A stretch of 64,000 bases of DNA from Chryseotalea sanaruensis (GTDB taxonomy: Bacteria > Bacteroidota > Bacteroidia > Cytophagales > Cyclobacteriaceae): contig NZ_BHXQ01000005.1 of NCBI RefSeq assembly GCF_003990915.1, forward strand, positions 372,001 through 436,000, read 5' to 3'. The position numbers were made by a program, and so were the translations under genes. This document shows, piece after piece, positions 1 through 64,000 of this stretch (position 1 is its first letter; each line of letters opens with the position of its first letter). Under the pieces are notes generated by a model. That model was not told the origin of the DNA. It saw nothing but the letters and a program-made list of their open reading frames with translations, and searched no databases.

Positions 1-2
1 CC

Positions 3-524
3 GAAAACGGTGATGTGTACATCACTGAGTCCATCACCAATAAAATTTTCATGCTTAAGTACGGGGTTCAGGAAATTGAAGAGTTCTTGAAGCCTGATGG
101 ATTTACGTTTCTAAATGGGATAACGCTATCTCAAGATAACAAAACGCTTTTCGTGTCAGGCACAGAGGGCTTACTTAAAATTGATGTAGCCACAAAACAC
201 TATAGCATACTGCAAAGTGAATTCACCACGCAGCCTCAAGCGATTGATGGCTTAGCCTTCTTTAATAATAGCCTGATTGCTCACCAGGGTTCTCTGATCA
301 GACGATTTTACCTGAATCATGCGTTGGATTCAATTATAGATCAAAAGCTTATTGATGAACATAATTTGAACAGTTCTACCACAGGAGAAATCGGAGAAAA
401 CGGATGGTACTATTATATCGCTAACTCGCAAATCAGATCAGGTGTCGATTACACCCGTAAAAGAGTACGCTCTCTCGACAGTTTGCAAGAGGTGCTGATC
501 AAGCGCAGGAAACTACAGCCTTAG
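3..524 (+). CDS. Beta-propeller (SMP-30/strictosidine-synthase-like) protein, 5'-truncated by the window edge
   Basis: The reading frame is open from the first bases of the window, so the gene begins outside it and only the last 173 codons are visible. The fragment starts with ENGDVYITES and NKIF, followed by an NGITLSQDNKTLFVS blade. This pattern is typical of six-bladed SMP-30/gluconolactonase and strictosidine-synthase-like propellers. A GTG at 15 could be read as a start but would cut a blade in half, so a truncated gene is more likely. The substrate cannot be told. No membrane segment is visible in this part. Confidence 0.7.
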   Translation, partial: ENGDVYITESITNKIFMLKYGVQEIEEFLKPDGFTFLNGITLSQDNKTLFVSGTEGLLKIDVATKHYSILQSEFTTQPQAIDGLAFFNNSLIAHQGSLIRRFYLNHALDSIIDQKLIDEHNLNSSTTGEIGENGWYYYIANSQIRSGVDYTRKRVRSLDSLQEVLIKRRKLQP

Positions 525-660
525 CAATATCACCTTACCGAATAGCCTTGTATAAGCAACGTCTATGAAAGAAAACTGATTATGGAGAGAAAATCGTGCT
601 CTGTTTTATGCTCCGCGTAACAAGGGATGGACAAACTTAACAAACCTTTCCAGGCAGCCA

Positions 661-721
661 CCTTAACACGCTAACACTTTAGCACTCTAACACTTTCACA
701 CCTTAACACTTTAACACTTTT
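661..721. repeat. Short degenerate tandem repeat (CTAACACTTT-like)
   Basis: About six imperfect copies of a 9-10 base unit (CTTAACACG, CTAACACTTT, CTAACACTTT, CTTAACACTTT) lie in the gap after the propeller gene. No stem or coding frame accompanies them. This looks like low-complexity intergenic sequence. Confidence 0.6.
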
Positions 722-775
722 ATCCCGAGGCTCAAAAATAGTGGCTCGCAACTAAACCAACTTATTCAATAGACT

Positions 776-973
776 CTACTTAAACATATTAGCACTCGCA
801 GCCATCTTTTTATACTCTGGCAGTATTTTTTCGTAAAGAGCTTCATCTACTTTCTTCAGCGAATTCATGAGTCCACCAATGCCGGAATCTTTCAAAGAGA
901 CACGCTGTGCTTTTATTTCTTCCATTTTACCCCTAATGGTGGCTTCCAGTTTTCTAAGTTCTCTTTCGGTCAT
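776..973 (-). CDS. Small hypothetical protein (65 aa)
   Basis: The frame is longer upstream, but the ATG at 973 gives a 65-residue product beginning MTERELRKLEATIRGKMEEI. This is a charged, probably helical protein, whereas the codons before it read like intergenic sequence. There is no signal peptide or membrane segment. I do not recognise a family. It stands alone between the propeller gene and the Crp-type regulator. Its amphipathic K/E-rich composition supports a real short cytoplasmic protein, but only moderately. Confidence 0.45.
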   Translation of the reverse strand: MTERELRKLEATIRGKMEEIKAQRVSLKDSGIGGLMNSLKKVDEALYEKILPEYKKMAASANMFK

Positions 974-1192
974 GGATTTGTATTTATGTGTTGGCGAACA
1001 AGGCTCAACGTCAGTGCGAAAGTAAACATAATTTTGTATTGACAGGATGCTTATGGTTTGTCCATTACACAAGCCATAAATTAGCAGTAGGCTACTTTAA
1101 GGTACTGATATGAGCAGGTTAATCAATCAAAATACCAATAACATCTGTGCTGAAGTCATTTCTTTTTTAATTTTAGTGTGTAAACGAATAAT

Positions 1193-1768
1193 ATGTTTAG
1201 CGGCCTGCATCAACTTGTAAGTCAATTTGTAGATTTTAATTCAAGTGAGCGAGTGCTTTTTGAAAATGCCTTTACCTTCAGGCAGATTCCAAAAAAGTTT
1301 AAGCTTGTGAGCAAAGGAGAAATATCCTCAGAACTTTACTTTATAAATAAGGGCCTTATCCGGCTGTACTACACCAAAGGTGCTGAAGAAATTACCGGCT
1401 TTATTTTTAGTGAAAACTTATTCGCCAGCAGCTACGATAGCTTCCTACGCAGAGCACCGGGCATTCAGACGCTCGAAAGTCTTGAGGAATGTGATTTGCT
1501 GGTGATTACCTATGATAAACTGGAGGAACTCTATCAAACACTGCCAAAAGTGAATGTACTTATCCGCAAAATAGCAGAGCAACGATTCATCAACACTCAG
1601 CAAGTACTGTCATCTTTTCTTTTAGAAAGTCCGGAAGAAAGGTACAAGCGCTTTGAGCAGCAACATAAGGATTTGCTTCAGCGTGTACCCCAAAACATTA
1701 TAGCCTCTTACCTGGGCATTACTCCGGTTTCTCTGAGCAGGATACGCAAACGCATGCATGGTACATAA
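1193..1768 (+). CDS. Crp/Fnr-family transcriptional regulator
   Basis: The 191-residue protein has an N-terminal cyclic-nucleotide-binding-like beta barrel (about residues 20-120, with SKGEISSELYFINKGLIRLY at its core). A C-terminal winged helix follows (about 145-190), whose recognition region reads SYLGITPVSLSRIRKRM. This is the standard Bacteroidota Crp/Fnr layout, which usually lacks the cAMP-binding Arg/Ser set, so the ligand is unknown. The SRPBCC gene starts 61 bases downstream on the same strand and is the obvious candidate target or partner. Confidence 0.85.
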   Translation: MFSGLHQLVSQFVDFNSSERVLFENAFTFRQIPKKFKLVSKGEISSELYFINKGLIRLYYTKGAEEITGFIFSENLFASSYDSFLRRAPGIQTLESLEECDLLVITYDKLEELYQTLPKVNVLIRKIAEQRFINTQQVLSSFLLESPEERYKRFEQQHKDLLQRVPQNIIASYLGITPVSLSRIRKRMHGT

Positions 1769-1829
1769 CGCGTCCGTTTTATTATCTTTTGTTAAGCATC
1801 ATTTTTTGTCATGCCTCGTTTGCTAGGGT

Positions 1830-2276
1830 ATGAAAACGAAAAACACGATATCAACTGAAATTATTATCAACGCTCCGGCCGAAAAGGTTTGGGCAGTGCT
1901 GACCGACCTGGCTGACTATGCAAGATGGAATCCGTTCATGATTAAATCAGCAGGAGAGATTAAGCCCGGGGCACGACTTAAAAATGTAATGCGCACCAGC
2001 AGTGGTACTATGTCCTTTGCACCAGTGGTTCAGCGCGTAGAAGCTCCGTTCTATTTCGATTGGATTGGTAATCTCTTCTTCCGTGGATTGTTTGATGGTC
2101 ATCACTATTTCAAGATTCAAAAAATAGCTGACAATCAGGTGAAGCTCATTCATGGCGAAAACTTTTCAGGTATACTCTCTTCATTCATTTTTAAAAAAAT
2201 CGGTAATGACACCCGACTGAATTTTGTGAAAATGAATCAGGCCATCAAAAGCGAAGCAGAGAAAACGGATCATTAA
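1830..2276 (+). CDS. SRPBCC-family (START/Bet v1-like) protein
   Basis: This is a 148-residue protein with the SRPBCC opening ISTEIIINAPAEKVWAVLTD and the following YARWNPF motif, typical of polyketide-cyclase/AHSA1-like hydrophobic-ligand-binding folds. The C-terminal helix (about 115-140) is less well conserved, and the last part is lysine/glutamate-rich. It follows the Crp-type regulator in the same direction, as is common for this pair in Bacteroidota. The ligand or reaction cannot be inferred. Confidence 0.8.
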   Translation: MKTKNTISTEIIINAPAEKVWAVLTDLADYARWNPFMIKSAGEIKPGARLKNVMRTSSGTMSFAPVVQRVEAPFYFDWIGNLFFRGLFDGHHYFKIQKIADNQVKLIHGENFSGILSSFIFKKIGNDTRLNFVKMNQAIKSEAEKTDH

Positions 2277-2385
2277 TAGCAACCCTGGCTATAAGCTTGG
2301 TGATGAACTTACCATTAAGACTACTACATTTGTGGGCTGTGTGATAAAATGGACTATCACATTGCATATTCCGGTTAAACAAAAC

Positions 2386-3273
2386 ATGTTCAAAAGAATC
2401 TATCTTGAAATATCCAACGTTTGCAATGTGCAGTGTTCTTTTTGTCCGGTAGTAGATAAGGACAAGAAGTTAATGGACGTGTTTGAATTTGAGGCAGTCC
2501 TGAAGGAGGTAGCGCCACTGGCTGAAATTGTCTGTTTGCATTTACTGGGCGAGCCACTTGCCCACCCCAGGTTTTCAGAAATACTAGATGTTTGCGAGCG
2601 ATACAATACACAAATCGACCTGACCACTAACGGTATACTCATCAAACGACACCATGAGCGCATCCTGAATGCACCTTGCATAAGACAAGTTAATTTCTCG
2701 CTCCAAGCTTTTAAAGATAATTTTCCAGAGAGGGATCTCGACCCTTATCTCTTGCCCATATTTGAATTTACCACAGCAGCCCACGCCCTGCGCCCCGAAC
2801 TCTTCATCAATTTCAGGTTGTGGAATCAGGAAAGTAACGACTCAGATAATGAAGATGTCTTTTTAAAAATAGAAGAGTACTTCAATTTAGAGATCAATCG
2901 AAATGTGGAGACCGGTGCGATCAAATCAAAAAGAATCTGGAACAAACTTTACCTGCATTTTGATTCCCGTTTTGAATGGCCTTCTTTTTCATTGCCACAT
3001 CAGGGTACACGCGGTCGCTGCCATGGTGCAGTCAATCATATTGGCATTCATGCCGATGGTACTGTTGTGCCGTGTTGTTTGGATAAAAGTGGTGTTATCA
3101 AGTTAGGGAATGTTAAAGAGCAATCGCTGCAAGAGATACTAGCCAGTGAAAGATTTGTGAAGATGAGGAATGGCTTTTTAAATGGTGTGCTGGTGGAAGA
3201 ATTTTGTCAGCATTGCTCATTTATTACACGGTTTGATAAGTCAGGAAAGAATGAGGCTAACCTTGTAAGGTAG
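2386..3273 (+). CDS. Radical SAM protein with SPASM-like C-terminus
   Basis: The start at 2386 places the radical-SAM motif CNVQCSFC (CX3CX2C) near residue 15, as is normal for the family. An upstream in-frame ATG at 2332 adds an unconvincing leader. A TIM-barrel core follows, with LHLLGEPLAHP and LTTNGIL. The C-terminal cysteine cluster (GRCHG, VVPCCLDK, FCQHCSF) matches a SPASM-type auxiliary iron-sulfur domain. The family includes maturases of peptides and tungsten or quinone cofactors. No precursor peptide is evident nearby, so the substrate is unknown. It is the last gene before the integrated element. Confidence 0.85.
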   Translation: MFKRIYLEISNVCNVQCSFCPVVDKDKKLMDVFEFEAVLKEVAPLAEIVCLHLLGEPLAHPRFSEILDVCERYNTQIDLTTNGILIKRHHERILNAPCIRQVNFSLQAFKDNFPERDLDPYLLPIFEFTTAAHALRPELFINFRLWNQESNDSDNEDVFLKIEEYFNLEINRNVETGAIKSKRIWNKLYLHFDSRFEWPSFSLPHQGTRGRCHGAVNHIGIHADGTVVPCCLDKSGVIKLGNVKEQSLQEILASERFVKMRNGFLNGVLVEEFCQHCSFITRFDKSGKNEANLVR

Positions 3274-3386
3274 AATCGCTGGCGTTGACTTTTTAAAGTG
3301 AATTGAGATTTCTGGTTTGAATCAGCGTTTTTGGATTTCGTTCTCATCCCTGCTAAATTCCACTTACATATAAAAGTGTATAAATA

Positions 3387-3417
3387 AAAAAACCTGAGTA
3401 TTGCTACTCAGGTTTTT
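3387..3417 (-). terminator. Terminator of the pre-insertion tRNA-Lys gene
   Basis: A ten-base stem (AACCTGAGTA paired with TACTCAGGTT, loop TTGC) is followed on the minus strand by a run of T. It directly abuts the duplicated tRNA-Lys 3' end at 3418-3430. This is where the terminator of an uninterrupted tRNA gene would lie. Confidence 0.75.
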
Positions 3418-3430
3418 GTGATCCCGCTGG
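3418..3430 (-). repeat. Attachment site: duplicated tRNA-Lys 3' end (distal att)
   Basis: The 13 bases GTGATCCCGCTGG are identical to 37048-37060, which is the 3' end of the intact tRNA-Lys gene plus one flanking base. Outside this core the two copies diverge on both sides. The copy is not part of a complete tRNA here. This is the expected product of site-specific integration into a tRNA 3' end. Confidence 0.8.
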
Positions 3431-3495
3431 AGTTAAAATCTTTTGCCTGGGATTGCTTCTGGTTTCCTCAACCCTGAGCTAAACCTTGAATTTTG

Positions 3496-3598
3496 TTGCC
3501 ACTTCTTCCTAAGGTTTCCTCCCTACATTGCCTCCAATTTGCCTTATTTTTTGATGCTATTTCCTCTTTTGCCACTAAATTGCCACTGGATTTGCCAC
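3496..3598 (+). repeat. Putative integrase arm-type sites, left end
   Basis: TTGCCAC occurs at 3496, 3569, 3580 and 3592. The last three are spaced 11 and 12 bases, about one helical turn. The pattern TTTTGCCACYARATTGCCAC around 3568 is shared with the right end of the element at 36951, in the same orientation. This suits binding of the integrase N-terminal domain. Confidence 0.6.
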
Positions 3599-3602
3599 CA
3601 TT

Positions 3603-4047
3603 CTTAATGAATTCATGACTTAGGAAAAGATTAGATATGTTTAATCGATATACTTGGCTTTTGGGAAATGATTTCCAATAAGTATCTAAATGATCCATCC
3701 AAGATTTACTCAATTCTAAGCACAATTGATGGATTTGTGATAGGGCGTTTTAATGCTAATATAACCTTGTCTGGCCAGAGAAAATCCATACAGTTTTTCG
3801 TAGGCCGGCTACAGCTCTACACTTGAATGAATTTCCCGTGTGGAACAGACAGTTACTTTAAAAACGACTGAATTTAGGTAGTGTGAGTACCTATATTCTG
3901 GAAATTTTAATGAGTCGGATTGGCTACTTTTAAATCTATGATACGGGAGCAAGTGCGAATTTGTGCTGGAGATTGTAAACAATTTAACAAGGCAAAATAG
4001 CCTGAAATCTACTTTTACATTTATCACCCTAATTAATTGTATGGTTA
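3603..4047. other. Left-end non-coding stretch of the element
   Basis: Two short frames on the minus strand (3468-3725 and 3809-4027) have no recognisable family and overlap the putative arm sites. I do not consider them genes. Apart from those sites I see nothing definite here until RhuM. Confidence 0.4.
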
Positions 4048-5082
4048 TTACTCTTTTTTCTTTGTGGGTTTACCCGTCAATTTTTTCACCTCTTTATCGA
4101 AATCACTTTCGAAATTGCGGTCTTGTATCACTCTGAATTTATTGTATTCTTTCTCCGCCAATTTCACGGCCACCTCATGGCTCACCTTTCCTGCATCTTT
4201 TAAAATCTGATATTCGTTGAATTGAAGGAACGCATCCAACCGTGTAACCCAATCGGCCATCTTCATGGGTATTTGTCGCGAAGCCTGTAGTTCGGCAAAA
4301 TCAAGATACATGGTAACAACTCTTTCTAGTTCTTTAATCTCTTTTTCGATCAGGTAATTTTTAGCAATGCCTATGTCGCCTTTTAACACTTTGCCTGAGG
4401 GTGCATTTTTCCAGGTTTGCAAACCCATGTTGGGTTTATTGGCACTGGCTCTCTCTGCAATAATCTGTGCAGCAGTTTTGCCAGATATGGCAAAATGTAG
4501 CTTGTTCTGAACGGTTTTAAAGAACGTTTGGGTAATCTCAGCATCCTTGCTATAGTCGATACTACACTGTTCGTAGATGTCGGTTATTTTGAGGTAAAAA
4601 CGCCTCTCGCTGGCTCGTATCTCTCGGATACGTTCAAGGAGTTCATCAAAGTAATCTTTGCCAAAACGCTTGCCCTGTTTAAGCCTTTCATCGTCCAGCA
4701 CAAAGCCTTTGATTATAAACTCCCGAAGGGTTTTAGTTGCCCAAATACGGAACTGGGTGGCTTCAAAGCTATTTACTCGATAGCCCACGGCTATGATGGC
4801 ATCAAGATTATAAAAATCTAAATTGCGGCTTACGTCTCTGTTTCCCTCTTTTTGAACTACTCGAATTTTTCGAGCAGTTGCCGTTTCCTCTAGTTCGCCT
4901 GTTTTATAGATCTCTTTTAGGTGATAGGTAATGGTATGGCTTTCCACACCAAACAATTCCGCCATCCGCTTTTGGGTAAGCCAAAAGGTTTCATCATTAA
5001 ATACCACTTCTATTTTTACATCACCGGTGGGGGTGTTGTAAAAAATGATGTCGCTATGTTGTGGATTGTCTTTCTCTTCCAT
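4048..5082 (-). CDS. rhuM: RhuM-family (virulence protein RhuM) DNA-binding-like protein
   Basis: The 344-residue protein has the RhuM hallmarks. An N-terminal winged-helix-like part (residues about 20-100) includes FWLTQKRMAELFGVESHTI and YNLDAIIAVGYRVNS. A KTLREFIIKGFVLDDERLK hinge and a helical C-terminal domain follow. RhuM proteins were named from Salmonella pathogenicity island 3, and their biochemical role is still unclear. They commonly sit in restriction or mobile-element contexts. It starts 20 bases after the restriction-modification gene upstream on the same strand, so the two are probably co-transcribed. The length is normal and the gene appears intact. Confidence 0.85.
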   Translation of the reverse strand: MEEKDNPQHSDIIFYNTPTGDVKIEVVFNDETFWLTQKRMAELFGVESHTITYHLKEIYKTGELEETATARKIRVVQKEGNRDVSRNLDFYNLDAIIAVGYRVNSFEATQFRIWATKTLREFIIKGFVLDDERLKQGKRFGKDYFDELLERIREIRASERRFYLKITDIYEQCSIDYSKDAEITQTFFKTVQNKLHFAISGKTAAQIIAERASANKPNMGLQTWKNAPSGKVLKGDIGIAKNYLIEKEIKELERVVTMYLDFAELQASRQIPMKMADWVTRLDAFLQFNEYQILKDAGKVSHEVAVKLAEKEYNKFRVIQDRNFESDFDKEVKKLTGKPTKKKE

Positions 5083-5102
5083 ATTAAATTCTTCAATCCC
5101 AA

Positions 5103-8100
5103 TTATTTTCCTTCAATAATCTTCACCTCGTCTGGTGTAAGGTTGTATAGATTGTAAATGATTTGATCTATCTCATCTTCCAAAACACTAATATCTGCTG
5201 TCTGATCTTTCTTTTTAAGTGCTAATATTTTCTCAACTCTTTGAGCGATTTCCTTAGCTTGTTGAGGTTTCACTTTCGGGACCGGAAGAGTTTCCATATA
5301 GATAGTTCTTAATTCCAAGCGGCCTCCCTTTTCAGGGTCACCAAGCACAGAACAAATCTTTTTTAAATAGTACCAAGCGAGCTTTGAATTTAAATACCCT
5401 AGAAGAAAAAAGTCCTTAGTTGGAATAAAGAATGTTTTATCATTGAAATACATTTCGTCAGCAGAAAATGCAAATCTTGCCTCCTTAGCAATAATCGGGT
5501 ATACAATCTTGGCAGACAAAAAGCTTTCATAATAATCACAAGCCCTAAGCTCCCACCAGTACTTCCCTTTATCAGAGCGAGCTTCCAGTCTTGATTTAAA
5601 CCTATCTAAATGATTCTTAATTGCTGGATAGGATTTAATATCAACCCCTATTTTGGTCAGGATTAAGTATCTTTTCGAATAGTCTATATTATACCTTCTA
5701 ATGTCATCACCAACAGCAAGGGGTACAATTACTTTTTCTGAGTTTTTATCCTCAGTAATCAATTTAGATTTAGTTTCCTCATCTATGAAGAAGGCATCGT
5801 TATAACCTGTCTTCAGCCCATATACAATTTTAGTTTCAGTCAAATAATCAGATAAACTTATTCCCTCTGTTTTCAATTTTTCGATCAAGGCTACATTACT
5901 TTCCTCGGCAAGTATCCAGTCTTTTTGTAATGATTTCTTTTTAAGCTTTGACCCAATAGATTCTATAATGTCATTTAGATTAACAAAATCTAAGCTCTTT
6001 ACCTGTGCGAAAGTAAGACCTGGCTTGTCACCATTTTTAGTAACATTTAAAATAACCGGAAATGTAGAAGCTTCATCAAACACTGGTAATTCGCCAAAAT
6101 CAATTATCTCATCCATTTGATGTTTCGTTAGCAATGACCTTAAATTATGGCCATAATCAGCCTTCATGAATTTATTAGAAACAATCATGCTCAGGCTAGA
6201 CTGATTTCTGAGAAGCTTCAAGCCTAGTTCAAAGAAATAAATTAAAAGATCCGCTGTACCTGTGAATACTTCATAATTATTTTTTAGGTAAGGTTTAATT
6301 TCTTTTATAGACTCTTGCCTAATATAGGGAGGGTTTCCGATCACTACATCAAAACCAATATACTCACCCTTATCATCTAGTACCTCCGGAAATTCAAATC
6401 GCCACTCAAAAGCATTTTGGTAAATCTTACTGTTTTTTGCTTCTTCTAGTTCAGTAGCGAGCTTATCATGTTCATCAACTAATTTCTGCCTTTTCTTTTT
6501 TTGCTCTTCACTTAGCTTACCGTCAAATAACTGAGTGCCCTGGTATTTGAGGTAAAGTTCCTCGCTTAATTTTTGAAGCCGTAGTACACGTGGATCGGTG
6601 TATTTTGCAATCTCTGTTCGAAACTGTGATTTAATCTGATCGATTATTTTTAATAAACCGTGTTTAGTTTCTTTATCATTAGCATTCTTATAATCGTTTA
6701 CAAATCCGCGATACTGATTGATGTTGTATTTAATGCTGCGCAAGGCTTTTCCTAAATCTGCCTTTATATCAAACCGGCTTACAAGGGAGTTTCCGGCTTT
6801 AATGTTAATATCAATGTTAGGCAGGGTTTGTAATTCAAGTGAATCACCCTTTTTAGTTTTTCCATCCGTTAGGTAATAGGCATGTTTCAATAATTCAATC
6901 CACAAGCGTAATCGGCAAATCATTACGCTCTTTGGGTTAATATCTACTCCAAACAAACAACCTTCAATAAGCTTTTGCTTTTCGTGGAAGAGTGCCTGTT
7001 GTACCTTTTGCAGTGCAATGGGTGGTGTACCATCTTTATCAAGCAAATAATTGAATGGTTCATTAGTGCTACGGTGGGTAACAATGAGGGTATCGTTTTC
7101 AATCTTTACCAGGTATTCCAGCGGCTGCCCTTCGGCATCAATTAAAATTCCCAATTCACTTTTTATAGCGAGTAGTTCGTTGAGCGCAGAAACCAGAAAG
7201 TGACCGGAACCCACTGCCGGATCGCAAACCTTTATGCTATTAACTGTTTGATTAAATTTCTTAAGGTCTTCTTTTTTGTAAAACTTGTGAACGTACGATT
7301 TGACATCATCAAACGATTCTATACTTGGTTCGTGAACTTTAAATTTTTCTGCGACAGACCTTCGCAAACTTTCGCGACACATGTATTCCGTAATGAAGCC
7401 TGGCGTGAAAAAAGAGCCGTCTTTATAGCCATTGATTTTCTCGAAAATCAAACCCAATACAGATGCGTTAATCACATCCTTTTTGGTTTTCACTACTATG
7501 TTTTCTGTGTCTTCGCTGGCAAAGTCGTAGGCATTCAAAAATTCGAATAGATAGTGTAGGGTGTTTTTCTTACCCTTGAAGCGTTTATCTGAATTGTCTT
7601 TCAGTACCGTGCTTGAATAAACAGTTAAATCTAAGCGGTCTTTTAAATCCGCAATTCGCAGGGATGAGTTTTCCAGAGTGCTTGCCTCGAATAATGAGCT
7701 ATTGAGGTAGGGGATGTTACCAAATTTCTTTACAACAGAAGCAGAGCGCTTTGACTGGGGCACGGCCAGTACTTCAAAAAAGAGTTCGTCCAGCTCATCA
7801 AAGTCTGCAATCTTGCCCGTATTTAAAAAGGCATAAGATGGGTCATTGCGGTGAAAGGTTATAAGTTGACCTTCGAGTAGTTTTAAAAACAAGATTCTGT
7901 TAAGCCAAGTAATGCAAAGCTCCAGTGCTACACTAAATAACTGGTCTTCTCCTTTTTCACCATATTGATGGAGGTTGTCAATATTCTGTAGCTTACTTCG
8001 GGTCTGCAAAATATTAATCGTATTTTCTAGCAGAGAGCCTTCGTCTACATCTTTCTTTTTTCGGTCAATCCGTTTCTTTCCGCCATCTTTTATCTCCTCT

Positions 8101-8879
8101 AACCCAATAATGTGCAGCAACTCAATATAAAATTCTTTGTTTAGTTGGTTACTGTCGTTGCGGGCTATTTCTTTTAATAGATGTCTTGGTGAAAAAACCT
8201 TGAAGTAGAGGGCGAGTTTATTATCGGCTTCCTTTGTATTTTTCTTAATTAGTTTTTCAGCATCTCGTAAGTCAAAATAGGTGTATGCTAACTGAGGCTC
8301 TAATTCAGCCACTAAAGGCTTGGCTATTTGCTTATAAAAAAGATCGCGATCACTGCTTACTTTAGCCTTCGCTCTCCACTCGGAATAATCCTTTATTAAC
8401 GTTTTATTTTTGAAAAATAGTTTTTCAAAAATGGTAGCATCAAAAACGAACCACTCGTGCATATTGGTTGCCACGAGGTATTTAATGTTGATGTTGTTAT
8501 GTTGAATCCGTTCTTCAAGGAAGTATAGCACCAATTGGTACATGGCCTTGGCATTAAGGTTGCCTGCTCGCACCATGTCGGGGTCAGTCTTTGCAGACGC
8601 CCTTTTGGTTTCAATAATGACTACAGGTTGGTCGCCCTCATAGATCGCAAAATCAATCCTCCCTTTTGTATTAATCTCATTTTTATCCTTAAAGAAGGTA
8701 TCTCTTAAAAAGTCTCTTACAGGGTATTTCGCATTTTCCTCATGTTCAGCGGGATTGATTTTGGAGAGGTACTCAACCAGGTTTTTCTTAAAAAGATCAA
8801 ATTCGGTTTCTCCAATCTTTTCGATCTGGTAGGAGACCGAGAGTGACTCCTGTATGGTTTGCTGCTGGATTAACTTCAT
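5103..8879 (-). CDS. Type IIG/IIL restriction enzyme-methyltransferase fusion (Eco57I/MmeI-like)
   Basis: One 1,258-residue polypeptide carries all the required functions. An N-terminal PD-(D/E)xK nuclease motif lies at about residues 73-95 (GRIDFAIYEG then VVIIETKRA). It is followed by a helical linker. The gamma-type N6-adenine methyltransferase has motif I DPAVGSGHF near 555, GVDINPKS, and motif IV NPPY near 846. A TaqI-like target-recognition domain follows (about 1000-1200, with YGLKTGYNDAFFID). A single protein would therefore cut and methylate host DNA at its target. The target sequence cannot be predicted. It leads a two-gene operon with RhuM and is divergent from the 9021 gene. No nonsense mutation or frameshift is visible. 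Confidence 0.85.
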   Translation of the reverse strand: MKLIQQQTIQESLSVSYQIEKIGETEFDLFKKNLVEYLSKINPAEHEENAKYPVRDFLRDTFFKDKNEINTKGRIDFAIYEGDQPVVIIETKRASAKTDPDMVRAGNLNAKAMYQLVLYFLEERIQHNNINIKYLVATNMHEWFVFDATIFEKLFFKNKTLIKDYSEWRAKAKVSSDRDLFYKQIAKPLVAELEPQLAYTYFDLRDAEKLIKKNTKEADNKLALYFKVFSPRHLLKEIARNDSNQLNKEFYIELLHIIGLEEIKDGGKKRIDRKKKDVDEGSLLENTINILQTRSKLQNIDNLHQYGEKGEDQLFSVALELCITWLNRILFLKLLEGQLITFHRNDPSYAFLNTGKIADFDELDELFFEVLAVPQSKRSASVVKKFGNIPYLNSSLFEASTLENSSLRIADLKDRLDLTVYSSTVLKDNSDKRFKGKKNTLHYLFEFLNAYDFASEDTENIVVKTKKDVINASVLGLIFEKINGYKDGSFFTPGFITEYMCRESLRRSVAEKFKVHEPSIESFDDVKSYVHKFYKKEDLKKFNQTVNSIKVCDPAVGSGHFLVSALNELLAIKSELGILIDAEGQPLEYLVKIENDTLIVTHRSTNEPFNYLLDKDGTPPIALQKVQQALFHEKQKLIEGCLFGVDINPKSVMICRLRLWIELLKHAYYLTDGKTKKGDSLELQTLPNIDINIKAGNSLVSRFDIKADLGKALRSIKYNINQYRGFVNDYKNANDKETKHGLLKIIDQIKSQFRTEIAKYTDPRVLRLQKLSEELYLKYQGTQLFDGKLSEEQKKKRQKLVDEHDKLATELEEAKNSKIYQNAFEWRFEFPEVLDDKGEYIGFDVVIGNPPYIRQESIKEIKPYLKNNYEVFTGTADLLIYFFELGLKLLRNQSSLSMIVSNKFMKADYGHNLRSLLTKHQMDEIIDFGELPVFDEASTFPVILNVTKNGDKPGLTFAQVKSLDFVNLNDIIESIGSKLKKKSLQKDWILAEESNVALIEKLKTEGISLSDYLTETKIVYGLKTGYNDAFFIDEETKSKLITEDKNSEKVIVPLAVGDDIRRYNIDYSKRYLILTKIGVDIKSYPAIKNHLDRFKSRLEARSDKGKYWWELRACDYYESFLSAKIVYPIIAKEARFAFSADEMYFNDKTFFIPTKDFFLLGYLNSKLAWYYLKKICSVLGDPEKGGRLELRTIYMETLPVPKVKPQQAKEIAQRVEKILALKKKDQTADISVLEDEIDQIIYNLYNLTPDEVKIIEGK

Positions 8880-9020
8880 TACGTGCTAAATGAAGCAAAA
8901 TATGAAAATTTGACGGTTTTTAAGTGCTTTTTAACCCTCATTGTGTCTACCACCATTCTAATATTGTTGTGTAGAATATTCAATTCAGAAAACATTACCT
9001 TATAAAAATAATTCAAGCCA

Positions 9021-9380
9021 ATGAAACTAGAACATCGGAAACAAAAAGTAGCACCTTTACCCCAGTTTTTACTCCGACAAGCACGATTTGGCTTATTTGC
9101 TTTCTTACTCATTTCAATATCGGTAGGTATTGGCACCTTAGGCTATCACCATTTTGCTAACCTGGTGTGGCTCGATGGTTTTCATATGGCTTGTATGATT
9201 TTAACCGGAATGGGGCCTGTGGTGGAAATGACAACTGAACAGGCAAAACTCTTTTCATCGTTTTATGCCTTATATAGCGGGGTGGCGTTTTTAAGCATTA
9301 CAGCAGTATTTTTTGCACCTATTGTTCACAGGCTTTTGCATATTTTACATGTAGAGGCAACCACAGAAAAAGAGAACTAA
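9021..9380 (+). CDS. Two-helix K-channel-like membrane protein with altered filter
   Basis: The 119-residue protein has two hydrophobic segments (about 25-48 and 83-108). Between them lies a pore-loop-like stretch, WLDGFHMACMILTGMGPV. The layout is that of Ion_trans_2-type two-helix potassium channels. However, the selectivity signature T-V-G-Y/F-G is replaced by T-G-M-G-P, so K+ selectivity is doubtful. The gene is divergent from the restriction enzyme and 60 bases upstream of the sulfatase. Channel ancestry is inferred from topology and spacing, and it should be treated as a hypothetical membrane protein. Confidence 0.55.
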   Translation: MKLEHRKQKVAPLPQFLLRQARFGLFAFLLISISVGIGTLGYHHFANLVWLDGFHMACMILTGMGPVVEMTTEQAKLFSSFYALYSGVAFLSITAVFFAPIVHRLLHILHVEATTEKEN

Positions 9381-9403
9381 CGGACTTACCATTCCATTGG
9401 CTA

Positions 9404-9435
9404 CAGAATCTCTCCAGAATCACTGTGTTCATTCG
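9404..9435 (+). promoter_or_regulatory. Putative response-regulator box plus -7 element (site A)
   Basis: CAGAAT at 9404 and CAGAAT at 9415 start 11 bp apart. After seven bases comes TTCATTCG at 9428, matching 4 of the 6 fixed positions of the Bacteroidota TAnnTTTG box. The same geometry occurs at sites B, C and D. It lies just before the sulfatase start codon. Confidence 0.6.
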
Positions 9436-9439
9436 CGGT

Positions 9440-11353
9440 ATGGTTAATCAATATATTTCAAAAATAGCTTCACAGAGATCTGGCCTTTTGGTTCTCATTA
9501 CTGAAATGGTTGTTGGCATTTCCTTCCTTACCAGGATATCTCTACTTATAAAATCCTCATCTTCAGTTGATTTCTCTTTTCTAAATCTAGCGGGTCTTTT
9601 TTTAATCGGATTTTTCTACGACTTGGTTAATGCTGCCTACGTTTGCATACCCATCGTGCTGTATTTATGGCTTGTACCGATTCGGATTTATGGTAAAGCC
9701 TGGCACCGTTTTGTACTCTATGGATTATTTTCAGTACTCACTTTTCTTTTACTCTTTAATGCAGTTTCTGAATATTTCTTTTGGGATGAGTTCAACACCC
9801 GTTTCAATTTTATAGCGGTAGACTATCTGGTCTATACAACAGAGGTTATCGGTAACATTCAGCAATCGTATCCTATCGGATGGATTGTGCTGGCAATTAG
9901 TGTTATCTCATTGCTGTTTGTCTACTCACTAAAAAATAAAATCAAAGGAAGTAACATTGATCAAACACTATTCTGGCAACGAACGAAGTTTGTTGGACTG
10001 TATACCGTTTTAGTAGCTATGATTTTCTTTTTCGTTACAAATAAACAACATCGCTTTAGCGATAATGCGTATGTGAATGAACTGGCAGGCAACGGACTTT
10101 ATGAATTATTTGCTGCCTATAGAAATAATGAATTGGATTATGATCAATTCTATAAACGTATTGATAGTAAAGAAGCATTTGCTTTAGTGCATCAATTACT
10201 AAAAACTTCAGATGCTGAATTTGTTGACTCAAATACAGAAGGCATCAACAGGAAAATTTCTAATGTTGGCGAGGAAAAGAAACTAAATGTAGTGTTGATA
10301 AGTGTCGAGAGCTTCAGTGCCGATTTCATGGCTTCCTTTGGCAACCAGCAAGGCATTACTCCATTTCTTGACTCTCTGGCACAACGGAGTTTACTATTTA
10401 CTAATTTGTATGCTACTGGCACTCGCACTGTCCGCGGACTGGAAGCCTTATCGCTGTGTGTGCCCCCTACACCAGGTCAGTCCATTGTTAGGCGGCCTCA
10501 TAATGAAGAGTTATTCTCCCTTGGAAAAGTGTTTAATGAAAAAGGTTATGAAAGCAAATACATCTATGGTGGATATGGTTATTTCGATAACATGAGCTAC
10601 TTTTTTGGCAACAACGGGTATAGCGTTGTGGACAGGTCTGCCATTGCCGATGAGGACATTGATTACGAAAATGTTTGGGGAGTAGCTGATGAGAATCTCT
10701 TTGAATTAGCCACAAGGGAAATGGATAAGAGTTCGGCTGAAAAACCTGTCTTTGCACACATTATGACTACTTCTAACCATAGGCCTTACACCTATCCAGA
10801 AGGAAGGATTGATATACCGTCACATACAAACAGGCAAGGTGCTGTTAAATACACCGATTATTCGATTGATAAATTCATTAAGGAATCGTCCAAAAAACCC
10901 TGGTTCAACAATACGCTTTTTGTGATTGTGGCTGACCATTGCGCATCCAGTGCGGGTAAAACGGAATTGCCGGTGAACAAGTATCACATTCCAATGCTTA
11001 TTTACGCTCCCTCTCATATTGCTCCAGGAAGAATGGAAAGGCTGATGAGTCAAATTGACATTGGGCCAACCATGTTGGGGCTTTTAAATTTCTCGTACAC
11101 CAGTAAATTTTATGGATATGATATGTTTAAACTAGAATCTGGGCGCGAACGCGCTTTTATCAGCACATACCAAAGTCTTGGATATATAAAGGGTGATAAA
11201 TTAATTGTTTTGTCTCCTCAGCTAAAAGTTGAGTCCTTTGCTGTTTATGGCAAAGAACAGGTCAAGGCAAAACCAGACCAAAATACGATTAATGAAGCCA
11301 TTGCCTGGTACCAAACTGCCAGTTATTCATTTGCTCATGGACTGATGAACTAG
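9440..11353 (+). CDS. LTA-synthase/EptA-like sulfatase-fold phospho-group transferase
   Basis: This is an integral membrane enzyme with five N-terminal helices (about residues 10-200) and a periplasmic alkaline-phosphatase/sulfatase-type domain. Metal and nucleophile motifs are present: NVVLISVESFSADF near 284, a TGTRTVRGLE segment with the candidate Thr nucleophile near 330, and VADH near 498. Relatives transfer phosphoglycerol or phosphoethanolamine to lipid head groups or glycans. An in-frame GTG at 9425 exists, but ATG 9440 gives the more usual N-terminus. Site A ends only five bases before that ATG, which implies a leaderless mRNA or a start further in (ATG 9506). The gene is followed by a response regulator and a kinase, as in pmrCAB. 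Confidence 0.8.
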   Translation: MVNQYISKIASQRSGLLVLITEMVVGISFLTRISLLIKSSSSVDFSFLNLAGLFLIGFFYDLVNAAYVCIPIVLYLWLVPIRIYGKAWHRFVLYGLFSVLTFLLLFNAVSEYFFWDEFNTRFNFIAVDYLVYTTEVIGNIQQSYPIGWIVLAISVISLLFVYSLKNKIKGSNIDQTLFWQRTKFVGLYTVLVAMIFFFVTNKQHRFSDNAYVNELAGNGLYELFAAYRNNELDYDQFYKRIDSKEAFALVHQLLKTSDAEFVDSNTEGINRKISNVGEEKKLNVVLISVESFSADFMASFGNQQGITPFLDSLAQRSLLFTNLYATGTRTVRGLEALSLCVPPTPGQSIVRRPHNEELFSLGKVFNEKGYESKYIYGGYGYFDNMSYFFGNNGYSVVDRSAIADEDIDYENVWGVADENLFELATREMDKSSAEKPVFAHIMTTSNHRPYTYPEGRIDIPSHTNRQGAVKYTDYSIDKFIKESSKKPWFNNTLFVIVADHCASSAGKTELPVNKYHIPMLIYAPSHIAPGRMERLMSQIDIGPTMLGLLNFSYTSKFYGYDMFKLESGRERAFISTYQSLGYIKGDKLIVLSPQLKVESFAVYGKEQVKAKPDQNTINEAIAWYQTASYSFAHGLMN

Positions 11354-11378
11354 TTTTGGTTATCTTCTGACCTTTAAT

Positions 11379-12053
11379 ATGAAAATTCTTATAATCGAAG
11401 ACGAGAAACAACTGGTTAAAAGCATGGCGCAGTTCCTGCGTCAGGAAAGCTATGTGTGCGAGGTCGCTTATACTGCCAGTGAGGCCAATGAGAAAATCCT
11501 CCTTTTCGATTATGACTGCATTTTGTTGGATATATCGTTACCGGATGGAAACGGTTTGAAGATATTGGAAAAGCTAAGAGAAAATCATAAGGCTGATGGT
11601 GTAATTATGATAACAGCAAAAGGTTCTTTTGATGATCGCATAGCCGGTCTAAACCTGGGCGCTGATGATTACCTGCCTAAGCCATTTTACCTGCCTGAAC
11701 TTAGTGCGCGCATATCAGCAGTTATTAGAAGGAAACGATTTGATGGAAATAACAAAATATCATTTCATGAAATTGAAGTTGACCTACTTGGCAAAACAGT
11801 GTCCGTGAGTGGTAAGGGAATTGAATTAACCCGAAAGGAATATGACTTATTGATATTCCTGATCGCTAACAAAAATCGAGTTGTGTCAAAAAATGCGATT
11901 GCTGAACACCTCTCCGGTGATGATGCCGAACTGATGGATAAATTTGATTTTATCTATTCGCATATAAAGAACTTGAAGAAAAAATTAACGGAATCAGGGT
12001 GTGAGGATTATATTAAGACTATATATGGGCTAGGTTATAAATTTACAGCATGA
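11379..12053 (+). CDS. OmpR/PhoB-family response regulator
   Basis: The 224-residue protein has a receiver domain with the acidic pocket IIEDE, the phospho-acceptor Asp51 in LLDISLPDGNG, and the later KPF lysine (about 102). Its C-terminal winged helix (about 130-222) ends YIKTIYGLGYKF, the signature of OmpR-type regulators. It overlaps the kinase gene by the four bases ATGA. OmpR-type proteins bind tandem half-sites about 11 bp apart, exactly the spacing of the four CAGAAT boxes in this region. It is therefore the best candidate for their cognate regulator (inference). Confidence 0.92.
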   Translation: MKILIIEDEKQLVKSMAQFLRQESYVCEVAYTASEANEKILLFDYDCILLDISLPDGNGLKILEKLRENHKADGVIMITAKGSFDDRIAGLNLGADDYLPKPFYLPELSARISAVIRRKRFDGNNKISFHEIEVDLLGKTVSVSGKGIELTRKEYDLLIFLIANKNRVVSKNAIAEHLSGDDAELMDKFDFIYSHIKNLKKKLTESGCEDYIKTIYGLGYKFTA

Positions 12054-13321
12054 GATTATTACAAGTTAGTTTACGCAGTTTGCTCCTTTATTCCTTAATA
12101 CTTGTTCTGATCAGTATCCCTATTTCAATTTTCTCTATACGTCAAATTATCAATGAAGAGGTGGATGAATCACTGGCGCTGCATACAAATCAGTTTATCA
12201 AGCATATTAAAAGTTATGAGTACCTAGAAGATCTGGAAATGGATTTAAGAATCTGGGATCAGCTTTCTTATAACATTACACTTATCCCATCCGAAATAAT
12301 ATCTGCCGGACAGATGTATGAGACGGTATCCATGTATGATAGTATAGAACAAGAATTCCATCCTTTTCGAACATTATCTTCTGTTATAATTATAAAGGAT
12401 AAGCCTTACCTGCTCACGATTAAAATGTCGTTGGTAGATAATGATGAACTTGTGATGGCACTTGGAATCGTTCAAGTGATACTCATTGTACTTCTTGCAG
12501 CAGGACTACTCTTATTAAATCGCTCCTTATCCCGAAAATTATGGAAGCCATTTTACAATACCCTTAATCAATTGAAGGCTTATGAGTTGGATAAAAGTGA
12601 ATCGATTCAGCCGGAGAAGACAAATATCATCGAGTTTGATGATCTTAATAAGACAGTAAGTCACTTAACAGATCGAAACCGCAAATTGTATTTGGAACAG
12701 AAGGAATTTATTGAAAATGCCTCGCATGAGTTGCAAACTCCGTTATCTATTTTTCAATCTAAGCTGGATAATCTTATGCAAATACCTGGGCTTACAGAAG
12801 CAGGGGCAGTTACCATACTTGACCTGGAGGAAACAGCACAGCGAATGGCAAGACTCAACAAGAATTTACTCTTGCTAAGTAAAATTGATAATGATCAATT
12901 CAATGAAATCGAAGAAATAGATTTGTCAGCATTGGCAAACAAGCTGTTGTCGAATTTGAAGCCAATGGCAGATATTGACGATATATCTATTCAGGCATCT
13001 ATTAGCCCATTGTCAATAAAAGCCAACTCAACATTACTGGAGGTACTGTTGACAAATCTCTTTCATAACGCCATTCGCCACACGAATGCTAACGGAAAAG
13101 TCAACGTTAACGTTACTGATAAAGTTCTTACAGTTACCAACACTGGTAACCCGTTAAAAATGAGCGTGGAAAAAATGTTCAAACGGTTTAGTAAAGAAGG
13201 CAATGGCGAGAACAGTTCAGGTCTTGGCTTGGCAATAGTAAAAAAAGTATGCGATACATGCCGGTACAAAATCGCCTACAATTTTCAGGATGGGGTTCAT
13301 TCTTTTTCTGTGACTTTTTAA
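12050..13321 (+). CDS. Sensor histidine kinase
   Basis: The 423-residue kinase has two membrane helices (about 10-32 and 140-160) framing a short periplasmic sensor domain of about 105 residues. The dimerisation helix carries ENASHELQTPLS, with phospho-accepting His226. The ATPase domain shows NLFHNAIRHTNANG (N box) and GLGLAIVKKV (G box). No convincing separate HAMP domain stands out. It overlaps the response regulator by four bases, so the two are translationally coupled. The signal is unknown. The gene order sulfatase-regulator-kinase suggests an envelope stress or cationic-peptide/metal stimulus, by analogy with PmrB only. Confidence 0.9.
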   Translation: MRLLQVSLRSLLLYSLILVLISIPISIFSIRQIINEEVDESLALHTNQFIKHIKSYEYLEDLEMDLRIWDQLSYNITLIPSEIISAGQMYETVSMYDSIEQEFHPFRTLSSVIIIKDKPYLLTIKMSLVDNDELVMALGIVQVILIVLLAAGLLLLNRSLSRKLWKPFYNTLNQLKAYELDKSESIQPEKTNIIEFDDLNKTVSHLTDRNRKLYLEQKEFIENASHELQTPLSIFQSKLDNLMQIPGLTEAGAVTILDLEETAQRMARLNKNLLLLSKIDNDQFNEIEEIDLSALANKLLSNLKPMADIDDISIQASISPLSIKANSTLLEVLLTNLFHNAIRHTNANGKVNVNVTDKVLTVTNTGNPLKMSVEKMFKRFSKEGNGENSSGLGLAIVKKVCDTCRYKIAYNFQDGVHSFSVTF

Positions 13322-13342
13322 TCTTCCACTAATCACAAAATC

Positions 13343-13374
13343 CAATTTTCATCCAGAATTAGTAAAGAATTTTG
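13343..13374 (+). promoter_or_regulatory. Putative response-regulator box plus -7 element (site B)
   Basis: CAATTT at 13343 and CAGAAT at 13354 start 11 bp apart. After seven bases comes GAATTTTG at 13367, matching 5 of 6 fixed positions of TAnnTTTG. The beta-barrel receptor starts 18 bases further on. Confidence 0.6.
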
Positions 13375-13391
13375 AGGTATACGATCAAGGC

Positions 13392-15800
13392 ATGAAAAAA
13401 TTAAATATTCTAATTCTGTTATTGTCAACTTCGATCCTTTCCTTCTCCCAAGTTAAGAATGTTACATTGTCGGGAGTTCTGAAGGACAAGGCATCGAAGA
13501 ATAATTTATCCTATGTGAATGTTGTCTTGAAGCTTGAACGAGACAGCTCCTTTGTGTCTGGAACCGTGACAGACGATGAAGGTAGGTATACCTTGGGTAA
13601 TGTAAAGCCTGATAACTACATCCTTGAAATTTCTTTTGTTGGCTATCGCACACACAGGACTTTCGTAGTGGTTGGTAGATTAAGTGAGTTTCTTGACCTA
13701 GGTATAATGGAACTTGAAGAAGACGTCACTTCCCTTGATGAGATTATTGTTACAGGCACTCAGGATGCTGTTGCTGAAACACTTGATAAGAAAACCTTTT
13801 CCGTAGCAGATAACGTCAATCAAAGCGGTGGTTCTCTCATGCAAGTTATGCAAAACCTTCCTGGAGTTACCCTAAGTGATGATGGAAAGGTACGATTAAG
13901 GGGAAGCGATAAAGTGGTTGTGCTTATCGATGGAAAGCAGACCGCCTTAACGGGCTTTGGCAATCAGCGTGCATTGGATAATATTCCCGCCTCAGCCATT
14001 GAACGAATTGAGGTCATTAACAATCCCTCAGCAAAGTATGATGCCAATGGAAATGCTGGTATCATTAACATCATTTACAAGAAAGAGGTACAGGAAGGTT
14101 TTAATGGAAAGGTGGGTATGGCAGCAGGCTTGGGAGCCTTGTGGGTGAAGAAAGAAAGCTATCCCAACATACGCCCTCAGTATCAGGCAACACCTAAACT
14201 AAATCCATCCATTTCGATTAACTATAGGAAGAAGAAATTAAATCTATTTCTACAAGTTGATGACCTCTATACAAAAACATTAAATAAAAATGAGTTTGTG
14301 GACAGGTACTATGACAATGGAGATACCATACGGCAACAGACCGTTAGAAACAGAACTACTAATATCGTAACAGGAAAAGGCGGATTCGACTGGTACATCA
14401 ACGACAACAATACCATAACGGTGTCAGGCTTATTCAGCAGTGAAAAAATTCTTGACGAAGGAGACGAGCCTTTTTTTAATGCTGATTTATCCGAGCGACT
14501 ACGTCTATGGAGTTTTCTGGAAGATGAATTAAAGACGACCGTGACAGAAATCGCAACATGGCAGCACAAATTCAAACAGCCTGGACGACTATTAAACGTA
14601 GGCTTTAATTATACCTTTCATAGAGAAGATGAAAAATACTTTTTTACGAATGTCATGCCTACTTACACGGGACAGGACTCATTCAAATTGATTTCGGATG
14701 AGCACGTTGGTGATTTTAACATTGATTACGTCCAGCCACTTAAGTACGGACGATTTGAAACCGGAATTAAATTTAGGAACCGCTACATCCCCACCAACAT
14801 GCTTTTTATTCCTGGACTCAATTCTCCCTTAGATGTTGATGCTGGAGGTTGGGCGAACTACAGCGAAGTTATTCCGGCTATCTACGGTAATTACTTATTT
14901 GAGAATAAAAATTTCGAAGTAGAAGCGGGTCTTCGGGTTGAGTATGTAGATATATATTATGAAGTAAATCCTGACCACAATACCTATAAGAGTGACGGTT
15001 ATAATTACACACAACCCTTTCCCAATCTTCGTCTGGCTTATAAGTTGAACGACAACAACACGTTTTCTGTATTTTATAATCGCAGAGTCGACAGGCCGAA
15101 TGAAGTAGACATACGCATCTTCCCTAAGTATGATGATGCCGAAATTATCAAAGTCGGGAATCCCGGTCTTCGTCCACAGTTTACCAACTCGTTCGAACTT
15201 GGGTATAAGGCTAATTGGAGTGAGGGGTATCTATACTCAGCGTTATACCATAAGCGAATGGAAGCAACCATTACGCGTATTGGCAGTATTGTACCCGGCA
15301 GTACCCTGATCTATAATATTTTTCAAAATGCTGGGCGTAGTTACTCTTCTGGAATTGAAGTTATACTCTCTCAAAATGCAGGAAAATGGGCAACCTTAAG
15401 TCTTAACCTAAATGGATACCAGAATATTATTGAACCTTTCAGTGTAGTCAATCTATATCCACGGGAAAATACTTTCTCTGCCGCGAGGCAGGAGATATTT
15501 TCTGGCAATGTTAAACTAAATGGACTGTTTCATCTTCCGGGTAAGTATGATGTACAGTTAACCAGTGTGTATATGGCACCGGATGTTGTACCACAGGGGA
15601 AAATCTATTCGCGTTTCTATATTGATCTTGGCGTTAAAAAGTCGTTGGAAAAAGGAAAGGGTGAAGTGTTCTTGAACGCTACCGACATCGCAAACACGCT
15701 ACGCATTAAGAGAGAAGTGAAGGGTGACGGGTTTAATTATGTAAGTACTGATTATTACGAAACACAAGTTGTTCGACTCGGATATACATACAAGTTCTAG
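13392..15800 (+). CDS. Outer-membrane beta-barrel protein, TonB-dependent receptor type
   Basis: The 802-residue protein has a signal peptide ending near FSQ. An N-terminal carboxypeptidase-regulatory-like domain (about 24-110, VKPDNYILEISFVGYR) and a plug domain (about 120-225, GGSLMQVMQNLPGVTLSDDG and NNPSAKYDANGNAGIINI) follow. The C-terminal barrel ends in LGYTYKF, a typical outer-membrane terminal strand. This is the outer membrane beta-barrel family of Bacteroidota, whose substrates are mostly unknown. There is no SusD-like partner. The gene follows the kinase by 70 bases but has its own putative box (site B), so it may be both read through and separately activated. Confidence 0.85.
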   Translation: MKKLNILILLLSTSILSFSQVKNVTLSGVLKDKASKNNLSYVNVVLKLERDSSFVSGTVTDDEGRYTLGNVKPDNYILEISFVGYRTHRTFVVVGRLSEFLDLGIMELEEDVTSLDEIIVTGTQDAVAETLDKKTFSVADNVNQSGGSLMQVMQNLPGVTLSDDGKVRLRGSDKVVVLIDGKQTALTGFGNQRALDNIPASAIERIEVINNPSAKYDANGNAGIINIIYKKEVQEGFNGKVGMAAGLGALWVKKESYPNIRPQYQATPKLNPSISINYRKKKLNLFLQVDDLYTKTLNKNEFVDRYYDNGDTIRQQTVRNRTTNIVTGKGGFDWYINDNNTITVSGLFSSEKILDEGDEPFFNADLSERLRLWSFLEDELKTTVTEIATWQHKFKQPGRLLNVGFNYTFHREDEKYFFTNVMPTYTGQDSFKLISDEHVGDFNIDYVQPLKYGRFETGIKFRNRYIPTNMLFIPGLNSPLDVDAGGWANYSEVIPAIYGNYLFENKNFEVEAGLRVEYVDIYYEVNPDHNTYKSDGYNYTQPFPNLRLAYKLNDNNTFSVFYNRRVDRPNEVDIRIFPKYDDAEIIKVGNPGLRPQFTNSFELGYKANWSEGYLYSALYHKRMEATITRIGSIVPGSTLIYNIFQNAGRSYSSGIEVILSQNAGKWATLSLNLNGYQNIIEPFSVVNLYPRENTFSAARQEIFSGNVKLNGLFHLPGKYDVQLTSVYMAPDVVPQGKIYSRFYIDLGVKKSLEKGKGEVFLNATDIANTLRIKREVKGDGFNYVSTDYYETQVVRLGYTYKF

Positions 15801-15827
15801 CATTGTGAATCAATAAACCAATCAGCC

Positions 15828-16250
15828 ATGCAAACCTGGATTATCTACGCCATCATCTCTATGATTTTTGCCGGTTTAACTTCAGTATTGGCGAAATACG
15901 GACTTCAAAATATCAGTGCAGACTTTGGCCTTGGCATCAGAACGACAGTGATTTTTGTAATCATTACTGCGATTAATTTGATAGGAGCTAAATACAAAGA
16001 ATTTGCTAACTTGACTACTTTACAAGTAACACTTCTAATTGCCTCTGGAGTAACCACAACGATAAGCTGGATTTTTTACTACAGAGCAATGAAAGACGGG
16101 TTGGTCTCATATGTTGCTGCAATTGATAAGGCAAGCATTATCATAACACTACTACTTTCATTTCTATTGCTCAAGGAACCTGTTACGCCTAAGATTTTAA
16201 TGGGTGGTGTTTTGATTCTTGCAGGAATGTTGGTACTAGTCTGGAAATAG
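15828..16250 (+). CDS. Single-domain EamA-family (drug/metabolite transporter) protein
   Basis: The 140-residue protein contains one EamA repeat with about five membrane helices. Conserved features include FAGLTSVLAKYGL at the start and KEPVTPKILMGGVLILAGML at the end. Classical members carry two such repeats, so this half-size protein must dimerise if it transports. It starts 28 bases after the beta-barrel gene and is likely co-transcribed. No substrate can be inferred. Half-size DMT proteins sometimes flip lipid-linked sugars (ArnE/F), which would fit the envelope theme but is speculation. Confidence 0.8.
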   Translation: MQTWIIYAIISMIFAGLTSVLAKYGLQNISADFGLGIRTTVIFVIITAINLIGAKYKEFANLTTLQVTLLIASGVTTTISWIFYYRAMKDGLVSYVAAIDKASIIITLLLSFLLLKEPVTPKILMGGVLILAGMLVLVWK

Positions 16251-16275
16251 AAATATTTTCACCCTGAATTTTTGT

Positions 16276-16656
16276 ATGACGTGGTTTTCAAAGTTAAAAA
16301 CAGAAGCTAAAAAACTTAAACTAAAAGCGCAGGCTTTACTCTTTGCTTATGCTGACAAGCGAACTCCCCTGATAGCAAAAATCCTGATTTGGATAACACT
16401 CGCCTATCTTCTAAGTCCTGTTGATTTGATACCTGATTTCATACCAGTATTAGGTTTGTTAGATGATTTATTGATTGTTCCTATTCTTATTACTCTTTCT
16501 ATAAAACAAATCCCTAAAGAAGTCTGGCTGGAAGCCATCGCGAAAGCAGAGGCTAATCCTCACCGACTAAAAAAAACGAATTGGATAGTAGGGGTCATCT
16601 TTATTTCGGCATGGTTAGTAGTGATTTATTATCTTATTCAATACATCTTCACTTAA
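16276..16656 (+). CDS. YkvA/DUF1232-family membrane protein
   Basis: The 126-residue protein contains the DUF1232 hallmark YLLSPVDLIPDFIPVLGLLD (about residues 42-61), flanked by hydrophobic helices. A further membrane helix lies at the C-terminus (about 100-122). The molecular function of the family is unknown. It follows EamA by 26 bases and appears to be part of the same operon, between the beta-barrel receptor and the PepSY gene. Confidence 0.85.
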   Translation: MTWFSKLKTEAKKLKLKAQALLFAYADKRTPLIAKILIWITLAYLLSPVDLIPDFIPVLGLLDDLLIVPILITLSIKQIPKEVWLEAIAKAEANPHRLKKTNWIVGVIFISAWLVVIYYLIQYIFT

Positions 16657-16688
16657 CGATAAGAAATTTTCTCATTAAGCTAATAATC

Positions 16689-16720
16689 CAGAGTTGCTCC
16701 AGAATGCAATCGTTAGTTTG
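16689..16720 (+). promoter_or_regulatory. Putative response-regulator box plus -7 element (site C)
   Basis: CAGAGT at 16689 and CAGAAT at 16700 start 11 bp apart. After seven bases comes TTAGTTTG at 16713, matching 5 of 6 fixed positions of TAnnTTTG. The PepSY-like gene starts 15-21 bases further on. Confidence 0.6.
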
Positions 16721-16741
16721 ATTATACAAAATCAAATGAAT

Positions 16742-17194
16742 ATGAAAACAATACTAGTAGCCCTCGCAATGGTGCTTGCAATCAGCCAGGGTAACGCGCA
16801 AAAAATCAGTACTAAGGATGTTCCAGTCAATATCAAAAGCAGCCTAGAAAAAAACTATGCAGTTAGGGATGTAGACTGGAGTAAAGAAGGAGCAAATTAT
16901 GAGGCCAGTTTTGAACAAAAGGGAACAGAGATTTCAGTTGTGTTGGACGGTACCGGTTCTATTTTGGAGATTGAACGTGAAATCAAGAAAAGTGAACTTC
17001 CATCCGCGATTCATGATCTTTTGAAAAAGGACTATGTCGCGTTTGAAATTGAGGAGACCGCAAAAATTGAATCGAAGGGTGAAATAACTTACGAGGTGGA
17101 AGTAGAAAAGGGTAAACAAAATTTTGATCTCATTTTCGATGTCAATGGAAAATTGCTTAAAAAGCTTTCAAAGGAGGATGAAGAAAAAGAATAA
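16742..17194 (+). CDS. Exported PepSY-like protein
   Basis: From the ATG at 16742 (another at 16736 is equivalent) the product has a clear signal peptide, MKTILVALAMVLAIS, ending near NAQ. The mature part, about 130 residues, contains two related segments with the pattern VDWSKEGANYEASFEQKG and YEVEVEKGKQNFDLIFDV. This is the repeated PepSY-like (putative beta-lactamase-inhibitor-like) fold common in Bacteroidota. Such periplasmic proteins often accompany two-component systems, and this one has its own putative box (site C). An inhibitory or sensing role is inferred, not shown. Confidence 0.75.
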   Translation: MKTILVALAMVLAISQGNAQKISTKDVPVNIKSSLEKNYAVRDVDWSKEGANYEASFEQKGTEISVVLDGTGSILEIEREIKKSELPSAIHDLLKKDYVAFEIEETAKIESKGEITYEVEVEKGKQNFDLIFDVNGKLLKKLSKEDEEKE

Positions 17195-17220
17195 TTAAAA
17201 CATAGCTTCCATCTGTTCTA

Positions 17221-17252
17221 CAGAATTTCTCCAAAATGTACTCGTAACCTTG
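17221..17252 (+). promoter_or_regulatory. Putative response-regulator box plus -7 element (site D)
   Basis: CAGAAT at 17221 and CAAAAT at 17232 start 11 bp apart. After seven bases comes TAACCTTG at 17245, matching 5 of 6 fixed positions of TAnnTTTG. The next gene, PAP2, begins 122 bases further on, behind a terminator-like hairpin. Confidence 0.55.
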
Positions 17253-17256
17253 AATC

Positions 17257-17356
17257 AGAAACACATAATGGCCAGGTCTGTGAAAATGAGTTTACGGGGA
17301 GGGTAAAAGATCAGTCATTATAGCCAGCAGGAGCAATATTTCCTGCTGGCATTTTT
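17257..17356 (+). ncRNA. Candidate small RNA or attenuated leader upstream of PAP2
   Basis: A transcript from site D would begin near 17257 and meet a strong intrinsic terminator at 17323-17356, giving an RNA of about 100 nt. It contains a 12-codon frame from ATG 17268 to TAA (MARSVKMSLRGG). The segment could be an sRNA, a leader peptide with attenuation, or simply the 3' end of the upstream transcription unit. I recognise no known RNA family. Confidence 0.35.
17323..17356 (+). terminator. Intrinsic terminator or attenuator
   Basis: The ten-base perfect stem GCCAGCAGGA / TCCTGCTGGC has an eight-base loop and is followed by ATTTTT. It ends 18 bases before the PAP2 start codon. Confidence 0.75.
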
Positions 17357-17373
17357 AGTTGAAATTCTGATTT

Positions 17374-18165
17374 ATGAAATATATGAACCCTGGCGTCCTG
17401 ATAACCCTTCTATTAATCGGAAATTTATCGGCCACTGCACAATTCAATAATAAACGTAATCCGGAGAAAACACTATCGTTTCAGAGTGTCACTTTAACAA
17501 AGCCTCCATTTTTTAAATCAAGAGGCTTTCAAAAGGCGATAGCGGTTCCCCTTTTGTTTACCGCAGCAGGTTTATATTCATTAACAGACAACGATTTACT
17601 TAATAAGTATGAGGTGCATGAAGAACGACAGGAATGGATGCCCAAGTTTCATCACCGTGCCGATGACTATCTTCAGTATACACCTATTGTTGCTGTTTAT
17701 GGATTAAATGCGTTTGGAATAAAAGGGAAGAATGATTTTGGAAACAGAACAGCTTTACTTGTAAAGTCTGAACTATTAGTAGGTGTGTTGACTTATTCAT
17801 TAAAAAGGATTACGGCAGTACCTCGTCCTGACACAAGTCAACCAACCTCCTTTCCATCAGGTCATACTGCACAAGCATTTGCAGCGGCAACGTTCATGTC
17901 AAAAGAGTACGGTCATAAAAGCATTTGGTATAGCATCGGAGCCTATACAGTAGCCACTGGTATTGGCACCATGCGGATGATGAACAATCGCCATTGGGTG
18001 TCAGATGTGTTAGTAGGTGCAGGTATCGGAATATTTTCAACAAACATTGTTTACCTCACTCATCAATACAAGTGGGGTAAGAAGAAAAGCGCAGGTCAAA
18101 CCCTGATTGTTCCTTCTTATGACGGGCAAACTGGAATGGTAAGTGTTGTGCACCGCTTTAGGTAA
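17374..18165 (+). CDS. PAP2-family phosphatase
   Basis: The 263-residue protein has an N-terminal signal-like helix and the full PAP2 active-site set. KRITAVPRP gives KX6RP, SFPSGH gives the PSGH motif, and RMMNNRHWVSD gives RX5HX3D. Hydrophobic segments surround the motifs, so it is a membrane or periplasm-facing lipid phosphatase. Family members remove phosphate from undecaprenyl pyrophosphate, phosphatidic acid or lipid A (LpxE type). Membership in the same putative regulon as an EptA-like transferase favours lipid or lipid A modification, but the substrate is not determined. Site D lies upstream, behind a terminator-like hairpin. Confidence 0.9.
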   Translation: MKYMNPGVLITLLLIGNLSATAQFNNKRNPEKTLSFQSVTLTKPPFFKSRGFQKAIAVPLLFTAAGLYSLTDNDLLNKYEVHEERQEWMPKFHHRADDYLQYTPIVAVYGLNAFGIKGKNDFGNRTALLVKSELLVGVLTYSLKRITAVPRPDTSQPTSFPSGHTAQAFAAATFMSKEYGHKSIWYSIGAYTVATGIGTMRMMNNRHWVSDVLVGAGIGIFSTNIVYLTHQYKWGKKKSAGQTLIVPSYDGQTGMVSVVHRFR

Positions 18166-18180
18166 CTTGTTTTAACTCTT

Positions 18181-18298
18181 TTCAACTTATTTCAACTTTA
18201 GTTCAACCCTATTTCAACTCAATTGCATCCATTCTAAATTGGCCGTTATTGATTTGTTGAAATGAATTCATTTATAATCATTCACAATGTTTCACAAT
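18181..18298 (+). repeat. Helically phased direct repeats (iteron-like)
   Basis: TTCAAC occurs at 18181, 18191, 18202 and 18213 (steps of 10, 11 and 11 bases). An inverted copy GTTGAA lies at 18256, and TTCACAAT occurs at 18281 and 18291. They end just upstream of the small HTH gene. Such arrays are typical of operators or replication/excision control regions. Confidence 0.55.
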
Positions 18299-18358
18299 CC
18301 TTTAAAAACTTTAAGGGTGCTTTTTGTTGTTGTCGATATTGCTCCCAAAACAGAAGAA

Positions 18359-18529
18359 ATGAAAGTGAAGGAGGTAAGCGAGACTAAAAAAGAGGAGGTG
18401 TTTATTTTAAGACCCCTTAACCACAAGCAGTTAGCACAAATGTATGGCGTGAGTTGGTTGACCTTCCAGAATTGGATTAAAAAGGTTGACAGTTCTCAAG
18501 GGCTATCGCTTACTTACAAGTATCAATGA
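18359..18529 (+). CDS. Small helix-turn-helix protein (56 aa)
   Basis: An ATG at 18287 is possible but lies inside the phased repeats and adds a hydrophobic stretch that does not look like protein sequence. The ATG at 18359 has a purine-rich AGAAGAA just before it and gives a 56-residue basic protein. The HTH is LNHKQLAQMYGVSWLTFQNW, of the kind seen in excisionase and MerR-like small DNA-binding proteins of Bacteroidota elements. It may bind the repeats next to it and control the element (inference). Confidence 0.6.
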   Translation: MKVKEVSETKKEEVFILRPLNHKQLAQMYGVSWLTFQNWIKKVDSSQGLSLTYKYQ

Positions 18530-18945
18530 AAGTGAGTCTTTATAGCTAATCAGTTTTGGTAGTAATTTGTTATGTACGAAAGATGTATTTGACCGCAAGC
18601 ATTTTAAACGCGGTTAATACCCACTCGAAAAGAGTCAATTAAATGAGTGCACTAATATCTACCACCGACATAACCCTGGAATCCATTACATTGAAGTTAA
18701 AGAGTCTCATCTCTCATTCCACATCCTCAAGGTGAATCTTCAGGCAGAAGAGAGTTTTAGACTGCTTTTAATAATGTAGTACCTATGAAATCTATAAGAA
18801 ACAAAGCATATCTAATCTTATTTAGACTCATTACGCCACATGGTAGTACTAGCTTCCTTATAGATTAGAAACCCTAAATTTCATTCAGTCACCATTGACG
18901 TAATTTTCCGTATCCGAAAGGAATTTTTCATTATTTTTAAATATA
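18530..18945. other. Non-coding stretch with an inverted repeat
   Basis: AATCTATAAG at 18789 and CTTATAGATT at 18857 form ten-base inverted arms 58 bases apart. A startless open stretch (18618-18779, minimal similarity to anything I know) may be a decayed gene fragment. Otherwise I see nothing definite. Confidence 0.35.
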
Positions 18946-19452
18946 GTGAAGCGACTTACCACCCTTTTCTTCCTTGCTGTCATCCTAATCCAGGTATTGG
19001 GTTGCTATGTATATTTCGCTTCACGCCTCATCACCCTGCGTCATGAAATGCACCAGCAATTGAAACAACTACAGGATGAGGAGTTGACAAAATTCATTTT
19101 TACAGAAGCTGAATTCGAAAAAGCGAAAGTAAATAGTCATGAAATCAAAGTAGGTGGTAAAATGTACGACATCGCCCGTACGGAAGTTATAGTCGACAGG
19201 GTTCACGTATATGCACTTCACGATGAGGCAGAAGATAGTCTTCTCACCTTGCTTTCAGAAATTACCTCACGAGTGGACAAAGATAAAAAGCCGGTACCTA
19301 AGCAATTGATGAAGCTTATTCTATTAAAGTTTATTAAAAGCGGACTCTCATGGAGTAACGTTATTACCAGCCTCATAATTCATCATACACATTATCACAT
19401 AAATGAATTTTTCTTTATCAGTTCAATAGACGTACCCCCGCCAAGAAGTTGA
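18946..19452 (+). CDS. Hypothetical membrane-anchored protein (168 aa)
   Basis: The only start that keeps the N-terminal hydrophobic helix (LTTLFFLAVILIQVLGCYVY) is a GTG at 18946. The rest is a soluble domain of about 110 residues, followed by a hydrophobic C-terminal part rich in histidine (HHTHYHINEFFF) and ending PPPRS. I do not recognise a family. It sits 217 bases upstream of a TonB receptor in the same direction. The His cluster could suggest metal handling, but that is a guess. Confidence 0.55.
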   Translation: MKRLTTLFFLAVILIQVLGCYVYFASRLITLRHEMHQQLKQLQDEELTKFIFTEAEFEKAKVNSHEIKVGGKMYDIARTEVIVDRVHVYALHDEAEDSLLTLLSEITSRVDKDKKPVPKQLMKLILLKFIKSGLSWSNVITSLIIHHTHYHINEFFFISSIDVPPPRS

Positions 19453-19459
19453 TTCCTTC

Positions 19460-19622
19460 GGATTTATAAATCCCGCAACATACCTAGGCATAGATAAAAG
19501 CTTAAACCAAAAGTTTACAGACTGCAACCTAATGGCTTTTTACTTAGCCTTTGCGTGCATTGTCTATTGCCTATTTTTTGACGTGCATGAATAAACCTTC
19601 AGCGTATTCATGCCAGCACGTC
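19460..19622 (+). promoter_or_regulatory. Palindrome and stem-loop upstream of a TonB receptor
   Basis: GGATTTATAAATCC (19460-19473) is a perfect 14-base palindrome, the size of an operator. GACGTG+CATGAATA (19580-19593) pairs with TATTCATG..CACGTC (19605-19622), with a four-base bulge. It lies 47 bases before the receptor start. Both are plausible control sites, with no regulator identified. Confidence 0.35.
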
Positions 19623-19668
19623 ATCACTATTTCTATTGAGTTTTTTTCAATTATTAAAACACACTTTT

Positions 19669-22050
19669 ATGAAGAAAGTAGTACTTACTTCTATTATACT
19701 CTTCCTGCTTTCAGCGACCTTACTGGCACAGGATATTTTAAAAGGTAAAGTATTTGACAAGTCGACCAATACAGCCCTGCCCGGAGCCAATGTGCTGCTT
19801 GCTGGAAAGGGAACTGTAACGGATAATAACGGCTCATTCACTATTGCCTGTGAAAATGATGCAGAATTGATAGTGTCTTTTGTAGGCTATGAAATTGCCC
19901 GCCAAACCATCGCAGATTGCCAAGCGGAAATTATCATTGCACTAAATCCATCAAGCCACTTTTTGCGCGAAGTCGAAATCACAGCCTCTTCTGAATTTAA
20001 TCGCTCGATCTTGTCACAGCCGGCAACCATCAATAAGCTTGGCCTTACTGAAATCAAACGTTCTACCGGCCTGTTCCTTGATGATGCGATCAATGCCAAC
20101 GTGCCAGGAGTAAGTATGCAAAGAAGAAGTATTAGTGGGGGGCAGCAAATTAATATACGTGGTTATGGTGGCGGGGGTCCTGGTCCCCGCGGTATTAACA
20201 GCAATTTCGATCAGCAAGGTATTAAGGCCTACCTCAATGGCATTCCTATTACCGATGCGGAAGGTATTACCCTGATGGATGACATCGATTTTGGTTCTAT
20301 TGGCAACGTGGAGATTCTGAAAGGCCCTGCAGGGTCCTTATATGGACTCGCGATAGCCGGTGTTGTCAATCTTCAAAGATTGCAGGCAACCCCAGGGAGA
20401 GTTACAGTAGGACAGGAAATAATGATGGGAAGTTACGGCTTGGGTCGCTTCAACACCAACATTCAGGTAGGCGGCCAAAAAGGATCATTACTGATTAACT
20501 ATGGGAGTCAACACTATAAAGGCTTTATGGAGCACACTGCCTCCGACAAAACTTTTGTGAACGTAATGGGTGACTATAAACCTAGTGACAAGCAATCTGT
20601 GACTACTTACTTCAGTTATAACAATAGTTATGACGAACGCAACGGTGAGCTTACCATTGATCAATACAACAACCTCGACTACAGTGGAAACCAGGCTTAT
20701 ATTAAGAACGATGCGCATTCCAATGTAATCAGTTTTCGTGCTGGCTTAGGTCATGCGTATCAATTCTCTGAATCTATATCGAATCAAACTTCCGTGTTTG
20801 GCACCGGTATCAACAGCAATGCAAGTTCTGCAGGTGGATGGACAGACAAAGCACCTGTGAATGCTGGTTTGCGCTCGGTGTTCGATACAAAATTCAGTCT
20901 CAACCAACATTTAAAACTCTCAGGGGTAACGGGTGTAGAAATGCAAAAGCAACTTGCGCAAGTAATTGCCTATAGCATGACTACCAACAACTCAGATCCA
21001 AACGGATATAATATCATAGGTGCGATGCGCAGCAATCAAACACAAATTACAGGAACTAATTCGCTTTTTACACAATGGACGTTGTCAATGCCACATAATA
21101 TTTCGCTTACAGCAGGACTTGGTTTAAGCTCAATGAACATTGAAATTCAGGATAAACTGTACATAGATGCCAACAATGTGGCCGACCCTACAGTGCCGCG
21201 ATTGTATAAAACTTCTTATAACAATCTTACCTCCCCCCGCGTAGCCTTGAATAAGATTGTAAACAAGCAAGTATCCGTGTACGCCTCTTATAGCGTTGGT
21301 TATAAAGCTCCCGTGGCTTCCAACATTTATACACCTCTTGCTGGAAGAGCTAACATCGATCTCATGCCTGAAAAGGGAATGCAATTTGAAATAGGAACAA
21401 AGGGTACCATTCTCAATGACAAGTTGCTGTATGAATTAGTCTACTTCAATTCGAAATTCTCAAACAAGATGACGCTGGTAGGAGTGCCTAATACTGAAGG
21501 AACAGCCACACTATATTCATATGTAGTAAATAGCGGTAGCTTACTCAATGAAGGAGTAGAGGCAATGTTTAAATACAATGCGATTAGTTCAAATACAGGT
21601 TTTACGAAACTACTTCGCCCATTTGTAAATTTTACATATTCGGATTTTGTGTATAACGATTTCACGTTCCAAAATAATATCTCTGTACCTCCGGCTGATT
21701 ATTCAGGAAAAGCTGTAGCAGGTGTTCCACCAGTGGTATTCAATGGAGGTGTTGATTTTGTTTCTAACACTGGTTTATATGCAAATATGATTTATATGTA
21801 TCGTGATAAAATGCCATTAACACCTGATGGGTTAAACATAGCAAACAGTTATTCATTATTGAATGCAAAAGTAGGCTATCACAAAAATTTTGGCAAACAC
21901 TTCGATGCCGATGCTTACTTTGGTGTAAACAATATGTTAAGTGAGCAGTATTATCAAATGGTATTTGTAAATCAGTTGCCTGATGCATTTATACCTGGTC
22001 CTAACAATATCAACTACTTTTCTGGTATTAACGTTAAATATATATTTTAA
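19669..22050 (+). CDS. TonB-dependent receptor (FepA/siderophore-like)
   Basis: The start at 19669 gives the signal peptide MKKVVLTSIILFLLSATLLA. A start at 19636 adds only a leader. A carboxypeptidase-regulatory domain (about 22-105, GKVFDKSTNTALPGANVLLA), a TonB plug (about 115-235, GGQQINIRGYGGGGPGPRGI and GSLYGLAIAGVVNL) and a 22-strand-type barrel follow, ending FSGINVKYIF. The length (793 residues) fits ligand-gated receptors for siderophores, vitamin B12 or metals rather than SusC. The ligand is unknown. The 168-residue protein upstream may be co-expressed. A strong hairpin terminates the unit. Confidence 0.88.
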   Translation: MKKVVLTSIILFLLSATLLAQDILKGKVFDKSTNTALPGANVLLAGKGTVTDNNGSFTIACENDAELIVSFVGYEIARQTIADCQAEIIIALNPSSHFLREVEITASSEFNRSILSQPATINKLGLTEIKRSTGLFLDDAINANVPGVSMQRRSISGGQQINIRGYGGGGPGPRGINSNFDQQGIKAYLNGIPITDAEGITLMDDIDFGSIGNVEILKGPAGSLYGLAIAGVVNLQRLQATPGRVTVGQEIMMGSYGLGRFNTNIQVGGQKGSLLINYGSQHYKGFMEHTASDKTFVNVMGDYKPSDKQSVTTYFSYNNSYDERNGELTIDQYNNLDYSGNQAYIKNDAHSNVISFRAGLGHAYQFSESISNQTSVFGTGINSNASSAGGWTDKAPVNAGLRSVFDTKFSLNQHLKLSGVTGVEMQKQLAQVIAYSMTTNNSDPNGYNIIGAMRSNQTQITGTNSLFTQWTLSMPHNISLTAGLGLSSMNIEIQDKLYIDANNVADPTVPRLYKTSYNNLTSPRVALNKIVNKQVSVYASYSVGYKAPVASNIYTPLAGRANIDLMPEKGMQFEIGTKGTILNDKLLYELVYFNSKFSNKMTLVGVPNTEGTATLYSYVVNSGSLLNEGVEAMFKYNAISSNTGFTKLLRPFVNFTYSDFVYNDFTFQNNISVPPADYSGKAVAGVPPVVFNGGVDFVSNTGLYANMIYMYRDKMPLTPDGLNIANSYSLLNAKVGYHKNFGKHFDADAYFGVNNMLSEQYYQMVFVNQLPDAFIPGPNNINYFSGINVKYIF

Positions 22051-22054
22051 AATC

Positions 22055-22094
22055 AATTCAAAAGGTGATCACTTAAGTGATCGCCTTTTGAATT
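22055..22094 (+). terminator. Intrinsic terminator after TonB receptor
   Basis: The arms AATTCAAAAGGTGATCAC and GTGATCGCCTTTTGAATT pair over 18 positions with loop TTAA and one G-T pair, directly after the stop codon. Confidence 0.8.
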
Positions 22095-22402
22095 AAAATA
22101 TGAAGAATAAACCATCGATAATCATGCTGGTTTTACGCTTTAGTCCTGGATAATCTTCCTACAAAATAATAATGACAATAAAAATATTGAACTGGCTGCG
22201 TAAGCTCTAGTAGAGGAGTAAGTACAGGAATTGTACTTATACGAGATGATTACTGTAATGATTGTATAAACCTAAAGTTTGAACAAAACTAGCATAAAAT
22301 ATGTATAAAAATCAGAAAGCGATTCACCGCTGCTCAGGCTGTAATTACTACAATATTAAATGTCTGCTTCTAAAGGTCTCATACTAAGCTACACGTATCA
22401 CG
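22095..22402. other. Intergenic stretch between convergent units
   Basis: This AT-rich sequence lies between the TonB receptor terminator and the efflux operon terminator. I see no convincing gene or RNA. Confidence 0.4.
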
Positions 22403-22446
22403 AAAAAGGTTTCATAATCCTAAGAAAAGGACTATGAAACCGTTTT
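22403..22446 (-). terminator. Intrinsic terminator of the efflux operon
   Basis: The arms AAAAAGGTTTCATAATCC and GGACTATGAAACCGTTTT form a stem with an eight-base loop. On the minus strand it ends in T-rich sequence 30 bases after the efflux operon stop. Confidence 0.7.
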
Positions 22447-22476
22447 CATTACATATCACTTGGCAAAGAAAGCAGG

Positions 22477-23907
22477 CTAGCGCCATCCACCACCTAGTGC
22501 GCGATATATGTTTACCTTAGCGCTTAATTGCTTATTCTTTATTTCTATCAATTCCATCCTTGATTCCAAGGCTTCGCGCTGTGTCAATAATACTTCTCCA
22601 TAATCGGCTCGCGCAGAATTGAAAAGATTATTAGCAATTGTAACAGAGCCACTTAATATGGTTGCCTCCTTATTTTTCATATCGAAACTATTTCTATAGT
22701 TCTCAATCTTTGAAAGCTGGTTAAGAACATCGAGGTAGGCGTTTAAAATTACCTGCTCGTAAGTATAGGCAGCTTGAATCTGTCTGGCATTGGCGGTACT
22801 ATAGGCTGCCTTAATTGCATTCCGGTTTATCAAAGGGGCCACCAGATCCCCTGCTAGATTGTACATAATGGCCTCAGGGCTTATTAAATAAGCCGTATTA
22901 AAAGACTGGAAGCCTACTCCTGCCCTAATCCCAAATGATGGATAAAAATTAGCTCTTGCTATTTTTACATTAAGTTTACTTGCCTCCAATTCATATTCTG
23001 CCTGTCTTATGTCCGGACGATTACTAAGTAAAGCTGAGGGAATACCAGAGCTGATTGAATCCACTTCTATCCTTAAATAACTTACCGAATTTCTTATAAC
23101 AGGTGCTTCAAAACTGCCAGTAAGAAAACGAATTCGATTCTCCGTTTCTACAAGTTGTTGCTTAATTTCATTTTGAAGATTTTGAGTATTCAATAATTGT
23201 GCTTCAAAGCGATTGACTGCCAACTGGGTTACGCGTGCTGCATCTTTTTGCTGTCGAACAACCGATAAAGCACTTGATTGTATTTCTATGCTTTTTGAAG
23301 TTATCTCTAACAAATTATCCATAGCCATTATCTCGTAGTAAGCATCAGCAATTTCGGCAATGAGCTGGGTCACCATCAGATTCCTTCCTTCAACGCTACT
23401 CAAATAGCTCATCACTGCTGCCTTTTTAGCATTGCGTAGTTTTTTCCAAATGTCAACTTCCCATGTAGCTTGGGCCCCTAGTAAGTAATCTTGCACAGGA
23501 TCAGGAAAAGGAACACCAGGTTTTACCGATAGTTGACTTTCTACAGCACCCATTCTTGTATAGCGACCTGCTTTATCAACGCCTGCGCCAGCCACTCCAT
23601 TAACAAAGGGCAAATACTCACCTTTTCTAGCCCTTATTTCATTCTTACGCATTTGCAGCTCCTGAAGAAAAATATTTAACTCTTGATTATTCTTCAGAGC
23701 CGTATCGATTAAGGCGATCAAATGCGGATCGTCAAAGTAGGTCCTCCAATTGATAGAAGCCACATTGCTGGTGTCTGTCGAATTATAAAAGCGATTAGGC
23801 AATCTTCTGCTTTCAACTTTATCAGTTGATTTTAATGCGCTGCAAGACATGAGCACAAATGATAACAGGAGCAGACATAAAACTTTATCTATTAAACTAT
23901 TTTTCAT
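22477..23907 (-). CDS. Outer-membrane efflux channel (TolC/OprM family)
   Basis: The 476-residue lipoprotein has signal MKNSLIDKVLCLLLLSFVLMS and lipobox Cys22 (SCS). Two outer-membrane efflux repeats follow. The typical NodT-like segments LLSNRPDIRQAEYELEASKL and ARANFYPSFG are present. It forms the trimeric exit duct of the RND pump encoded immediately upstream (two bases between the genes) and is the last gene of the three-gene operon. It reads as complete. Confidence 0.92.
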   Translation of the reverse strand: MKNSLIDKVLCLLLLSFVLMSCSALKSTDKVESRRLPNRFYNSTDTSNVASINWRTYFDDPHLIALIDTALKNNQELNIFLQELQMRKNEIRARKGEYLPFVNGVAGAGVDKAGRYTRMGAVESQLSVKPGVPFPDPVQDYLLGAQATWEVDIWKKLRNAKKAAVMSYLSSVEGRNLMVTQLIAEIADAYYEIMAMDNLLEITSKSIEIQSSALSVVRQQKDAARVTQLAVNRFEAQLLNTQNLQNEIKQQLVETENRIRFLTGSFEAPVIRNSVSYLRIEVDSISSGIPSALLSNRPDIRQAEYELEASKLNVKIARANFYPSFGIRAGVGFQSFNTAYLISPEAIMYNLAGDLVAPLINRNAIKAAYSTANARQIQAAYTYEQVILNAYLDVLNQLSKIENYRNSFDMKNKEATILSGSVTIANNLFNSARADYGEVLLTQREALESRMELIEIKNKQLSAKVNIYRALGGGWR

Positions 23908-23909
23908 TT

Positions 23910-26900
23910 CTAATTTCCTTTACGTTTGCCTACACTTTTAAACAGGCCAAGTTTTTTAAATCGTTTGAGAATAGATGCTTCCGAATTTTCTTCCACAATA
24001 TTTTCAGTTAATGGTTCAGCATCCTCATCCTGAATCAACTTCCTACCTTCCGCAATTTTTGCAAATACATAGTAGAGTCCTGGCACTATAATTACTCCAA
24101 AGAGCGTTCCTAGCAACATACCCCCTAATGCAGAAGACCCGATGGTACGATTGCCAATGGCTCCCGCACCAGTAGCTCTCACCAAGGGAATTAATCCTGC
24201 GATGAAAGCAAAAGATGTCATCAGAATAGGCCTGAAACGTACACGTGCCCCTTCAATAGCTGCATTTAAAATACTGGTTCCCTGATTGTGTTTTTGCACG
24301 GCAAATTCTACTATTAGCACAGCATTTTTACCTAATAAACCAACGAGCATAATCAATCCTATTTGTGCATAAATATCGTTAGCAAGGCCCATGCTCTTCA
24401 GCAGCAGAAAAGCCCCGAAAATTCCAGCAGGCAAAGAAAGTAATACAGCCATGGGTATAATAAAACTTTCATACTGTGAGGCTAGTACCAGGTACACAAA
24501 AATGATAACAATAATAAAAATATACAGAGCCTCATTGCCCCTGTTTGCTTCATCGTAAGAAAGGCCCTCCCAGGCAATATCGTAACCGTTTGGTAATGTT
24601 GCTGCTGCTACTTCTCTAATAGCTTTGATAGCATCACCAGTAGTATAACCAGCCCCAGGAAGTCCACGGATGGAAGAGGATGTGTACAAATTAAAACGAG
24701 TAATTTCATTAGGCCCTTGTTTCTTAACCAATGTCATGAAAGAAGAATAAGGCACCATCTCATCCCGATCATTCTTTACAAACAGATTTAATACATCAGA
24801 AGGTAGTCTCCTGTATTCAGGCGCTGCCTGGGTATATACTTTAAAAAATGTATTAAAGCGTGTAAAGCCTTGCTCATAAGTACTACCGATAAGGATGTTT
24901 AGGTTCTCCATGGCTGTACCAATAGAAACACCTTTTTGCATCGCTTTTTCGTTATCGATGACAAGCTCATATTGAGGATAATTAGCAGCATAAAAGGTAA
25001 ATAAACCAGTAAGCTCTTTGCGCTTTTTCAGCGCTTCCATAAACTCAATATTTACTGCATCAAATTCCTGATAGTCGATAGTGCTATTTTTGTCAAGCAA
25101 GCGCAAAGAAAAACCATCGGAAGATCCATAGCCAGGCACTGCAGGTGGCTCAAAATACTCAACTACCGCGCCTAAATTTTTGGTTTTTTCTTCTAATTCT
25201 TCAATTACTTCTTTCACTGAATGTTCACGTTCATCCCAGTCTTTAAGATTGATTAGACAAGTACCTGCATTGGATCCTCTTCCTTCGGTAAGAATTTCAT
25301 AGCCTGCCAAAGATGTTACAGACTGTATGTCTTCAATTTCTTCAGCAATGGCCTGTAGCTGTCTTGAAACATCATTGGTACGTTCTAAAGTACTACCAGG
25401 AGGTGTTTGTATGATTACATAAATTTGTCCCTGATCTTCATTCGGAATAAAACCAGAAGGTAGTTGGCTATCAATACCGAATATTCCAAAAGCAAATAGG
25501 GCAAGTAAACCAAAGGTAACTAACCTTCTATTCACTATTCGTTGCAGCAGTTGTACATAACGACCAGTTAATCTTTCAAAATTCTTATTAAACCAATCTA
25601 AAAATATTTTTATCGGTGTTCTTTTTTTAGGTTTCCCATGATTATTTTTCAAAATCATAGCACAAAGCACAGGCGTTAAGGTTAGTGCTACAACACCCGA
25701 AAGGATAATTGCGCTCGCCATCGTAATAGAAAACTGTCGATAGAAAACCCCTACTGGTCCAGTCATAAAAGCGACAGGCACAAACACTGCTGTCATAATT
25801 AAAGTAATGGCAATTACAGCACCACTAATTTCGCCCAAAACCAATTTTACTGCATTAAAGGGTGAGAGGTTGGTCTCTTCCATCTTAGCATGTACAGCTT
25901 CTACCACAACAATTGCATCATCTACTACAATACCAATGGCCAATACCAGTGCAAATAAGGTTATTAGATTAATGGTCAGGCCGAGCATTTGCATAAAAAC
26001 AAAAGCGCCAATGAGCGAAACAGGAACAGCAATAATTGGGATTAAGGTAGAGCGCCAATCGCCCAGGAAAAGGAATACTACCAAGGCTACGAGAATAAAT
26101 GCCTCTATCAGTGTATGAATGACTTTATCGATAGAGGCATTCACAAACTTGGACACATCATAATTGATTTCAAAGTCCATTCCCGGAGGAAAATCTCTCT
26201 TCAATTCATTTAGTTTCTCCTTTGTCTTTTCTATAACTTCGCTGGCATTAGTGCCAAAATTTTGTTTGAGTACAATAGAGGCAGAAGCATAACCATCCTT
26301 ATTCGAATAAATATCAAAAAACTCACTACCCAATTCTACCTCGGCAATATCTTTTAGTTTTAGAATCTCACCTTCGGCATTAGCCCTGATAATAATGTCA
26401 CCATACTCCTCAGGCTTATTAAAGCGACCTTTATAAGAAAGCGTAAATTCAAGGGACTGTGCTTTTTTACCAGAAGCTTGTCCAAGGCGCCCTGGTCTTC
26501 CAATAATACTCTGTTCTTCCATCGCCTTCATTACCTCTTCGGTTGCTATATTGTAGGCCCGCATTCGATCAGGCTTTAACCATATGCGCATAGCAAATGT
26601 GCGACTACCGAGAATTTGTGCTCTACCCATCCCTTTAATTCTCTGTAATTCAGGAATGATATGAACGTTTGCGTAGTTGTATAAAAATTTCTCATCAGCC
26701 TTCTTATCTGTGCTATAAAGATTAACATACATCAACATACTGGGCTGAATGGGGGTAATGATCAAACCCTCGCGCTGAACTAGTGGCGGTAGGTTGTTCA
26801 TGATGGCATCTACACGGGTTTTAACATTAACAACAGCAGCATTGGGATCGGTGCCTGGCTCAAATACAATCTGTATGGTTGCTTCACCTGCGCTGGTCGC

Positions 26901-27143
26901 ATCAGAAGTAAGGTAAAGCATACCTTGCACACCATTAATGGCTCTCTCCAATGGAATCAAAGTTGATTCAACTAATATTTGCGCACTCGCACCAGGATAC
27001 GCAATAAAGATATTCACCCTTGGAGGAGCGATATCCGGAAACTGTGAAATCGGTCTTGTCCTTATGGCTAGTATTCCCAAAAAAACTATAGCTAATGAAA
27101 TAGAAATAGCCAGAACTGGTCTTTGAATAAATTTACTAAACAT
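23910..27143 (-). CDS. RND efflux pump inner-membrane transporter (AcrB/HAE1 type)
   Basis: The 1,077-residue pump subunit has the twelve-helix RND layout. Helix 4 carries the proton-relay pair in GIVVDDAIVVVEAVHAKM. Two large periplasmic porter/docking regions are present (about 30-340 and 560-870). The N-terminus MFSKFIQRPVLAISISLAIV and the second-half GLLGKNAVLIVEFAV are standard for HAE1 drug exporters, so drug or hydrophobic-compound export is more likely than metal export. A charged C-terminal tail of about 40 residues is added. It lies between the adaptor and channel genes in one operon. Confidence 0.95.
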   Translation of the reverse strand: MFSKFIQRPVLAISISLAIVFLGILAIRTRPISQFPDIAPPRVNIFIAYPGASAQILVESTLIPLERAINGVQGMLYLTSDATSAGEATIQIVFEPGTDPNAAVVNVKTRVDAIMNNLPPLVQREGLIITPIQPSMLMYVNLYSTDKKADEKFLYNYANVHIIPELQRIKGMGRAQILGSRTFAMRIWLKPDRMRAYNIATEEVMKAMEEQSIIGRPGRLGQASGKKAQSLEFTLSYKGRFNKPEEYGDIIIRANAEGEILKLKDIAEVELGSEFFDIYSNKDGYASASIVLKQNFGTNASEVIEKTKEKLNELKRDFPPGMDFEINYDVSKFVNASIDKVIHTLIEAFILVALVVFLFLGDWRSTLIPIIAVPVSLIGAFVFMQMLGLTINLITLFALVLAIGIVVDDAIVVVEAVHAKMEETNLSPFNAVKLVLGEISGAVIAITLIMTAVFVPVAFMTGPVGVFYRQFSITMASAIILSGVVALTLTPVLCAMILKNNHGKPKKRTPIKIFLDWFNKNFERLTGRYVQLLQRIVNRRLVTFGLLALFAFGIFGIDSQLPSGFIPNEDQGQIYVIIQTPPGSTLERTNDVSRQLQAIAEEIEDIQSVTSLAGYEILTEGRGSNAGTCLINLKDWDEREHSVKEVIEELEEKTKNLGAVVEYFEPPAVPGYGSSDGFSLRLLDKNSTIDYQEFDAVNIEFMEALKKRKELTGLFTFYAANYPQYELVIDNEKAMQKGVSIGTAMENLNILIGSTYEQGFTRFNTFFKVYTQAAPEYRRLPSDVLNLFVKNDRDEMVPYSSFMTLVKKQGPNEITRFNLYTSSSIRGLPGAGYTTGDAIKAIREVAAATLPNGYDIAWEGLSYDEANRGNEALYIFIIVIIFVYLVLASQYESFIIPMAVLLSLPAGIFGAFLLLKSMGLANDIYAQIGLIMLVGLLGKNAVLIVEFAVQKHNQGTSILNAAIEGARVRFRPILMTSFAFIAGLIPLVRATGAGAIGNRTIGSSALGGMLLGTLFGVIIVPGLYYVFAKIAEGRKLIQDEDAEPLTENIVEENSEASILKRFKKLGLFKSVGKRKGN

Positions 27144-27173
27144 GATAGATTTGTTTAAAGGTTCTTACCTTGT

Positions 27174-28259
27174 TTATTCAGCTTTGAGACTAGTGAGTTC
27201 ACGAAGAATGCTATCGAAAGCTTTCTCAGTATAGTGAATCTTGTCACCATTCTTTACTTTCCGAATCCCTTCTATCAGAATCTTATCACCAGGATTTAAT
27301 CCTTCTGTTACTTCATAGATATGAGGCATTTCATTCCGTATTGTTATTTCTTGCGCATGCACTACATCATTACTGTCTACTGCATACACGAACTTTTTAT
27401 CTAGTACTTCAAAAGTGGCAGCTTGTGGAATAAGGATTGCACCCTTTAAAGGCTTGTGCATAAAAATATTGCCAGTTTCACCATGCCTTAAAATTCCAGT
27501 AGGGTTCTCAAAGGCAGCACGAAATGCTATGTTACCTGTTTCATTATTAAAATCTGCTTCAATCGTTTCGATAACTCCTTCTTGCTTAAACATTTCGTTA
27601 TTAGCCATTTGCAATGTGACACGAGCAGCTACTTCCGTATTTCGATTATTCATATAATCTATATATTCCGATTCTGGAACGTTGAAATAAACCCACATCT
27701 TTTTATTATCAGAAAGGGTGGTAAGCAGTTCCCCTTCATCAAGAAGGCTTCCTACTCTCACATCATTAAAACGCCCCACGATACCATCAAAGGGAGCCCG
27801 TATTTCAGTAAAGCTTAAATGAGCCTTTGCAAGTTGATAATCGGCCTTTTCCTTATCAAGTGTTGCCTTTGCTAGTGCTAATTCATTTTTAGAAACGACA
27901 TTACTATCGGCCAGGGCTTTAGTATTTTGATACTCGATTTCAGCAAAACTTACTTCTGCTTTTGCTCGTTGGGCTTCTGCCTGATATACGATGGGAAGAA
28001 TCTGAAATAATAACTGACCCTTTTTAACCTTTTTTCCTTCATCAACAAAAACCTTTTGAAGATAGCCTTTCTCCAGTGCCCTCATTTCAATATGCTGGAT
28101 GGAGCGAATCTGGCAGACATAAGTTTGGTTAAGTGTTGTATCTCGCTGGATAACTTTGGTTATTTTAAAAATAGCTTCTTCATGCTGAATATGTTCTTTG
28201 TGGATACAACCGGATAAGATAATAGTTGACAGCAGTACTATAAAAATGATCGTTTTCAT
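27174..28259 (-). CDS. RND periplasmic adaptor (membrane fusion protein)
   Basis: The 361-residue lipoprotein (lipobox LSGC, Cys18) contains the biotinyl-lipoyl-like fold (MRALEKGYLQKVFVDEGKKV). A coiled hairpin (about 85-140, EAQRAKAEVSFAEIEYQNTK) and beta-barrel parts with IRAPFDGIVGRFND follow. It is the AcrA-like adaptor of the tripartite pump and the first of the three pump genes. It starts 109 bases downstream of a small hypothetical gene on the same strand. Drug export is inferred from the partner. Confidence 0.93.
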   Translation of the reverse strand: MKTIIFIVLLSTIILSGCIHKEHIQHEEAIFKITKVIQRDTTLNQTYVCQIRSIQHIEMRALEKGYLQKVFVDEGKKVKKGQLLFQILPIVYQAEAQRAKAEVSFAEIEYQNTKALADSNVVSKNELALAKATLDKEKADYQLAKAHLSFTEIRAPFDGIVGRFNDVRVGSLLDEGELLTTLSDNKKMWVYFNVPESEYIDYMNNRNTEVAARVTLQMANNEMFKQEGVIETIEADFNNETGNIAFRAAFENPTGILRHGETGNIFMHKPLKGAILIPQAATFEVLDKKFVYAVDSNDVVHAQEITIRNEMPHIYEVTEGLNPGDKILIEGIRKVKNGDKIHYTEKAFDSILRELTSLKAE

Positions 28260-28367
28260 TCTTTCTCAGAATAACTGTAGTGAAATTTAAATATGGAATT
28301 AGGATCCCGGAATCAGGATCTTGATGTATGTGTACTCCTCTGAAATGAGGTGTAGAGAATAGAATAA

Positions 28368-28787
28368 TTAGGCAATAAAAATTCTCAAAGATTGGTAGAG
28401 AATATACAATTGGATGAGACTAACTGATTCAAAATAAAGAGCCTGATAACCAGATGCGAGTTTTTTAGAATTGAAGTTGCCTAAATGATCTGATAAAGTT
28501 GAGGCGGAAGTGTTATCCTCTTCGTTTGAATCCTCTTCTTCAAAAAGAAGTTCTGCTTCACTTTGTAGTTCAACAGAAAAGCCATCAGACGGGATTAAAT
28601 AGTAAGAGTCCTTATTAAGTTCTGCATTATTATCAGCTTTTGCATAAAAGTTTAGTAAACCATGAGAATCTGTTGCCAGGTAAGCAGAGGTTGAAGCAAC
28701 GGTTGTAATGGCCGCACAACATATCGCCCAGAAAAGAACCATTACCAAGGCAACTTTAGTAATTGGGATATGCTGGCGTATACTCAT
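28368..28787 (-). CDS. Hypothetical membrane protein upstream of the efflux operon (139 aa)
   Basis: The N-terminal hydrophobic helix (VALVMVLFWAICCAAITTVA) is followed by a soluble stretch, a very acidic patch (ELLFEEEDSNEEDN), and a weakly hydrophobic C-terminus ending YQSLRIFIA. I know no family. It has the same direction as the pump genes, 108 bases ahead of the adaptor, and could be its leader gene. Nothing in the sequence indicates a function. Confidence 0.5.
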   Translation of the reverse strand: MSIRQHIPITKVALVMVLFWAICCAAITTVASTSAYLATDSHGLLNFYAKADNNAELNKDSYYLIPSDGFSVELQSEAELLFEEEDSNEEDNTSASTLSDHLGNFNSKKLASGYQALYFESVSLIQLYILYQSLRIFIA

Positions 28788-29208
28788 AAATTAATCTTCT
28801 TACTTAATGGTTATAATCATTTGCCCAACTCGTTGAAAACGAACACTAGATGATACTTATTAGTTCAACTAATATTTTGCCCGTATTAAGCATTTTTCGT
28901 TTAGATGGAAATTTAGCAATAAAAGTAACCCTAAAACTTAGTTTTCTGCGATTAGAAAATAAAAATAAGGCCTAACGGTCCGAATATAATAATATTTTTT
29001 TGACACATTAGAAAATCACCCTACTCATAGGTTGAGAATCGCCACTAGCACGCTGGAACCCCACTTCCTTTGGCAATGTCCAATAAATCATTTTCCTATA
29101 AAAAAAATTTAAGTCAAAATTAATAAACTCAGGTAAAGCTGCTCAAGAATTTCAACTTCATGCTTTTATCTTCAGACCTGATCAGCGCCTCATTACTTCA
29201 TTTTCATT
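28788..29208. other. AT-rich intergenic region
   Basis: This region separates the DabA 3' end from the efflux-side hypothetical gene. It should hold the promoter of the latter and the terminator of the dab operon, but I see no clear hairpin or box. Confidence 0.35.
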
Positions 29209-31710
29209 CTATGATATTTCTTCCCAATCTAAGTTGCCATTATATCTGTGTGAGACATTTCCATGATCATCCATTGCCAGTAAATGAATCCAATTATTAT
29301 CACATAATACCCTTACAGATTTATGTTTCTCCAATATTGCATTCATGGCATATAATGGTGCATTTATAATAACATTAAGTCTGACTGGTTCATGTTGGTA
29401 GTTTTCACCATCATGAATCGCTTGCCAGGGCAATCCCACTCTGAGGTCACCCGAGAAACCTTCGAGCACGCCTACTCCAGCTGTTACATTATGCAGCGTT
29501 TTATTTCCTGATCCAAAAACACGGTTGTCAACAGTCGATGCATAATACTGAAGGTTAATCCAACTCGTTACGATCATGGGGGCTGTCATAATCAATTCAA
29601 GTACAGAAAAGTTTTGATCCATTTGCCAGTCATAGCTGTGCAAGAATGAACTACCACCAAAATCAATTCCTCTTGTAAAATCGCGTGGTGCTACTACAAA
29701 CGCGGAGCATGCTGCAAGTCCCCATTCAGGTCGGGTCTGCGACCAATCCTTACTGCGCTGCAGAATGGCCTTATCAATATTTGAAACTTTTTTTGGATTT
29801 AATCTCGTTATTCGTTCTGCTCTTGAAGTCTGTCCTGCTCTTATTAATGAATGTTTGAGTTGATTTAATTCCTGTACTCTATCAGCTGGAACATCGTTCT
29901 CATTATAAATCGTCACCTCATCCGTGGTCGTGTTGTGCAAGCATGCTAGAAAAATAGTTTCTATAGGTATAAAAATGTTTTCTTTCAGAAGGCCAGCCCT
30001 GACTTCTCTACTATTCAGAATGGCTGCTGCTACCTTGGCATTAGCTTCACCGGTATGACCACCACATGCACCACAATCATAACCCGTTGCATGCGGATTG
30101 TTTACCATAGAGGAGCCATGTCCGACAATTAAAACAAGTTTTGCAAAGTTGCAAGTCAGTGACATGGCACTCAATGCATTCTTTGCCATTTGTATCTGTT
30201 GATCAAGTGGAATTCCCACTGTTTCTTGATGATAATGATTTATTTCAAGACTCACACTCTTTATTTTTGAATATTTAGCGGTTAAGCCCGCGCTGTCAGG
30301 ATGTGGAACTGGTCGGGTGAGTCCGAAACTATCGGAAATAAGTTTTGGGAGGTATGACAAACCAATCGGGCTGACAAAGCTAAAGCATGTTACAGCTCCT
30401 GTCTTAAATGATTTCCAAATTTGATGAACTTGTTGGTTGAGTAAACGGCTTCTTAGAACTTGCCTGTTACGCTTTTCGTTGGGTATTTCCTCCAATATAG
30501 TTGGGCCAGTTTTTAACAAGACAGGACATTGAGACTCGCCTTCTTCATGTCCTAAAGGAATATATTTTATTGGAAAAGCAAAAAAGCCTGCAAAGCCGAG
30601 TGTTTCAATCGCATTGTCTGCATTCTCCAGGTTTCTGCGAAAAACCTCAGAGCGAACATCGATACAAAATATTGCCTGTGCGCTAGCTTGAGATTTCGTT
30701 TTTGCTGATACAGTTTGGTGTCCTTGAAATTTACCAATTATACTTTCTTGCACTGAAAGGTCGAAAGCATCCTGTAAGATAAGCTTTTGATTAAGCTGTT
30801 TGTTCAACTCGTCCTGAGTATAAAGGATTGAAAGTTTATTGAGGGCTTCAGTCCACTGTGGCTCAAGCTGAACATGCGCGATACTTTCCAACAAGCAAGC
30901 CTCCCAGCAAAGCAGAACAGTCAGGAATTCAATCAGTTTTCCATCCTTGCCTCCATAAAGTTCGCTATCCCAATCAAGCCTTGCTGCAAAGGCAGACCAT
31001 CCACCAACGGTGAGGAGCAATCTGTGCAAGTAGATATCCATGCCTGCCTCTGGTATCCTCAATTTTTCGATGGCAAATTGTGCAGCTTCTATAGGATCAG
31101 CCGGTAAAATTTCAGCATTTTTTCTAAAACCTTTCAGTCCACTTACATCAGGTGTAAGATCAACCATTGCTTCTTCCTTCCAGGCGGCAAATATCCCTTT
31201 TTCTTGATTCGTTGCTTTCCAACTGGCTTGTCCTTTATCAAAATAGGAGGCTGCGAAATTTGAAACTCTCGCAACCATAAAACGCTTCCAGTCCTTACCA
31301 GTGACTTTACTTACTACATCGACTAATGTTGAGATCGTCTCTATACTATCAGCATCACTTGACGTATTTTCAAGATTACTGATAAACTGACTTGCATTTG
31401 TATTTTTCTGTCGTTTCTTTAGTGCGGTGGTAATATGTTCAACTTTTAATTTACCCTCCTTTACTTTTTTCAGGTAGAAAGATAAAGGTAATGTCATTTG
31501 AACAGCACCAGCTGCTGCTAAATCCTTCGCTGCAATTTCAAAACTTTTGTTTGTAAGGCCAAGATATGGATTAACTGCAACAAAATTTTCAAGCGGCCAC
31601 ACAGGAGCAATTTTCTTTGTCGCTCCTTTCAATTTGGCTACAAGCGTCTCTGGCTTTTTTGATACTCGAGATTGAGTTTGTATAGCTTCGGCAATATTAG
31701 ATTCAATCAT
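29209..31710 (-). CDS. dabA: DabA-type inorganic carbon transporter subunit (DUF2309)
   Basis: The 833-residue protein belongs to the DabA/UPF0753 family, which has a beta-carbonic-anhydrase-like zinc site. The ligand motifs are visible as FCIDVRSE (Cys and Asp near 350), LVIVGHGSS (His near 531) and YDCGACGGHTGEAN (Cys near 546). With DabB it forms an energy-coupled vectorial CO2-to-bicarbonate system (known from Halothiobacillus and Bacillus). It is last in a three-gene operon, 37 bases after dabB. Its presence on an integrated element in a likely heterotroph suggests a gain of growth at low CO2. Confidence 0.92.
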   Translation of the reverse strand: MIESNIAEAIQTQSRVSKKPETLVAKLKGATKKIAPVWPLENFVAVNPYLGLTNKSFEIAAKDLAAAGAVQMTLPLSFYLKKVKEGKLKVEHITTALKKRQKNTNASQFISNLENTSSDADSIETISTLVDVVSKVTGKDWKRFMVARVSNFAASYFDKGQASWKATNQEKGIFAAWKEEAMVDLTPDVSGLKGFRKNAEILPADPIEAAQFAIEKLRIPEAGMDIYLHRLLLTVGGWSAFAARLDWDSELYGGKDGKLIEFLTVLLCWEACLLESIAHVQLEPQWTEALNKLSILYTQDELNKQLNQKLILQDAFDLSVQESIIGKFQGHQTVSAKTKSQASAQAIFCIDVRSEVFRRNLENADNAIETLGFAGFFAFPIKYIPLGHEEGESQCPVLLKTGPTILEEIPNEKRNRQVLRSRLLNQQVHQIWKSFKTGAVTCFSFVSPIGLSYLPKLISDSFGLTRPVPHPDSAGLTAKYSKIKSVSLEINHYHQETVGIPLDQQIQMAKNALSAMSLTCNFAKLVLIVGHGSSMVNNPHATGYDCGACGGHTGEANAKVAAAILNSREVRAGLLKENIFIPIETIFLACLHNTTTDEVTIYNENDVPADRVQELNQLKHSLIRAGQTSRAERITRLNPKKVSNIDKAILQRSKDWSQTRPEWGLAACSAFVVAPRDFTRGIDFGGSSFLHSYDWQMDQNFSVLELIMTAPMIVTSWINLQYYASTVDNRVFGSGNKTLHNVTAGVGVLEGFSGDLRVGLPWQAIHDGENYQHEPVRLNVIINAPLYAMNAILEKHKSVRVLCDNNWIHLLAMDDHGNVSHRYNGNLDWEEIS

Positions 31711-31747
31711 TTTGAGGTGTATTTAGATTTTGCTTTATCAATCCTTT

Positions 31748-33358
31748 TTAATAATTTTTTGAGATAATGTCTTTTTTACCTTCAACGTTTAACGCGTTAG
31801 TTATGCGATCGAAAATGGCATTGGCATAAAAGCCATTTCTCAAATGGATGGCGATCCTGCGATAAGATGGTTTAACTGATAAGGCAGGTGCCAGTATTTG
31901 AATAATAGCTGCAGCGCCAAAGGCAATCAACAAGATAATAAACATGGTTATCTCAAGTGAACTTATCCCACTCGTTTGTGGTAATTGTGATTTAAGTAGA
32001 AGACTTGATCCTGATTCGAGTGTTAAGAACGAAACCGTTACAATGCTTGCCAGAATCGAAGTTCGAAATAACGCTGTAAAATTGCTTTCATTGCTATCCA
32101 TGGCTGTTGCGAATAAAGTAGAAAGTCCCATCACGATAACTCCGCCAACAAGTAAAAGAGAAATGTCTTTTGTCAGGTCAACACCCCAAACGAATGCAAT
32201 TACAGTGAAGAGGAAGGTGGCGAGTATAATACTCAAAATAATTTTTATTATACTGCCTGTTCTTTTGCTGCTTTTTATTTTTGAGATTCTCATTACCTCT
32301 ATGATACTTCCGGATGAAAGAAAAGCATGCGCTTTGTAGAATGAATGCGCAACCAAATGAAGCAAGGCAACTGAATACGCGCCAACACCACAAACCAATA
32401 GGCTAAAACCCATATGAGCCACGCTTGAGTAACCCAGTGATGTTTTGATTGATGTCTGCGTAAGGAAAGCAGAAGAAGCAAAGAGTGCCGTGAATCCACC
32501 AACTATTATAATCAAAACTGGTGCATAGCTACTTACTTCCATTAAGTGCGCCATTCTGATGAGCAGGAAGGGGCCGGCATTTAATAATCCGGCATGTAAT
32601 AGTGCAGATACAGGAGTAGGAGTTTCCATTACTTCTATTAACCACCCATGCGTTGGGAACTGAGCCGACTTTAAAAAGGCAGCAAGTGCTATTAGTATTG
32701 CTGCGAGTTCCAGGCTGGATGAAATTGCACCTGAGTCGATTTGTCTAAAGATGGATTCAAAGTTACCAGTGTTGAATTGGAAATAGAGGATTCCAAAAGC
32801 TATTAAAAGACAAGCATCTGCTAGTCGGGCAACAATAAATTTTTTTCTTGCGGCTACTATTGCACCAGGTCTGTCGGAATAGAATACAAGGAGTCGGTGA
32901 AGAGAAATACTTGTAAATATCCAAGAGATTAGAAGTATTCCGAGATTGCCGGATACAACCAGCAGTTGCACAGATGCAAGGGTTGCTGCTAATCTTCCAA
33001 TGAACCGGCCTTGATTAGCATCGCCATCAAGATAATTATTACTGAATTTAACTACAACAAATCCAATGATTGATATCATTGTGAACATCAGTAGGCTCAA
33101 TGCATCCAGACGGATACTAAAACCAATTCCATAAAGACCCCAGAAAGGGGATTCTAACATTCCTTGTCTGAACACGAAAAAGCCGCAAATCGCGGCTAAA
33201 AAGATGCTTACCAATACGGAACTTGTTGCTAATCTTTTTACGAAATGCGGTCGTAGCCCAGGCTGAAACCAGGATACCAATGACGTACCCAAAAAAGCAA
33301 TAGGTGAAATCAATAAGATAAGTGAAATAATTTCTTTATACGTATATAAATAGTTCAT
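31748..33358 (-). CDS. dabB: DabB-type membrane subunit (NADH dehydrogenase subunit 5-like)
   Basis: The 536-residue polytopic protein has about 14-15 membrane helices and belongs to the proton-conducting antiporter family of complex I subunit NuoL/Mrp. Conserved segments include FPTHGWLIEVMETPTPVSAL and LHAGLLNAGPFLLIRMAHL, with the family's buried Glu/Lys/His. Located between a small gene and dabA, it is the membrane partner that lets DabA use ion flow, rather than a respiratory complex subunit. No other nuo genes are nearby. Confidence 0.92.
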   Translation of the reverse strand: MNYLYTYKEIISLILLISPIAFLGTSLVSWFQPGLRPHFVKRLATSSVLVSIFLAAICGFFVFRQGMLESPFWGLYGIGFSIRLDALSLLMFTMISIIGFVVVKFSNNYLDGDANQGRFIGRLAATLASVQLLVVSGNLGILLISWIFTSISLHRLLVFYSDRPGAIVAARKKFIVARLADACLLIAFGILYFQFNTGNFESIFRQIDSGAISSSLELAAILIALAAFLKSAQFPTHGWLIEVMETPTPVSALLHAGLLNAGPFLLIRMAHLMEVSSYAPVLIIIVGGFTALFASSAFLTQTSIKTSLGYSSVAHMGFSLLVCGVGAYSVALLHLVAHSFYKAHAFLSSGSIIEVMRISKIKSSKRTGSIIKIILSIILATFLFTVIAFVWGVDLTKDISLLLVGGVIVMGLSTLFATAMDSNESNFTALFRTSILASIVTVSFLTLESGSSLLLKSQLPQTSGISSLEITMFIILLIAFGAAAIIQILAPALSVKPSYRRIAIHLRNGFYANAIFDRITNALNVEGKKDIISKNY

Positions 33359-33366
33359 AGTATATA

Positions 33367-33678
33367 TTATGATGGTAGAACTTCAATAGAAATGTTTGAC
33401 TTTATATTGAGATAAACGCCTTGTTCTCTGGCTTTTACTATAATGTCTTGAATCGATTCTAAACATTTCCTTAGCTCCTCGATCCGGGACTCTGACCACA
33501 CGTCATTTAGACCAAATCTTTCAGAATGGCTAAAACTTCTAAGGTTATGATAATTAATCTTTTTTTGGATCAGATTACTCAGAATGTCCAGGGCATCATC
33601 CGGGGAGAATTTGCCTGTAATGAGTTCAAAATCACCTTTTACGATTTCTAATTTTTCTTGAGAATAAGATGCTTTCAT
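33367..33678 (-). CDS. Small protein leading the dab operon (103 aa)
   Basis: The 103-residue soluble protein ends eight bases before dabB, so it is certainly co-transcribed and perhaps translationally coupled. Features include FSPDDALDILSNLIQKKINY and HNLRSFSHSERFG, then a helical region with alternating charge. I do not recognise a characterised family, and there is no signal peptide or membrane helix. It resembles conserved small Bacteroidota proteins by eye only. A role in DAB assembly or regulation is inferred from position. Confidence 0.65.
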   Translation of the reverse strand: MKASYSQEKLEIVKGDFELITGKFSPDDALDILSNLIQKKINYHNLRSFSHSERFGLNDVWSESRIEELRKCLESIQDIIVKAREQGVYLNIKSNISIEVLPS

Positions 33679-33732
33679 GGCTATGAATTACGCCACAAAT
33701 TTTATTGATCAAATTCATATATTTTTATTAAT

Positions 33733-33779
33733 ACTTAATATGAGTTACATAAAATTTATTTATGTAACTCGTATTAAGT
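33733..33779. promoter_or_regulatory. Long inverted repeat upstream of the dab operon
   Basis: A 21-base stem (arms 33733-33753 and 33759-33779) has a five-base loop and a single G-T pair. It lies 55 bases upstream of the first dab-operon gene and reads equally well on both strands. No gene ends nearby on the plus strand, so it is unlikely to be a simple terminator. It may be an operator or an RNA structure in the 5' leader. Confidence 0.55.
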
Positions 33780-33780
33780 C

Positions 33781-34090
33781 AGTTGAGGATATTCCTCAAA
33801 ATATCTGAAAAGGGAGGTATCAAAAAGCGGCCGAACGTTCAATACACAAAGCAAAAAACATTAGTGATAAGGTTAGGCAACCCCTAAAAAGAAGCTACTT
33901 CTAATCACCACCCGATCTAGGTGGTACAATTGCATTCAGGCTTTATTCTTCATAAGAATTCAACTTCTGCATTTTACTTCAATGTTATTTAATGATGTTT
34001 TATCCCTAATTTAACTTTAACCTAACCCGGGGACATCTAATTGGAATACCTAGTCCTTAGAAGAAGTTTCGGTCAGACATTTCTAGGTAT
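33781..34090. other. Regulatory-looking intergenic region with small inverted repeats
   Basis: ACCACC and GGTGGT form a short hairpin near 33907-33923, and ATACCTAG and CTAGGTAT form inverted arms about 40 bases apart near 34046-34090. No coding frame is convincing. Confidence 0.35.
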
Positions 34091-34130
34091 AATCATTAAT
34101 AATTTATTGAAATCATTCAAAATCATTAAT
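34091..34130 (+). repeat. Ten-base phased repeats (AATCATT) upstream of the xis-like gene
   Basis: Four consecutive ten-base units read AATCATTAAT, AATTTATTGA, AATCATTCAA and AATCATTAAT. They lie 52 bases upstream of the excisionase-like HTH gene. A similar AATCATTCA occurs at 18276 beside the other HTH gene. Confidence 0.55.
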
Positions 34131-34182
34131 AAGCTTTTACATACATTAACCCTCACTTTCTCCTTACTCTATATTTGAACGA

Positions 34183-34710
34183 GTGAGAGACAAAACAATC
34201 ATAAAGGCACAATTTCTTCAGCACGTTCGAAACGAGCAAGATTCAAGGAAAAACCGCAATAGAAAATCTATTAAGCGCATGGAAGGGAGCGAAGAGAAAA
34301 AATTTGAGGAGTTACTTGAATTGCCAAAATCTATGGATATATCAGATTTTGATAATTATATAAACGACTACTTAAAACGTAAGGCCGATAAGAATTTGGC
34401 GATCCAAGAACTTGATAGAATACTAGCTGTCCTTCAAAATCATATAACTTCTCTTTCCCTTTATCTTAAGCAAAATCATATAATTTGTAAGCACAAGTTC
34501 AGCTCTGAGAATACAGAAGTCGAATTTTATACTAAACAGGATATTGCTGCAAAATATAGAGTGAGTATCAGGACAGTGACTAACTGGATTATTGATGGTT
34601 TAGAAACCGTTGAGATTGGAGGAGTAAAAAGAATTAGCAGCTCTGCCTTGAACGCCTTCACGAAGATAAAACAGACGAAGAAATTTAGTTGGAAATCGAT
34701 TGCGAAATGA
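34183..34710 (+). CDS. Excisionase-like helix-turn-helix protein
   Basis: The 175-residue frame begins at GTG 34183 (an ATG at 34279 would give 143 residues). A K/E-rich helical N-terminal part is followed by a C-terminal winged HTH of the HTH_17/excisionase type. Its core is YTKQDIAAKYRVSIRTVTNW and it ends GGVKRISSSAL. Such proteins bind next to att sites and direct excision or gene regulation in Bacteroides elements (known for Xis2d/RteR-type systems). It lies convergent with the HEPN-like gene, one kilobase from the integrase. An element-control role is inferred. Confidence 0.7.
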   Translation: MRDKTIIKAQFLQHVRNEQDSRKNRNRKSIKRMEGSEEKKFEELLELPKSMDISDFDNYINDYLKRKADKNLAIQELDRILAVLQNHITSLSLYLKQNHIICKHKFSSENTEVEFYTKQDIAAKYRVSIRTVTNWIIDGLETVEIGGVKRISSSALNAFTKIKQTKKFSWKSIAK

Positions 34711-34712
34711 TA

Positions 34713-35504
34713 TTACGGTTGAACAGGTGTAGGAATATTAGGGTTTCCATTTACGTTCCTGTAGTTAATTACTTTGTAGAGATAAAGATAAGCTTGCTCA
34801 CAACCATCACATGCGAATTCCAAGTGTTCCCTAAAAAAAGTAGGCATACGACTCTTTTCATCCCAGATTGCGGTCAATCCGGGAATGCTACTTGTATTAC
34901 GAATAAAATCATCATGATAGGTAGTTTCATATTGATAGTAATGCACAATATTTCTTCGGTATGAATTAAGTTGGTCGTACTGATTAAGACGATAATTATA
35001 CAACCATAAAAAATTGGGGTCTCTCTCTCCAATGCTATATATAGCATCGACAATTCGTACAAAATCTACACTTCGAATATTTGCTATTAACGATGGGTAG
35101 AACGAATACAGTAAATCGCCAATGCGGTCCCAGTAATTATACGTTTTTTCAAAACAGCAGCTTACATAAGTGCAATACCGATGATCGTAAAGGTTCTGAT
35201 GATAATGCGCAAACGTAAAACTGAATGTAGTAGTATCTAATTCTCGCAGAGGATTGTTTATGTATGGAAGGAGTAGAAAAAGATTTCCAGTAAAGTATTT
35301 AATGTCCTGATTGCAGTTCACTATATCACGCAAATTCTTGTAACTATTCCACTAAGGGTGGACAAAATTTGCATCAGGCTGATTCATCACATTGATCGTT
35401 TTGTACTGATATTCATTATCCGAAAGGCAGACCATGTTATTCAGCTGATAAATGCCCTGTAATTTCTGATATTGAAGATCAATTAAAGTTTTGTCAGAAA
35501 TCAT
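34713..35504 (-). pseudogene. HEPN-like gene interrupted by an in-frame TAG
   Basis: The frame runs from ATG 35504 to 34713 (263 codons plus stop) but carries a TAG at 35352-35354 (codon 51). Protein-like sequence continues on both sides (MISDKTLIDLQYQKLQGIYQ before, YKNLRDIVNCNQDIKYFTGN after). Translation restarting at TTG 35333 would give 206 residues. The C-terminal part has helical, aromatic-rich sequence with SYRRNIVHYY, an RX4H arrangement as in HEPN ribonucleases (Cthe_2314-like, weak assignment). It lies 32 bases downstream of the integrase on the same strand. The defect is most simply a nonsense mutation. Recoding or a sequencing error are alternatives. Confidence 0.55.
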
Positions 35505-35536
35505 ATTTGCTATGAGGTTTATAAATATTACTAAAA

Positions 35537-36913
35537 CTATTTTATCTTAAAAATCCCAAACAATCCACCCTTACTTTTCTTTGATTGTTGTCTTTCATGA
35601 ATATAGCCAAGTGTCGTTCCGATTACTGTGTGTCCAGCCTGGCTCATTAATTCTTTTATACCAAGTTCGTCTGCCTTTTCTCCAAGGTTGGTCAGGAATG
35701 ACCTTCTACCAGTCATAAGTTCAACAAACAATCCTCGGTGCTGAATCTTAAGTATTTCCCTTTCTCCTTTCCTTATTTTCTGAGTACAAAGTATTTCAAA
35801 ATGTTCATCATGCTTTTTGTCGAAGCGTTTTCGGTACAACTCAAAGATTGTAACAAAAATATGTTTCAGTTCTCCGTTAACGGTTTGATCTGTAAAGTCC
35901 ATATTAAAATTGTTCCGTACCAAGATTTGTTCTGCTATTGGATCAAGATCAACTTTGAATTCATTTCCAGATTTACTTCGCTCTTTAACAATCTTTCCAT
36001 TTCGAATATCTGATTTCTTTATCTGCTTTGTGTCAATGGGTGCTGTTCCTTGAAGACACATGAATATTAAAATATCCAAATAACGTTTTTGGTTCTCAGA
36101 GAGAGATTCCCAGAAGTCTGGTTCAAAGTGATCGAGATTAACAACAAACTGAATTTCATCTGATGTAAGAGTAAGCTCCCATTTCTGTGTTTTACTCAAC
36201 GGTCTTACCTCTTGCTTATGTCGTGCAAGCTTGATGAATTTTTTTATCTTCTCAAGGTTAATCTTTATATCATGCTCAACTAAGCAATACTTAAGGTATT
36301 CTGTGAAATCTTTTAAACGCTTGATCGCGGTCTCGTTCGCGAGGCCTATTTCAGGTTTAAGTCCGTGTTCTGCTCTAGTCAAATGGTGGTTACGAACGTA
36401 CTCGTGTTCGTTGACCATATAAGCTAAGAAATCATTGAAGAATTTCTGATCGAGCAAGTCGAATGAAACAATATAGTTTCTTTTCTCTACGAACTTGTTT
36501 AGTGTCCCCTCAAGATTGTTGTATCTTTTAATCGTTCCTGGGTTACGGGTAGTTTGTTCCTTTTCTGCAATAAATTCTTTCCAATAGCAAAGCGCATAAT
36601 CCAAATCTTTTCGCGCATCAATTAACGGTTTGTCGAACTGCTTTTCGAGCCACTCAACAGAAGGTTTTTCTCCATACTTATCCTTGAAGGAAATTACTAT
36701 GTCCTCAACACGATCTTGAAGAGATTTTATTTTTTTTAAGTCTTCTTCGTAGCCTGGATGATTGGTTGAGATCGCACCTTTAGAAGTGATATTTTTTGAA
36801 AGAACTCTAACTCCTGTTGAGCGCCTGAACTTTTCTCCGTTCTTAGAATAATAGACAATCACATCATTGTGATCTTTTCGCTTTACGAATTGGATCTGAG
36901 TATAGAGATACAT
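35537..36913 (-). CDS. int: Tyrosine recombinase (element integrase)
   Basis: The 458-residue protein has an N-terminal arm-binding-type domain (about 1-75), a SAM-like core-binding domain (about 105-210) and a C-terminal catalytic domain (about 235-440). The nucleophile is in TTLGYIH (near 435), preceded by the His of AGHTVIG, and Arg II is in TGRRSFLTNL (near 399). The usual Arg I of GLRxxD is replaced (LQGTAPIDTKQI), and the HxxR histidine is Met. Loss of Arg I is known in the Bacteroides CTnDOT integrase. It starts 135 bases from the tRNA-Lys 3' end and reads away from it, as expected for the enzyme that made this insertion. Confidence 0.9.
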   Translation of the reverse strand: MYLYTQIQFVKRKDHNDVIVYYSKNGEKFRRSTGVRVLSKNITSKGAISTNHPGYEEDLKKIKSLQDRVEDIVISFKDKYGEKPSVEWLEKQFDKPLIDARKDLDYALCYWKEFIAEKEQTTRNPGTIKRYNNLEGTLNKFVEKRNYIVSFDLLDQKFFNDFLAYMVNEHEYVRNHHLTRAEHGLKPEIGLANETAIKRLKDFTEYLKYCLVEHDIKINLEKIKKFIKLARHKQEVRPLSKTQKWELTLTSDEIQFVVNLDHFEPDFWESLSENQKRYLDILIFMCLQGTAPIDTKQIKKSDIRNGKIVKERSKSGNEFKVDLDPIAEQILVRNNFNMDFTDQTVNGELKHIFVTIFELYRKRFDKKHDEHFEILCTQKIRKGEREILKIQHRGLFVELMTGRRSFLTNLGEKADELGIKELMSQAGHTVIGTTLGYIHERQQSKKSKGGLFGIFKIK

Positions 36914-36951
36914 TGCCGCTTAAAGTTTATTCCTTCTTTAAGCTAGCAATT

Positions 36952-36991
36952 TTGCCACCAGATTGCCACTGAATTTTAAAGATGTTGCCAC
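36952..36991 (+). repeat. Putative integrase arm-type sites, right end
   Basis: TTGCCAC occurs at 36952, 36963 and 36985 (steps of 11 and 22 bases), between the integrase start and the tRNA. The flanks match those at 3568-3598 in the left end, in the same orientation. Confidence 0.6.
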
Positions 36992-37021
36992 TAAACGTGC
37001 AACTCACTGATAATGAGACAT

Positions 37022-37046
37022 AAAAAAAGAGCTATTTCTAGCTCTT
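37022..37046 (-). terminator. Element-borne terminator of tRNA-Lys
   Basis: On the minus strand AAGAGCTA, a GAAA loop and TAGCTCTT are followed by a T run. It starts two bases after the tRNA and differs from the terminator at 3387, as expected if the element supplied it. Confidence 0.75.
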
Positions 37047-37047
37047 A

Positions 37048-37060
37048 GTGATCCCGCTGG
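37048..37060 (-). repeat. Attachment site core at the intact tRNA-Lys
   Basis: These 13 bases are identical to 3418-3430. They cover the last 12 bases of the tRNA, including most of the acceptor 3' strand, plus one flanking base. Confidence 0.8.
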
Positions 37061-37121
37061 GATTCGAACCCAGGACCCATACATTAAAAGTGTATTGCTC
37101 TACCAGCTGAGCTACGGAATC
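37049..37121 (-). tRNA. tRNA-Lys (anticodon UUU)
   Basis: The 73-nt cloverleaf reads from 37121 down. The acceptor stem pairs GATTCCG with CGGGATC, with discriminator A. The D arm is GCTC..GAGC, the anticodon stem is ATACA/TGTAT with loop CTTTTAA (anticodon TTT), and the T arm is CTGGG-TTCGAAT-CCCAG. CCA is not encoded. Its 3' end is the insertion site of the element and was restored by the insertion. Confidence 0.97.
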
Positions 37122-37238
37122 TTCAATTTTATATTGCCCTCTGGTAAAGACAACCTTCTATTTTCTCGACTAGCGAATTTGCCATTATAAACAGCATTTC
37201 CGTAATTGAGGGCACAAAGGTAACAGGATTAAAAAAAT

Positions 37239-37973
37239 ATGCAAAAGCGAATGCGAAAATTTATTGTACTTATTTTCTTGTCTTTTTTCTCATTCACACC
37301 ACTCTTTGCGCAAGTATCGCAATATCGCTTATATACTGCTGATTCTCTTTTTGAAGCCAAACGCTATACGCAAGCCCTCAGTAAGTATGAAGGTGTACTT
37401 CAAAATAATGAGTACACACCAGCTATGTTGCTGAAAATGGCCTACATACATGAAGGCTTGGGCAATATTGCCAAGACACAATATTTTCTTAATCTCTATT
37501 TTCTATCAACCAACGATGCTTCTGCATTAGATAAAATCGCAGAACTGGCAGTAAAACATAACCTCCGCGGATATGAGGATGCGGGAGTTGTCGGGCAGAT
37601 TATTATGATGATTCAAGAGAATGTAAAGCAAATAATTTTTGTGTTGGCAGGCTTACTCATGCTCAGTATGGCCTGGTTAGCACGCGCCAAGCGAAAAACC
37701 AAGCGCCCTGTAGGGCCTGTTATTGCAGTTCTGCTGTGCATTGTGTTTATACTCAATGGTTTTTTCGGCATCAGTAAAGAGGAGACTGCAATTATTGCAC
37801 AACCCAATACCTACCTGATGAGCGGCCCTTCAGCAGGATCAGATCTGATTGATATTGTTGATGCCGGACATAAGCTTACGATTACCGGTAAAAAAGATGT
37901 TTGGCTGGAGGCTCGTTTAGATGGACAAACGGTATACGTTAAACAAGAAAAACTAATGCTCCTTACCTTATAA
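37239..37973 (+). CDS. BatE-like TPR/SH3 membrane protein
   Basis: The 244-residue protein has a signal peptide (RKFIVLIFLSFFSFTPLFAQ, so ATG 37251 is an equally good start). TPR-like helices follow (about 28-110, ADSLFEAKRYTQALSKYEGV). Two membrane helices (about 128-175) and a C-terminal SH3-like part (SGPSAGSDLIDIVDAGHKLT) complete it. This order is that of BatE proteins of Bacteroidota aerotolerance (bat) operons, but no bat partner lies in the window. It is the first gene on the tRNA side of the element, with rlmD following 34 bases later. Confidence 0.75.
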   Translation: MQKRMRKFIVLIFLSFFSFTPLFAQVSQYRLYTADSLFEAKRYTQALSKYEGVLQNNEYTPAMLLKMAYIHEGLGNIAKTQYFLNLYFLSTNDASALDKIAELAVKHNLRGYEDAGVVGQIIMMIQENVKQIIFVLAGLLMLSMAWLARAKRKTKRPVGPVIAVLLCIVFILNGFFGISKEETAIIAQPNTYLMSGPSAGSDLIDIVDAGHKLTITGKKDVWLEARLDGQTVYVKQEKLMLLTL

Positions 37974-38007
37974 AGGTATATCACCATCTATCGTAATTTG
38001 CACCCAG

Positions 38008-39453
38008 ATGAAAAAGGGTGATATTTTAGCAGATATAGTAGTAGAAACCATGGCCGCTGAAGGCAAATGCCTGTCGCGATTAGAGGAAGGCCGTGTTTTA
38101 TTTATTGAAGGTGCCGCCCCTGGCGATACCGTAGATGTGCAGCTTACACGTATTAAAAGTAATTTTTTAGAAGGCAAAGCAGTTGCCATCACTAAATTTT
38201 CTTCTCATAGAACAGATCCTTTCTGCAAGCACTTTGGCATGTGTGGAGGTTGTAAGTGGCAACACCTTAATTACGAGCAACAACTTCAGTATAAACAGCA
38301 GCAGGTTGTTGATAATTTGGAAAGAATTGGTGGTGTTTCTGTAAAAAATATCAGAAGCATTATCCCTTCTGCTGATATAAAGCACTATAGAAATAAGCTC
38401 GACTATACTTTCTCAGCACAACGCTGGTTGACCAGAGATCAGTTGGAGGAAAGAAAAGCAAAACAAGCACTTACACCTGATGACATACTACCTTTCGAGC
38501 CAGCGCTAGGCTATCATTTGCCTTCGTTTTTCGATAAAGTATTTGATGTAGAAGAATGTTTCCTGCAACCAGAACCATCAAATGCCATTCGTTTATTGGT
38601 GAAGAAAATTGCCCTTGAAAATCAGATGGAATTTTTTGATCTGCGTAAACAGACAGGCTATCTGCGCACCATTACGTTGCGCACAGCATCCAGTGGCGAG
38701 ATGATGGTGATATTACAAGTCACCAGCGATAAACCTGAGTGGCATGAGAAAATACTGCAAGGCATTGCAGATCATTTTCCGCAAGTCACTTCGCTCAATT
38801 ATGTAATCAATGCAAAGCGAAATGACACCTTTCACGATCTTACAATCGTTTGTTGGAAGGGTTTGCCTTACATCACTGAAGAGATGCAGAAACCTGACGG
38901 AAGTGGTGTGTTGAAATTCAGAGTAGGGCCTAAATCTTTTTATCAAACTAATTCTAAACAAGCTTATACCTTATATGAAGTAGCCTGGAAGATGGCCGAC
39001 CTGAAAGGAGATGAACTGGTGTACGATTTATACACAGGCACAGGTACCATTGCAAGTTTTGTTGCGGCAAATGCTAAAAAGGTAGTAGGACTGGAGTATG
39101 TGAAAGCAGCTATTGACGATGCTAAAATTAATGCATCATTAAATGGTATCAGCAATACTGATTTTTACGCAGGCGATATGAAGGATTTGTTGAACGAATC
39201 TTTTTTGAATGAACATGGCCGACCTGATGTAATCATTACCGACCCGCCACGTGCTGGTATGCATGAAGATGTTTGTAACATGTTATTACAAGCTGCACCT
39301 AAAAAGATTGTTTATGTGAGCTGTAATCCGGCCACACAAGCGCGGGATTTAAAAATCCTGTCGCAGAAGTATGAAGTAGTAGATATTCAACCAGTTGATA
39401 TGTTTCCCCACACCACCCATGTAGAAAATGTGGTGAGTATGATTCTGCGCTAA
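38008..39453 (+). CDS. rlmD: 23S rRNA (uracil-C5)-methyltransferase, RlmD/RumA type
   Basis: The 481-residue protein has a TRAM RNA-binding domain (about 5-60). An iron-sulfur cysteine cluster, CKHFGMCGGCKWQHL, lies near 72-86, with a fourth Cys expected downstream. The SAM-binding DLYTGTGTIASF and the catalytic ITDPPRAGMHEDV and VYVSCNPATQARD are present, the last holding the nucleophilic cysteine. It methylates C5 of a uridine in 23S rRNA. The position (U1939 or U747) cannot be assigned from sequence alone. Plain housekeeping gene. Confidence 0.92.
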   Translation: MKKGDILADIVVETMAAEGKCLSRLEEGRVLFIEGAAPGDTVDVQLTRIKSNFLEGKAVAITKFSSHRTDPFCKHFGMCGGCKWQHLNYEQQLQYKQQQVVDNLERIGGVSVKNIRSIIPSADIKHYRNKLDYTFSAQRWLTRDQLEERKAKQALTPDDILPFEPALGYHLPSFFDKVFDVEECFLQPEPSNAIRLLVKKIALENQMEFFDLRKQTGYLRTITLRTASSGEMMVILQVTSDKPEWHEKILQGIADHFPQVTSLNYVINAKRNDTFHDLTIVCWKGLPYITEEMQKPDGSGVLKFRVGPKSFYQTNSKQAYTLYEVAWKMADLKGDELVYDLYTGTGTIASFVAANAKKVVGLEYVKAAIDDAKINASLNGISNTDFYAGDMKDLLNESFLNEHGRPDVIITDPPRAGMHEDVCNMLLQAAPKKIVYVSCNPATQARDLKILSQKYEVVDIQPVDMFPHTTHVENVVSMILR

Positions 39454-39461
39454 AAATTGCC

Positions 39462-39571
39462 ATTCTTTATTCAATGTCGTTTACTTAAGCTCCATAGATC
39501 CTCTCCTCAGGAGAGGGAAGGGTGAGGCCAAATAAAAAGAAAGCTTACGTAAACGACATTGATTCTTTATT
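39462..39571. mobile_element. 90-bp MITE-like insertion with 10-bp target duplication
   Basis: The element occupies 39472-39561. It begins CAATGTCGTTTAC and ends GTAAACGACATTG. The inverted repeats extend about 20 bases with one mismatch (to TAAGCT / AGCTTA). ATTCTTTATT flanks it at 39462-39471 and 39562-39571 as a direct repeat. The interior holds a small palindrome (CCTCTCC TCA GGAGAGG). There is no coding capacity. A ten-base duplication suits an IS4-type transposase in trans (inference). Confidence 0.75.
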
Positions 39572-39738
39572 ATCTTACAAAGTTTAAAACAATAAAAAAT
39601 TCAATCAAAATACCTATCCGTCACACCGCTCTACTACAAATAAAACAGCGGTCAGACGGACTGTAGATAAGATGCTGACTAGTGTTAAAAAAATTCAGTT
39701 TCATTTTGTCTCTTATATTTGCTGATCAATTTGAGCCT

Positions 39739-42024
39739 ATGTCTATTAAAATAAGAAAACAGGACGCCCTTAATTACCACATGCAAGGCCAGCCTGGTAA
39801 AATTGAAGTTGTCCCTACAAAAGTATTAAGCTCGCAGCTGGATTTGGCTTTGGCCTATTCACCAGGTGTAGCCGAGCCTTGTAAAGAAATTGCGGCCAAT
39901 AAAGATGATGTTTACAAGTATACCGCAAAAGGTAATCTTGTAGCGGTGATTACTAACGGAACGGCCGTATTGGGTTTGGGCGATATCGGGCCAGAAGCCT
40001 CAAAGCCGGTAATGGAGGGTAAGGCTGTTCTCTTTAAAAAATATGCAGGCATTGATAGTTTCGATTTAGAAATTGATGAGAAAGATCCTGATGCTTTTAT
40101 AAAAATTGTAAAATCGTTAGAACCGACTTTCGGAGGCATTAACCTGGAAGATATTAAAGCACCGGAGTGTTTTAAGATTGAAACTGCCCTTCGCGGCATG
40201 ATGCAGATTCCTATCATGCATGATGATCAGCACGGTACAGCCATTATTTCAAGTGCTGCTTTATTAAATGCATTAGAGTTAGTTGGTAAAAAAATTGAAG
40301 ATGCTGTATTGGTGCTGAATGGTGCTGGTGCTGCAGCTGTTTCATGCACGCGCTTATATGTTGCGTTGGGTCTGCGCAAAGAAAATGTAATCATGTGCGA
40401 CAGCAAAGGTGTGATCAGAAAAGATCGCCCGAACCTGGATGGCACTAAAGCTGAGTTTGCTACGACACGTGATATCACTACATTACAAGAAGCCTTGAAA
40501 GGTGCTGATGTATTTGTTGGGTTGTCCGTGGCTGATATTTTAAAATCAGAGGACATCAAGACCATGGCAAAAGATCCTATCATTTTTGCCTTGGCTAATC
40601 CTAATCCTGAAATTGCCTACGACATAGCCATGAAATCGCGTCCTGACTTGATTATGGGTACAGGCAGAAGTGATCATCCTAATCAGGTGAACAATGTGTT
40701 GGGTTTCCCTTACATATTCAGAGGGGCATTAGATGTACGCGCTACAGAGATTAATGAGGCCATGAAACTTGCTGCCGTGTATGCGCTTGCATCATTGGCC
40801 AAAGAACCAGTGCCCGACATTGTTAACAAAGCTTATAATATAGAGAAGCTGAACTTCGGCCGTTTCTATTTAATTCCCAAACCACTAGACCCACGTTTGA
40901 TCACCACCATTTCTCCGGCTGTAGCCAAAGCAGCAATGGCGAGTGGTGTTGCTAAAAATCCGATTACAGATTGGGGAGCGTACCATGTAGAATTACAGAA
41001 ACGTATTGGTATCGATCAGAAATTCATGAATAGAATTATTGATCGTGCCAAGCAAAACCCTAAGCGTGTAGTGTTTGCTGAAGCAACACATCATAAAATT
41101 CTAAAGGCGGCTCAGGTATTAGTTGATGAAGGAATTGCACAACCTATTTTATTGGGCGATCCTAAAGAAATTAAAGCGCTGATTGAAGAGCATAAGCTTG
41201 AATTAGATTGCCCGATCATTTATCCACGCAAGGATAAAGAGAGACTAGAGCAATATGCGCAAAAGTTGTATGAAAAGCGTCAACGCAAAGGATTAACCTA
41301 CCGTGACTGCTTGAAGCAAATGCGCGACAGAAATTATTTTGCTGCCATGATGGTTGAGATGGGTGAAGCAGATGCGCTGGTGTCAGGGTTAACAAAAGAT
41401 TATCCTAAAACAATTCTTCCTTCATTGCAGATTATTGGTACCGCCCCGAATGTAAAACGTGTTGCCGGTATGTACATCGTCATGACTAAGAAGGGAAATT
41501 ATTTCTTTGGCGATTGCACCGTCAATGTAAATCCTACTGCCGAAGACTTAACAGAAATTATTAAGTTAACTGCGAATGGTGCTAAGTTCTTTGATGTAGA
41601 ACCGCGCGTTGCAGTATTGTCTTATTCAAACTTTGGTTCTAGTAAAGGTGAAATACCTGATAAGGTCAGAGATGCAGTGCGCATGGTAAAAGAAATTAAT
41701 CCTAACCTGGTCATCGATGGTGATATACAAGCTAACGTGGCGCTGAATACAGAACTGCAGCAAGAGATGTATCCATTTAGTAAGCTGGCGAAAGATGGTG
41801 CTAACACCCTTATCTTCCCCAATCTGGCAGCAGGTAATATTGCCTACAAATTATTAATGGAGATTGGTGGAGCAGAAACCATTGGTCCAATTTTATTAGG
41901 CATGAAAAAACCTGTTCATGTTTTACAATTAGGCAGTTCAATACGCGAGATTGTAAACATTGCCGCTATTGCAGTAGTTGATGCACAAGTGCATGAAGAT
42001 GCTGCAAAGCAAGTGGCAAGCTGA
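39739..42024 (+). CDS. maeB: NADP-dependent malic enzyme (MaeB type, with phosphotransacetylase-like domain)
   Basis: The start at 39739 gives 761 residues, the usual MaeB length (a start at 39682 adds an unlikely leader). The N-terminal malic enzyme domain (about 1-420) shows [23 protein letters not shown] and [12 protein letters not shown] for malate, metal and NADP binding. The C-terminal phosphotransacetylase-like domain (about 430-760) usually acts as an allosteric part. The reaction is oxidative decarboxylation of malate to pyruvate with NADPH. The gene is monocistronic, with the MITE-like insertion about 170 bases upstream of the start, in or near its promoter region. Confidence 0.93.
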
Positions 42025-42070
42025 TGTGGTGATGTGCTGAATAGTTGATATGCTGATTCGTTGATTTGAG
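42021..42070. repeat. Short degenerate tandem repeat (GATGTGCTGA-like)
   Basis: Imperfect units of about ten bases (TGATGTGG, TGATGTGCTGA, TGATATGCTGA, TTGATTTG) follow the maeB stop codon. This looks like a low-complexity intergenic repeat. Confidence 0.45.
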
Positions 42071-42180
42071 AATGGATAACGAAATCACCAAGGTTTAGCC
42101 TTCAGGCGCTTACGACCTCGGAGATTTAAGCGAAGCGTTTAGTTATTTTTATTTTTTGATATTGACTATTTAAATCAATA

Positions 42181-42212
42181 AAAAAACGCGAAGATATTTC
42201 TTCGCGTTTTTT
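42181..42212. terminator. Bidirectional intrinsic terminator
   Basis: The arms AAAAAACGCGAAGA and TCTTCGCGTTTTTT with a four-base loop lie between the convergent maeB and OmpA-family genes and give a T run on both strands. Confidence 0.85.
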
Positions 42213-42232
42213 GTTGATTTAAAAACTTATCA

Positions 42233-43180
42233 TCAATTGCTCTCCAGCAATTTAAATAACTCATCCAGATCAGGAGTAATGATAATCTCAGTACGTCTGT
42301 TCTTTTGTTTGTTTTGTGGTGTATCATTAATTAATAAGGGAGAAAACTCACCCTTACCCGCAGCCACAATGTGATTTGGTGGAACACCACCTTTAACCAA
42401 AATTTTAGTGATAGACGTAGCACGTAATACACTTAAGTCCCAGTTGTCCTGCATGTAAGCAGATTTTTTTGAAACGGGCACATTATCAGTATGTCCTTCT
42501 ACCATAATATTTATATCCTTCTGATCTTTCAACGCTTTAGCCAATTGCTGTAAAGCACCAACCCCTTTCTGATCTACATCAATGCTACCAGAACCAAACA
42601 AGAGTTGCTCAGCGAGTGAAACATATACTTTACCATTTTTTACTTTCACTGTTAAATCATTTTCTTTAAAGTTTAACAATGCATCGCTAATACGAGATTT
42701 TAAATCCTGAACAGCTTTATCTTTATTAGCCAAAACCTGTTCTAATTCTATAACCTTTTTTTCACGTTCTGCCAGACTTGTACTTAATGAGTCATTCTCT
42801 TTTCTTGTCTTATCCAGATTTTCCTGAATAGCTAATAATTGTTGTTGCTGTTGTGTTAAGTCGCGGTTCATACGACCACTATTATTAAGGAGATTTTTAT
42901 ATAAGCTATTAAGTTGTTCATGTTCTGATTCCAAACCTGCAAGTTTTTTTTGATTAACTCTTAAACTTGCGCCCAACGTTGTTGTATCTGATTTAAGTTG
43001 ATCAAACTGTTGATTCAGGTTTGAAAAATTTGCAGAAAGTGAATCAAAAGCTGCAGTTTTTTCGTTTAAATCAGCCTCAGTCCTTACTTTCTGAGCCAAC
43101 ATGTCGTCAAACTTCTTTTTAGAAACAATACAGCCACTGACTAAAAGGGCTGTTGCAAAAAATAAAAAAGACTTTTTCAT
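42233..43180 (-). CDS. OmpA-family peptidoglycan-binding lipoprotein
   Basis: The 315-residue lipoprotein (lipobox VSGC, Cys16) has a long central coiled coil (about 25-165, many N/Q/D/L heptads). The C-terminal OmpA domain (about 185-305) carries NIMVEGHTDNVPVSKKSAYM and the peptidoglycan-binding segment NRRTEIIITP. It would link the outer membrane to the cell wall. It is transcribed toward maeB and divergent from the lipoprotein gene at 43278. Confidence 0.9.
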   Translation of the reverse strand: MKKSFLFFATALLVSGCIVSKKKFDDMLAQKVRTEADLNEKTAAFDSLSANFSNLNQQFDQLKSDTTTLGASLRVNQKKLAGLESEHEQLNSLYKNLLNNSGRMNRDLTQQQQQLLAIQENLDKTRKENDSLSTSLAEREKKVIELEQVLANKDKAVQDLKSRISDALLNFKENDLTVKVKNGKVYVSLAEQLLFGSGSIDVDQKGVGALQQLAKALKDQKDINIMVEGHTDNVPVSKKSAYMQDNWDLSVLRATSITKILVKGGVPPNHIVAAGKGEFSPLLINDTPQNKQKNRRTEIIITPDLDELFKLLESN

Positions 43181-43277
43181 ATGTTCTGTGTGGTTACTTC
43201 GTTACTACTACTCAAAATTAAGGACAATTAAGTTCAAAACTTCTAAAACTGAGTTTTCTTTAAAAAATCATTTTTTT

Positions 43278-44357
43278 ATGCTAAAACAAAGCCTCCAATT
43301 ATCAACAATTCTTTTAGCTGGCCTCCTGTTATTTACGGCCTGTGAAAAAGATGAAACCGAAAGTCTGTCTGCTAATGAAGCCAAACAATCGTTGTTAGCA
43401 GTTGATGCAGGATTATCTGTAGAACTTGAGAACTTCGCTAATGCCGAAGGTTTTAAAGCACTTGAAACACTAGCTGCATTAACCAATAGCGGATCGATTT
43501 TTACCACAGCGCGTGTAAAAGAAGTAAGAAAGAATCCAAATACTTATGTGCGTAAGGCCATAGCAAATTTTCAGCACATGATTAGTGAACCCAGTGAATC
43601 TGGTCGCACACAAGGGGATGAGCCATTCAATTATGATGAGAACAAAGGTGTTTATACGTGGAATCCGCAGATTGAAGATTTCGAGTTAACTGCACAATCT
43701 AACATTATTGAATTACGCTTTCCTACAGAAGGTAGCACCACTAACAATGCTGTTTTCAGATTGACAGATTATGAAGAAGTTTCTACACCATTGGGTGATG
43801 AATTATACAGTGCCTCAATTATTGAAGCTACACTTGATATTAACAATGTAAAACAAGCTTCATTAAGTGCGGAGGTAACATATAAAAACAATGGTACAGA
43901 CGAGCCAAACTTTGCGGACATCTCTTACTTTGTAAATCCTTATACACTTGATATTGATTTGGATGATACAAAAGCTGCTGAATCAAGTTTCTCTCAATAC
44001 TTAAGTAAAGGTGATGATAAACTTATTGGTTGGGATTTAACAGCTACTTATCAGGGTGCAAAAAATTTAACGACTCCAACAAAGGTAGAAGGCAATGTAC
44101 AATTAGGGTCGGTGATCTTTAACATTGTCATCACGCCTCCAGCCGATCCAACTGAGTTTACTGAAGATTTGAATGACTATGCTGATATTTCAGTAAGTGT
44201 GAATGGTAAAGCAGCTGGTCAAATTATTTGGGTAACCGAGGATGGCGATTTTGAGGCTACACCGTATGTTCAGTTTAACGATGGTACAAAGCAAGCACTA
44301 AGTGAAATATTTGATTCACTTGAGCAATCATTGAACGACCTGGTCGAGATAGGTTAA
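43278..44357 (+). CDS. Hypothetical lipoprotein (359 aa)
   Basis: The ATG at 43278 begins a lipoprotein signal (LLAGLLLFTAC, Cys near 20). The frame extends upstream to 43101 but would overlap the divergent OmpA-type gene. The mature protein is acidic and has no family I recognise. A segment near YNPQIEDFELTAQSNIIELR and an Asn/Asp-rich central region suggest a beta-rich surface or periplasmic protein. A UUCG-loop terminator follows. Confidence 0.7.
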   Translation: MLKQSLQLSTILLAGLLLFTACEKDETESLSANEAKQSLLAVDAGLSVELENFANAEGFKALETLAALTNSGSIFTTARVKEVRKNPNTYVRKAIANFQHMISEPSESGRTQGDEPFNYDENKGVYTWNPQIEDFELTAQSNIIELRFPTEGSTTNNAVFRLTDYEEVSTPLGDELYSASIIEATLDINNVKQASLSAEVTYKNNGTDEPNFADISYFVNPYTLDIDLDDTKAAESSFSQYLSKGDDKLIGWDLTATYQGAKNLTTPTKVEGNVQLGSVIFNIVITPPADPTEFTEDLNDYADISVSVNGKAAGQIIWVTEDGDFEATPYVQFNDGTKQALSEIFDSLEQSLNDLVEIG

Positions 44358-44377
44358 TTCAATGCGTTTAAAAAACT

Positions 44378-44402
44378 AAAAGGAGTCTTCGGACTCCTTT
44401 TT
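44378..44402 (+). terminator. Intrinsic terminator with UUCG loop
   Basis: The stem AAAGGAGTC / GACTCCTTT with loop TTCG, then a T run, lies directly after the lipoprotein gene. Confidence 0.85.
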
Positions 44403-44435
44403 TATTTTTTACCTTTCCGTTCAAAATGTTAGTGT

Positions 44436-45293
44436 ATGGAAGGCATGTTAAAACCTGGAAGTTTACAGAATAAAACTATTGTAATTACTGGTGGAGGCAC
44501 CGGTCTGGGCCGATCCATTGGCAAATACTGCCTGGAACTTGGCGCCAACCTTGTTATTACCTCTCGTAAAAAAGAAGTCATAGATAAAACCGCAACGGAG
44601 CTCATGCAGGAAACTGGTGGTAAGGTTTTGGCCATTCCTGCCGATGTACGCAAGTATGAAGAAATTGAAAATGTGCTAAAGGAAGCGGAGAAAGAATTCG
44701 GACAGATACATGCAGTATTAAACAACGCAGCGGGTAACTTTATCAGCCCGACAGAACGTTTGTCGCATAGGGCCTTCGATATAATTGTGGATATTGTATT
44801 AAAGGGAACCTACTACACAACATTAGCAGCCGGTAAAAACTGGATTAGTAAAAAGCAAGGTGGTATTTTTTTAAACATTGTTACCACATACGCATGGACT
44901 GGTTCTGGCTATGTAGTACCCTCTGCTTGCAGCAAAGCCGGTGTTTTGGCCCTCACCAGATCATTGGCACAAGAGTGGGCAAAGTATAACATCAGAAGTA
45001 ATGCGATAGCACCCGGACCCTTCCCTACAGAGGGTGCCTGGAGTCGATTGTTACCGGGAGATCTTGTAAAGAAATTTGATCCGGCACAACGCGTTCCACT
45101 CAAACGTGTGGGTGAGCATCAGGAATTAGCAAATCTTGCGGCTTATTTGTTGTCCGATTATTCTGGCTACGTTAATGGAGAGGTAATTACCATTGATGGT
45201 GGGGAGTGGTTGCGAAGCGGAGGTGAATTTAGTCACCTCGAAGATATACCTGAAAGTATGTGGGATATGATTGAGAAAAACAGGGGCAAGTAG
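44436..45293 (+). CDS. SDR oxidoreductase, 2,4-dienoyl-CoA reductase-like
   Basis: The 285-residue Rossmann protein has TGGGTGLG for NADP(H) and NNAAGNF in place of the usual NNAG. The catalytic Tyr-x3-Lys of classical SDRs is replaced by SACSK. That arrangement is typical of mitochondrial-type 2,4-dienoyl-CoA reductases, as is the C-terminal DIPESMWDMIEKNRG-like tail. It would reduce dienoyl-CoA intermediates in oxidation of unsaturated fatty acids. The assignment rests on motifs. A cystathionine-type enzyme gene follows 60 bases downstream. Confidence 0.82.
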   Translation: MEGMLKPGSLQNKTIVITGGGTGLGRSIGKYCLELGANLVITSRKKEVIDKTATELMQETGGKVLAIPADVRKYEEIENVLKEAEKEFGQIHAVLNNAAGNFISPTERLSHRAFDIIVDIVLKGTYYTTLAAGKNWISKKQGGIFLNIVTTYAWTGSGYVVPSACSKAGVLALTRSLAQEWAKYNIRSNAIAPGPFPTEGAWSRLLPGDLVKKFDPAQRVPLKRVGEHQELANLAAYLLSDYSGYVNGEVITIDGGEWLRSGGEFSHLEDIPESMWDMIEKNRGK

Positions 45294-45353
45294 CACTTTA
45301 GCTATATTGCAGAATATTTTAAAGATTTTTTTCAATACTGATAATAATCCAAT

Positions 45354-46499
45354 ATGAAATTCGCTACAAAAGCAGTTCACGCGGGCGTTGCTCCCGACCC
45401 CTCGACAGGCGCGATTATGACGCCTATATTTCAGACCTCTACTTATGTACAAGAGGGCCCTGCCCAGCATAAGGGTTATGCCTATGCGCGTGGTGCTAAC
45501 CCAACCCGTAATAGCTTACAAAAAAGTATTGCTGCCTTGGAAAACGGAAAGTTCGCATTATGTTTTTCGTCAGGTATGGGCGCAACAGATGCAGTAGTAA
45601 AATTATTGAAACCAGGTGATGAAGTAATCACAAGCAACGATTTGTACGGTGGAACGTACCGGATGTTTACAAAAATTTATGAGAAGTTTGGCATCAAATT
45701 TCATTTCATTGATTTAACCAATAGCGCTAATATTCAGCCTTTGGTTAATGCTAATACTAAATTGTTATGGGTAGAAACACCCACCAATCCTTTAATGAAT
45801 ATTGTAGACATTAAAGCTTGTGCTGTCATTGCTAAAAAACATGATATTCTTTTAGCAGTGGACAATACTTTTGCGTCACCTTATTTACAAAGCCCGCTTG
45901 AACTGGGAGCAGACATTGTCATGCACTCGGTTACCAAATACTTGGGCGGACACTCCGATGTAATTATGGGCGCCTTAGTTGTTAATGATGAAAAAATTCA
46001 TCAGGAGTTGGCGTTCATTCATAATTCTTGTGGTGCTGTGCCAGGCCCTCAGGACTCGTTCTTGGTTTTGCGTGGTATAAAAACCCTGCACTTGCGGATG
46101 GAACGTCATTGTATCAATGGAAAAAAAGTGGCTGAGTTTTTAAAAGCCCATCCAAAAGTTGGGCGGGTGTATTGGCCAGGTTTTCCTGATCACCCAAACC
46201 ATGCTATAGCGAAGAGTCAGATGAGAGATTTTGGCGGCATGTTATCATTTACGTTGAAAGATGATAGCATTGAAAAAGCACATACGCTGATGAAGAGTGT
46301 AGAGCTTTTCGCATTAGCAGAATCACTGGGTGGAGTGGAGTCACTTATTAATCATCCGGCTTCTATGACACACGCAAGCATTCCAAAAGAGGAAAGACTA
46401 AAAAGTGGTTTGGTAGATTCGCTTATGCGTCTTAGCATAGGTGTTGAAGATGCTGAAGATTTGATTAGCGATTTGGAACAAGCTTTGAATAAGGTATAA
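45354..46499 (+). CDS. Cystathionine gamma-synthase/beta-lyase family PLP enzyme
   Basis: The 381-residue protein belongs to the Cys/Met metabolism PLP family (normal length about 380-400). It has YARGANPTRNSL, ETPTNPLMNIVD, the AVDNTFASPYLQ phosphate-side motif, and the PLP lysine in SVTKYLGGHSD. The C-terminal AESLGGVESLINHPASMTHA is standard. Whether it is MetB (synthase), MetC or a gamma-lyase cannot be settled by sequence reading alone. A strong terminator follows. Confidence 0.9.
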   Translation: MKFATKAVHAGVAPDPSTGAIMTPIFQTSTYVQEGPAQHKGYAYARGANPTRNSLQKSIAALENGKFALCFSSGMGATDAVVKLLKPGDEVITSNDLYGGTYRMFTKIYEKFGIKFHFIDLTNSANIQPLVNANTKLLWVETPTNPLMNIVDIKACAVIAKKHDILLAVDNTFASPYLQSPLELGADIVMHSVTKYLGGHSDVIMGALVVNDEKIHQELAFIHNSCGAVPGPQDSFLVLRGIKTLHLRMERHCINGKKVAEFLKAHPKVGRVYWPGFPDHPNHAIAKSQMRDFGGMLSFTLKDDSIEKAHTLMKSVELFALAESLGGVESLINHPASMTHASIPKEERLKSGLVDSLMRLSIGVEDAEDLISDLEQALNKV

Positions 46500-46509
46500 T
46501 TGTAACTAT

Positions 46510-46546
46510 AAATTCCTCAGCGTCTTGTAAGGACGCTGAGGAATTT
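46510..46546. terminator. Bidirectional intrinsic terminator
   Basis: The 15-base perfect stem AAATTCCTCAGCGTC / GACGCTGAGGAATTT with a seven-base loop lies between the convergent cystathionine enzyme and the small exported protein gene. Confidence 0.88.
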
Positions 46547-46549
46547 TTG

Positions 46550-46861
46550 TTAACCTTTTCTATCAATAGGATTGTGTTTAGCCCTACGTATCGCATGATT
46601 TGCGCGATGTTGTTGGCGATGTAATTCTCTCCGCTCTCTTACTGTCACCACCCCATCAGCTTTAGCCACGCATTCACTTCTTCTAATGTTACGTTGCTGT
46701 TTATTTAGCAGGGCTGTTTCTCCTTTGGTTAGGTCTCCATTAGCACGACCCTCGGCAATTCTTACCCTTTGGGCTTTCTGTCTGGCATTTACTGGTGTTT
46801 GGGCCTGCACCGCAGCTATTGATATCATTAGCATTACGGCAATTATCATTATCTTTTTCAT
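46550..46861 (-). CDS. Small exported basic protein (103 aa)
   Basis: The ATG at 46861 begins a signal peptide (KKIMIIAVMLMISIAAVQAQ). The mature part is short and very rich in Arg, Lys and Gln. It has an EF-hand-like acidic loop (KADGVVTVRERRELHRQQHR) repeated in weaker form earlier (EGRANGDLTKGETALLNKQQ). This recurring D/N-G-x-x-T-x-x-E pattern is common in small Bacteroidota exported proteins of unknown role. Calcium binding is only suggested. Confidence 0.65.
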   Translation of the reverse strand: MKKIMIIAVMLMISIAAVQAQTPVNARQKAQRVRIAEGRANGDLTKGETALLNKQQRNIRRSECVAKADGVVTVRERRELHRQQHRANHAIRRAKHNPIDRKG

Positions 46862-46972
46862 GACCTTTTTTTGTGCTTTGACTCGCACAAGCCTGAAAGG
46901 TTTAATCAGTATTATAAGATTTAAGTAAATATTTTATTTATCCTTCACCGCTGGTAAGTTTATAAAAAAGAA

Positions 46973-46996
46973 AGCTGTCATTTTTCTATGACAGCT
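46973..46996 (-). terminator. Intrinsic terminator of the CHAT gene
   Basis: The stem AGCTGTCAT / ATGACAGCT with a six-base loop is followed on the minus strand by T-rich sequence, about 100 bases after the CHAT stop codon. Confidence 0.65.
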
Positions 46997-47096
46997 CCGT
47001 TTTGATTATTCTTTATGTTCACCTTCTTTTTTGGGAATCACTGGGCTGATCCAAATTATAGTAACAACAAAGGTATTGCGCTTATTTTCAAATCGA

Positions 47097-50000
47097 TTAT
47101 TCCCCCACCATGATAAACGCTCCCCAGTAAAATGGTTGTTTGAATTTTAGTTTGAGTTGCTGTTGCGCCACACGGAAAGCCTCATGTTGTGTTTTGCCAC
47201 CCAGCATTTCTTTATAAAAGAGTGACATAAGTTCCTGAGTAGCCTCATCATCTACACTCCACAAACTCATTACAATATTTTTGGTTCCCGCCAGGCGAAA
47301 AGCTCTTTGCAGGCCATAAACACCTTCACCGTTTTTTACCTGACCAAGCCCAGTCTCACAGGCCGACAGTACAACAAGATCCGTATCGTCCAGATTTAAA
47401 TTCATGGCTTCATATGCTGTGAGTATGCCATCATCTCCAGATTCATTTAGATTACCCGTTAACAGAAAATTCTCTGCTCCCGCTAAAATCAATCCGGCTT
47501 TAAGCAATGGGTTAGCAACATATTGCGATTGAGTTGCTTCGGTAGCAGGTGCTTCATCTTCTAAAAAATAACCATGTGTAGCAATGTGTAATACACGTGG
47601 ATTGTTCACTTCTTTGATTGTATGTTCAGCTGCCTGCGATTCCATAAATACATGTGGCTTGTCTTGAAACAAGACCGAGATTTCATTGATTTCCTTTTCA
47701 GTACCAGGTAAAACGGATATACCATCTTCCTCACCTCGCATGTAGCGCAGTAGACCGCCTCTGAAGCCACGTGTTATACCACCTCTTGTAATACTTCTGG
47801 TAGCACCTCTTGTTTCTGCAACTTTTTTGTTGCCAGTTTCTTCAAGGTTAAATTTAGGGAAACCAAGTAAAACAGGCGCCTGACCTACACGTTTGTCGGG
47901 CATATTGCTGGCCAACTCACGTGTGTTGTTGAGAAGGTGTACATCATACTCATCCAGTATGTATTTCTGTGTAAAAGGATTTCGAATGCTGTTGAGGTTA
48001 ATTTGATTGTAAACACCTTCTGATGATAAGTATACTTTTTGAATCTTATTCTTTTGTAAATAATCAGCCAATGATTCGAAATAATTTTTATAAGAGTATG
48101 GGTCTTCCTGTTGAAAACGAATGCTATTGCGATAAAAATTCATAAACTTGCTTTCAAGTTCATTTCCATTGTTTAATAAGATAATATCGGGTTGTGTTTT
48201 TGTTTGTGTAGTCACTACCAAAAATGCATAGCGTATTTCATTCGTAAATGCTCCTCCATTTTCAGGATTATAATTTGTAAAGCGAATAACTTCAACAGCA
48301 GCTTCATTTGGTTTGAGTGCCTTCTGCACATCAAGCCAGCTGTATTTCTTACGGATGTACTGCGATGCAAATGCGGATGATTTTCTGGTAAGCTCTTTTT
48401 CGTAGATGTTGGCGACATTCACAAGCGAATCAATTGATTGTGACTCATCACGTTGCCCGTAAAGCTTTGCTATCTGTTCCTTTATTCCCTGCCATTCTTC
48501 AAACTGTGTCATCAGGCTTGGGTCATTCATACTTTTAATGCCTTGCTTAACTTTTTCTGTGGATAGCATGATCACAGCTTTTGTATTAATCTGGTGGTCG
48601 TACACCTCAGCCAGAACGCTTGGAATTTCTTCTTTGCTTTGTACAGCGAAGGCATTGAATTTATCGAATGAAGGACGAATTTTATTATAATAAAATTTTG
48701 CTTTCTCTTCTTCCGTAAGCACAGGGAAAGTAACATCGATTTGGTTATAATAGTTGTTGAAGACTTCTCCGAAAGTCTGTTGTGCTTCTTTATTTTGTTT
48801 TTGTAACCATTGGTATTCGGCAATTTTCTGACTGGTTTCGGCATAGCGTTGATGATTCTTGCCTAAACTTGCTGTGATAATTGATGCAGCTGTTTTAAGT
48901 TGTTTAATACCAACACTACCCTTACCGGCTTTCCAATTAGCCATGCCAAGGTTAAAAAGTGCCCAGGCATAATCGGGATCTTTATCACCTAATTTGGTTT
49001 TAAAAATAGTTGAAGATTGTTCTAATAAAGGAATAGCCTTCTCCACCTGCCCGGCAGACTGATAAACGCGTGCTAATAATGTTTGCGTTCGTGTATAGGT
49101 TAATGATTTGGTTCCACCGTTTGCTTTTTGGATGGCAAGTGTTTTTAACAGATTATTTTCAGCCTCTTTGTACTTACCAGCATCCGTTTGTATAAGCGCC
49201 AGGTTTGAAAGCGTAATAGCGTAATATGGATGAGTAGTGCCAAGGGTTGCGCTATCCATAACTTTTATTTCTGTAAAAATTTTCTCAGCCTTTTCTAATT
49301 GACCAAGGCTTCTGTAAACCAATGCCTGATCATTTAATGCCGACATATACGTTTCTTCTTCCGGCTTCAGTAAATCAAGCGCCTGATCGAAAGTTTCTTC
49401 TGCTTCCGGATACTTGCCCTGCCTTACGTAATGTGTGCCTGTAATGACCAATGCATCTAAATACTCAGGAGAATTAAGTCCAAATTGTTTTTCGATAATT
49501 GGAAACACTTCGCTTAGTGTTTTGCCTGCCTTTGAATATAGCCCTGCATAGGAATATAAATCACCAAGTTTTAATAAAAGTAATGCATAGTTGGCAGAGC
49601 TTTTTTCCTGTTGCTTAATATTCGACTCTAGTAAAGTCTGTGCTTCTTTAAGTTTGTCGACATCACGTAAGACAGAAGCAGTATTAAGAACCGTTTGAAC
49701 ATATACATCACTAGTGATTCCATAGTTCTTCTTGTCGTTTTCAAGTAGTTGGTAAGCCATAGAGGCAGCTTTCTCGTTATTGCCTATTTCAAAATAGAGG
49801 CCTACAAGATTAGACAATACATTTCCGTAATCTTCACTGCTTTGTAATCCAAGACTTTCCCTGATGCTTTTCTCTTTTTCGAATTGAGAAATTGCTTTTT
49901 CGGTTTTACCGAGCATTGAGTTAGCAAAACCAATATAATAGTAACCGTTGGCTACCAGTGTATCGTTTCGTTGCAATGCTAATTCGGCAAGGGCCTTTTC

Positions 50001-50132
50001 CATTTTGGAGCAGGCTTCATAGTTCTCTGAATTAAAATTACTTTCTATATCCAGATAGAGTTTGGGGATATCTTGAGTGTAAGATGTAACTCCAATGAGT
50101 AATAATGCTAACAAGCATGGAAAACATTTCAT
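47097..50132 (-). CDS. TPR-CHAT caspase-like protease
   Basis: The 1,011-residue exported protein has a short signal (MKCFPCLLALLLIGVTSYTQ). A long array of about ten tetratricopeptide repeats follows (about 25-450, for example ALNDQALVYRSLGQLEKAEK). A linker and a C-terminal CHAT domain (about 640-1011) complete it. The caspase-like dyad is present: His in LHIATHGYFL (near 853) and Cys in VLSACETGLG (near 924). CHAT proteins are clan CD peptidases, often processing neighbours. Here the neighbours are T9SS surface proteins. Whether it cleaves them is unknown. Confidence 0.9.
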   Translation of the reverse strand: MKCFPCLLALLLIGVTSYTQDIPKLYLDIESNFNSENYEACSKMEKALAELALQRNDTLVANGYYYIGFANSMLGKTEKAISQFEKEKSIRESLGLQSSEDYGNVLSNLVGLYFEIGNNEKAASMAYQLLENDKKNYGITSDVYVQTVLNTASVLRDVDKLKEAQTLLESNIKQQEKSSANYALLLLKLGDLYSYAGLYSKAGKTLSEVFPIIEKQFGLNSPEYLDALVITGTHYVRQGKYPEAEETFDQALDLLKPEEETYMSALNDQALVYRSLGQLEKAEKIFTEIKVMDSATLGTTHPYYAITLSNLALIQTDAGKYKEAENNLLKTLAIQKANGGTKSLTYTRTQTLLARVYQSAGQVEKAIPLLEQSSTIFKTKLGDKDPDYAWALFNLGMANWKAGKGSVGIKQLKTAASIITASLGKNHQRYAETSQKIAEYQWLQKQNKEAQQTFGEVFNNYYNQIDVTFPVLTEEEKAKFYYNKIRPSFDKFNAFAVQSKEEIPSVLAEVYDHQINTKAVIMLSTEKVKQGIKSMNDPSLMTQFEEWQGIKEQIAKLYGQRDESQSIDSLVNVANIYEKELTRKSSAFASQYIRKKYSWLDVQKALKPNEAAVEVIRFTNYNPENGGAFTNEIRYAFLVVTTQTKTQPDIILLNNGNELESKFMNFYRNSIRFQQEDPYSYKNYFESLADYLQKNKIQKVYLSSEGVYNQINLNSIRNPFTQKYILDEYDVHLLNNTRELASNMPDKRVGQAPVLLGFPKFNLEETGNKKVAETRGATRSITRGGITRGFRGGLLRYMRGEEDGISVLPGTEKEINEISVLFQDKPHVFMESQAAEHTIKEVNNPRVLHIATHGYFLEDEAPATEATQSQYVANPLLKAGLILAGAENFLLTGNLNESGDDGILTAYEAMNLNLDDTDLVVLSACETGLGQVKNGEGVYGLQRAFRLAGTKNIVMSLWSVDDEATQELMSLFYKEMLGGKTQHEAFRVAQQQLKLKFKQPFYWGAFIMVGE

Positions 50133-50167
50133 GATATTGATTTTAATAACCTATAAAGCAAATAAGG

Positions 50168-50207
50168 ATGCTGCATGCTGGTTTTGGTGCAACCTTGCAT
50201 GCAGCAT
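50168..50207 (-). terminator. Hairpin after the giant T9SS gene
   Basis: ATGCTGCATGC pairs perfectly with GCATGCAGCAT around an 18-base loop. The T run is weak, so it could also be a processing site between this gene and the CHAT gene. Confidence 0.5.
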
Positions 50208-50213
50208 TTAAAA

Positions 50214-53200
50214 TTAATTTTGGACTGCGATACGTATAACTTTTACAGTGTTGTCTTTATCTTTTATTTTTAACAAATAAATACCTGTTTGAAGACTGCT
50301 CACATCAAATTGCGTTGTCTGGGTATTTGCAGATTGCTTATTTAATATAGCGCCTGCCATGTCAGTCAATTCAATTTTTCTATTAGTAGATGATTTTTCA
50401 AAGTTGATATAAAGTGCAGTGGACGCAGGGTTTGGATATACTTCCGCTTTATATTCGGTACCTTCCAAGCTGGTAATAATAAGCTGTCGCACACTAATTT
50501 TCCCTTCAGCTACAGTAGCTTCAACCTCTACAACTTCATCTAAAACATTTGTTCCAATAGGAATATCTACAAATGATGTTTCATCCATAGGGAAACCGGG
50601 GTATTGTATATTAATTCTATAAATGCCGGTTGGTAAACCGGATATGTCGAATTCTCCTTCATCATTTGTAAATACATAAGCAACAAGAACGAAAATCTCC
50701 TTGCCTCTGCCTGTTCCCTGCGATCTGCGCGCTGTAACACCAGCACCTTTTATTCTTGAGGTTTTTTCTGTTCGTTCACCGGTTCCGTCATCTTCCTGAA
50801 CAATACCTTTAATAATACCGTCTTCTACCAAAGGTTCAGTAGGCTCGAGTTGTGAAAGTATATCAAGCTCCGATATTGAATTCTCTATAAATAAGGTGTC
50901 GGCTTCTTCCCAGAAAATGGTGCTGCTATAGTAGGTTGGTAGCGCACGTTCCTGCCCTACCACAAGGGTGTCTGCAAAACCTACAATCTGGTAATCGTCT
51001 AACACAACATTATCAAAGAGGTATGTACCATCCCCGTTTACACCAATAGTACTAATGGTGTCATAACCATTGCTGGCGGTAACCCTGAGCAAACGCAGTG
51101 TGCCTGCAGTCGCGGGTACGCTGGCAGACATCAGCAAGCTTCCGGATAAATCGGCTGTAGCTAAAACATTTACCGGCACTGTTTTAAGCGTTAGTCCTGT
51201 TACTATACTATTCGTTAACTCTACCGTATAAGCACCCATATTATTTCTGCCAATGCTTTCGATGAATAGTGTATCACGTAGAGCATCAGTAATATTTACT
51301 TCATTAAGTTTCCACTGATAATTATTGACTGTGCCACCGATGGTAGTCTCTAAGATATAATCATCGCCAGCAGCCACTAAAATTGAATCAGGGAAAGCTA
51401 TTATATCTTTTTGATCCGCATAATTAATACCCGGTACATCCACGTTATATTCAAGGGAACCAAAATCCAGGTTGTTGCGCGAAACATCAGCCACAGTAAT
51501 ATCAGTAAGAATGCTGAGATCAGGTATAGCTTGCAGGTTATTACCAGCCAGATTGATAGTTAATAAATCATCAAGGATAAGTGCATCAGCAGGGATAGAT
51601 CCCGTAAGGTTATTTTCAGGAAGATTGATGGCCGTAATCTTATCGTTTGTAACGGTTATGCCAAACCATGTACTTACATCGCCACTTAACCAGTTTGTAC
51701 GATTAGTCCAATTTGGTCCGCCTGTGGCTTGATAAAAAGCTTGGAGTGCTAATGAGTCAGCCGACAAAACACCGCCCTGAATATCATATGTTAAGAAAGC
51801 AAAGTCTTCATCATTGCTGTTGGATGAAATTGTAAATACACCAGGGCCTGGTTCAACATCAACATCGGTGTTTCCCTCTCCGTAAAAGATAACGCTGGCT
51901 AATTCATTCTGACTATTCAGTTTGGAAATTAAACCAAAAGAATTTGGCATTGCTGCACCCCAAATGAATGTACCGGTTGAGGATAGTTTGGTAATGAAAG
52001 AAGAGGTCTTGCCGTAAAACTCGTATTTAGCCGCAGAAGGATCCAAATCAATTGTTCCTTCAAAACCACCTGATATTAACAAATTCCCATCTTCTAAAAC
52101 ACTTAATGATACTGGATAAGCTTCATTAGAAGATTCAAAAGCAAAAGCATTAATAAATGCACCGTTTAAGTCGTAGATAGCCACGTATCCATTGTCACTA
52201 TCATTAGTTGCAGGTAAGGTTCCACTACCCGATGTGCCTGTAAAATTTGGTGTGCCCGAGTAGCTTCCTGGTATATACAGTCTGTTGTTTGTTTCATCAA
52301 TAGTTAAACTTCTAAAATCAGATCCGTAAAGATTAGTATTGGTTACAGCCCAAATTGATGTGCCATTGGCATCATACTTACTGATGATCATTTCTGATGA
52401 CCCGCCCGAATCGTTTGCCTCATAAGTAAGATAAATATTATTGGTGTCATCAGTGGCAAGCGACATTGGATACTGATAGAGATCTGGATCCCCTATTGGA
52501 ATTGACCAGATGTAGTTTCCATCATTATCGTATTTGGCAAGAAAAGTTATCACGCCTATTCCACTATTAGTAATAAGGGCTGTGCCTACGCCAGGATCTG
52601 CGTCAATATCACCGCCTCCAAAGCTTCCTGTAATAATTACATTTCCTGCTTCATCAACTTGTACTACATCTATTCGAGGGTAGTTGCCTGTGTTGCTTAA
52701 TAATTGTTTGGCCCAGAGAAAATTTCCGGTAGGAGAGTATTTAGCGAAATAAGGGTCTCCGTTCAAACCGTTACTGGTAAGTGTGGTAACACCAATGGTA
52801 GGGTCAACATCGAAAGTGCCTGACACCATACCGGCAATAATAACATTGTTACTGGGATCAGCTGCCGTTGATTCATGATCAACTCTATTTCCATTATCAT
52901 TAGCAAATGGATAAATCCATGCTAAAGCACCTGTAGATGTATACTTACCAATAAAATTATCATCATTTGAAACTGAAGAAGAAGTTAAAATTTCAACGCC
53001 TGCACCGGGATCAAAATCAATGCTGCCAATAAAGTATCCTGAAATAAGCATGTTGTCGGCATTGTCCAGATTGTAATCTTCTAATGAAGCAAAGCTTTCT
53101 GCATTTTGAGAGGCTACTTGGTAAGCAGCAATCAACTCCATATCTGTATCGCTAACAGGATTGAGGGGCTCGTTAATAAGTATCAATTGATCAGCAGCCT

Positions 53201-56200
53201 GGTTTACGATTATTTGACGGTAACCACTTGGCCATTTAACAACTACACTATCAATTACCGTAGCGCTACCTGTGCCAAAGTGTGAGAGCAAGCTATTTTG
53301 GTTAGCAAAGCCATTAGTAGTAATTACCTGGTGGTGTCTCCAAAATCCATCAGCTTTAACGGCAATGCGTGCCCCAATTCCATTGCGGTTAGTTGTTGAA
53401 CCTGTTAACTTTATTTTTAACCAATGATTAGCATTACCTGTATTGCGGTATAACCCATTGGTAGTTCCGGGATTGAAGGTTGCAGAAACGGCATCAAGAA
53501 AACCATTGTTATCATAATCACCCAATGCAATACCAGCAAAAGTATTACTGTTTTTAAAAGTCTGGTTTAATTCACGCGTGAAAGTTCCATCACCATTATT
53601 AAAATAGACTGTCCATCCGTTAGGTGCTAAGGTATTTTGATCAGTAATGAGATCTATATGACCATCATTATTTAAATCGCCAAAGGCGGAGCCTCTTCCT
53701 CCTCTTACCAATTCACCAAGTCGTATCGATGCAGGTTCCTCAGTAAAGTATCCATAACCATCATTAATAAAAAAAGCATTTTCTCCAACACCAGTCGATA
53801 GCATAACATAGATATCATAATCACCATCATTATCAATATCAGCTACAGAAGCACCTCTGGTTAAACCTGACAGAGTAGGAAAAGTAAAGCCATCATAAAA
53901 TTGATTTGAATTATTGCCATAAAACAGACGTAGTGAGTTTACATTAGAGTTTGGCGAGGGGATGAGGTAATCAAGCCTTATATCAGCATCGGCATAGAAG
54001 GCGATGTTGTTCCACTGGCCATTATCGTTAATATCATTTTCGATTCGTGTAAACACATCGTTACCATCATTTCTAAAAAACACTTCATTAAACTGTGTGC
54101 TTGAAATACTGATATCAAGATCGCCATCAATGTCAAAATCTCCCCATGTACCTGCTACACCATCGATAGGTAAATTAATTTTTGTGAATGTACCATTACC
54201 ATTATTTTTATAAATCTGTACTTGATTATCGGTAAGGGCAGTAGCAAAGCCAAAATCAGGCACAAACAAATCGAGGTTACCATCATTATTATAATCGCCC
54301 CAAGTACCACTCCGGCCATCGGCAAAGTCAATAGCATTTGTTCTTGTAAAAGTTCCGTTCCCATTATTTCGGTATAAGCCACCTGATAGTGAGTCGTTAA
54401 CCCCCAATGTATAAATATCTTCAAAACCATCGTTGTCAAAATCCCCCCAAACACCACTGTACATACTTGCGTTGTTACCATCAGTAGTAAGGTCGCCACC
54501 ATTTTGCCAGGTGAAAACACTCTCTGCTACTACTGTAACTTGAGCAGGACTTGTAGTAAGTGTAAGCGATGGAACCAGACTGTTGGTTATGGTAAGCCCC
54601 CACGTTCCGGCATTGGTGGCTTGAACAGAAACTATTGAAATAGTGCTTGCTATTTCTGTAGGTTGAATAACATTGTTTAGTCGCCAGGTATAAGTGTTGG
54701 CGCTGCCGCCAATACTAAAGGCTATGTTAAGTGCATTGCCAGGCACTAGCGAAATATTTTGTGGCGTCCCTATTTGATTTTGTGGAGCATAATTAACTGG
54801 GTCACTGAACTTAAGAATGTTAGGTTCGAGAGCATCGAATTGCAAATTATTATTTCTGACTTCAAGGTAGTTCAATGATGTGGTTCCGGAAAAGTCGGGT
54901 AAAGTGCTAAGCTGGTTGTTACTCACAACCAGTGTATTCAAATTTGCCTTGGCAGCTAACGATACAGGTATAGATTCGATTTCATTAAAATCGAGAAAAA
55001 TATCAGTTAGTAGTGGTATGTCACTTATTGTTGTTGGGATGTTGCCAGTGATACCGCAGTAGGATAAATATAGAATAGTGATGTTTGGAAGACTTAATAC
55101 CTCTGGAGGAAAAGCGCCAAACGTAAAGTAGTTACCGCTAAGCCACAGCGTACCCAGATTGGTTAAATTAGATATGCCAGCAGGGAGTGTTCCTGTTAAT
55201 TCATTGTGACTCAGGTTTAAAAAATTCAGGTTAGTAAGATTTGTTAATGACGCAGGAAAACCACCGGTTAATCTATTTCTGATGATATTATTTTGACGAC
55301 CATTAATAAAATTACCACCAAGATCTAACCTTGTTAAAGAGGATAGGTTACCCAATTCAGTGGGTATGCTTCCAGTTAATTGACAGTTTTGTAATTCAAG
55401 GATAGTCAGGGTTGAAATATTTCCAATTTCTATTGGAATATTTGTAATCAATGGATTGTTATTTAAAATTATAACCGATAAACCAGGTATTGTTGCAAGA
55501 GATGTTGGAATAGGACCAGATAAAAGATTGTTTAATAATCTTAATTCCAACAGACTAGAAATATTTCCCAATGTTGTTGGAATACTCCCTGTAAGTTGGT
55601 TGGTGCCAAGATCTAGGGTTCGCAGATTAGGCAAGACGCCTAACTCTGAAGGAATTGATCCGGTGAAACTATTATTGGCCAGGTTGAGTACCTGCAACGA
55701 TGCTAGCCTACTCAAGTCAGGCGGGATTGTTCCTGACAATTGATTGTTGTTAAGTATAAGTGTATCAATTGCTGAAAGGTTACTGAACGAAAGAGGTAAA
55801 GATCCTTGTAAGAGATTATTTGCAAGTGAAATACTACTTACTCTGTTGCCATTTAAATTAATACCATACCAGGTATCCAATGTTCCACTAAGCCAGTTAG
55901 TATTATTTGTCCAGACAGCACCATTGGTTGCATTATAAAATGAAACCAATGTTAAGGAATCCGTTAGTCGTGTTTCAACAATATCTATGGTAGATAAATT
56001 TCCAACAAGTGGATTTGCTGTAAGGTAATTAACCGCGCCCGCACTTTCGGTATACGCAAAAACAGAGTAATGATAGTTGACATCTGCCGCAAGGTTATTG
56101 TCTGTAAAGGAAGTAACTGCACCCACCGATACAACCATACCATCACCAATGTTATTTCCAACGTTATACGTAAAACCATCTTTTGGAATAGAGGTAGAGG

Positions 56201-57794
56201 CAGCGTTGGCTCTTCTCATAACAAGATAGCCATCAGCACCAGCTGCCGGTGTAAAAGCAACATCAATGCTTGATGTTGTTTGTCCTGGGAAAGTTAGTGC
56301 CGTTGCTTGTGCAGCAGGTAAAGTCGATAGTAAGGAATAGCTAGCTAAGTAAGCCTGCTGGAATCCAGTGTCATTAATGAGGTTGTAGATATTACTACTC
56401 GGATCAAAATCTATTGTTTGCGTAATGTTTCCAATGATTGAAAAACTGGATCCTTGTCCATTAATAAGACCTGCCGTTTCAGACACACCCGATGCACCGT
56501 AATTAAATCCATCCAGTAAATTACCAGTGTCATTAAGCACAATTAAATATGCATCGCTTGCATTTTCGGGGCCGGCATTGGTTAATTGCTTTGTTCCGGC
56601 ACCTGGATCAATATCCATTGATAAGCTACTGAAAGTTCCACAGATAACTATTCTGTTATTGTCGAGTGCCACTAGTGATGTTGCCTGATCGGCCCTGCTT
56701 CCTCCCCAGCTTCTTACCCAGTCTAAGCCACCCGCACTATTGTATTTAGCGGAAAAGGCATCGTTAAGACCATTGCTTACAATGTTTTGAACGCCAGCAC
56801 TTGGGTCAAAGTCGGCTGTTTGATTGAAATTACCAGCAATGTAAATATTCGAACCAGCGTCAACAGCTATGTCAACGGCATTGTCGAAGTCGACACCACC
56901 CATGGTGTTGTTCCAAACTAAATTTCCATTTAAATCAAATTTACTTAGCCAGATATCGCTGGAACCTGCGGGGCTTTTTAGAAGTGTAGTAGGACCTGGA
57001 TCCATGTCTGTTGTTGTCTGAAAACTTCCTGTGACTATGAAACTGCTTGCATCCAACGCAATACTGGTAACGAATAAATTAGGTAAAGCATGTGCCCATT
57101 GTAAAGTGAGTAGGTCATCATACTTAGCGATGAAACGATCTTGCCCACTAGTTGCAGCACTTAAGTAGAGTTCTCCAACACCAAAATCGAAATCCACAGT
57201 TTGTGCAAAGTAGCCATACATATATGCATCGTTATTGCTGGCTACTACTATTTTACTAATACCATCGTTACCAGCACCCCCTGTTGCAGAAGCAGATTCG
57301 AAAGCGCCTGTGGCAGCATCAAAGCGGGCATAGAATGCATCAGAGCCACCTAAAGATCCTAAAGAAAAATCTGTAACTCCTGGATCAAAATTAGCAAAGC
57401 CAAAAAAGTAACCCCCTATAAGTACCTTGCCATTTGATGTTAATGCAATAGTATTAGCTGTTTTATCGCCCAATCCTGAAATTGCCTTGACATAAACCAA
57501 TGCACCATTTGCACCATACTTGGCAAAAAAGGCATCAGCTACACTTGGCGACTGACTTACCAATTGTTGGGTAGCAACACCAGGATCGAAGTCTGCGGTG
57601 CCTCTAAAAAATCCAGTAACGTAAGTGTTACCGGCATTATCAATCACTGATTCGTAGATTTGATAGGCAGGGAAAGTTCCTACCACAACACGTATAGGTT
57701 GTTGTACACGTTGTATAGCATAGGGTAACTCTTGGGCTTCTAATACAAGAGTAAACAAGCAAAAGGCAATGAGATGAAATGCAGATTTTAGCAT
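50214..57794 (-). CDS. Giant modular T9SS-secreted surface protein (2,526 aa)
   Basis: The product has a signal peptide (MLKSAFHLIAFCLFTLVLEA). A first propeller-like region with recurring DFDPG (about 30-490) is followed by a fibronectin-like part and a leucine-rich repeat domain (about 615-1000, SGTIPPDLSRLASLQVLNLA style). An Ig-like domain and VCBS/FG-GAP repeats come next (about 1105-1460, GTWGDYNNDGNLDLFVPDFG). An ASPIC/UnbV domain (about 1460-1550), a second DFDPG region (about 1580-2000), a second LRR, and CNA_B/carboxypeptidase-regulatory-like domains follow. The type IX sorting domain occupies the last 85 residues (YPNPASTALYINF). It is probably an adhesin or matrix protein. The frame is intact throughout. 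Confidence 0.88.
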   Translation of the reverse strand: MLKSAFHLIAFCLFTLVLEAQELPYAIQRVQQPIRVVVGTFPAYQIYESVIDNAGNTYVTGFFRGTADFDPGVATQQLVSQSPSVADAFFAKYGANGALVYVKAISGLGDKTANTIALTSNGKVLIGGYFFGFANFDPGVTDFSLGSLGGSDAFYARFDAATGAFESASATGGAGNDGISKIVVASNNDAYMYGYFAQTVDFDFGVGELYLSAATSGQDRFIAKYDDLLTLQWAHALPNLFVTSIALDASSFIVTGSFQTTTDMDPGPTTLLKSPAGSSDIWLSKFDLNGNLVWNNTMGGVDFDNAVDIAVDAGSNIYIAGNFNQTADFDPSAGVQNIVSNGLNDAFSAKYNSAGGLDWVRSWGGSRADQATSLVALDNNRIVICGTFSSLSMDIDPGAGTKQLTNAGPENASDAYLIVLNDTGNLLDGFNYGASGVSETAGLINGQGSSFSIIGNITQTIDFDPSSNIYNLINDTGFQQAYLASYSLLSTLPAAQATALTFPGQTTSSIDVAFTPAAGADGYLVMRRANAASTSIPKDGFTYNVGNNIGDGMVVSVGAVTSFTDNNLAADVNYHYSVFAYTESAGAVNYLTANPLVGNLSTIDIVETRLTDSLTLVSFYNATNGAVWTNNTNWLSGTLDTWYGINLNGNRVSSISLANNLLQGSLPLSFSNLSAIDTLILNNNQLSGTIPPDLSRLASLQVLNLANNSFTGSIPSELGVLPNLRTLDLGTNQLTGSIPTTLGNISSLLELRLLNNLLSGPIPTSLATIPGLSVIILNNNPLITNIPIEIGNISTLTILELQNCQLTGSIPTELGNLSSLTRLDLGGNFINGRQNNIIRNRLTGGFPASLTNLTNLNFLNLSHNELTGTLPAGISNLTNLGTLWLSGNYFTFGAFPPEVLSLPNITILYLSYCGITGNIPTTISDIPLLTDIFLDFNEIESIPVSLAAKANLNTLVVSNNQLSTLPDFSGTTSLNYLEVRNNNLQFDALEPNILKFSDPVNYAPQNQIGTPQNISLVPGNALNIAFSIGGSANTYTWRLNNVIQPTEIASTISIVSVQATNAGTWGLTITNSLVPSLTLTTSPAQVTVVAESVFTWQNGGDLTTDGNNASMYSGVWGDFDNDGFEDIYTLGVNDSLSGGLYRNNGNGTFTRTNAIDFADGRSGTWGDYNNDGNLDLFVPDFGFATALTDNQVQIYKNNGNGTFTKINLPIDGVAGTWGDFDIDGDLDISISSTQFNEVFFRNDGNDVFTRIENDINDNGQWNNIAFYADADIRLDYLIPSPNSNVNSLRLFYGNNSNQFYDGFTFPTLSGLTRGASVADIDNDGDYDIYVMLSTGVGENAFFINDGYGYFTEEPASIRLGELVRGGRGSAFGDLNNDGHIDLITDQNTLAPNGWTVYFNNGDGTFTRELNQTFKNSNTFAGIALGDYDNNGFLDAVSATFNPGTTNGLYRNTGNANHWLKIKLTGSTTNRNGIGARIAVKADGFWRHHQVITTNGFANQNSLLSHFGTGSATVIDSVVVKWPSGYRQIIVNQAADQLILINEPLNPVSDTDMELIAAYQVASQNAESFASLEDYNLDNADNMLISGYFIGSIDFDPGAGVEILTSSSVSNDDNFIGKYTSTGALAWIYPFANDNGNRVDHESTAADPSNNVIIAGMVSGTFDVDPTIGVTTLTSNGLNGDPYFAKYSPTGNFLWAKQLLSNTGNYPRIDVVQVDEAGNVIITGSFGGGDIDADPGVGTALITNSGIGVITFLAKYDNDGNYIWSIPIGDPDLYQYPMSLATDDTNNIYLTYEANDSGGSSEMIISKYDANGTSIWAVTNTNLYGSDFRSLTIDETNNRLYIPGSYSGTPNFTGTSGSGTLPATNDSDNGYVAIYDLNGAFINAFAFESSNEAYPVSLSVLEDGNLLISGGFEGTIDLDPSAAKYEFYGKTSSFITKLSSTGTFIWGAAMPNSFGLISKLNSQNELASVIFYGEGNTDVDVEPGPGVFTISSNSNDEDFAFLTYDIQGGVLSADSLALQAFYQATGGPNWTNRTNWLSGDVSTWFGITVTNDKITAINLPENNLTGSIPADALILDDLLTINLAGNNLQAIPDLSILTDITVADVSRNNLDFGSLEYNVDVPGINYADQKDIIAFPDSILVAAGDDYILETTIGGTVNNYQWKLNEVNITDALRDTLFIESIGRNNMGAYTVELTNSIVTGLTLKTVPVNVLATADLSGSLLMSASVPATAGTLRLLRVTASNGYDTISTIGVNGDGTYLFDNVVLDDYQIVGFADTLVVGQERALPTYYSSTIFWEEADTLFIENSISELDILSQLEPTEPLVEDGIIKGIVQEDDGTGERTEKTSRIKGAGVTARRSQGTGRGKEIFVLVAYVFTNDEGEFDISGLPTGIYRINIQYPGFPMDETSFVDIPIGTNVLDEVVEVEATVAEGKISVRQLIITSLEGTEYKAEVYPNPASTALYINFEKSSTNRKIELTDMAGAILNKQSANTQTTQFDVSSLQTGIYLLKIKDKDNTVKVIRIAVQN

Positions 57795-57985
57795 AGAGGG
57801 CAGAGATTAGGTGAATTCTTTTACAGACTTTCCGCTAGATCGAAAGCTTCTGATTATTAAGTGCTGGAGAATTCAAGCGAAACGTATCAACAATTTAGGT
57901 AAAGGCAGTTTCGATTTAATTCAGAGGTTAGTAGCTGTAATTAGTTGGTGAAAAGAAGCTTATAAAAAAAACGGTCAATCAAATT

Positions 57986-58450
57986 TTATTTGTTAAAAGT
58001 GAAAGTGTGTAAGCCGGCCAGCGACTTATTTCTTCCGTCTTCGTAAGTAGTTTCATTCCACTGCAAAGTTAGTTTTACAGTATTGGCTGAGATATCCACA
58101 ATGGTCACCTCTATGTTATCGTTTCTTCTAAATTTTGTGCCGCTATTATCCACAAAACTCCATGTGCCAGATCTTGCCCAAACAGGAGTTGTGCCAGTGG
58201 TTGTGTAGCCTGTAGTTGTAAACGTGATGCTGAAGTTTTGAAATAACTCACCAATATCAATGGTGTTGACACCTTCGCCTAACAATACTCCATCAGAAGC
58301 AGGGATGTTCCAAGTGCCATTTCCGGCAGTTAATATTTCTGTCCGCAGCTCTGCCTCTGTAGGCGGGGTTACACTTGGATCATCTTTGCACGCAAAGGCG
58401 AGTATAAGCAAAAGAACAAAAAGCAGAAGGTGTTTAAATGATGTTTTCAT
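57986..58450 (-). CDS. Small lipoprotein, lipocalin-like (154 aa)
   Basis: The ATG at 58450 gives a lipoprotein signal (LLLFVLLLILAFACKDD, Cys near 20). The remainder is beta-rich, with alternating SFVDNSGTKFRRNDNIEVTI and VKLTLQWNETT, resembling small lipocalin-like or DUF-type Bacteroidota lipoproteins. No exact family is recognised. It sits between the two T9SS genes on the same strand. Confidence 0.65.
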   Translation of the reverse strand: MKTSFKHLLLFVLLLILAFACKDDPSVTPPTEAELRTEILTAGNGTWNIPASDGVLLGEGVNTIDIGELFQNFSITFTTTGYTTTGTTPVWARSGTWSFVDNSGTKFRRNDNIEVTIVDISANTVKLTLQWNETTYEDGRNKSLAGLHTFTFNK

Positions 58451-58553
58451 AAAGCCAATATTTATATCTAAAATACAGCAAACAGCGGGATTGAACAATA
58501 CCTAGTTTCTTGTATTCGAAGTGATTAGTATAAACTAAGGGCTACAAAAAACA

Positions 58554-58586
58554 AAATCCCGCAGATTAGTTTGTTCTGCGGGATTT
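58554..58586 (-). terminator. Intrinsic terminator of the 802-aa T9SS gene
   Basis: The 12-base perfect stem AAATCCCGCAGA / TCTGCGGGATTT has a nine-base loop. On the minus strand it is followed by TTGTTTTTTG. Confidence 0.85.
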
Positions 58587-58606
58587 CAGGGGTTTGAGTT
58601 TGTCAT

Positions 58607-61015
58607 TTATTGTATAACTACCCTGACTATTTTCTTAAGTACAGCGCCTTCCTTTATTTGGAGTAGATAGGTGCCACTTTTCAGGTCGTTTACGTTGAGA
58701 GCATTTTGCTTTTCTGGCGCTTGCTGTTGTTTAAGTCTGTTACCGTTAAAATCAAGTAAAACCATTTCACGCTTGTTTGAAACATCTTCAAATTCAATCT
58801 GAATAGTTTCTACAACGGGATTGGGGAAAACATTTGCTTTAAACTCAGCGGCTTCAAATATTCCGGTTACAATGCGTTCGCGCACAGTAATTTTACCATC
58901 AAAAACTGTAGCGGCTACTTGCACTTCAGCTTCGCGACCAACGCCAATCGTAAAATCAATAAATGAAGTGGAATCCATCGGATTCCCCGGATACTGCATA
59001 TTTAAACGGTAATCACCTTGCGGCAGATTGGGGAAATTAAAGTTACCCTCATCATCAGTTACTGTATAACCAACAAGGATGTAGACTACATCTTTACCAC
59101 GACTGGTTCCTTGCGTTCTTCGGGCAGTAACGCCAGCACCTTTTATTCTGCTTGTTCTTTCTATACGTGCATCATCTATGCCATCATCCTCTTCTAAAAA
59201 ACCACCAAGTATACCATTACCTTCAGAGGCACCAGGTTTAGCATTGGCTATAATATCCAATCCATCTACGCTATTGTTCAATACTACGGCCTCAGCTTCT
59301 TCCCAAAAAATGGTATTTCCATTATAGGTAGGAATGGATTGTGTATGCACTTGTTCGTTGGGTTTAGCCAATAAAATGTAATCAGCCAGTATCACATTAT
59401 TAAAAGTGTAGTTGCCAGTAGTATTAATTATGTTAACCTGCGCAGTGTCATAAGCTCCACTTTCGGTGATGCGAAATAATTCAACCACACCTGCACTGGC
59501 TGCTTCGTTCGCACTAATGAGCATCCGGCCATCAATTGATGCCACAGCAAGAATATCTACTGGTAAAGTTCTTAAAGTAAGATTGGGAACTAACGAATTT
59601 GTAATGTCTGCTTCATAACGCCCCATATTATCTCTATTGATGGCATCAATGAAAAACGTACTATTAGCACCTTCATTAACTAATACGTTGTTGCGTTTTA
59701 TTGCATAATTGTTTTGTGTTCCACCAACTGTTGATACAAATGTGTAGTCAGTCCCAACATTTACTAACACTGTATCGCCAAGGTTAAGGCTAATAGGTTT
59801 TTGATTTGAATAATTCACCACCGCACCAAGACTGACATTAGGTTCTAATGAAGCAAAATCAAGGTTGTTATTAGAAACGTTTAAACTGGTGAGCGCAGTC
59901 AGGCCAGAGAAATCGGGAATACTGTTGATGTTATTATCGGCAACATTAAGAGTTGTTAAACTGAGTATGTCGGCAATTTCTGAAGGCATACTACCTGTAA
60001 TATTTGCTGCATCTAAAGTAATAGCTGTAATGGAATTACCTGTTTGCGTAATACCCTGCCATGTATTCACATTACCACTTAACCAATTGGCATCTTTTGT
60101 CCATGTAACAGCACCAGTATTGTTGTAGAAAGTTACGAGCGCCAACGAGTCAGTTTCGAAGTTTCCACTAAAACCTGCAGCAATAGTGAATAGTCCTTTT
60201 AAACCTTTAGAATAACTGGTAAGCGTTGTGTTGCCATTATTGCTTATGAGGTTACGCTTACCCATACCTTCAAATTGATTTCCGGACACAGCTCGTGCGG
60301 CAACCGCAACAGATGGAAAAGCCACTGCGTTATCAGGGAACTGAAAACGAATATAAGAGGCAGTATCTGTTTGTGCCGATGCATTGATGCGCCAGGCCAC
60401 AGGAAAATTGTTTAACAATGAATCGATACCGGCACCTGCTGTATATCCCGCAGGAAATGTTTCGATTGAAGCCGTGACTTTAGGCGCAACACCAATTACT
60501 TGTGTAAGCGTCACCGGAAATGCGCTGCTACCATTGCCAATAGGAAAATACTTATTACCATTTCCTAAGTGCGTAAGGTAGCCAGAAACATAACTTCCGT
60601 TATTAGCATTTACAATAGCGCTATTAGCAACCAGTAGCGTGTCTGCATTGGTAAGTATAATACCATTTTCTAAAAGCAACGAATCCAGTACTTGAGTATT
60701 GGTTATGAGTGTGGCACTGCCAATACCACGCTTTGCTAAACTGCCAACGGCTTGGTTGTTGTGATTAAAACTATGGTTAACATCGTAATCAAGTATAATC
60801 TTTCCATTGCCTGGAATGTAAGTTCCTTGGTTTGTCCAACTATCTTTTAAAATTAAAATACCGTTATTAGTAAACGTACCTGTATTTACCCAATCGCCAT
60901 TGGTGGAAAGAGTGGTAGTACTGGCAAGGTCAATACCATTGCTGTTAACAATGAATTGAGCCTTAAGCGACAATGTTGTAACCAGTACAAGAATGACTAA
61001 TGAAATTCTTTTCAT
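58607..61015 (-). CDS. T9SS-secreted LRR protein (802 aa), C-terminal paralogue of the giant protein
   Basis: The product has a signal peptide (MKRISLVILVLVTTLSLKAQ), a beta-strand region (about 25-280) and a short LRR domain (about 290-400, SGNVNTWQGITQTGNSITAI). An Ig-like part and a CNA_B-like domain with IKGAGVTARRTQGTSRGK follow. The type IX sorting domain ends with FPNPVVETIQIEF and IVRVVIQ. The last 350 residues align with the end of the 2,526-residue protein, so the two share a recent common origin. The role is unknown; probably a surface or biofilm protein. Confidence 0.85.
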   Translation of the reverse strand: MKRISLVILVLVTTLSLKAQFIVNSNGIDLASTTTLSTNGDWVNTGTFTNNGILILKDSWTNQGTYIPGNGKIILDYDVNHSFNHNNQAVGSLAKRGIGSATLITNTQVLDSLLLENGIILTNADTLLVANSAIVNANNGSYVSGYLTHLGNGNKYFPIGNGSSAFPVTLTQVIGVAPKVTASIETFPAGYTAGAGIDSLLNNFPVAWRINASAQTDTASYIRFQFPDNAVAFPSVAVAARAVSGNQFEGMGKRNLISNNGNTTLTSYSKGLKGLFTIAAGFSGNFETDSLALVTFYNNTGAVTWTKDANWLSGNVNTWQGITQTGNSITAITLDAANITGSMPSEIADILSLTTLNVADNNINSIPDFSGLTALTSLNVSNNNLDFASLEPNVSLGAVVNYSNQKPISLNLGDTVLVNVGTDYTFVSTVGGTQNNYAIKRNNVLVNEGANSTFFIDAINRDNMGRYEADITNSLVPNLTLRTLPVDILAVASIDGRMLISANEAASAGVVELFRITESGAYDTAQVNIINTTGNYTFNNVILADYILLAKPNEQVHTQSIPTYNGNTIFWEEAEAVVLNNSVDGLDIIANAKPGASEGNGILGGFLEEDDGIDDARIERTSRIKGAGVTARRTQGTSRGKDVVYILVGYTVTDDEGNFNFPNLPQGDYRLNMQYPGNPMDSTSFIDFTIGVGREAEVQVAATVFDGKITVRERIVTGIFEAAEFKANVFPNPVVETIQIEFEDVSNKREMVLLDFNGNRLKQQQAPEKQNALNVNDLKSGTYLLQIKEGAVLKKIVRVVIQ

Positions 61016-61205
61016 AATTAAGCCAGATATAATGGGTTGAGTTCTTCTTTAAACTGTAAACAATCAATACCCGTTTACATATTTAATTCAACCAGTAGTA
61101 CTAAAAATATAAATCATAAGAAGCTACAATCAATGTTATTTTCTTTATATCGAAATAGTTTAAAGAAGTGATTAAATCTATTTGAGCTAAAGATGGATAC
61201 ATAAA

Positions 61206-62702
61206 TTAAGGTGCCGTATATGCAAAGAAGCGTAGAGCTCCAGCCATGTAGATGCCTACAATGCCTTGATTCGATGCTATCACAAGTGAATCTACAATTG
61301 CATTATTACCTAAATCACCATTAAAAATGTAAATCATATCTCCCTCATCAAAGGCGACACCGCCACTAAAGGTGAATGAAGATGATGCATCCTCAATAAA
61401 GTAAGCAACTGCTCTTGTGGTAATTAAAGTATTAGTACCAGCGTTTAAGGTAGCTGTAGATACTTTCATACCTCCCTGGAAAATTGCAAAGGCATTTCCA
61501 TTAGCAAAATTAAATGCTCCTAAAGCTAATCCCGCTGGTGCATTAGTGCTGGCAAAAAGGGCAGATGCGTTGTTGGTGGGTTCCTGATTTTGAAAATTAC
61601 CTGCACTCCCTACACCATCACCACCTTGTTTCTCGGCATAAATAGCATCGTTCGTTCCAAAGGCTCGCGCATACATTGCGGCACCGGTTCCCCTATTTAG
61701 TGCCTTTATAGCATCACCGCTACCATTTGTTTCACCCAAAATAGCTGTCGAATCGTTTACAGGGTTACTAATGGTAAAGAATGCGGCATTTCCTAAACCA
61801 CTTGTAAATCCGCGTAACGCAGCACTGGTATTTCCAGCATTACCAATCTGAAATTGCCCTGCCCGTCCTGTTGTACCTAAATGATTTCCAAAAATGGCAG
61901 AGCCTGTGCCATTTGTTTCACCATACAGCGAAGCGTAAGGGCTGCCTGCATTGGTAATGCGAAATGCACCAGCTGCATCGCCTATACCTTCATGTAAGCC
62001 ATATACAGCAGCTGATCCAAATTTAGAACCCAGCGATTTTCCGTACACACCAAAACCATTTCCTATATTATTGCCATGTACTGCTGCACCAGTAGAGTCA
62101 CCGTTGCTTTGTGCGTACAAAGCGAAATTCTGACTACCAGCATTGTTAATTGAAAAAGCACCTGCGCGACCATTAAGTGCATTAGTATTTACGCCAATGG
62201 CATCATTATTATTAGCAGGATTGCTTACTACAAAATCTGCCGCGCCATTGGTGGCAGATGTAGTGCGGGCAAACAATGTGCTGAAAGCTGCATTAGGATT
62301 GATGGTTTCAAAATGTGCTACACCAAAGTTGCCTGTATCTGTACTATTATACACTATACGTAAGGCATTGCCATTAGGTGGGATGGTATTTATCGTATCT
62401 ACAACAGGAAATTGCAGTTTAGCAGAACTCTGCCACGCAGCGCCATCCCAAATGAAAAGTCCTTTTAAATCATTATCATAAAGTAATAAACCTGCGTCAG
62501 CAACGCCTAAAATACCACCCATGGCTGTTCGTTGTGCCGTACTAAGCCGAGGCATAATAGCACCTTGATTGCCTGTTGGCGATTCTACATGAAGTGCCGC
62601 ATTAGGATTTGGTGTGCTGGTGCCAACACCAAGAGATTTATTTTGTGCGAAAGCCAGACTTGAAACTGCTAATAGCAGTGCAGAGAGGATAACTCTGTTC
62701 AT
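61206..62702 (-). CDS. Exported repeat-rich protein with tail-fibre-like N-terminus (498 aa)
   Basis: The ATG at 62702 begins a signal peptide (MNRVILSALLLAVSSLAFAQ). The N-terminal segment (LGVGTSTPNPNAALHVES then GLLLYDNDLKGLFIWDG) is a domain common in Bacteroidota cell-surface and fibre-like proteins. Then come about a dozen degenerate repeats containing GAF/GNG/ALYAQSNG motifs (about 130-420), likely a beta-solenoid or trimeric fibre. The last 80 residues form a separate hydrophobic-patterned domain. There is no T9SS signal. A surface-fibre role is inferred. Confidence 0.7.
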   Translation of the reverse strand: MNRVILSALLLAVSSLAFAQNKSLGVGTSTPNPNAALHVESPTGNQGAIMPRLSTAQRTAMGGILGVADAGLLLYDNDLKGLFIWDGAAWQSSAKLQFPVVDTINTIPPNGNALRIVYNSTDTGNFGVAHFETINPNAAFSTLFARTTSATNGAADFVVSNPANNNDAIGVNTNALNGRAGAFSINNAGSQNFALYAQSNGDSTGAAVHGNNIGNGFGVYGKSLGSKFGSAAVYGLHEGIGDAAGAFRITNAGSPYASLYGETNGTGSAIFGNHLGTTGRAGQFQIGNAGNTSAALRGFTSGLGNAAFFTISNPVNDSTAILGETNGSGDAIKALNRGTGAAMYARAFGTNDAIYAEKQGGDGVGSAGNFQNQEPTNNASALFASTNAPAGLALGAFNFANGNAFAIFQGGMKVSTATLNAGTNTLITTRAVAYFIEDASSSFTFSGGVAFDEGDMIYIFNGDLGNNAIVDSLVIASNQGIVGIYMAGALRFFAYTAP

Positions 62703-62826
62703 AGATTTGTTAGTTAAATAATAAGTTAAAGCCTTAATGTCACAATATATTGAACCGTGACAGATACCACAAGTTAAGTTTATGGCATTTATCAAAATAC
62801 CGTGATTATGGTATTTTGAATTCCGC

Positions 62827-63075
62827 TTAATATTGTTGATCGTTATTAAAGTAAAGTGGAATATTAAAGTTATTACTCGGTATTATGCCAACTGTAGTAG
62901 CTACAGTCACAGCTCTAATAGTACTGTTTTGGTTGAGTTTCCGCAAAATATTTTTCCGATGTGTTTGTATGGTATGAAAACTCACACCCAATTCGTTTGC
63001 AATGTTTTTAGAACTCATACCCTGAGCCATTAATTTTAAAATTTCCTGTTCGCGATGTGTTATGAGTTTTTTCAT
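62827..63075 (-). CDS. LuxR-type HTH regulator, single domain (82 aa)
   Basis: The start at 63075 gives MKKLITHREQEILKLMAQGM, exactly the beginning of a LuxR/NarL HTH domain. A start at 63153 adds 26 residues without structure. The helix-turn-helix (KNIANELGVSFHTIQTHRKN) is complete, and there is no receiver or sensor domain. It precedes the exported repeat-rich gene by 124 bases on the same strand and is divergent from the sigma factor gene. It is a plausible regulator of this surface cluster. Confidence 0.78.
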   Translation of the reverse strand: MKKLITHREQEILKLMAQGMSSKNIANELGVSFHTIQTHRKNILRKLNQNSTIRAVTVATTVGIIPSNNFNIPLYFNNDQQY

Positions 63076-63200
63076 ATTGTTAGGGTTTATTAACTCTTTA
63101 TGAAGCATCTTCAAAAAAGTACCCTTTAGTGGGTATAATAATTTTATTTTCATATAATTGAGGTTTGAGGGTTACCTAAACCCCATTACTACATAAATTT

Positions 63201-63728
63201 TTGAGCCCAAGGTTTTCAGATATAGTTGAACAGATAAAGGAAAAAGGTGACCGCGCGTTAACCGACCTCTACGTGCGCTACAGATCGGAGTTTATTCAAT
63301 GGCTTTGCGGAAGATTAGGTTGTGATAAAGAACTGGCTAAAGATATCTACCAACAAAGTATTTTAATTTTTTACGAGAATATTCAAAGTGGGAAATTGAC
63401 CACGCTCACCAGTCAGGTGAAAACCTATCTGTTTAGTATTGGGCGAAATAAATATTATGAGGCGGTACGAGAACAAAGAAAAGTTGATGCCCTTAAACCA
63501 TATGAAATTGATGAGGAAGGACTGCCAGAGGAATTATTGCAAAAAGTAGAAACTAAGCTCGAGGTTTTGGGCGAGCCTTGTCGCAGCCTTTTGATAGAGT
63601 ATTATTATCACAAAAGAAGCATGGAGCAATTGGTGGCAATATTTGATTATAAGAATGCAGATTCTGCCAAAAACCAGAAATATAAATGTCTGGAACGTTT
63701 GCGTAAGCTGATGAGAGATAGTGAATAA
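63201..63728 (+). CDS. RNA polymerase sigma factor, sigma-70 (ECF-like)
   Basis: The 175-residue protein has a region 2-like part (about 15-85, DLYVRYRSEFIQWLCGRLGC and KELAKDIYQQSILIFYENIQ). A region 4-like part (about 120-170, LLIEYYYHKRSMEQLVAIFD) follows. The start is the TTG at 63201, since no ATG or GTG is available in frame nearby. The gene after it overlaps the usual place of an anti-sigma factor. Sigma factors of this kind in Bacteroidota often sit with CHAT and T9SS gene clusters. The cognate promoters are unknown. Confidence 0.78.
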   Translation: MSPRFSDIVEQIKEKGDRALTDLYVRYRSEFIQWLCGRLGCDKELAKDIYQQSILIFYENIQSGKLTTLTSQVKTYLFSIGRNKYYEAVREQRKVDALKPYEIDEEGLPEELLQKVETKLEVLGEPCRSLLIEYYYHKRSMEQLVAIFDYKNADSAKNQKYKCLERLRKLMRDSE

Positions 63729-63731
63729 TTG

Positions 63732-64000
63732 ATGTTTAATAAAATGCAAGAGAACTTAGACATAGTAGAACGTTACCTGGAGGGCAATCTCTCTGAACAG
63801 GAGCGAACTGCTTTTGAAGAAAGGCTTTTGCATGATGAAATGCTACGGCTGCAAGTGGATGACATGAAAGTGATCCGCGCTGGAATTATGCTGGCCTCGC
63901 GAAATGCCACATTACAAAGTCTTAAACAGTTAGAAAACACTTTGCCTTCAATTGAAACCAAGGTGATTAGCTTTTGGTCCAATACCTGGCTGCAGGCAGC
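63732..64000 (+). CDS. Probable anti-sigma-type protein, 3'-truncated by the window edge
   Basis: The frame opens at ATG 63732, four bases after the sigma factor stop, and runs to the window end (89 codons visible). The visible part, LDIVERYLEGNLSEQERTAF then EERLLHDEMLRLQVDDMKV, has the opening acidic helices typical of anti-sigma and related membrane regulators of Bacteroidota (ERYLxGxLSxxERxAFE). Membrane segments would be expected beyond the window. The assignment rests on position and this motif. Confidence 0.65.
   Translation, partial: MFNKMQENLDIVERYLEGNLSEQERTAFEERLLHDEMLRLQVDDMKVIRAGIMLASRNATLQSLKQLENTLPSIETKVISFWSNTWLQA

Follow-up and report, generated by a model that had tools for sequence, protein, structure and literature searches.

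Transcription of the PAP2 membrane-lipid phosphatase gene at 17374..18165 on the forward strand of the window (the whole 64,000 nt stretch of Chryseotalea sanaruensis DNA analysed here) would, from the nearest candidate promoter, meet a terminator-like hairpin shortly before the start codon. The analysis covered the gene neighbourhood, the promoter, the leader RNA and the corresponding loci of relatives.

The PAP2 locus

The PAP2 gene encodes a PF01569 protein with weak similarity to LpxE, and its nearest named relatives are found in Cyclobacteriaceae and Flammeovirgaceae assemblies. Four other congeneric genomes lack a close homolog of this protein (best E 5.6e-4), which suggests that the gene was either gained by transfer in the window's genome or lost in its relatives. 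It belongs to a forward-strand run of genes for an LtaS-like sulfatase-fold protein, an OmpR-type response regulator (11379..12053), a sensor histidine kinase (12050..13321), an OMP beta-barrel protein, EamA, DUF1232, a PepSY-like protein (PF11396; 16742..17194) and PAP2. The kinase scores 445.6 bits against the NCBIfam PorY family (cut-off 350), and despite this PorY score its gene (12050-13321) overlaps that of the OmpR-type regulator. Just 3' of PAP2, three imperfect 21-nt copies containing TTCAAC are present at 18188-18230 with an 11-nt spacing.

A direct-repeat promoter module upstream of PAP2

Bacteroidota have unusual promoters and make no use of Shine-Dalgarno sequences. The -7 consensus of the phylum is TAnnTTTG according to excerpts of two reports (PMC7366714, PMC9723704). 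Upstream of PAP2, box D (CAGAATTTCTCCAAAAT; 17221..17237, forward strand) is a direct repeat of the CAGAAT-N5-CAGAAT type with one mismatch, presumably the site of an OmpR-type response regulator. It is followed at 7 nt by a -7 element of the Bacteroidota sigma-A TAnnTTTG type (TAACCTTG; 17245..17252, forward strand), from which a transcription start at 17257 on the same strand is predicted by spacing only.

A regulated promoter at this site had been proposed in the initial annotation, and the relatives bear the proposal out: at one mismatch or less, and searching the 450 nt that precede the PAP2 match, the box was found in 13 of 76 relatives, whereas ten control patterns, made by reversal, permutation or a change of spacing, gave none each. 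The 13 loci are non-independent in that L104 and L109 have the same box and L052, L053, L054, L056 and L075 form a related set. Offset 7 is occupied by a T(A/T)nnnTTG element in seven of the 13 boxed PAP2 loci, and offset 6 in one more. Site D combines a direct-repeat box, a fixed spacing to the -7 element and conservation before the same gene. Counted within the window alone the motif is not above chance (5 versus 3.75 expected); the weight of box D comes from its conservation in relatives. We conclude that box D belongs to a predicted promoter with good comparative support, probably of the response-regulator type.

Relatives of the response regulator (>50% identity) are encoded in 10 of the 13 boxed loci; as they also occur in 26 of the 63 unboxed loci, proximity ties the box to the regulator only modestly, and binding by this regulator is presumed. 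The Riemerella PhoP motif, most conserved as TTTAACA in the part of the report consulted (PMC9603813), does not match the box.

Four CAGAAT-N5-CAGAAT-type repeats (0 or 1 mismatch) in the window stand before the LtaS-like, OMP, PepSY-like and PAP2 genes. Box A (9404..9420, forward strand), before the LtaS-like sulfatase-fold gene, has a poorer -7 region (TTCATTCG) and counterparts before the LtaS-like gene in L052, L054 and L056. Box B (13354..13370, forward strand; one mismatch), before the OMP beta-barrel gene, has a poor -7 element (TATACGAT), and box C (16689..16705, forward strand), with a -7-like TTAGTTTG at 7 nt and conserved in L052 and L054, is the probable promoter of the PepSY-like gene. 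The counterparts of boxes A and C in L052 and L054 have a T-rich -7 element at unchanged spacing.

When one mismatch is allowed, a somewhat narrower version of the pattern has 21 sites in the window's own genome versus 6 for its reversed form. Three of the 21 are boxes A, C and D, and two more lie, as judged by eye, before genes of an RND-type efflux cluster; ten of the remaining 16 overlap a reading frame of at least 60 codons (hand count). The two boxes before the RND-type efflux genes (C1:617300-617316, L031; C1:623850-623866, L032) are identical (CAGAATTCCTTCAGAAT), with TTGATTTG standing 7 nt past the second, which points either to a wider regulon or to a motif shared with a paralogous regulator.

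A terminator-like hairpin in the PAP2 leader

Downstream of the predicted start, hairpin P2 (GCCAGCAGGA-GCAATATT-TCCTGCTGGC; 17323..17350, forward strand) has a perfect stem of 10 bp, or 11 by another scan, and an energy of about -21 kcal/mol. The stem is followed directly by ATTTTT (17351..17356, forward strand), which leaves 17 nt to the ATG at 17374. The ten-bp terminator-like hairpin that had been noted before the PAP2 ATG is thus in place, with a G+C-rich stem and then a U-rich tract as in an intrinsic terminator, the tract being short (five T). Strong terminator-like hairpins in the whole window number four on the forward and five on the reverse strand, some of them one site read on both strands, versus six in total over 20 dinucleotide shuffles; a looser terminator scan of the window was not above chance (7 versus 6.6). 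Folds of 17253-17358 and 17257-17373 both have z = -3.9, with 0 and 1 of 200 shuffles respectively being equally stable.

P2 is a strong hairpin in all four leaders compared (window, L052, L053 and L054), its energy ranging from -18 to -21 kcal/mol. A U-tract follows it in the window, L052 and L053 but is missing from L054 and from L056; the latter lacks P1 (see below) and builds its P2 from a different sequence (CCGGCAGAA/TTCTGCCGG; two compensated pairs by hand reading). Since the hairpin persists in L054 and L056 where the U-tract is missing, termination alone cannot account for its retention: either there is a further reason, or termination is decaying in these loci.

A covariance model trained on the leaders of the window and L053 matched, among 28 sources, L052 (E=2.7e-14) and L054 (E=4.5e-6), both outside the training pair, and left L056 and L075 unmatched. 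It found one copy in the window's own genome and matches in 14 of 390 genomes of the family at E<=0.1. The four strong matches (E<=4e-5; the own genome and, by position, L053, L052 and L054) all lie directly before PAP2, and those in the other ten genomes are weak (E 0.001 to 0.08) and mostly shorter. Two further identities for the hairpin were rejected: a bidirectional terminator, as no U-tract is seen by eye past P2 on the opposite strand and the antisense match of the model is weak (E=0.18), and a repeat element, as its pattern has a single occurrence in the own genome and is otherwise met in one IMG/VR contig (L196). A known riboswitch or RNA family was also rejected, since the leader has no Rfam match at the gathering score, only five sub-threshold snoRNA or scaRNA matches. 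In the open-access titles and abstracts searched for the box, a PepSY/PAP2 regulon or leaders of this kind, the element is not described, and the excerpts of PMC8896665 and PMC10434189 hold nothing bearing on a PAP2 leader.

Alternative folds and the short reading frame

A second stem-loop, P1 (17265..17321, forward strand), appears in MFE folds with arms 17265-17272/17314-17321 and 17275-17279/17308-17312. When the leader is cut at the U-tract, both P1 and P2 are in the MFE structures of the window, L052, L053 and L054. When it is folded up to the ATG, P2 persists in all four and P1 is kept in L052 and L053 and gone in the window and L054. Given this loss, we take P1 to be one state that the leader may adopt, likeliest in an RNA ending at the U-tract. 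Compared with shuffles, P1 alone does not stand out in the window (z -1.2) or in L053 (z -0.9), and its stability is moderate in L052 (z -2.6) and L054 (z -2.3). Three P1 pairs are changed on both sides in the alignment of the four leaders, and the consensus energy beats 500 of 500 column shuffles, for P1 alone too, a result of the sort that a hand-fitted alignment favours.

The linker from the hairpin to the ATG, U-tract included (17351..17373, forward strand), is 23 nt long and has the same length in L052, L053 and L054; in L056 it is 31 nt. In the full-leader MFE structures of the window and L054, linker bases (in the window those of its 3' part) pair with sequence 5' of P2, and the idea of an unstructured start region past P2 was dropped for this reason. 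The full fold of the L054 leader (9886-10000) pairs GTTGAGGGTTA with linker TAACCCTCAAT around P2, and this predicted pairing could be an alternative to P1 that closes off the PAP2 start region.

The possible 12-codon leader peptide from 17268 put forward in the initial annotation stood only as a reading frame (MARSVKMSLRGG and stop; 17268..17306, forward strand), which we judge not to be a leader peptide. Its counterpart has 12 codons in L053 (MCWSVVMRATGA and stop) and five in L052 (MDWLG and stop), and L054 has ACG in place of ATG. A leader-peptide attenuator was rejected because the short frame is unconserved, even though the window and L053 share the 12 codons and the same ATG.

PAP2 upstream regions in other relatives

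A looser box rule gives 17 boxed loci among the 76 relatives. In 11 of the 13 boxed loci outside the P2 group (L052, L053, L054 and L056), just 36-78 nt separate the start of the box from the 5'-most in-frame ATG, to which the distance was measured (in L116 and L121 a second ATG nearer the match would give a long leader), and the box promoter would therefore normally lead straight to PAP2. The distance is 94 nt in L069 and 126 nt in L075, whose leader differs from that of the window. A perfect hairpin of at least 7 pairs past the box is found in only one of the 13 (L062), where it has no U-tract. As boxed loci outside the clade are mostly short-leadered and hairpin-free, PAP2 looks like a direct target of the box promoter, and the leader of ~100 nt looks like an addition in the window's clade.

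Other arrangements were observed as well. PepSY and PAP2 are adjacent in L071 and L169, with no box, hairpin or terminator seen between them, and in L174 the two genes are separated by a strong terminator (GGGCCTCACACACGGAGGCCC) followed by a T-run, the box being absent there. Upstream of PAP2 in L172 and L173, a two-mismatch box is followed by a different G+C-rich hairpin (by eye) with no U-tract, perhaps an independent structured leader. There are thus several ways in which PAP2 is linked to PepSY or the box, the window's structured leader among them.

Proposed function of the leader

Our preferred reading, to which we give not quite even chances, is that the box D promoter and a cis-acting leader carrying P2 and its U5 tract as a partial terminator together set PAP2 output. 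The response regulator would activate the PAP2 promoter by binding at box D, and the transcript would begin with a leader of ~100 nt that folds into P1 and P2 in this clade. P2 and U5 would then act as a partial intrinsic terminator, at which some transcription from D, and some read-through from PepSY, would end near 17356. The terminated part derived from D would be an RNA of ~100 nt, and the remainder would continue into PAP2, such that the leader would keep PAP2 expression lower than that of its regulon partners. Comparison among relatives supports the predicted promoter module, the P2 hairpin and the place of P2 in the PAP2 leader. Weighing against the reading are the shortness of the U-tract and its absence from L054 and L056, the weak case for P1, the modest tie of box to regulator, and the loci of L071 and L169, where PepSY and PAP2 adjoin with neither box nor hairpin seen. 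The choice originally offered between an sRNA and an attenuator can be narrowed, in that a leader acting in cis is favoured because the RNA is single-copy and its four strong matches lie directly upstream of PAP2.

Termination might instead be conditional, which we consider unlikely: the P1 5' arm would pair either with the P1 3' arm, giving the terminator, or with the P2 5' arm, giving an antiterminator, according to a signal. With the P2 3' arm removed, pairing of the P1 5' arm with the P2 5' arm is indeed the MFE structure in L052 and L053; the sequence CCAG is common to the P1 3' arm and the P2 5' arm in L052 and L054; and the window and L054 have a further alternative between the linker and the P1 3' side. 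However, the antiterminator is unfavoured in the window and L054 and the linker alternative in L052 and L053, and since each is favoured in only two leaders there is no switch common to all four. The missing U-tract of L054 and the lack of an Rfam family also weigh against such an attenuator. If it did operate, and the chance is correspondingly small, PAP2 would be subject to a further control on top of the response regulator. It is likewise doubtful, to the same degree, that the clade has added an RNA switch of its own between PAP2 and a two-component promoter shared across Bacteroidota orders, in which P1, P2 and linker pairing would let a second signal decide between stopping as an RNA of ~100 nt and reading on into the lipid phosphatase gene.

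Next in order, and also improbable, is a plain 5' UTR structure in which the role of P2 is to stabilise the mRNA or to shape its start region and termination is negligible. Retention of P2 without the U-tract in L054 and, with other sequence, in L056 fits such a role, as does a linker that measures exactly 23 nt in all four leaders. In the window, L052 and L053, however, U5 stands directly past P2, where a terminator needs one, and an open start region fails in the window and L054, whose linkers are largely paired in the full-leader MFE. In Flavobacterium, start regions tend towards less pairing around -20 to +20 (PMC6847099, in excerpt).

We find it hard to credit that the main product is a trans-acting sRNA of ~100 nt belonging to the response-regulator regulon, with PAP2 living on a little read-through. 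The unit does run from promoter to terminator, is sRNA-sized and has two hairpins, but the strong matches among the 390 genomes all adjoin PAP2 and the own genome has none elsewhere, the P1 loop is poorly conserved by eye, and PAP2 would lose a promoter that apparently serves it in other genera. That P2 merely ends the PepSY transcript, as the box-free terminator of L174 could suggest, and that PAP2 has its own promoter past the hairpin is the least probable reading of all, given that box D sits between PepSY and the hairpin and that the remaining 23 nt hold by eye no conserved TAnnTTTG; a PAP2 promoter past 17356, the arrangement against which the original proposal had been set, is on the latter ground unlikely and was rejected.

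Comparison with known systems

PhoP-controlled leaders of Salmonella, for example that of mgtA, are structured and able to end transcription before the gene. Like mgtA, PAP2 has a two-component-type promoter, here a predicted one, and then a structured leader; unlike that of mgtA, the PAP2 leader has no conserved leader peptide and no known homology, and is ~100 nt long. Excerpts of PMC7815308 describe RNA 3' ends inside E. coli 5' UTRs that yield short RNAs and point to regulation of the downstream gene; compared with these premature-termination 5' UTRs, the PAP2 leader is known from sequence prediction alone and lies behind Bacteroidota promoters. Within the same phylum, 64 structured 5' transcribed regions, some with no Rfam match, are reported for Flavobacterium psychrophilum (PMC9723704), and the PAP2 leader resembles them, although the section describing them names no PAP2 leader. 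Intergenic sRNAs of B. thetaiotaomicron such as GibS have their own start and an intrinsic terminator in the portion of the report consulted (PMC7366714); the window's unit differs from sRNAs of this type in directly adjoining a gene which, in relatives, is served by this promoter. In one clade, the direct-repeat module that precedes PAP2 in several Bacteroidota groups is linked here to proposed RNA-level control, and its leaders, which may or may not have the hairpin and may or may not have the U-tract, make up a natural series on the gain and loss of premature termination behind a two-component promoter. The PAP2 leader would be a further case of an already known type of regulation.
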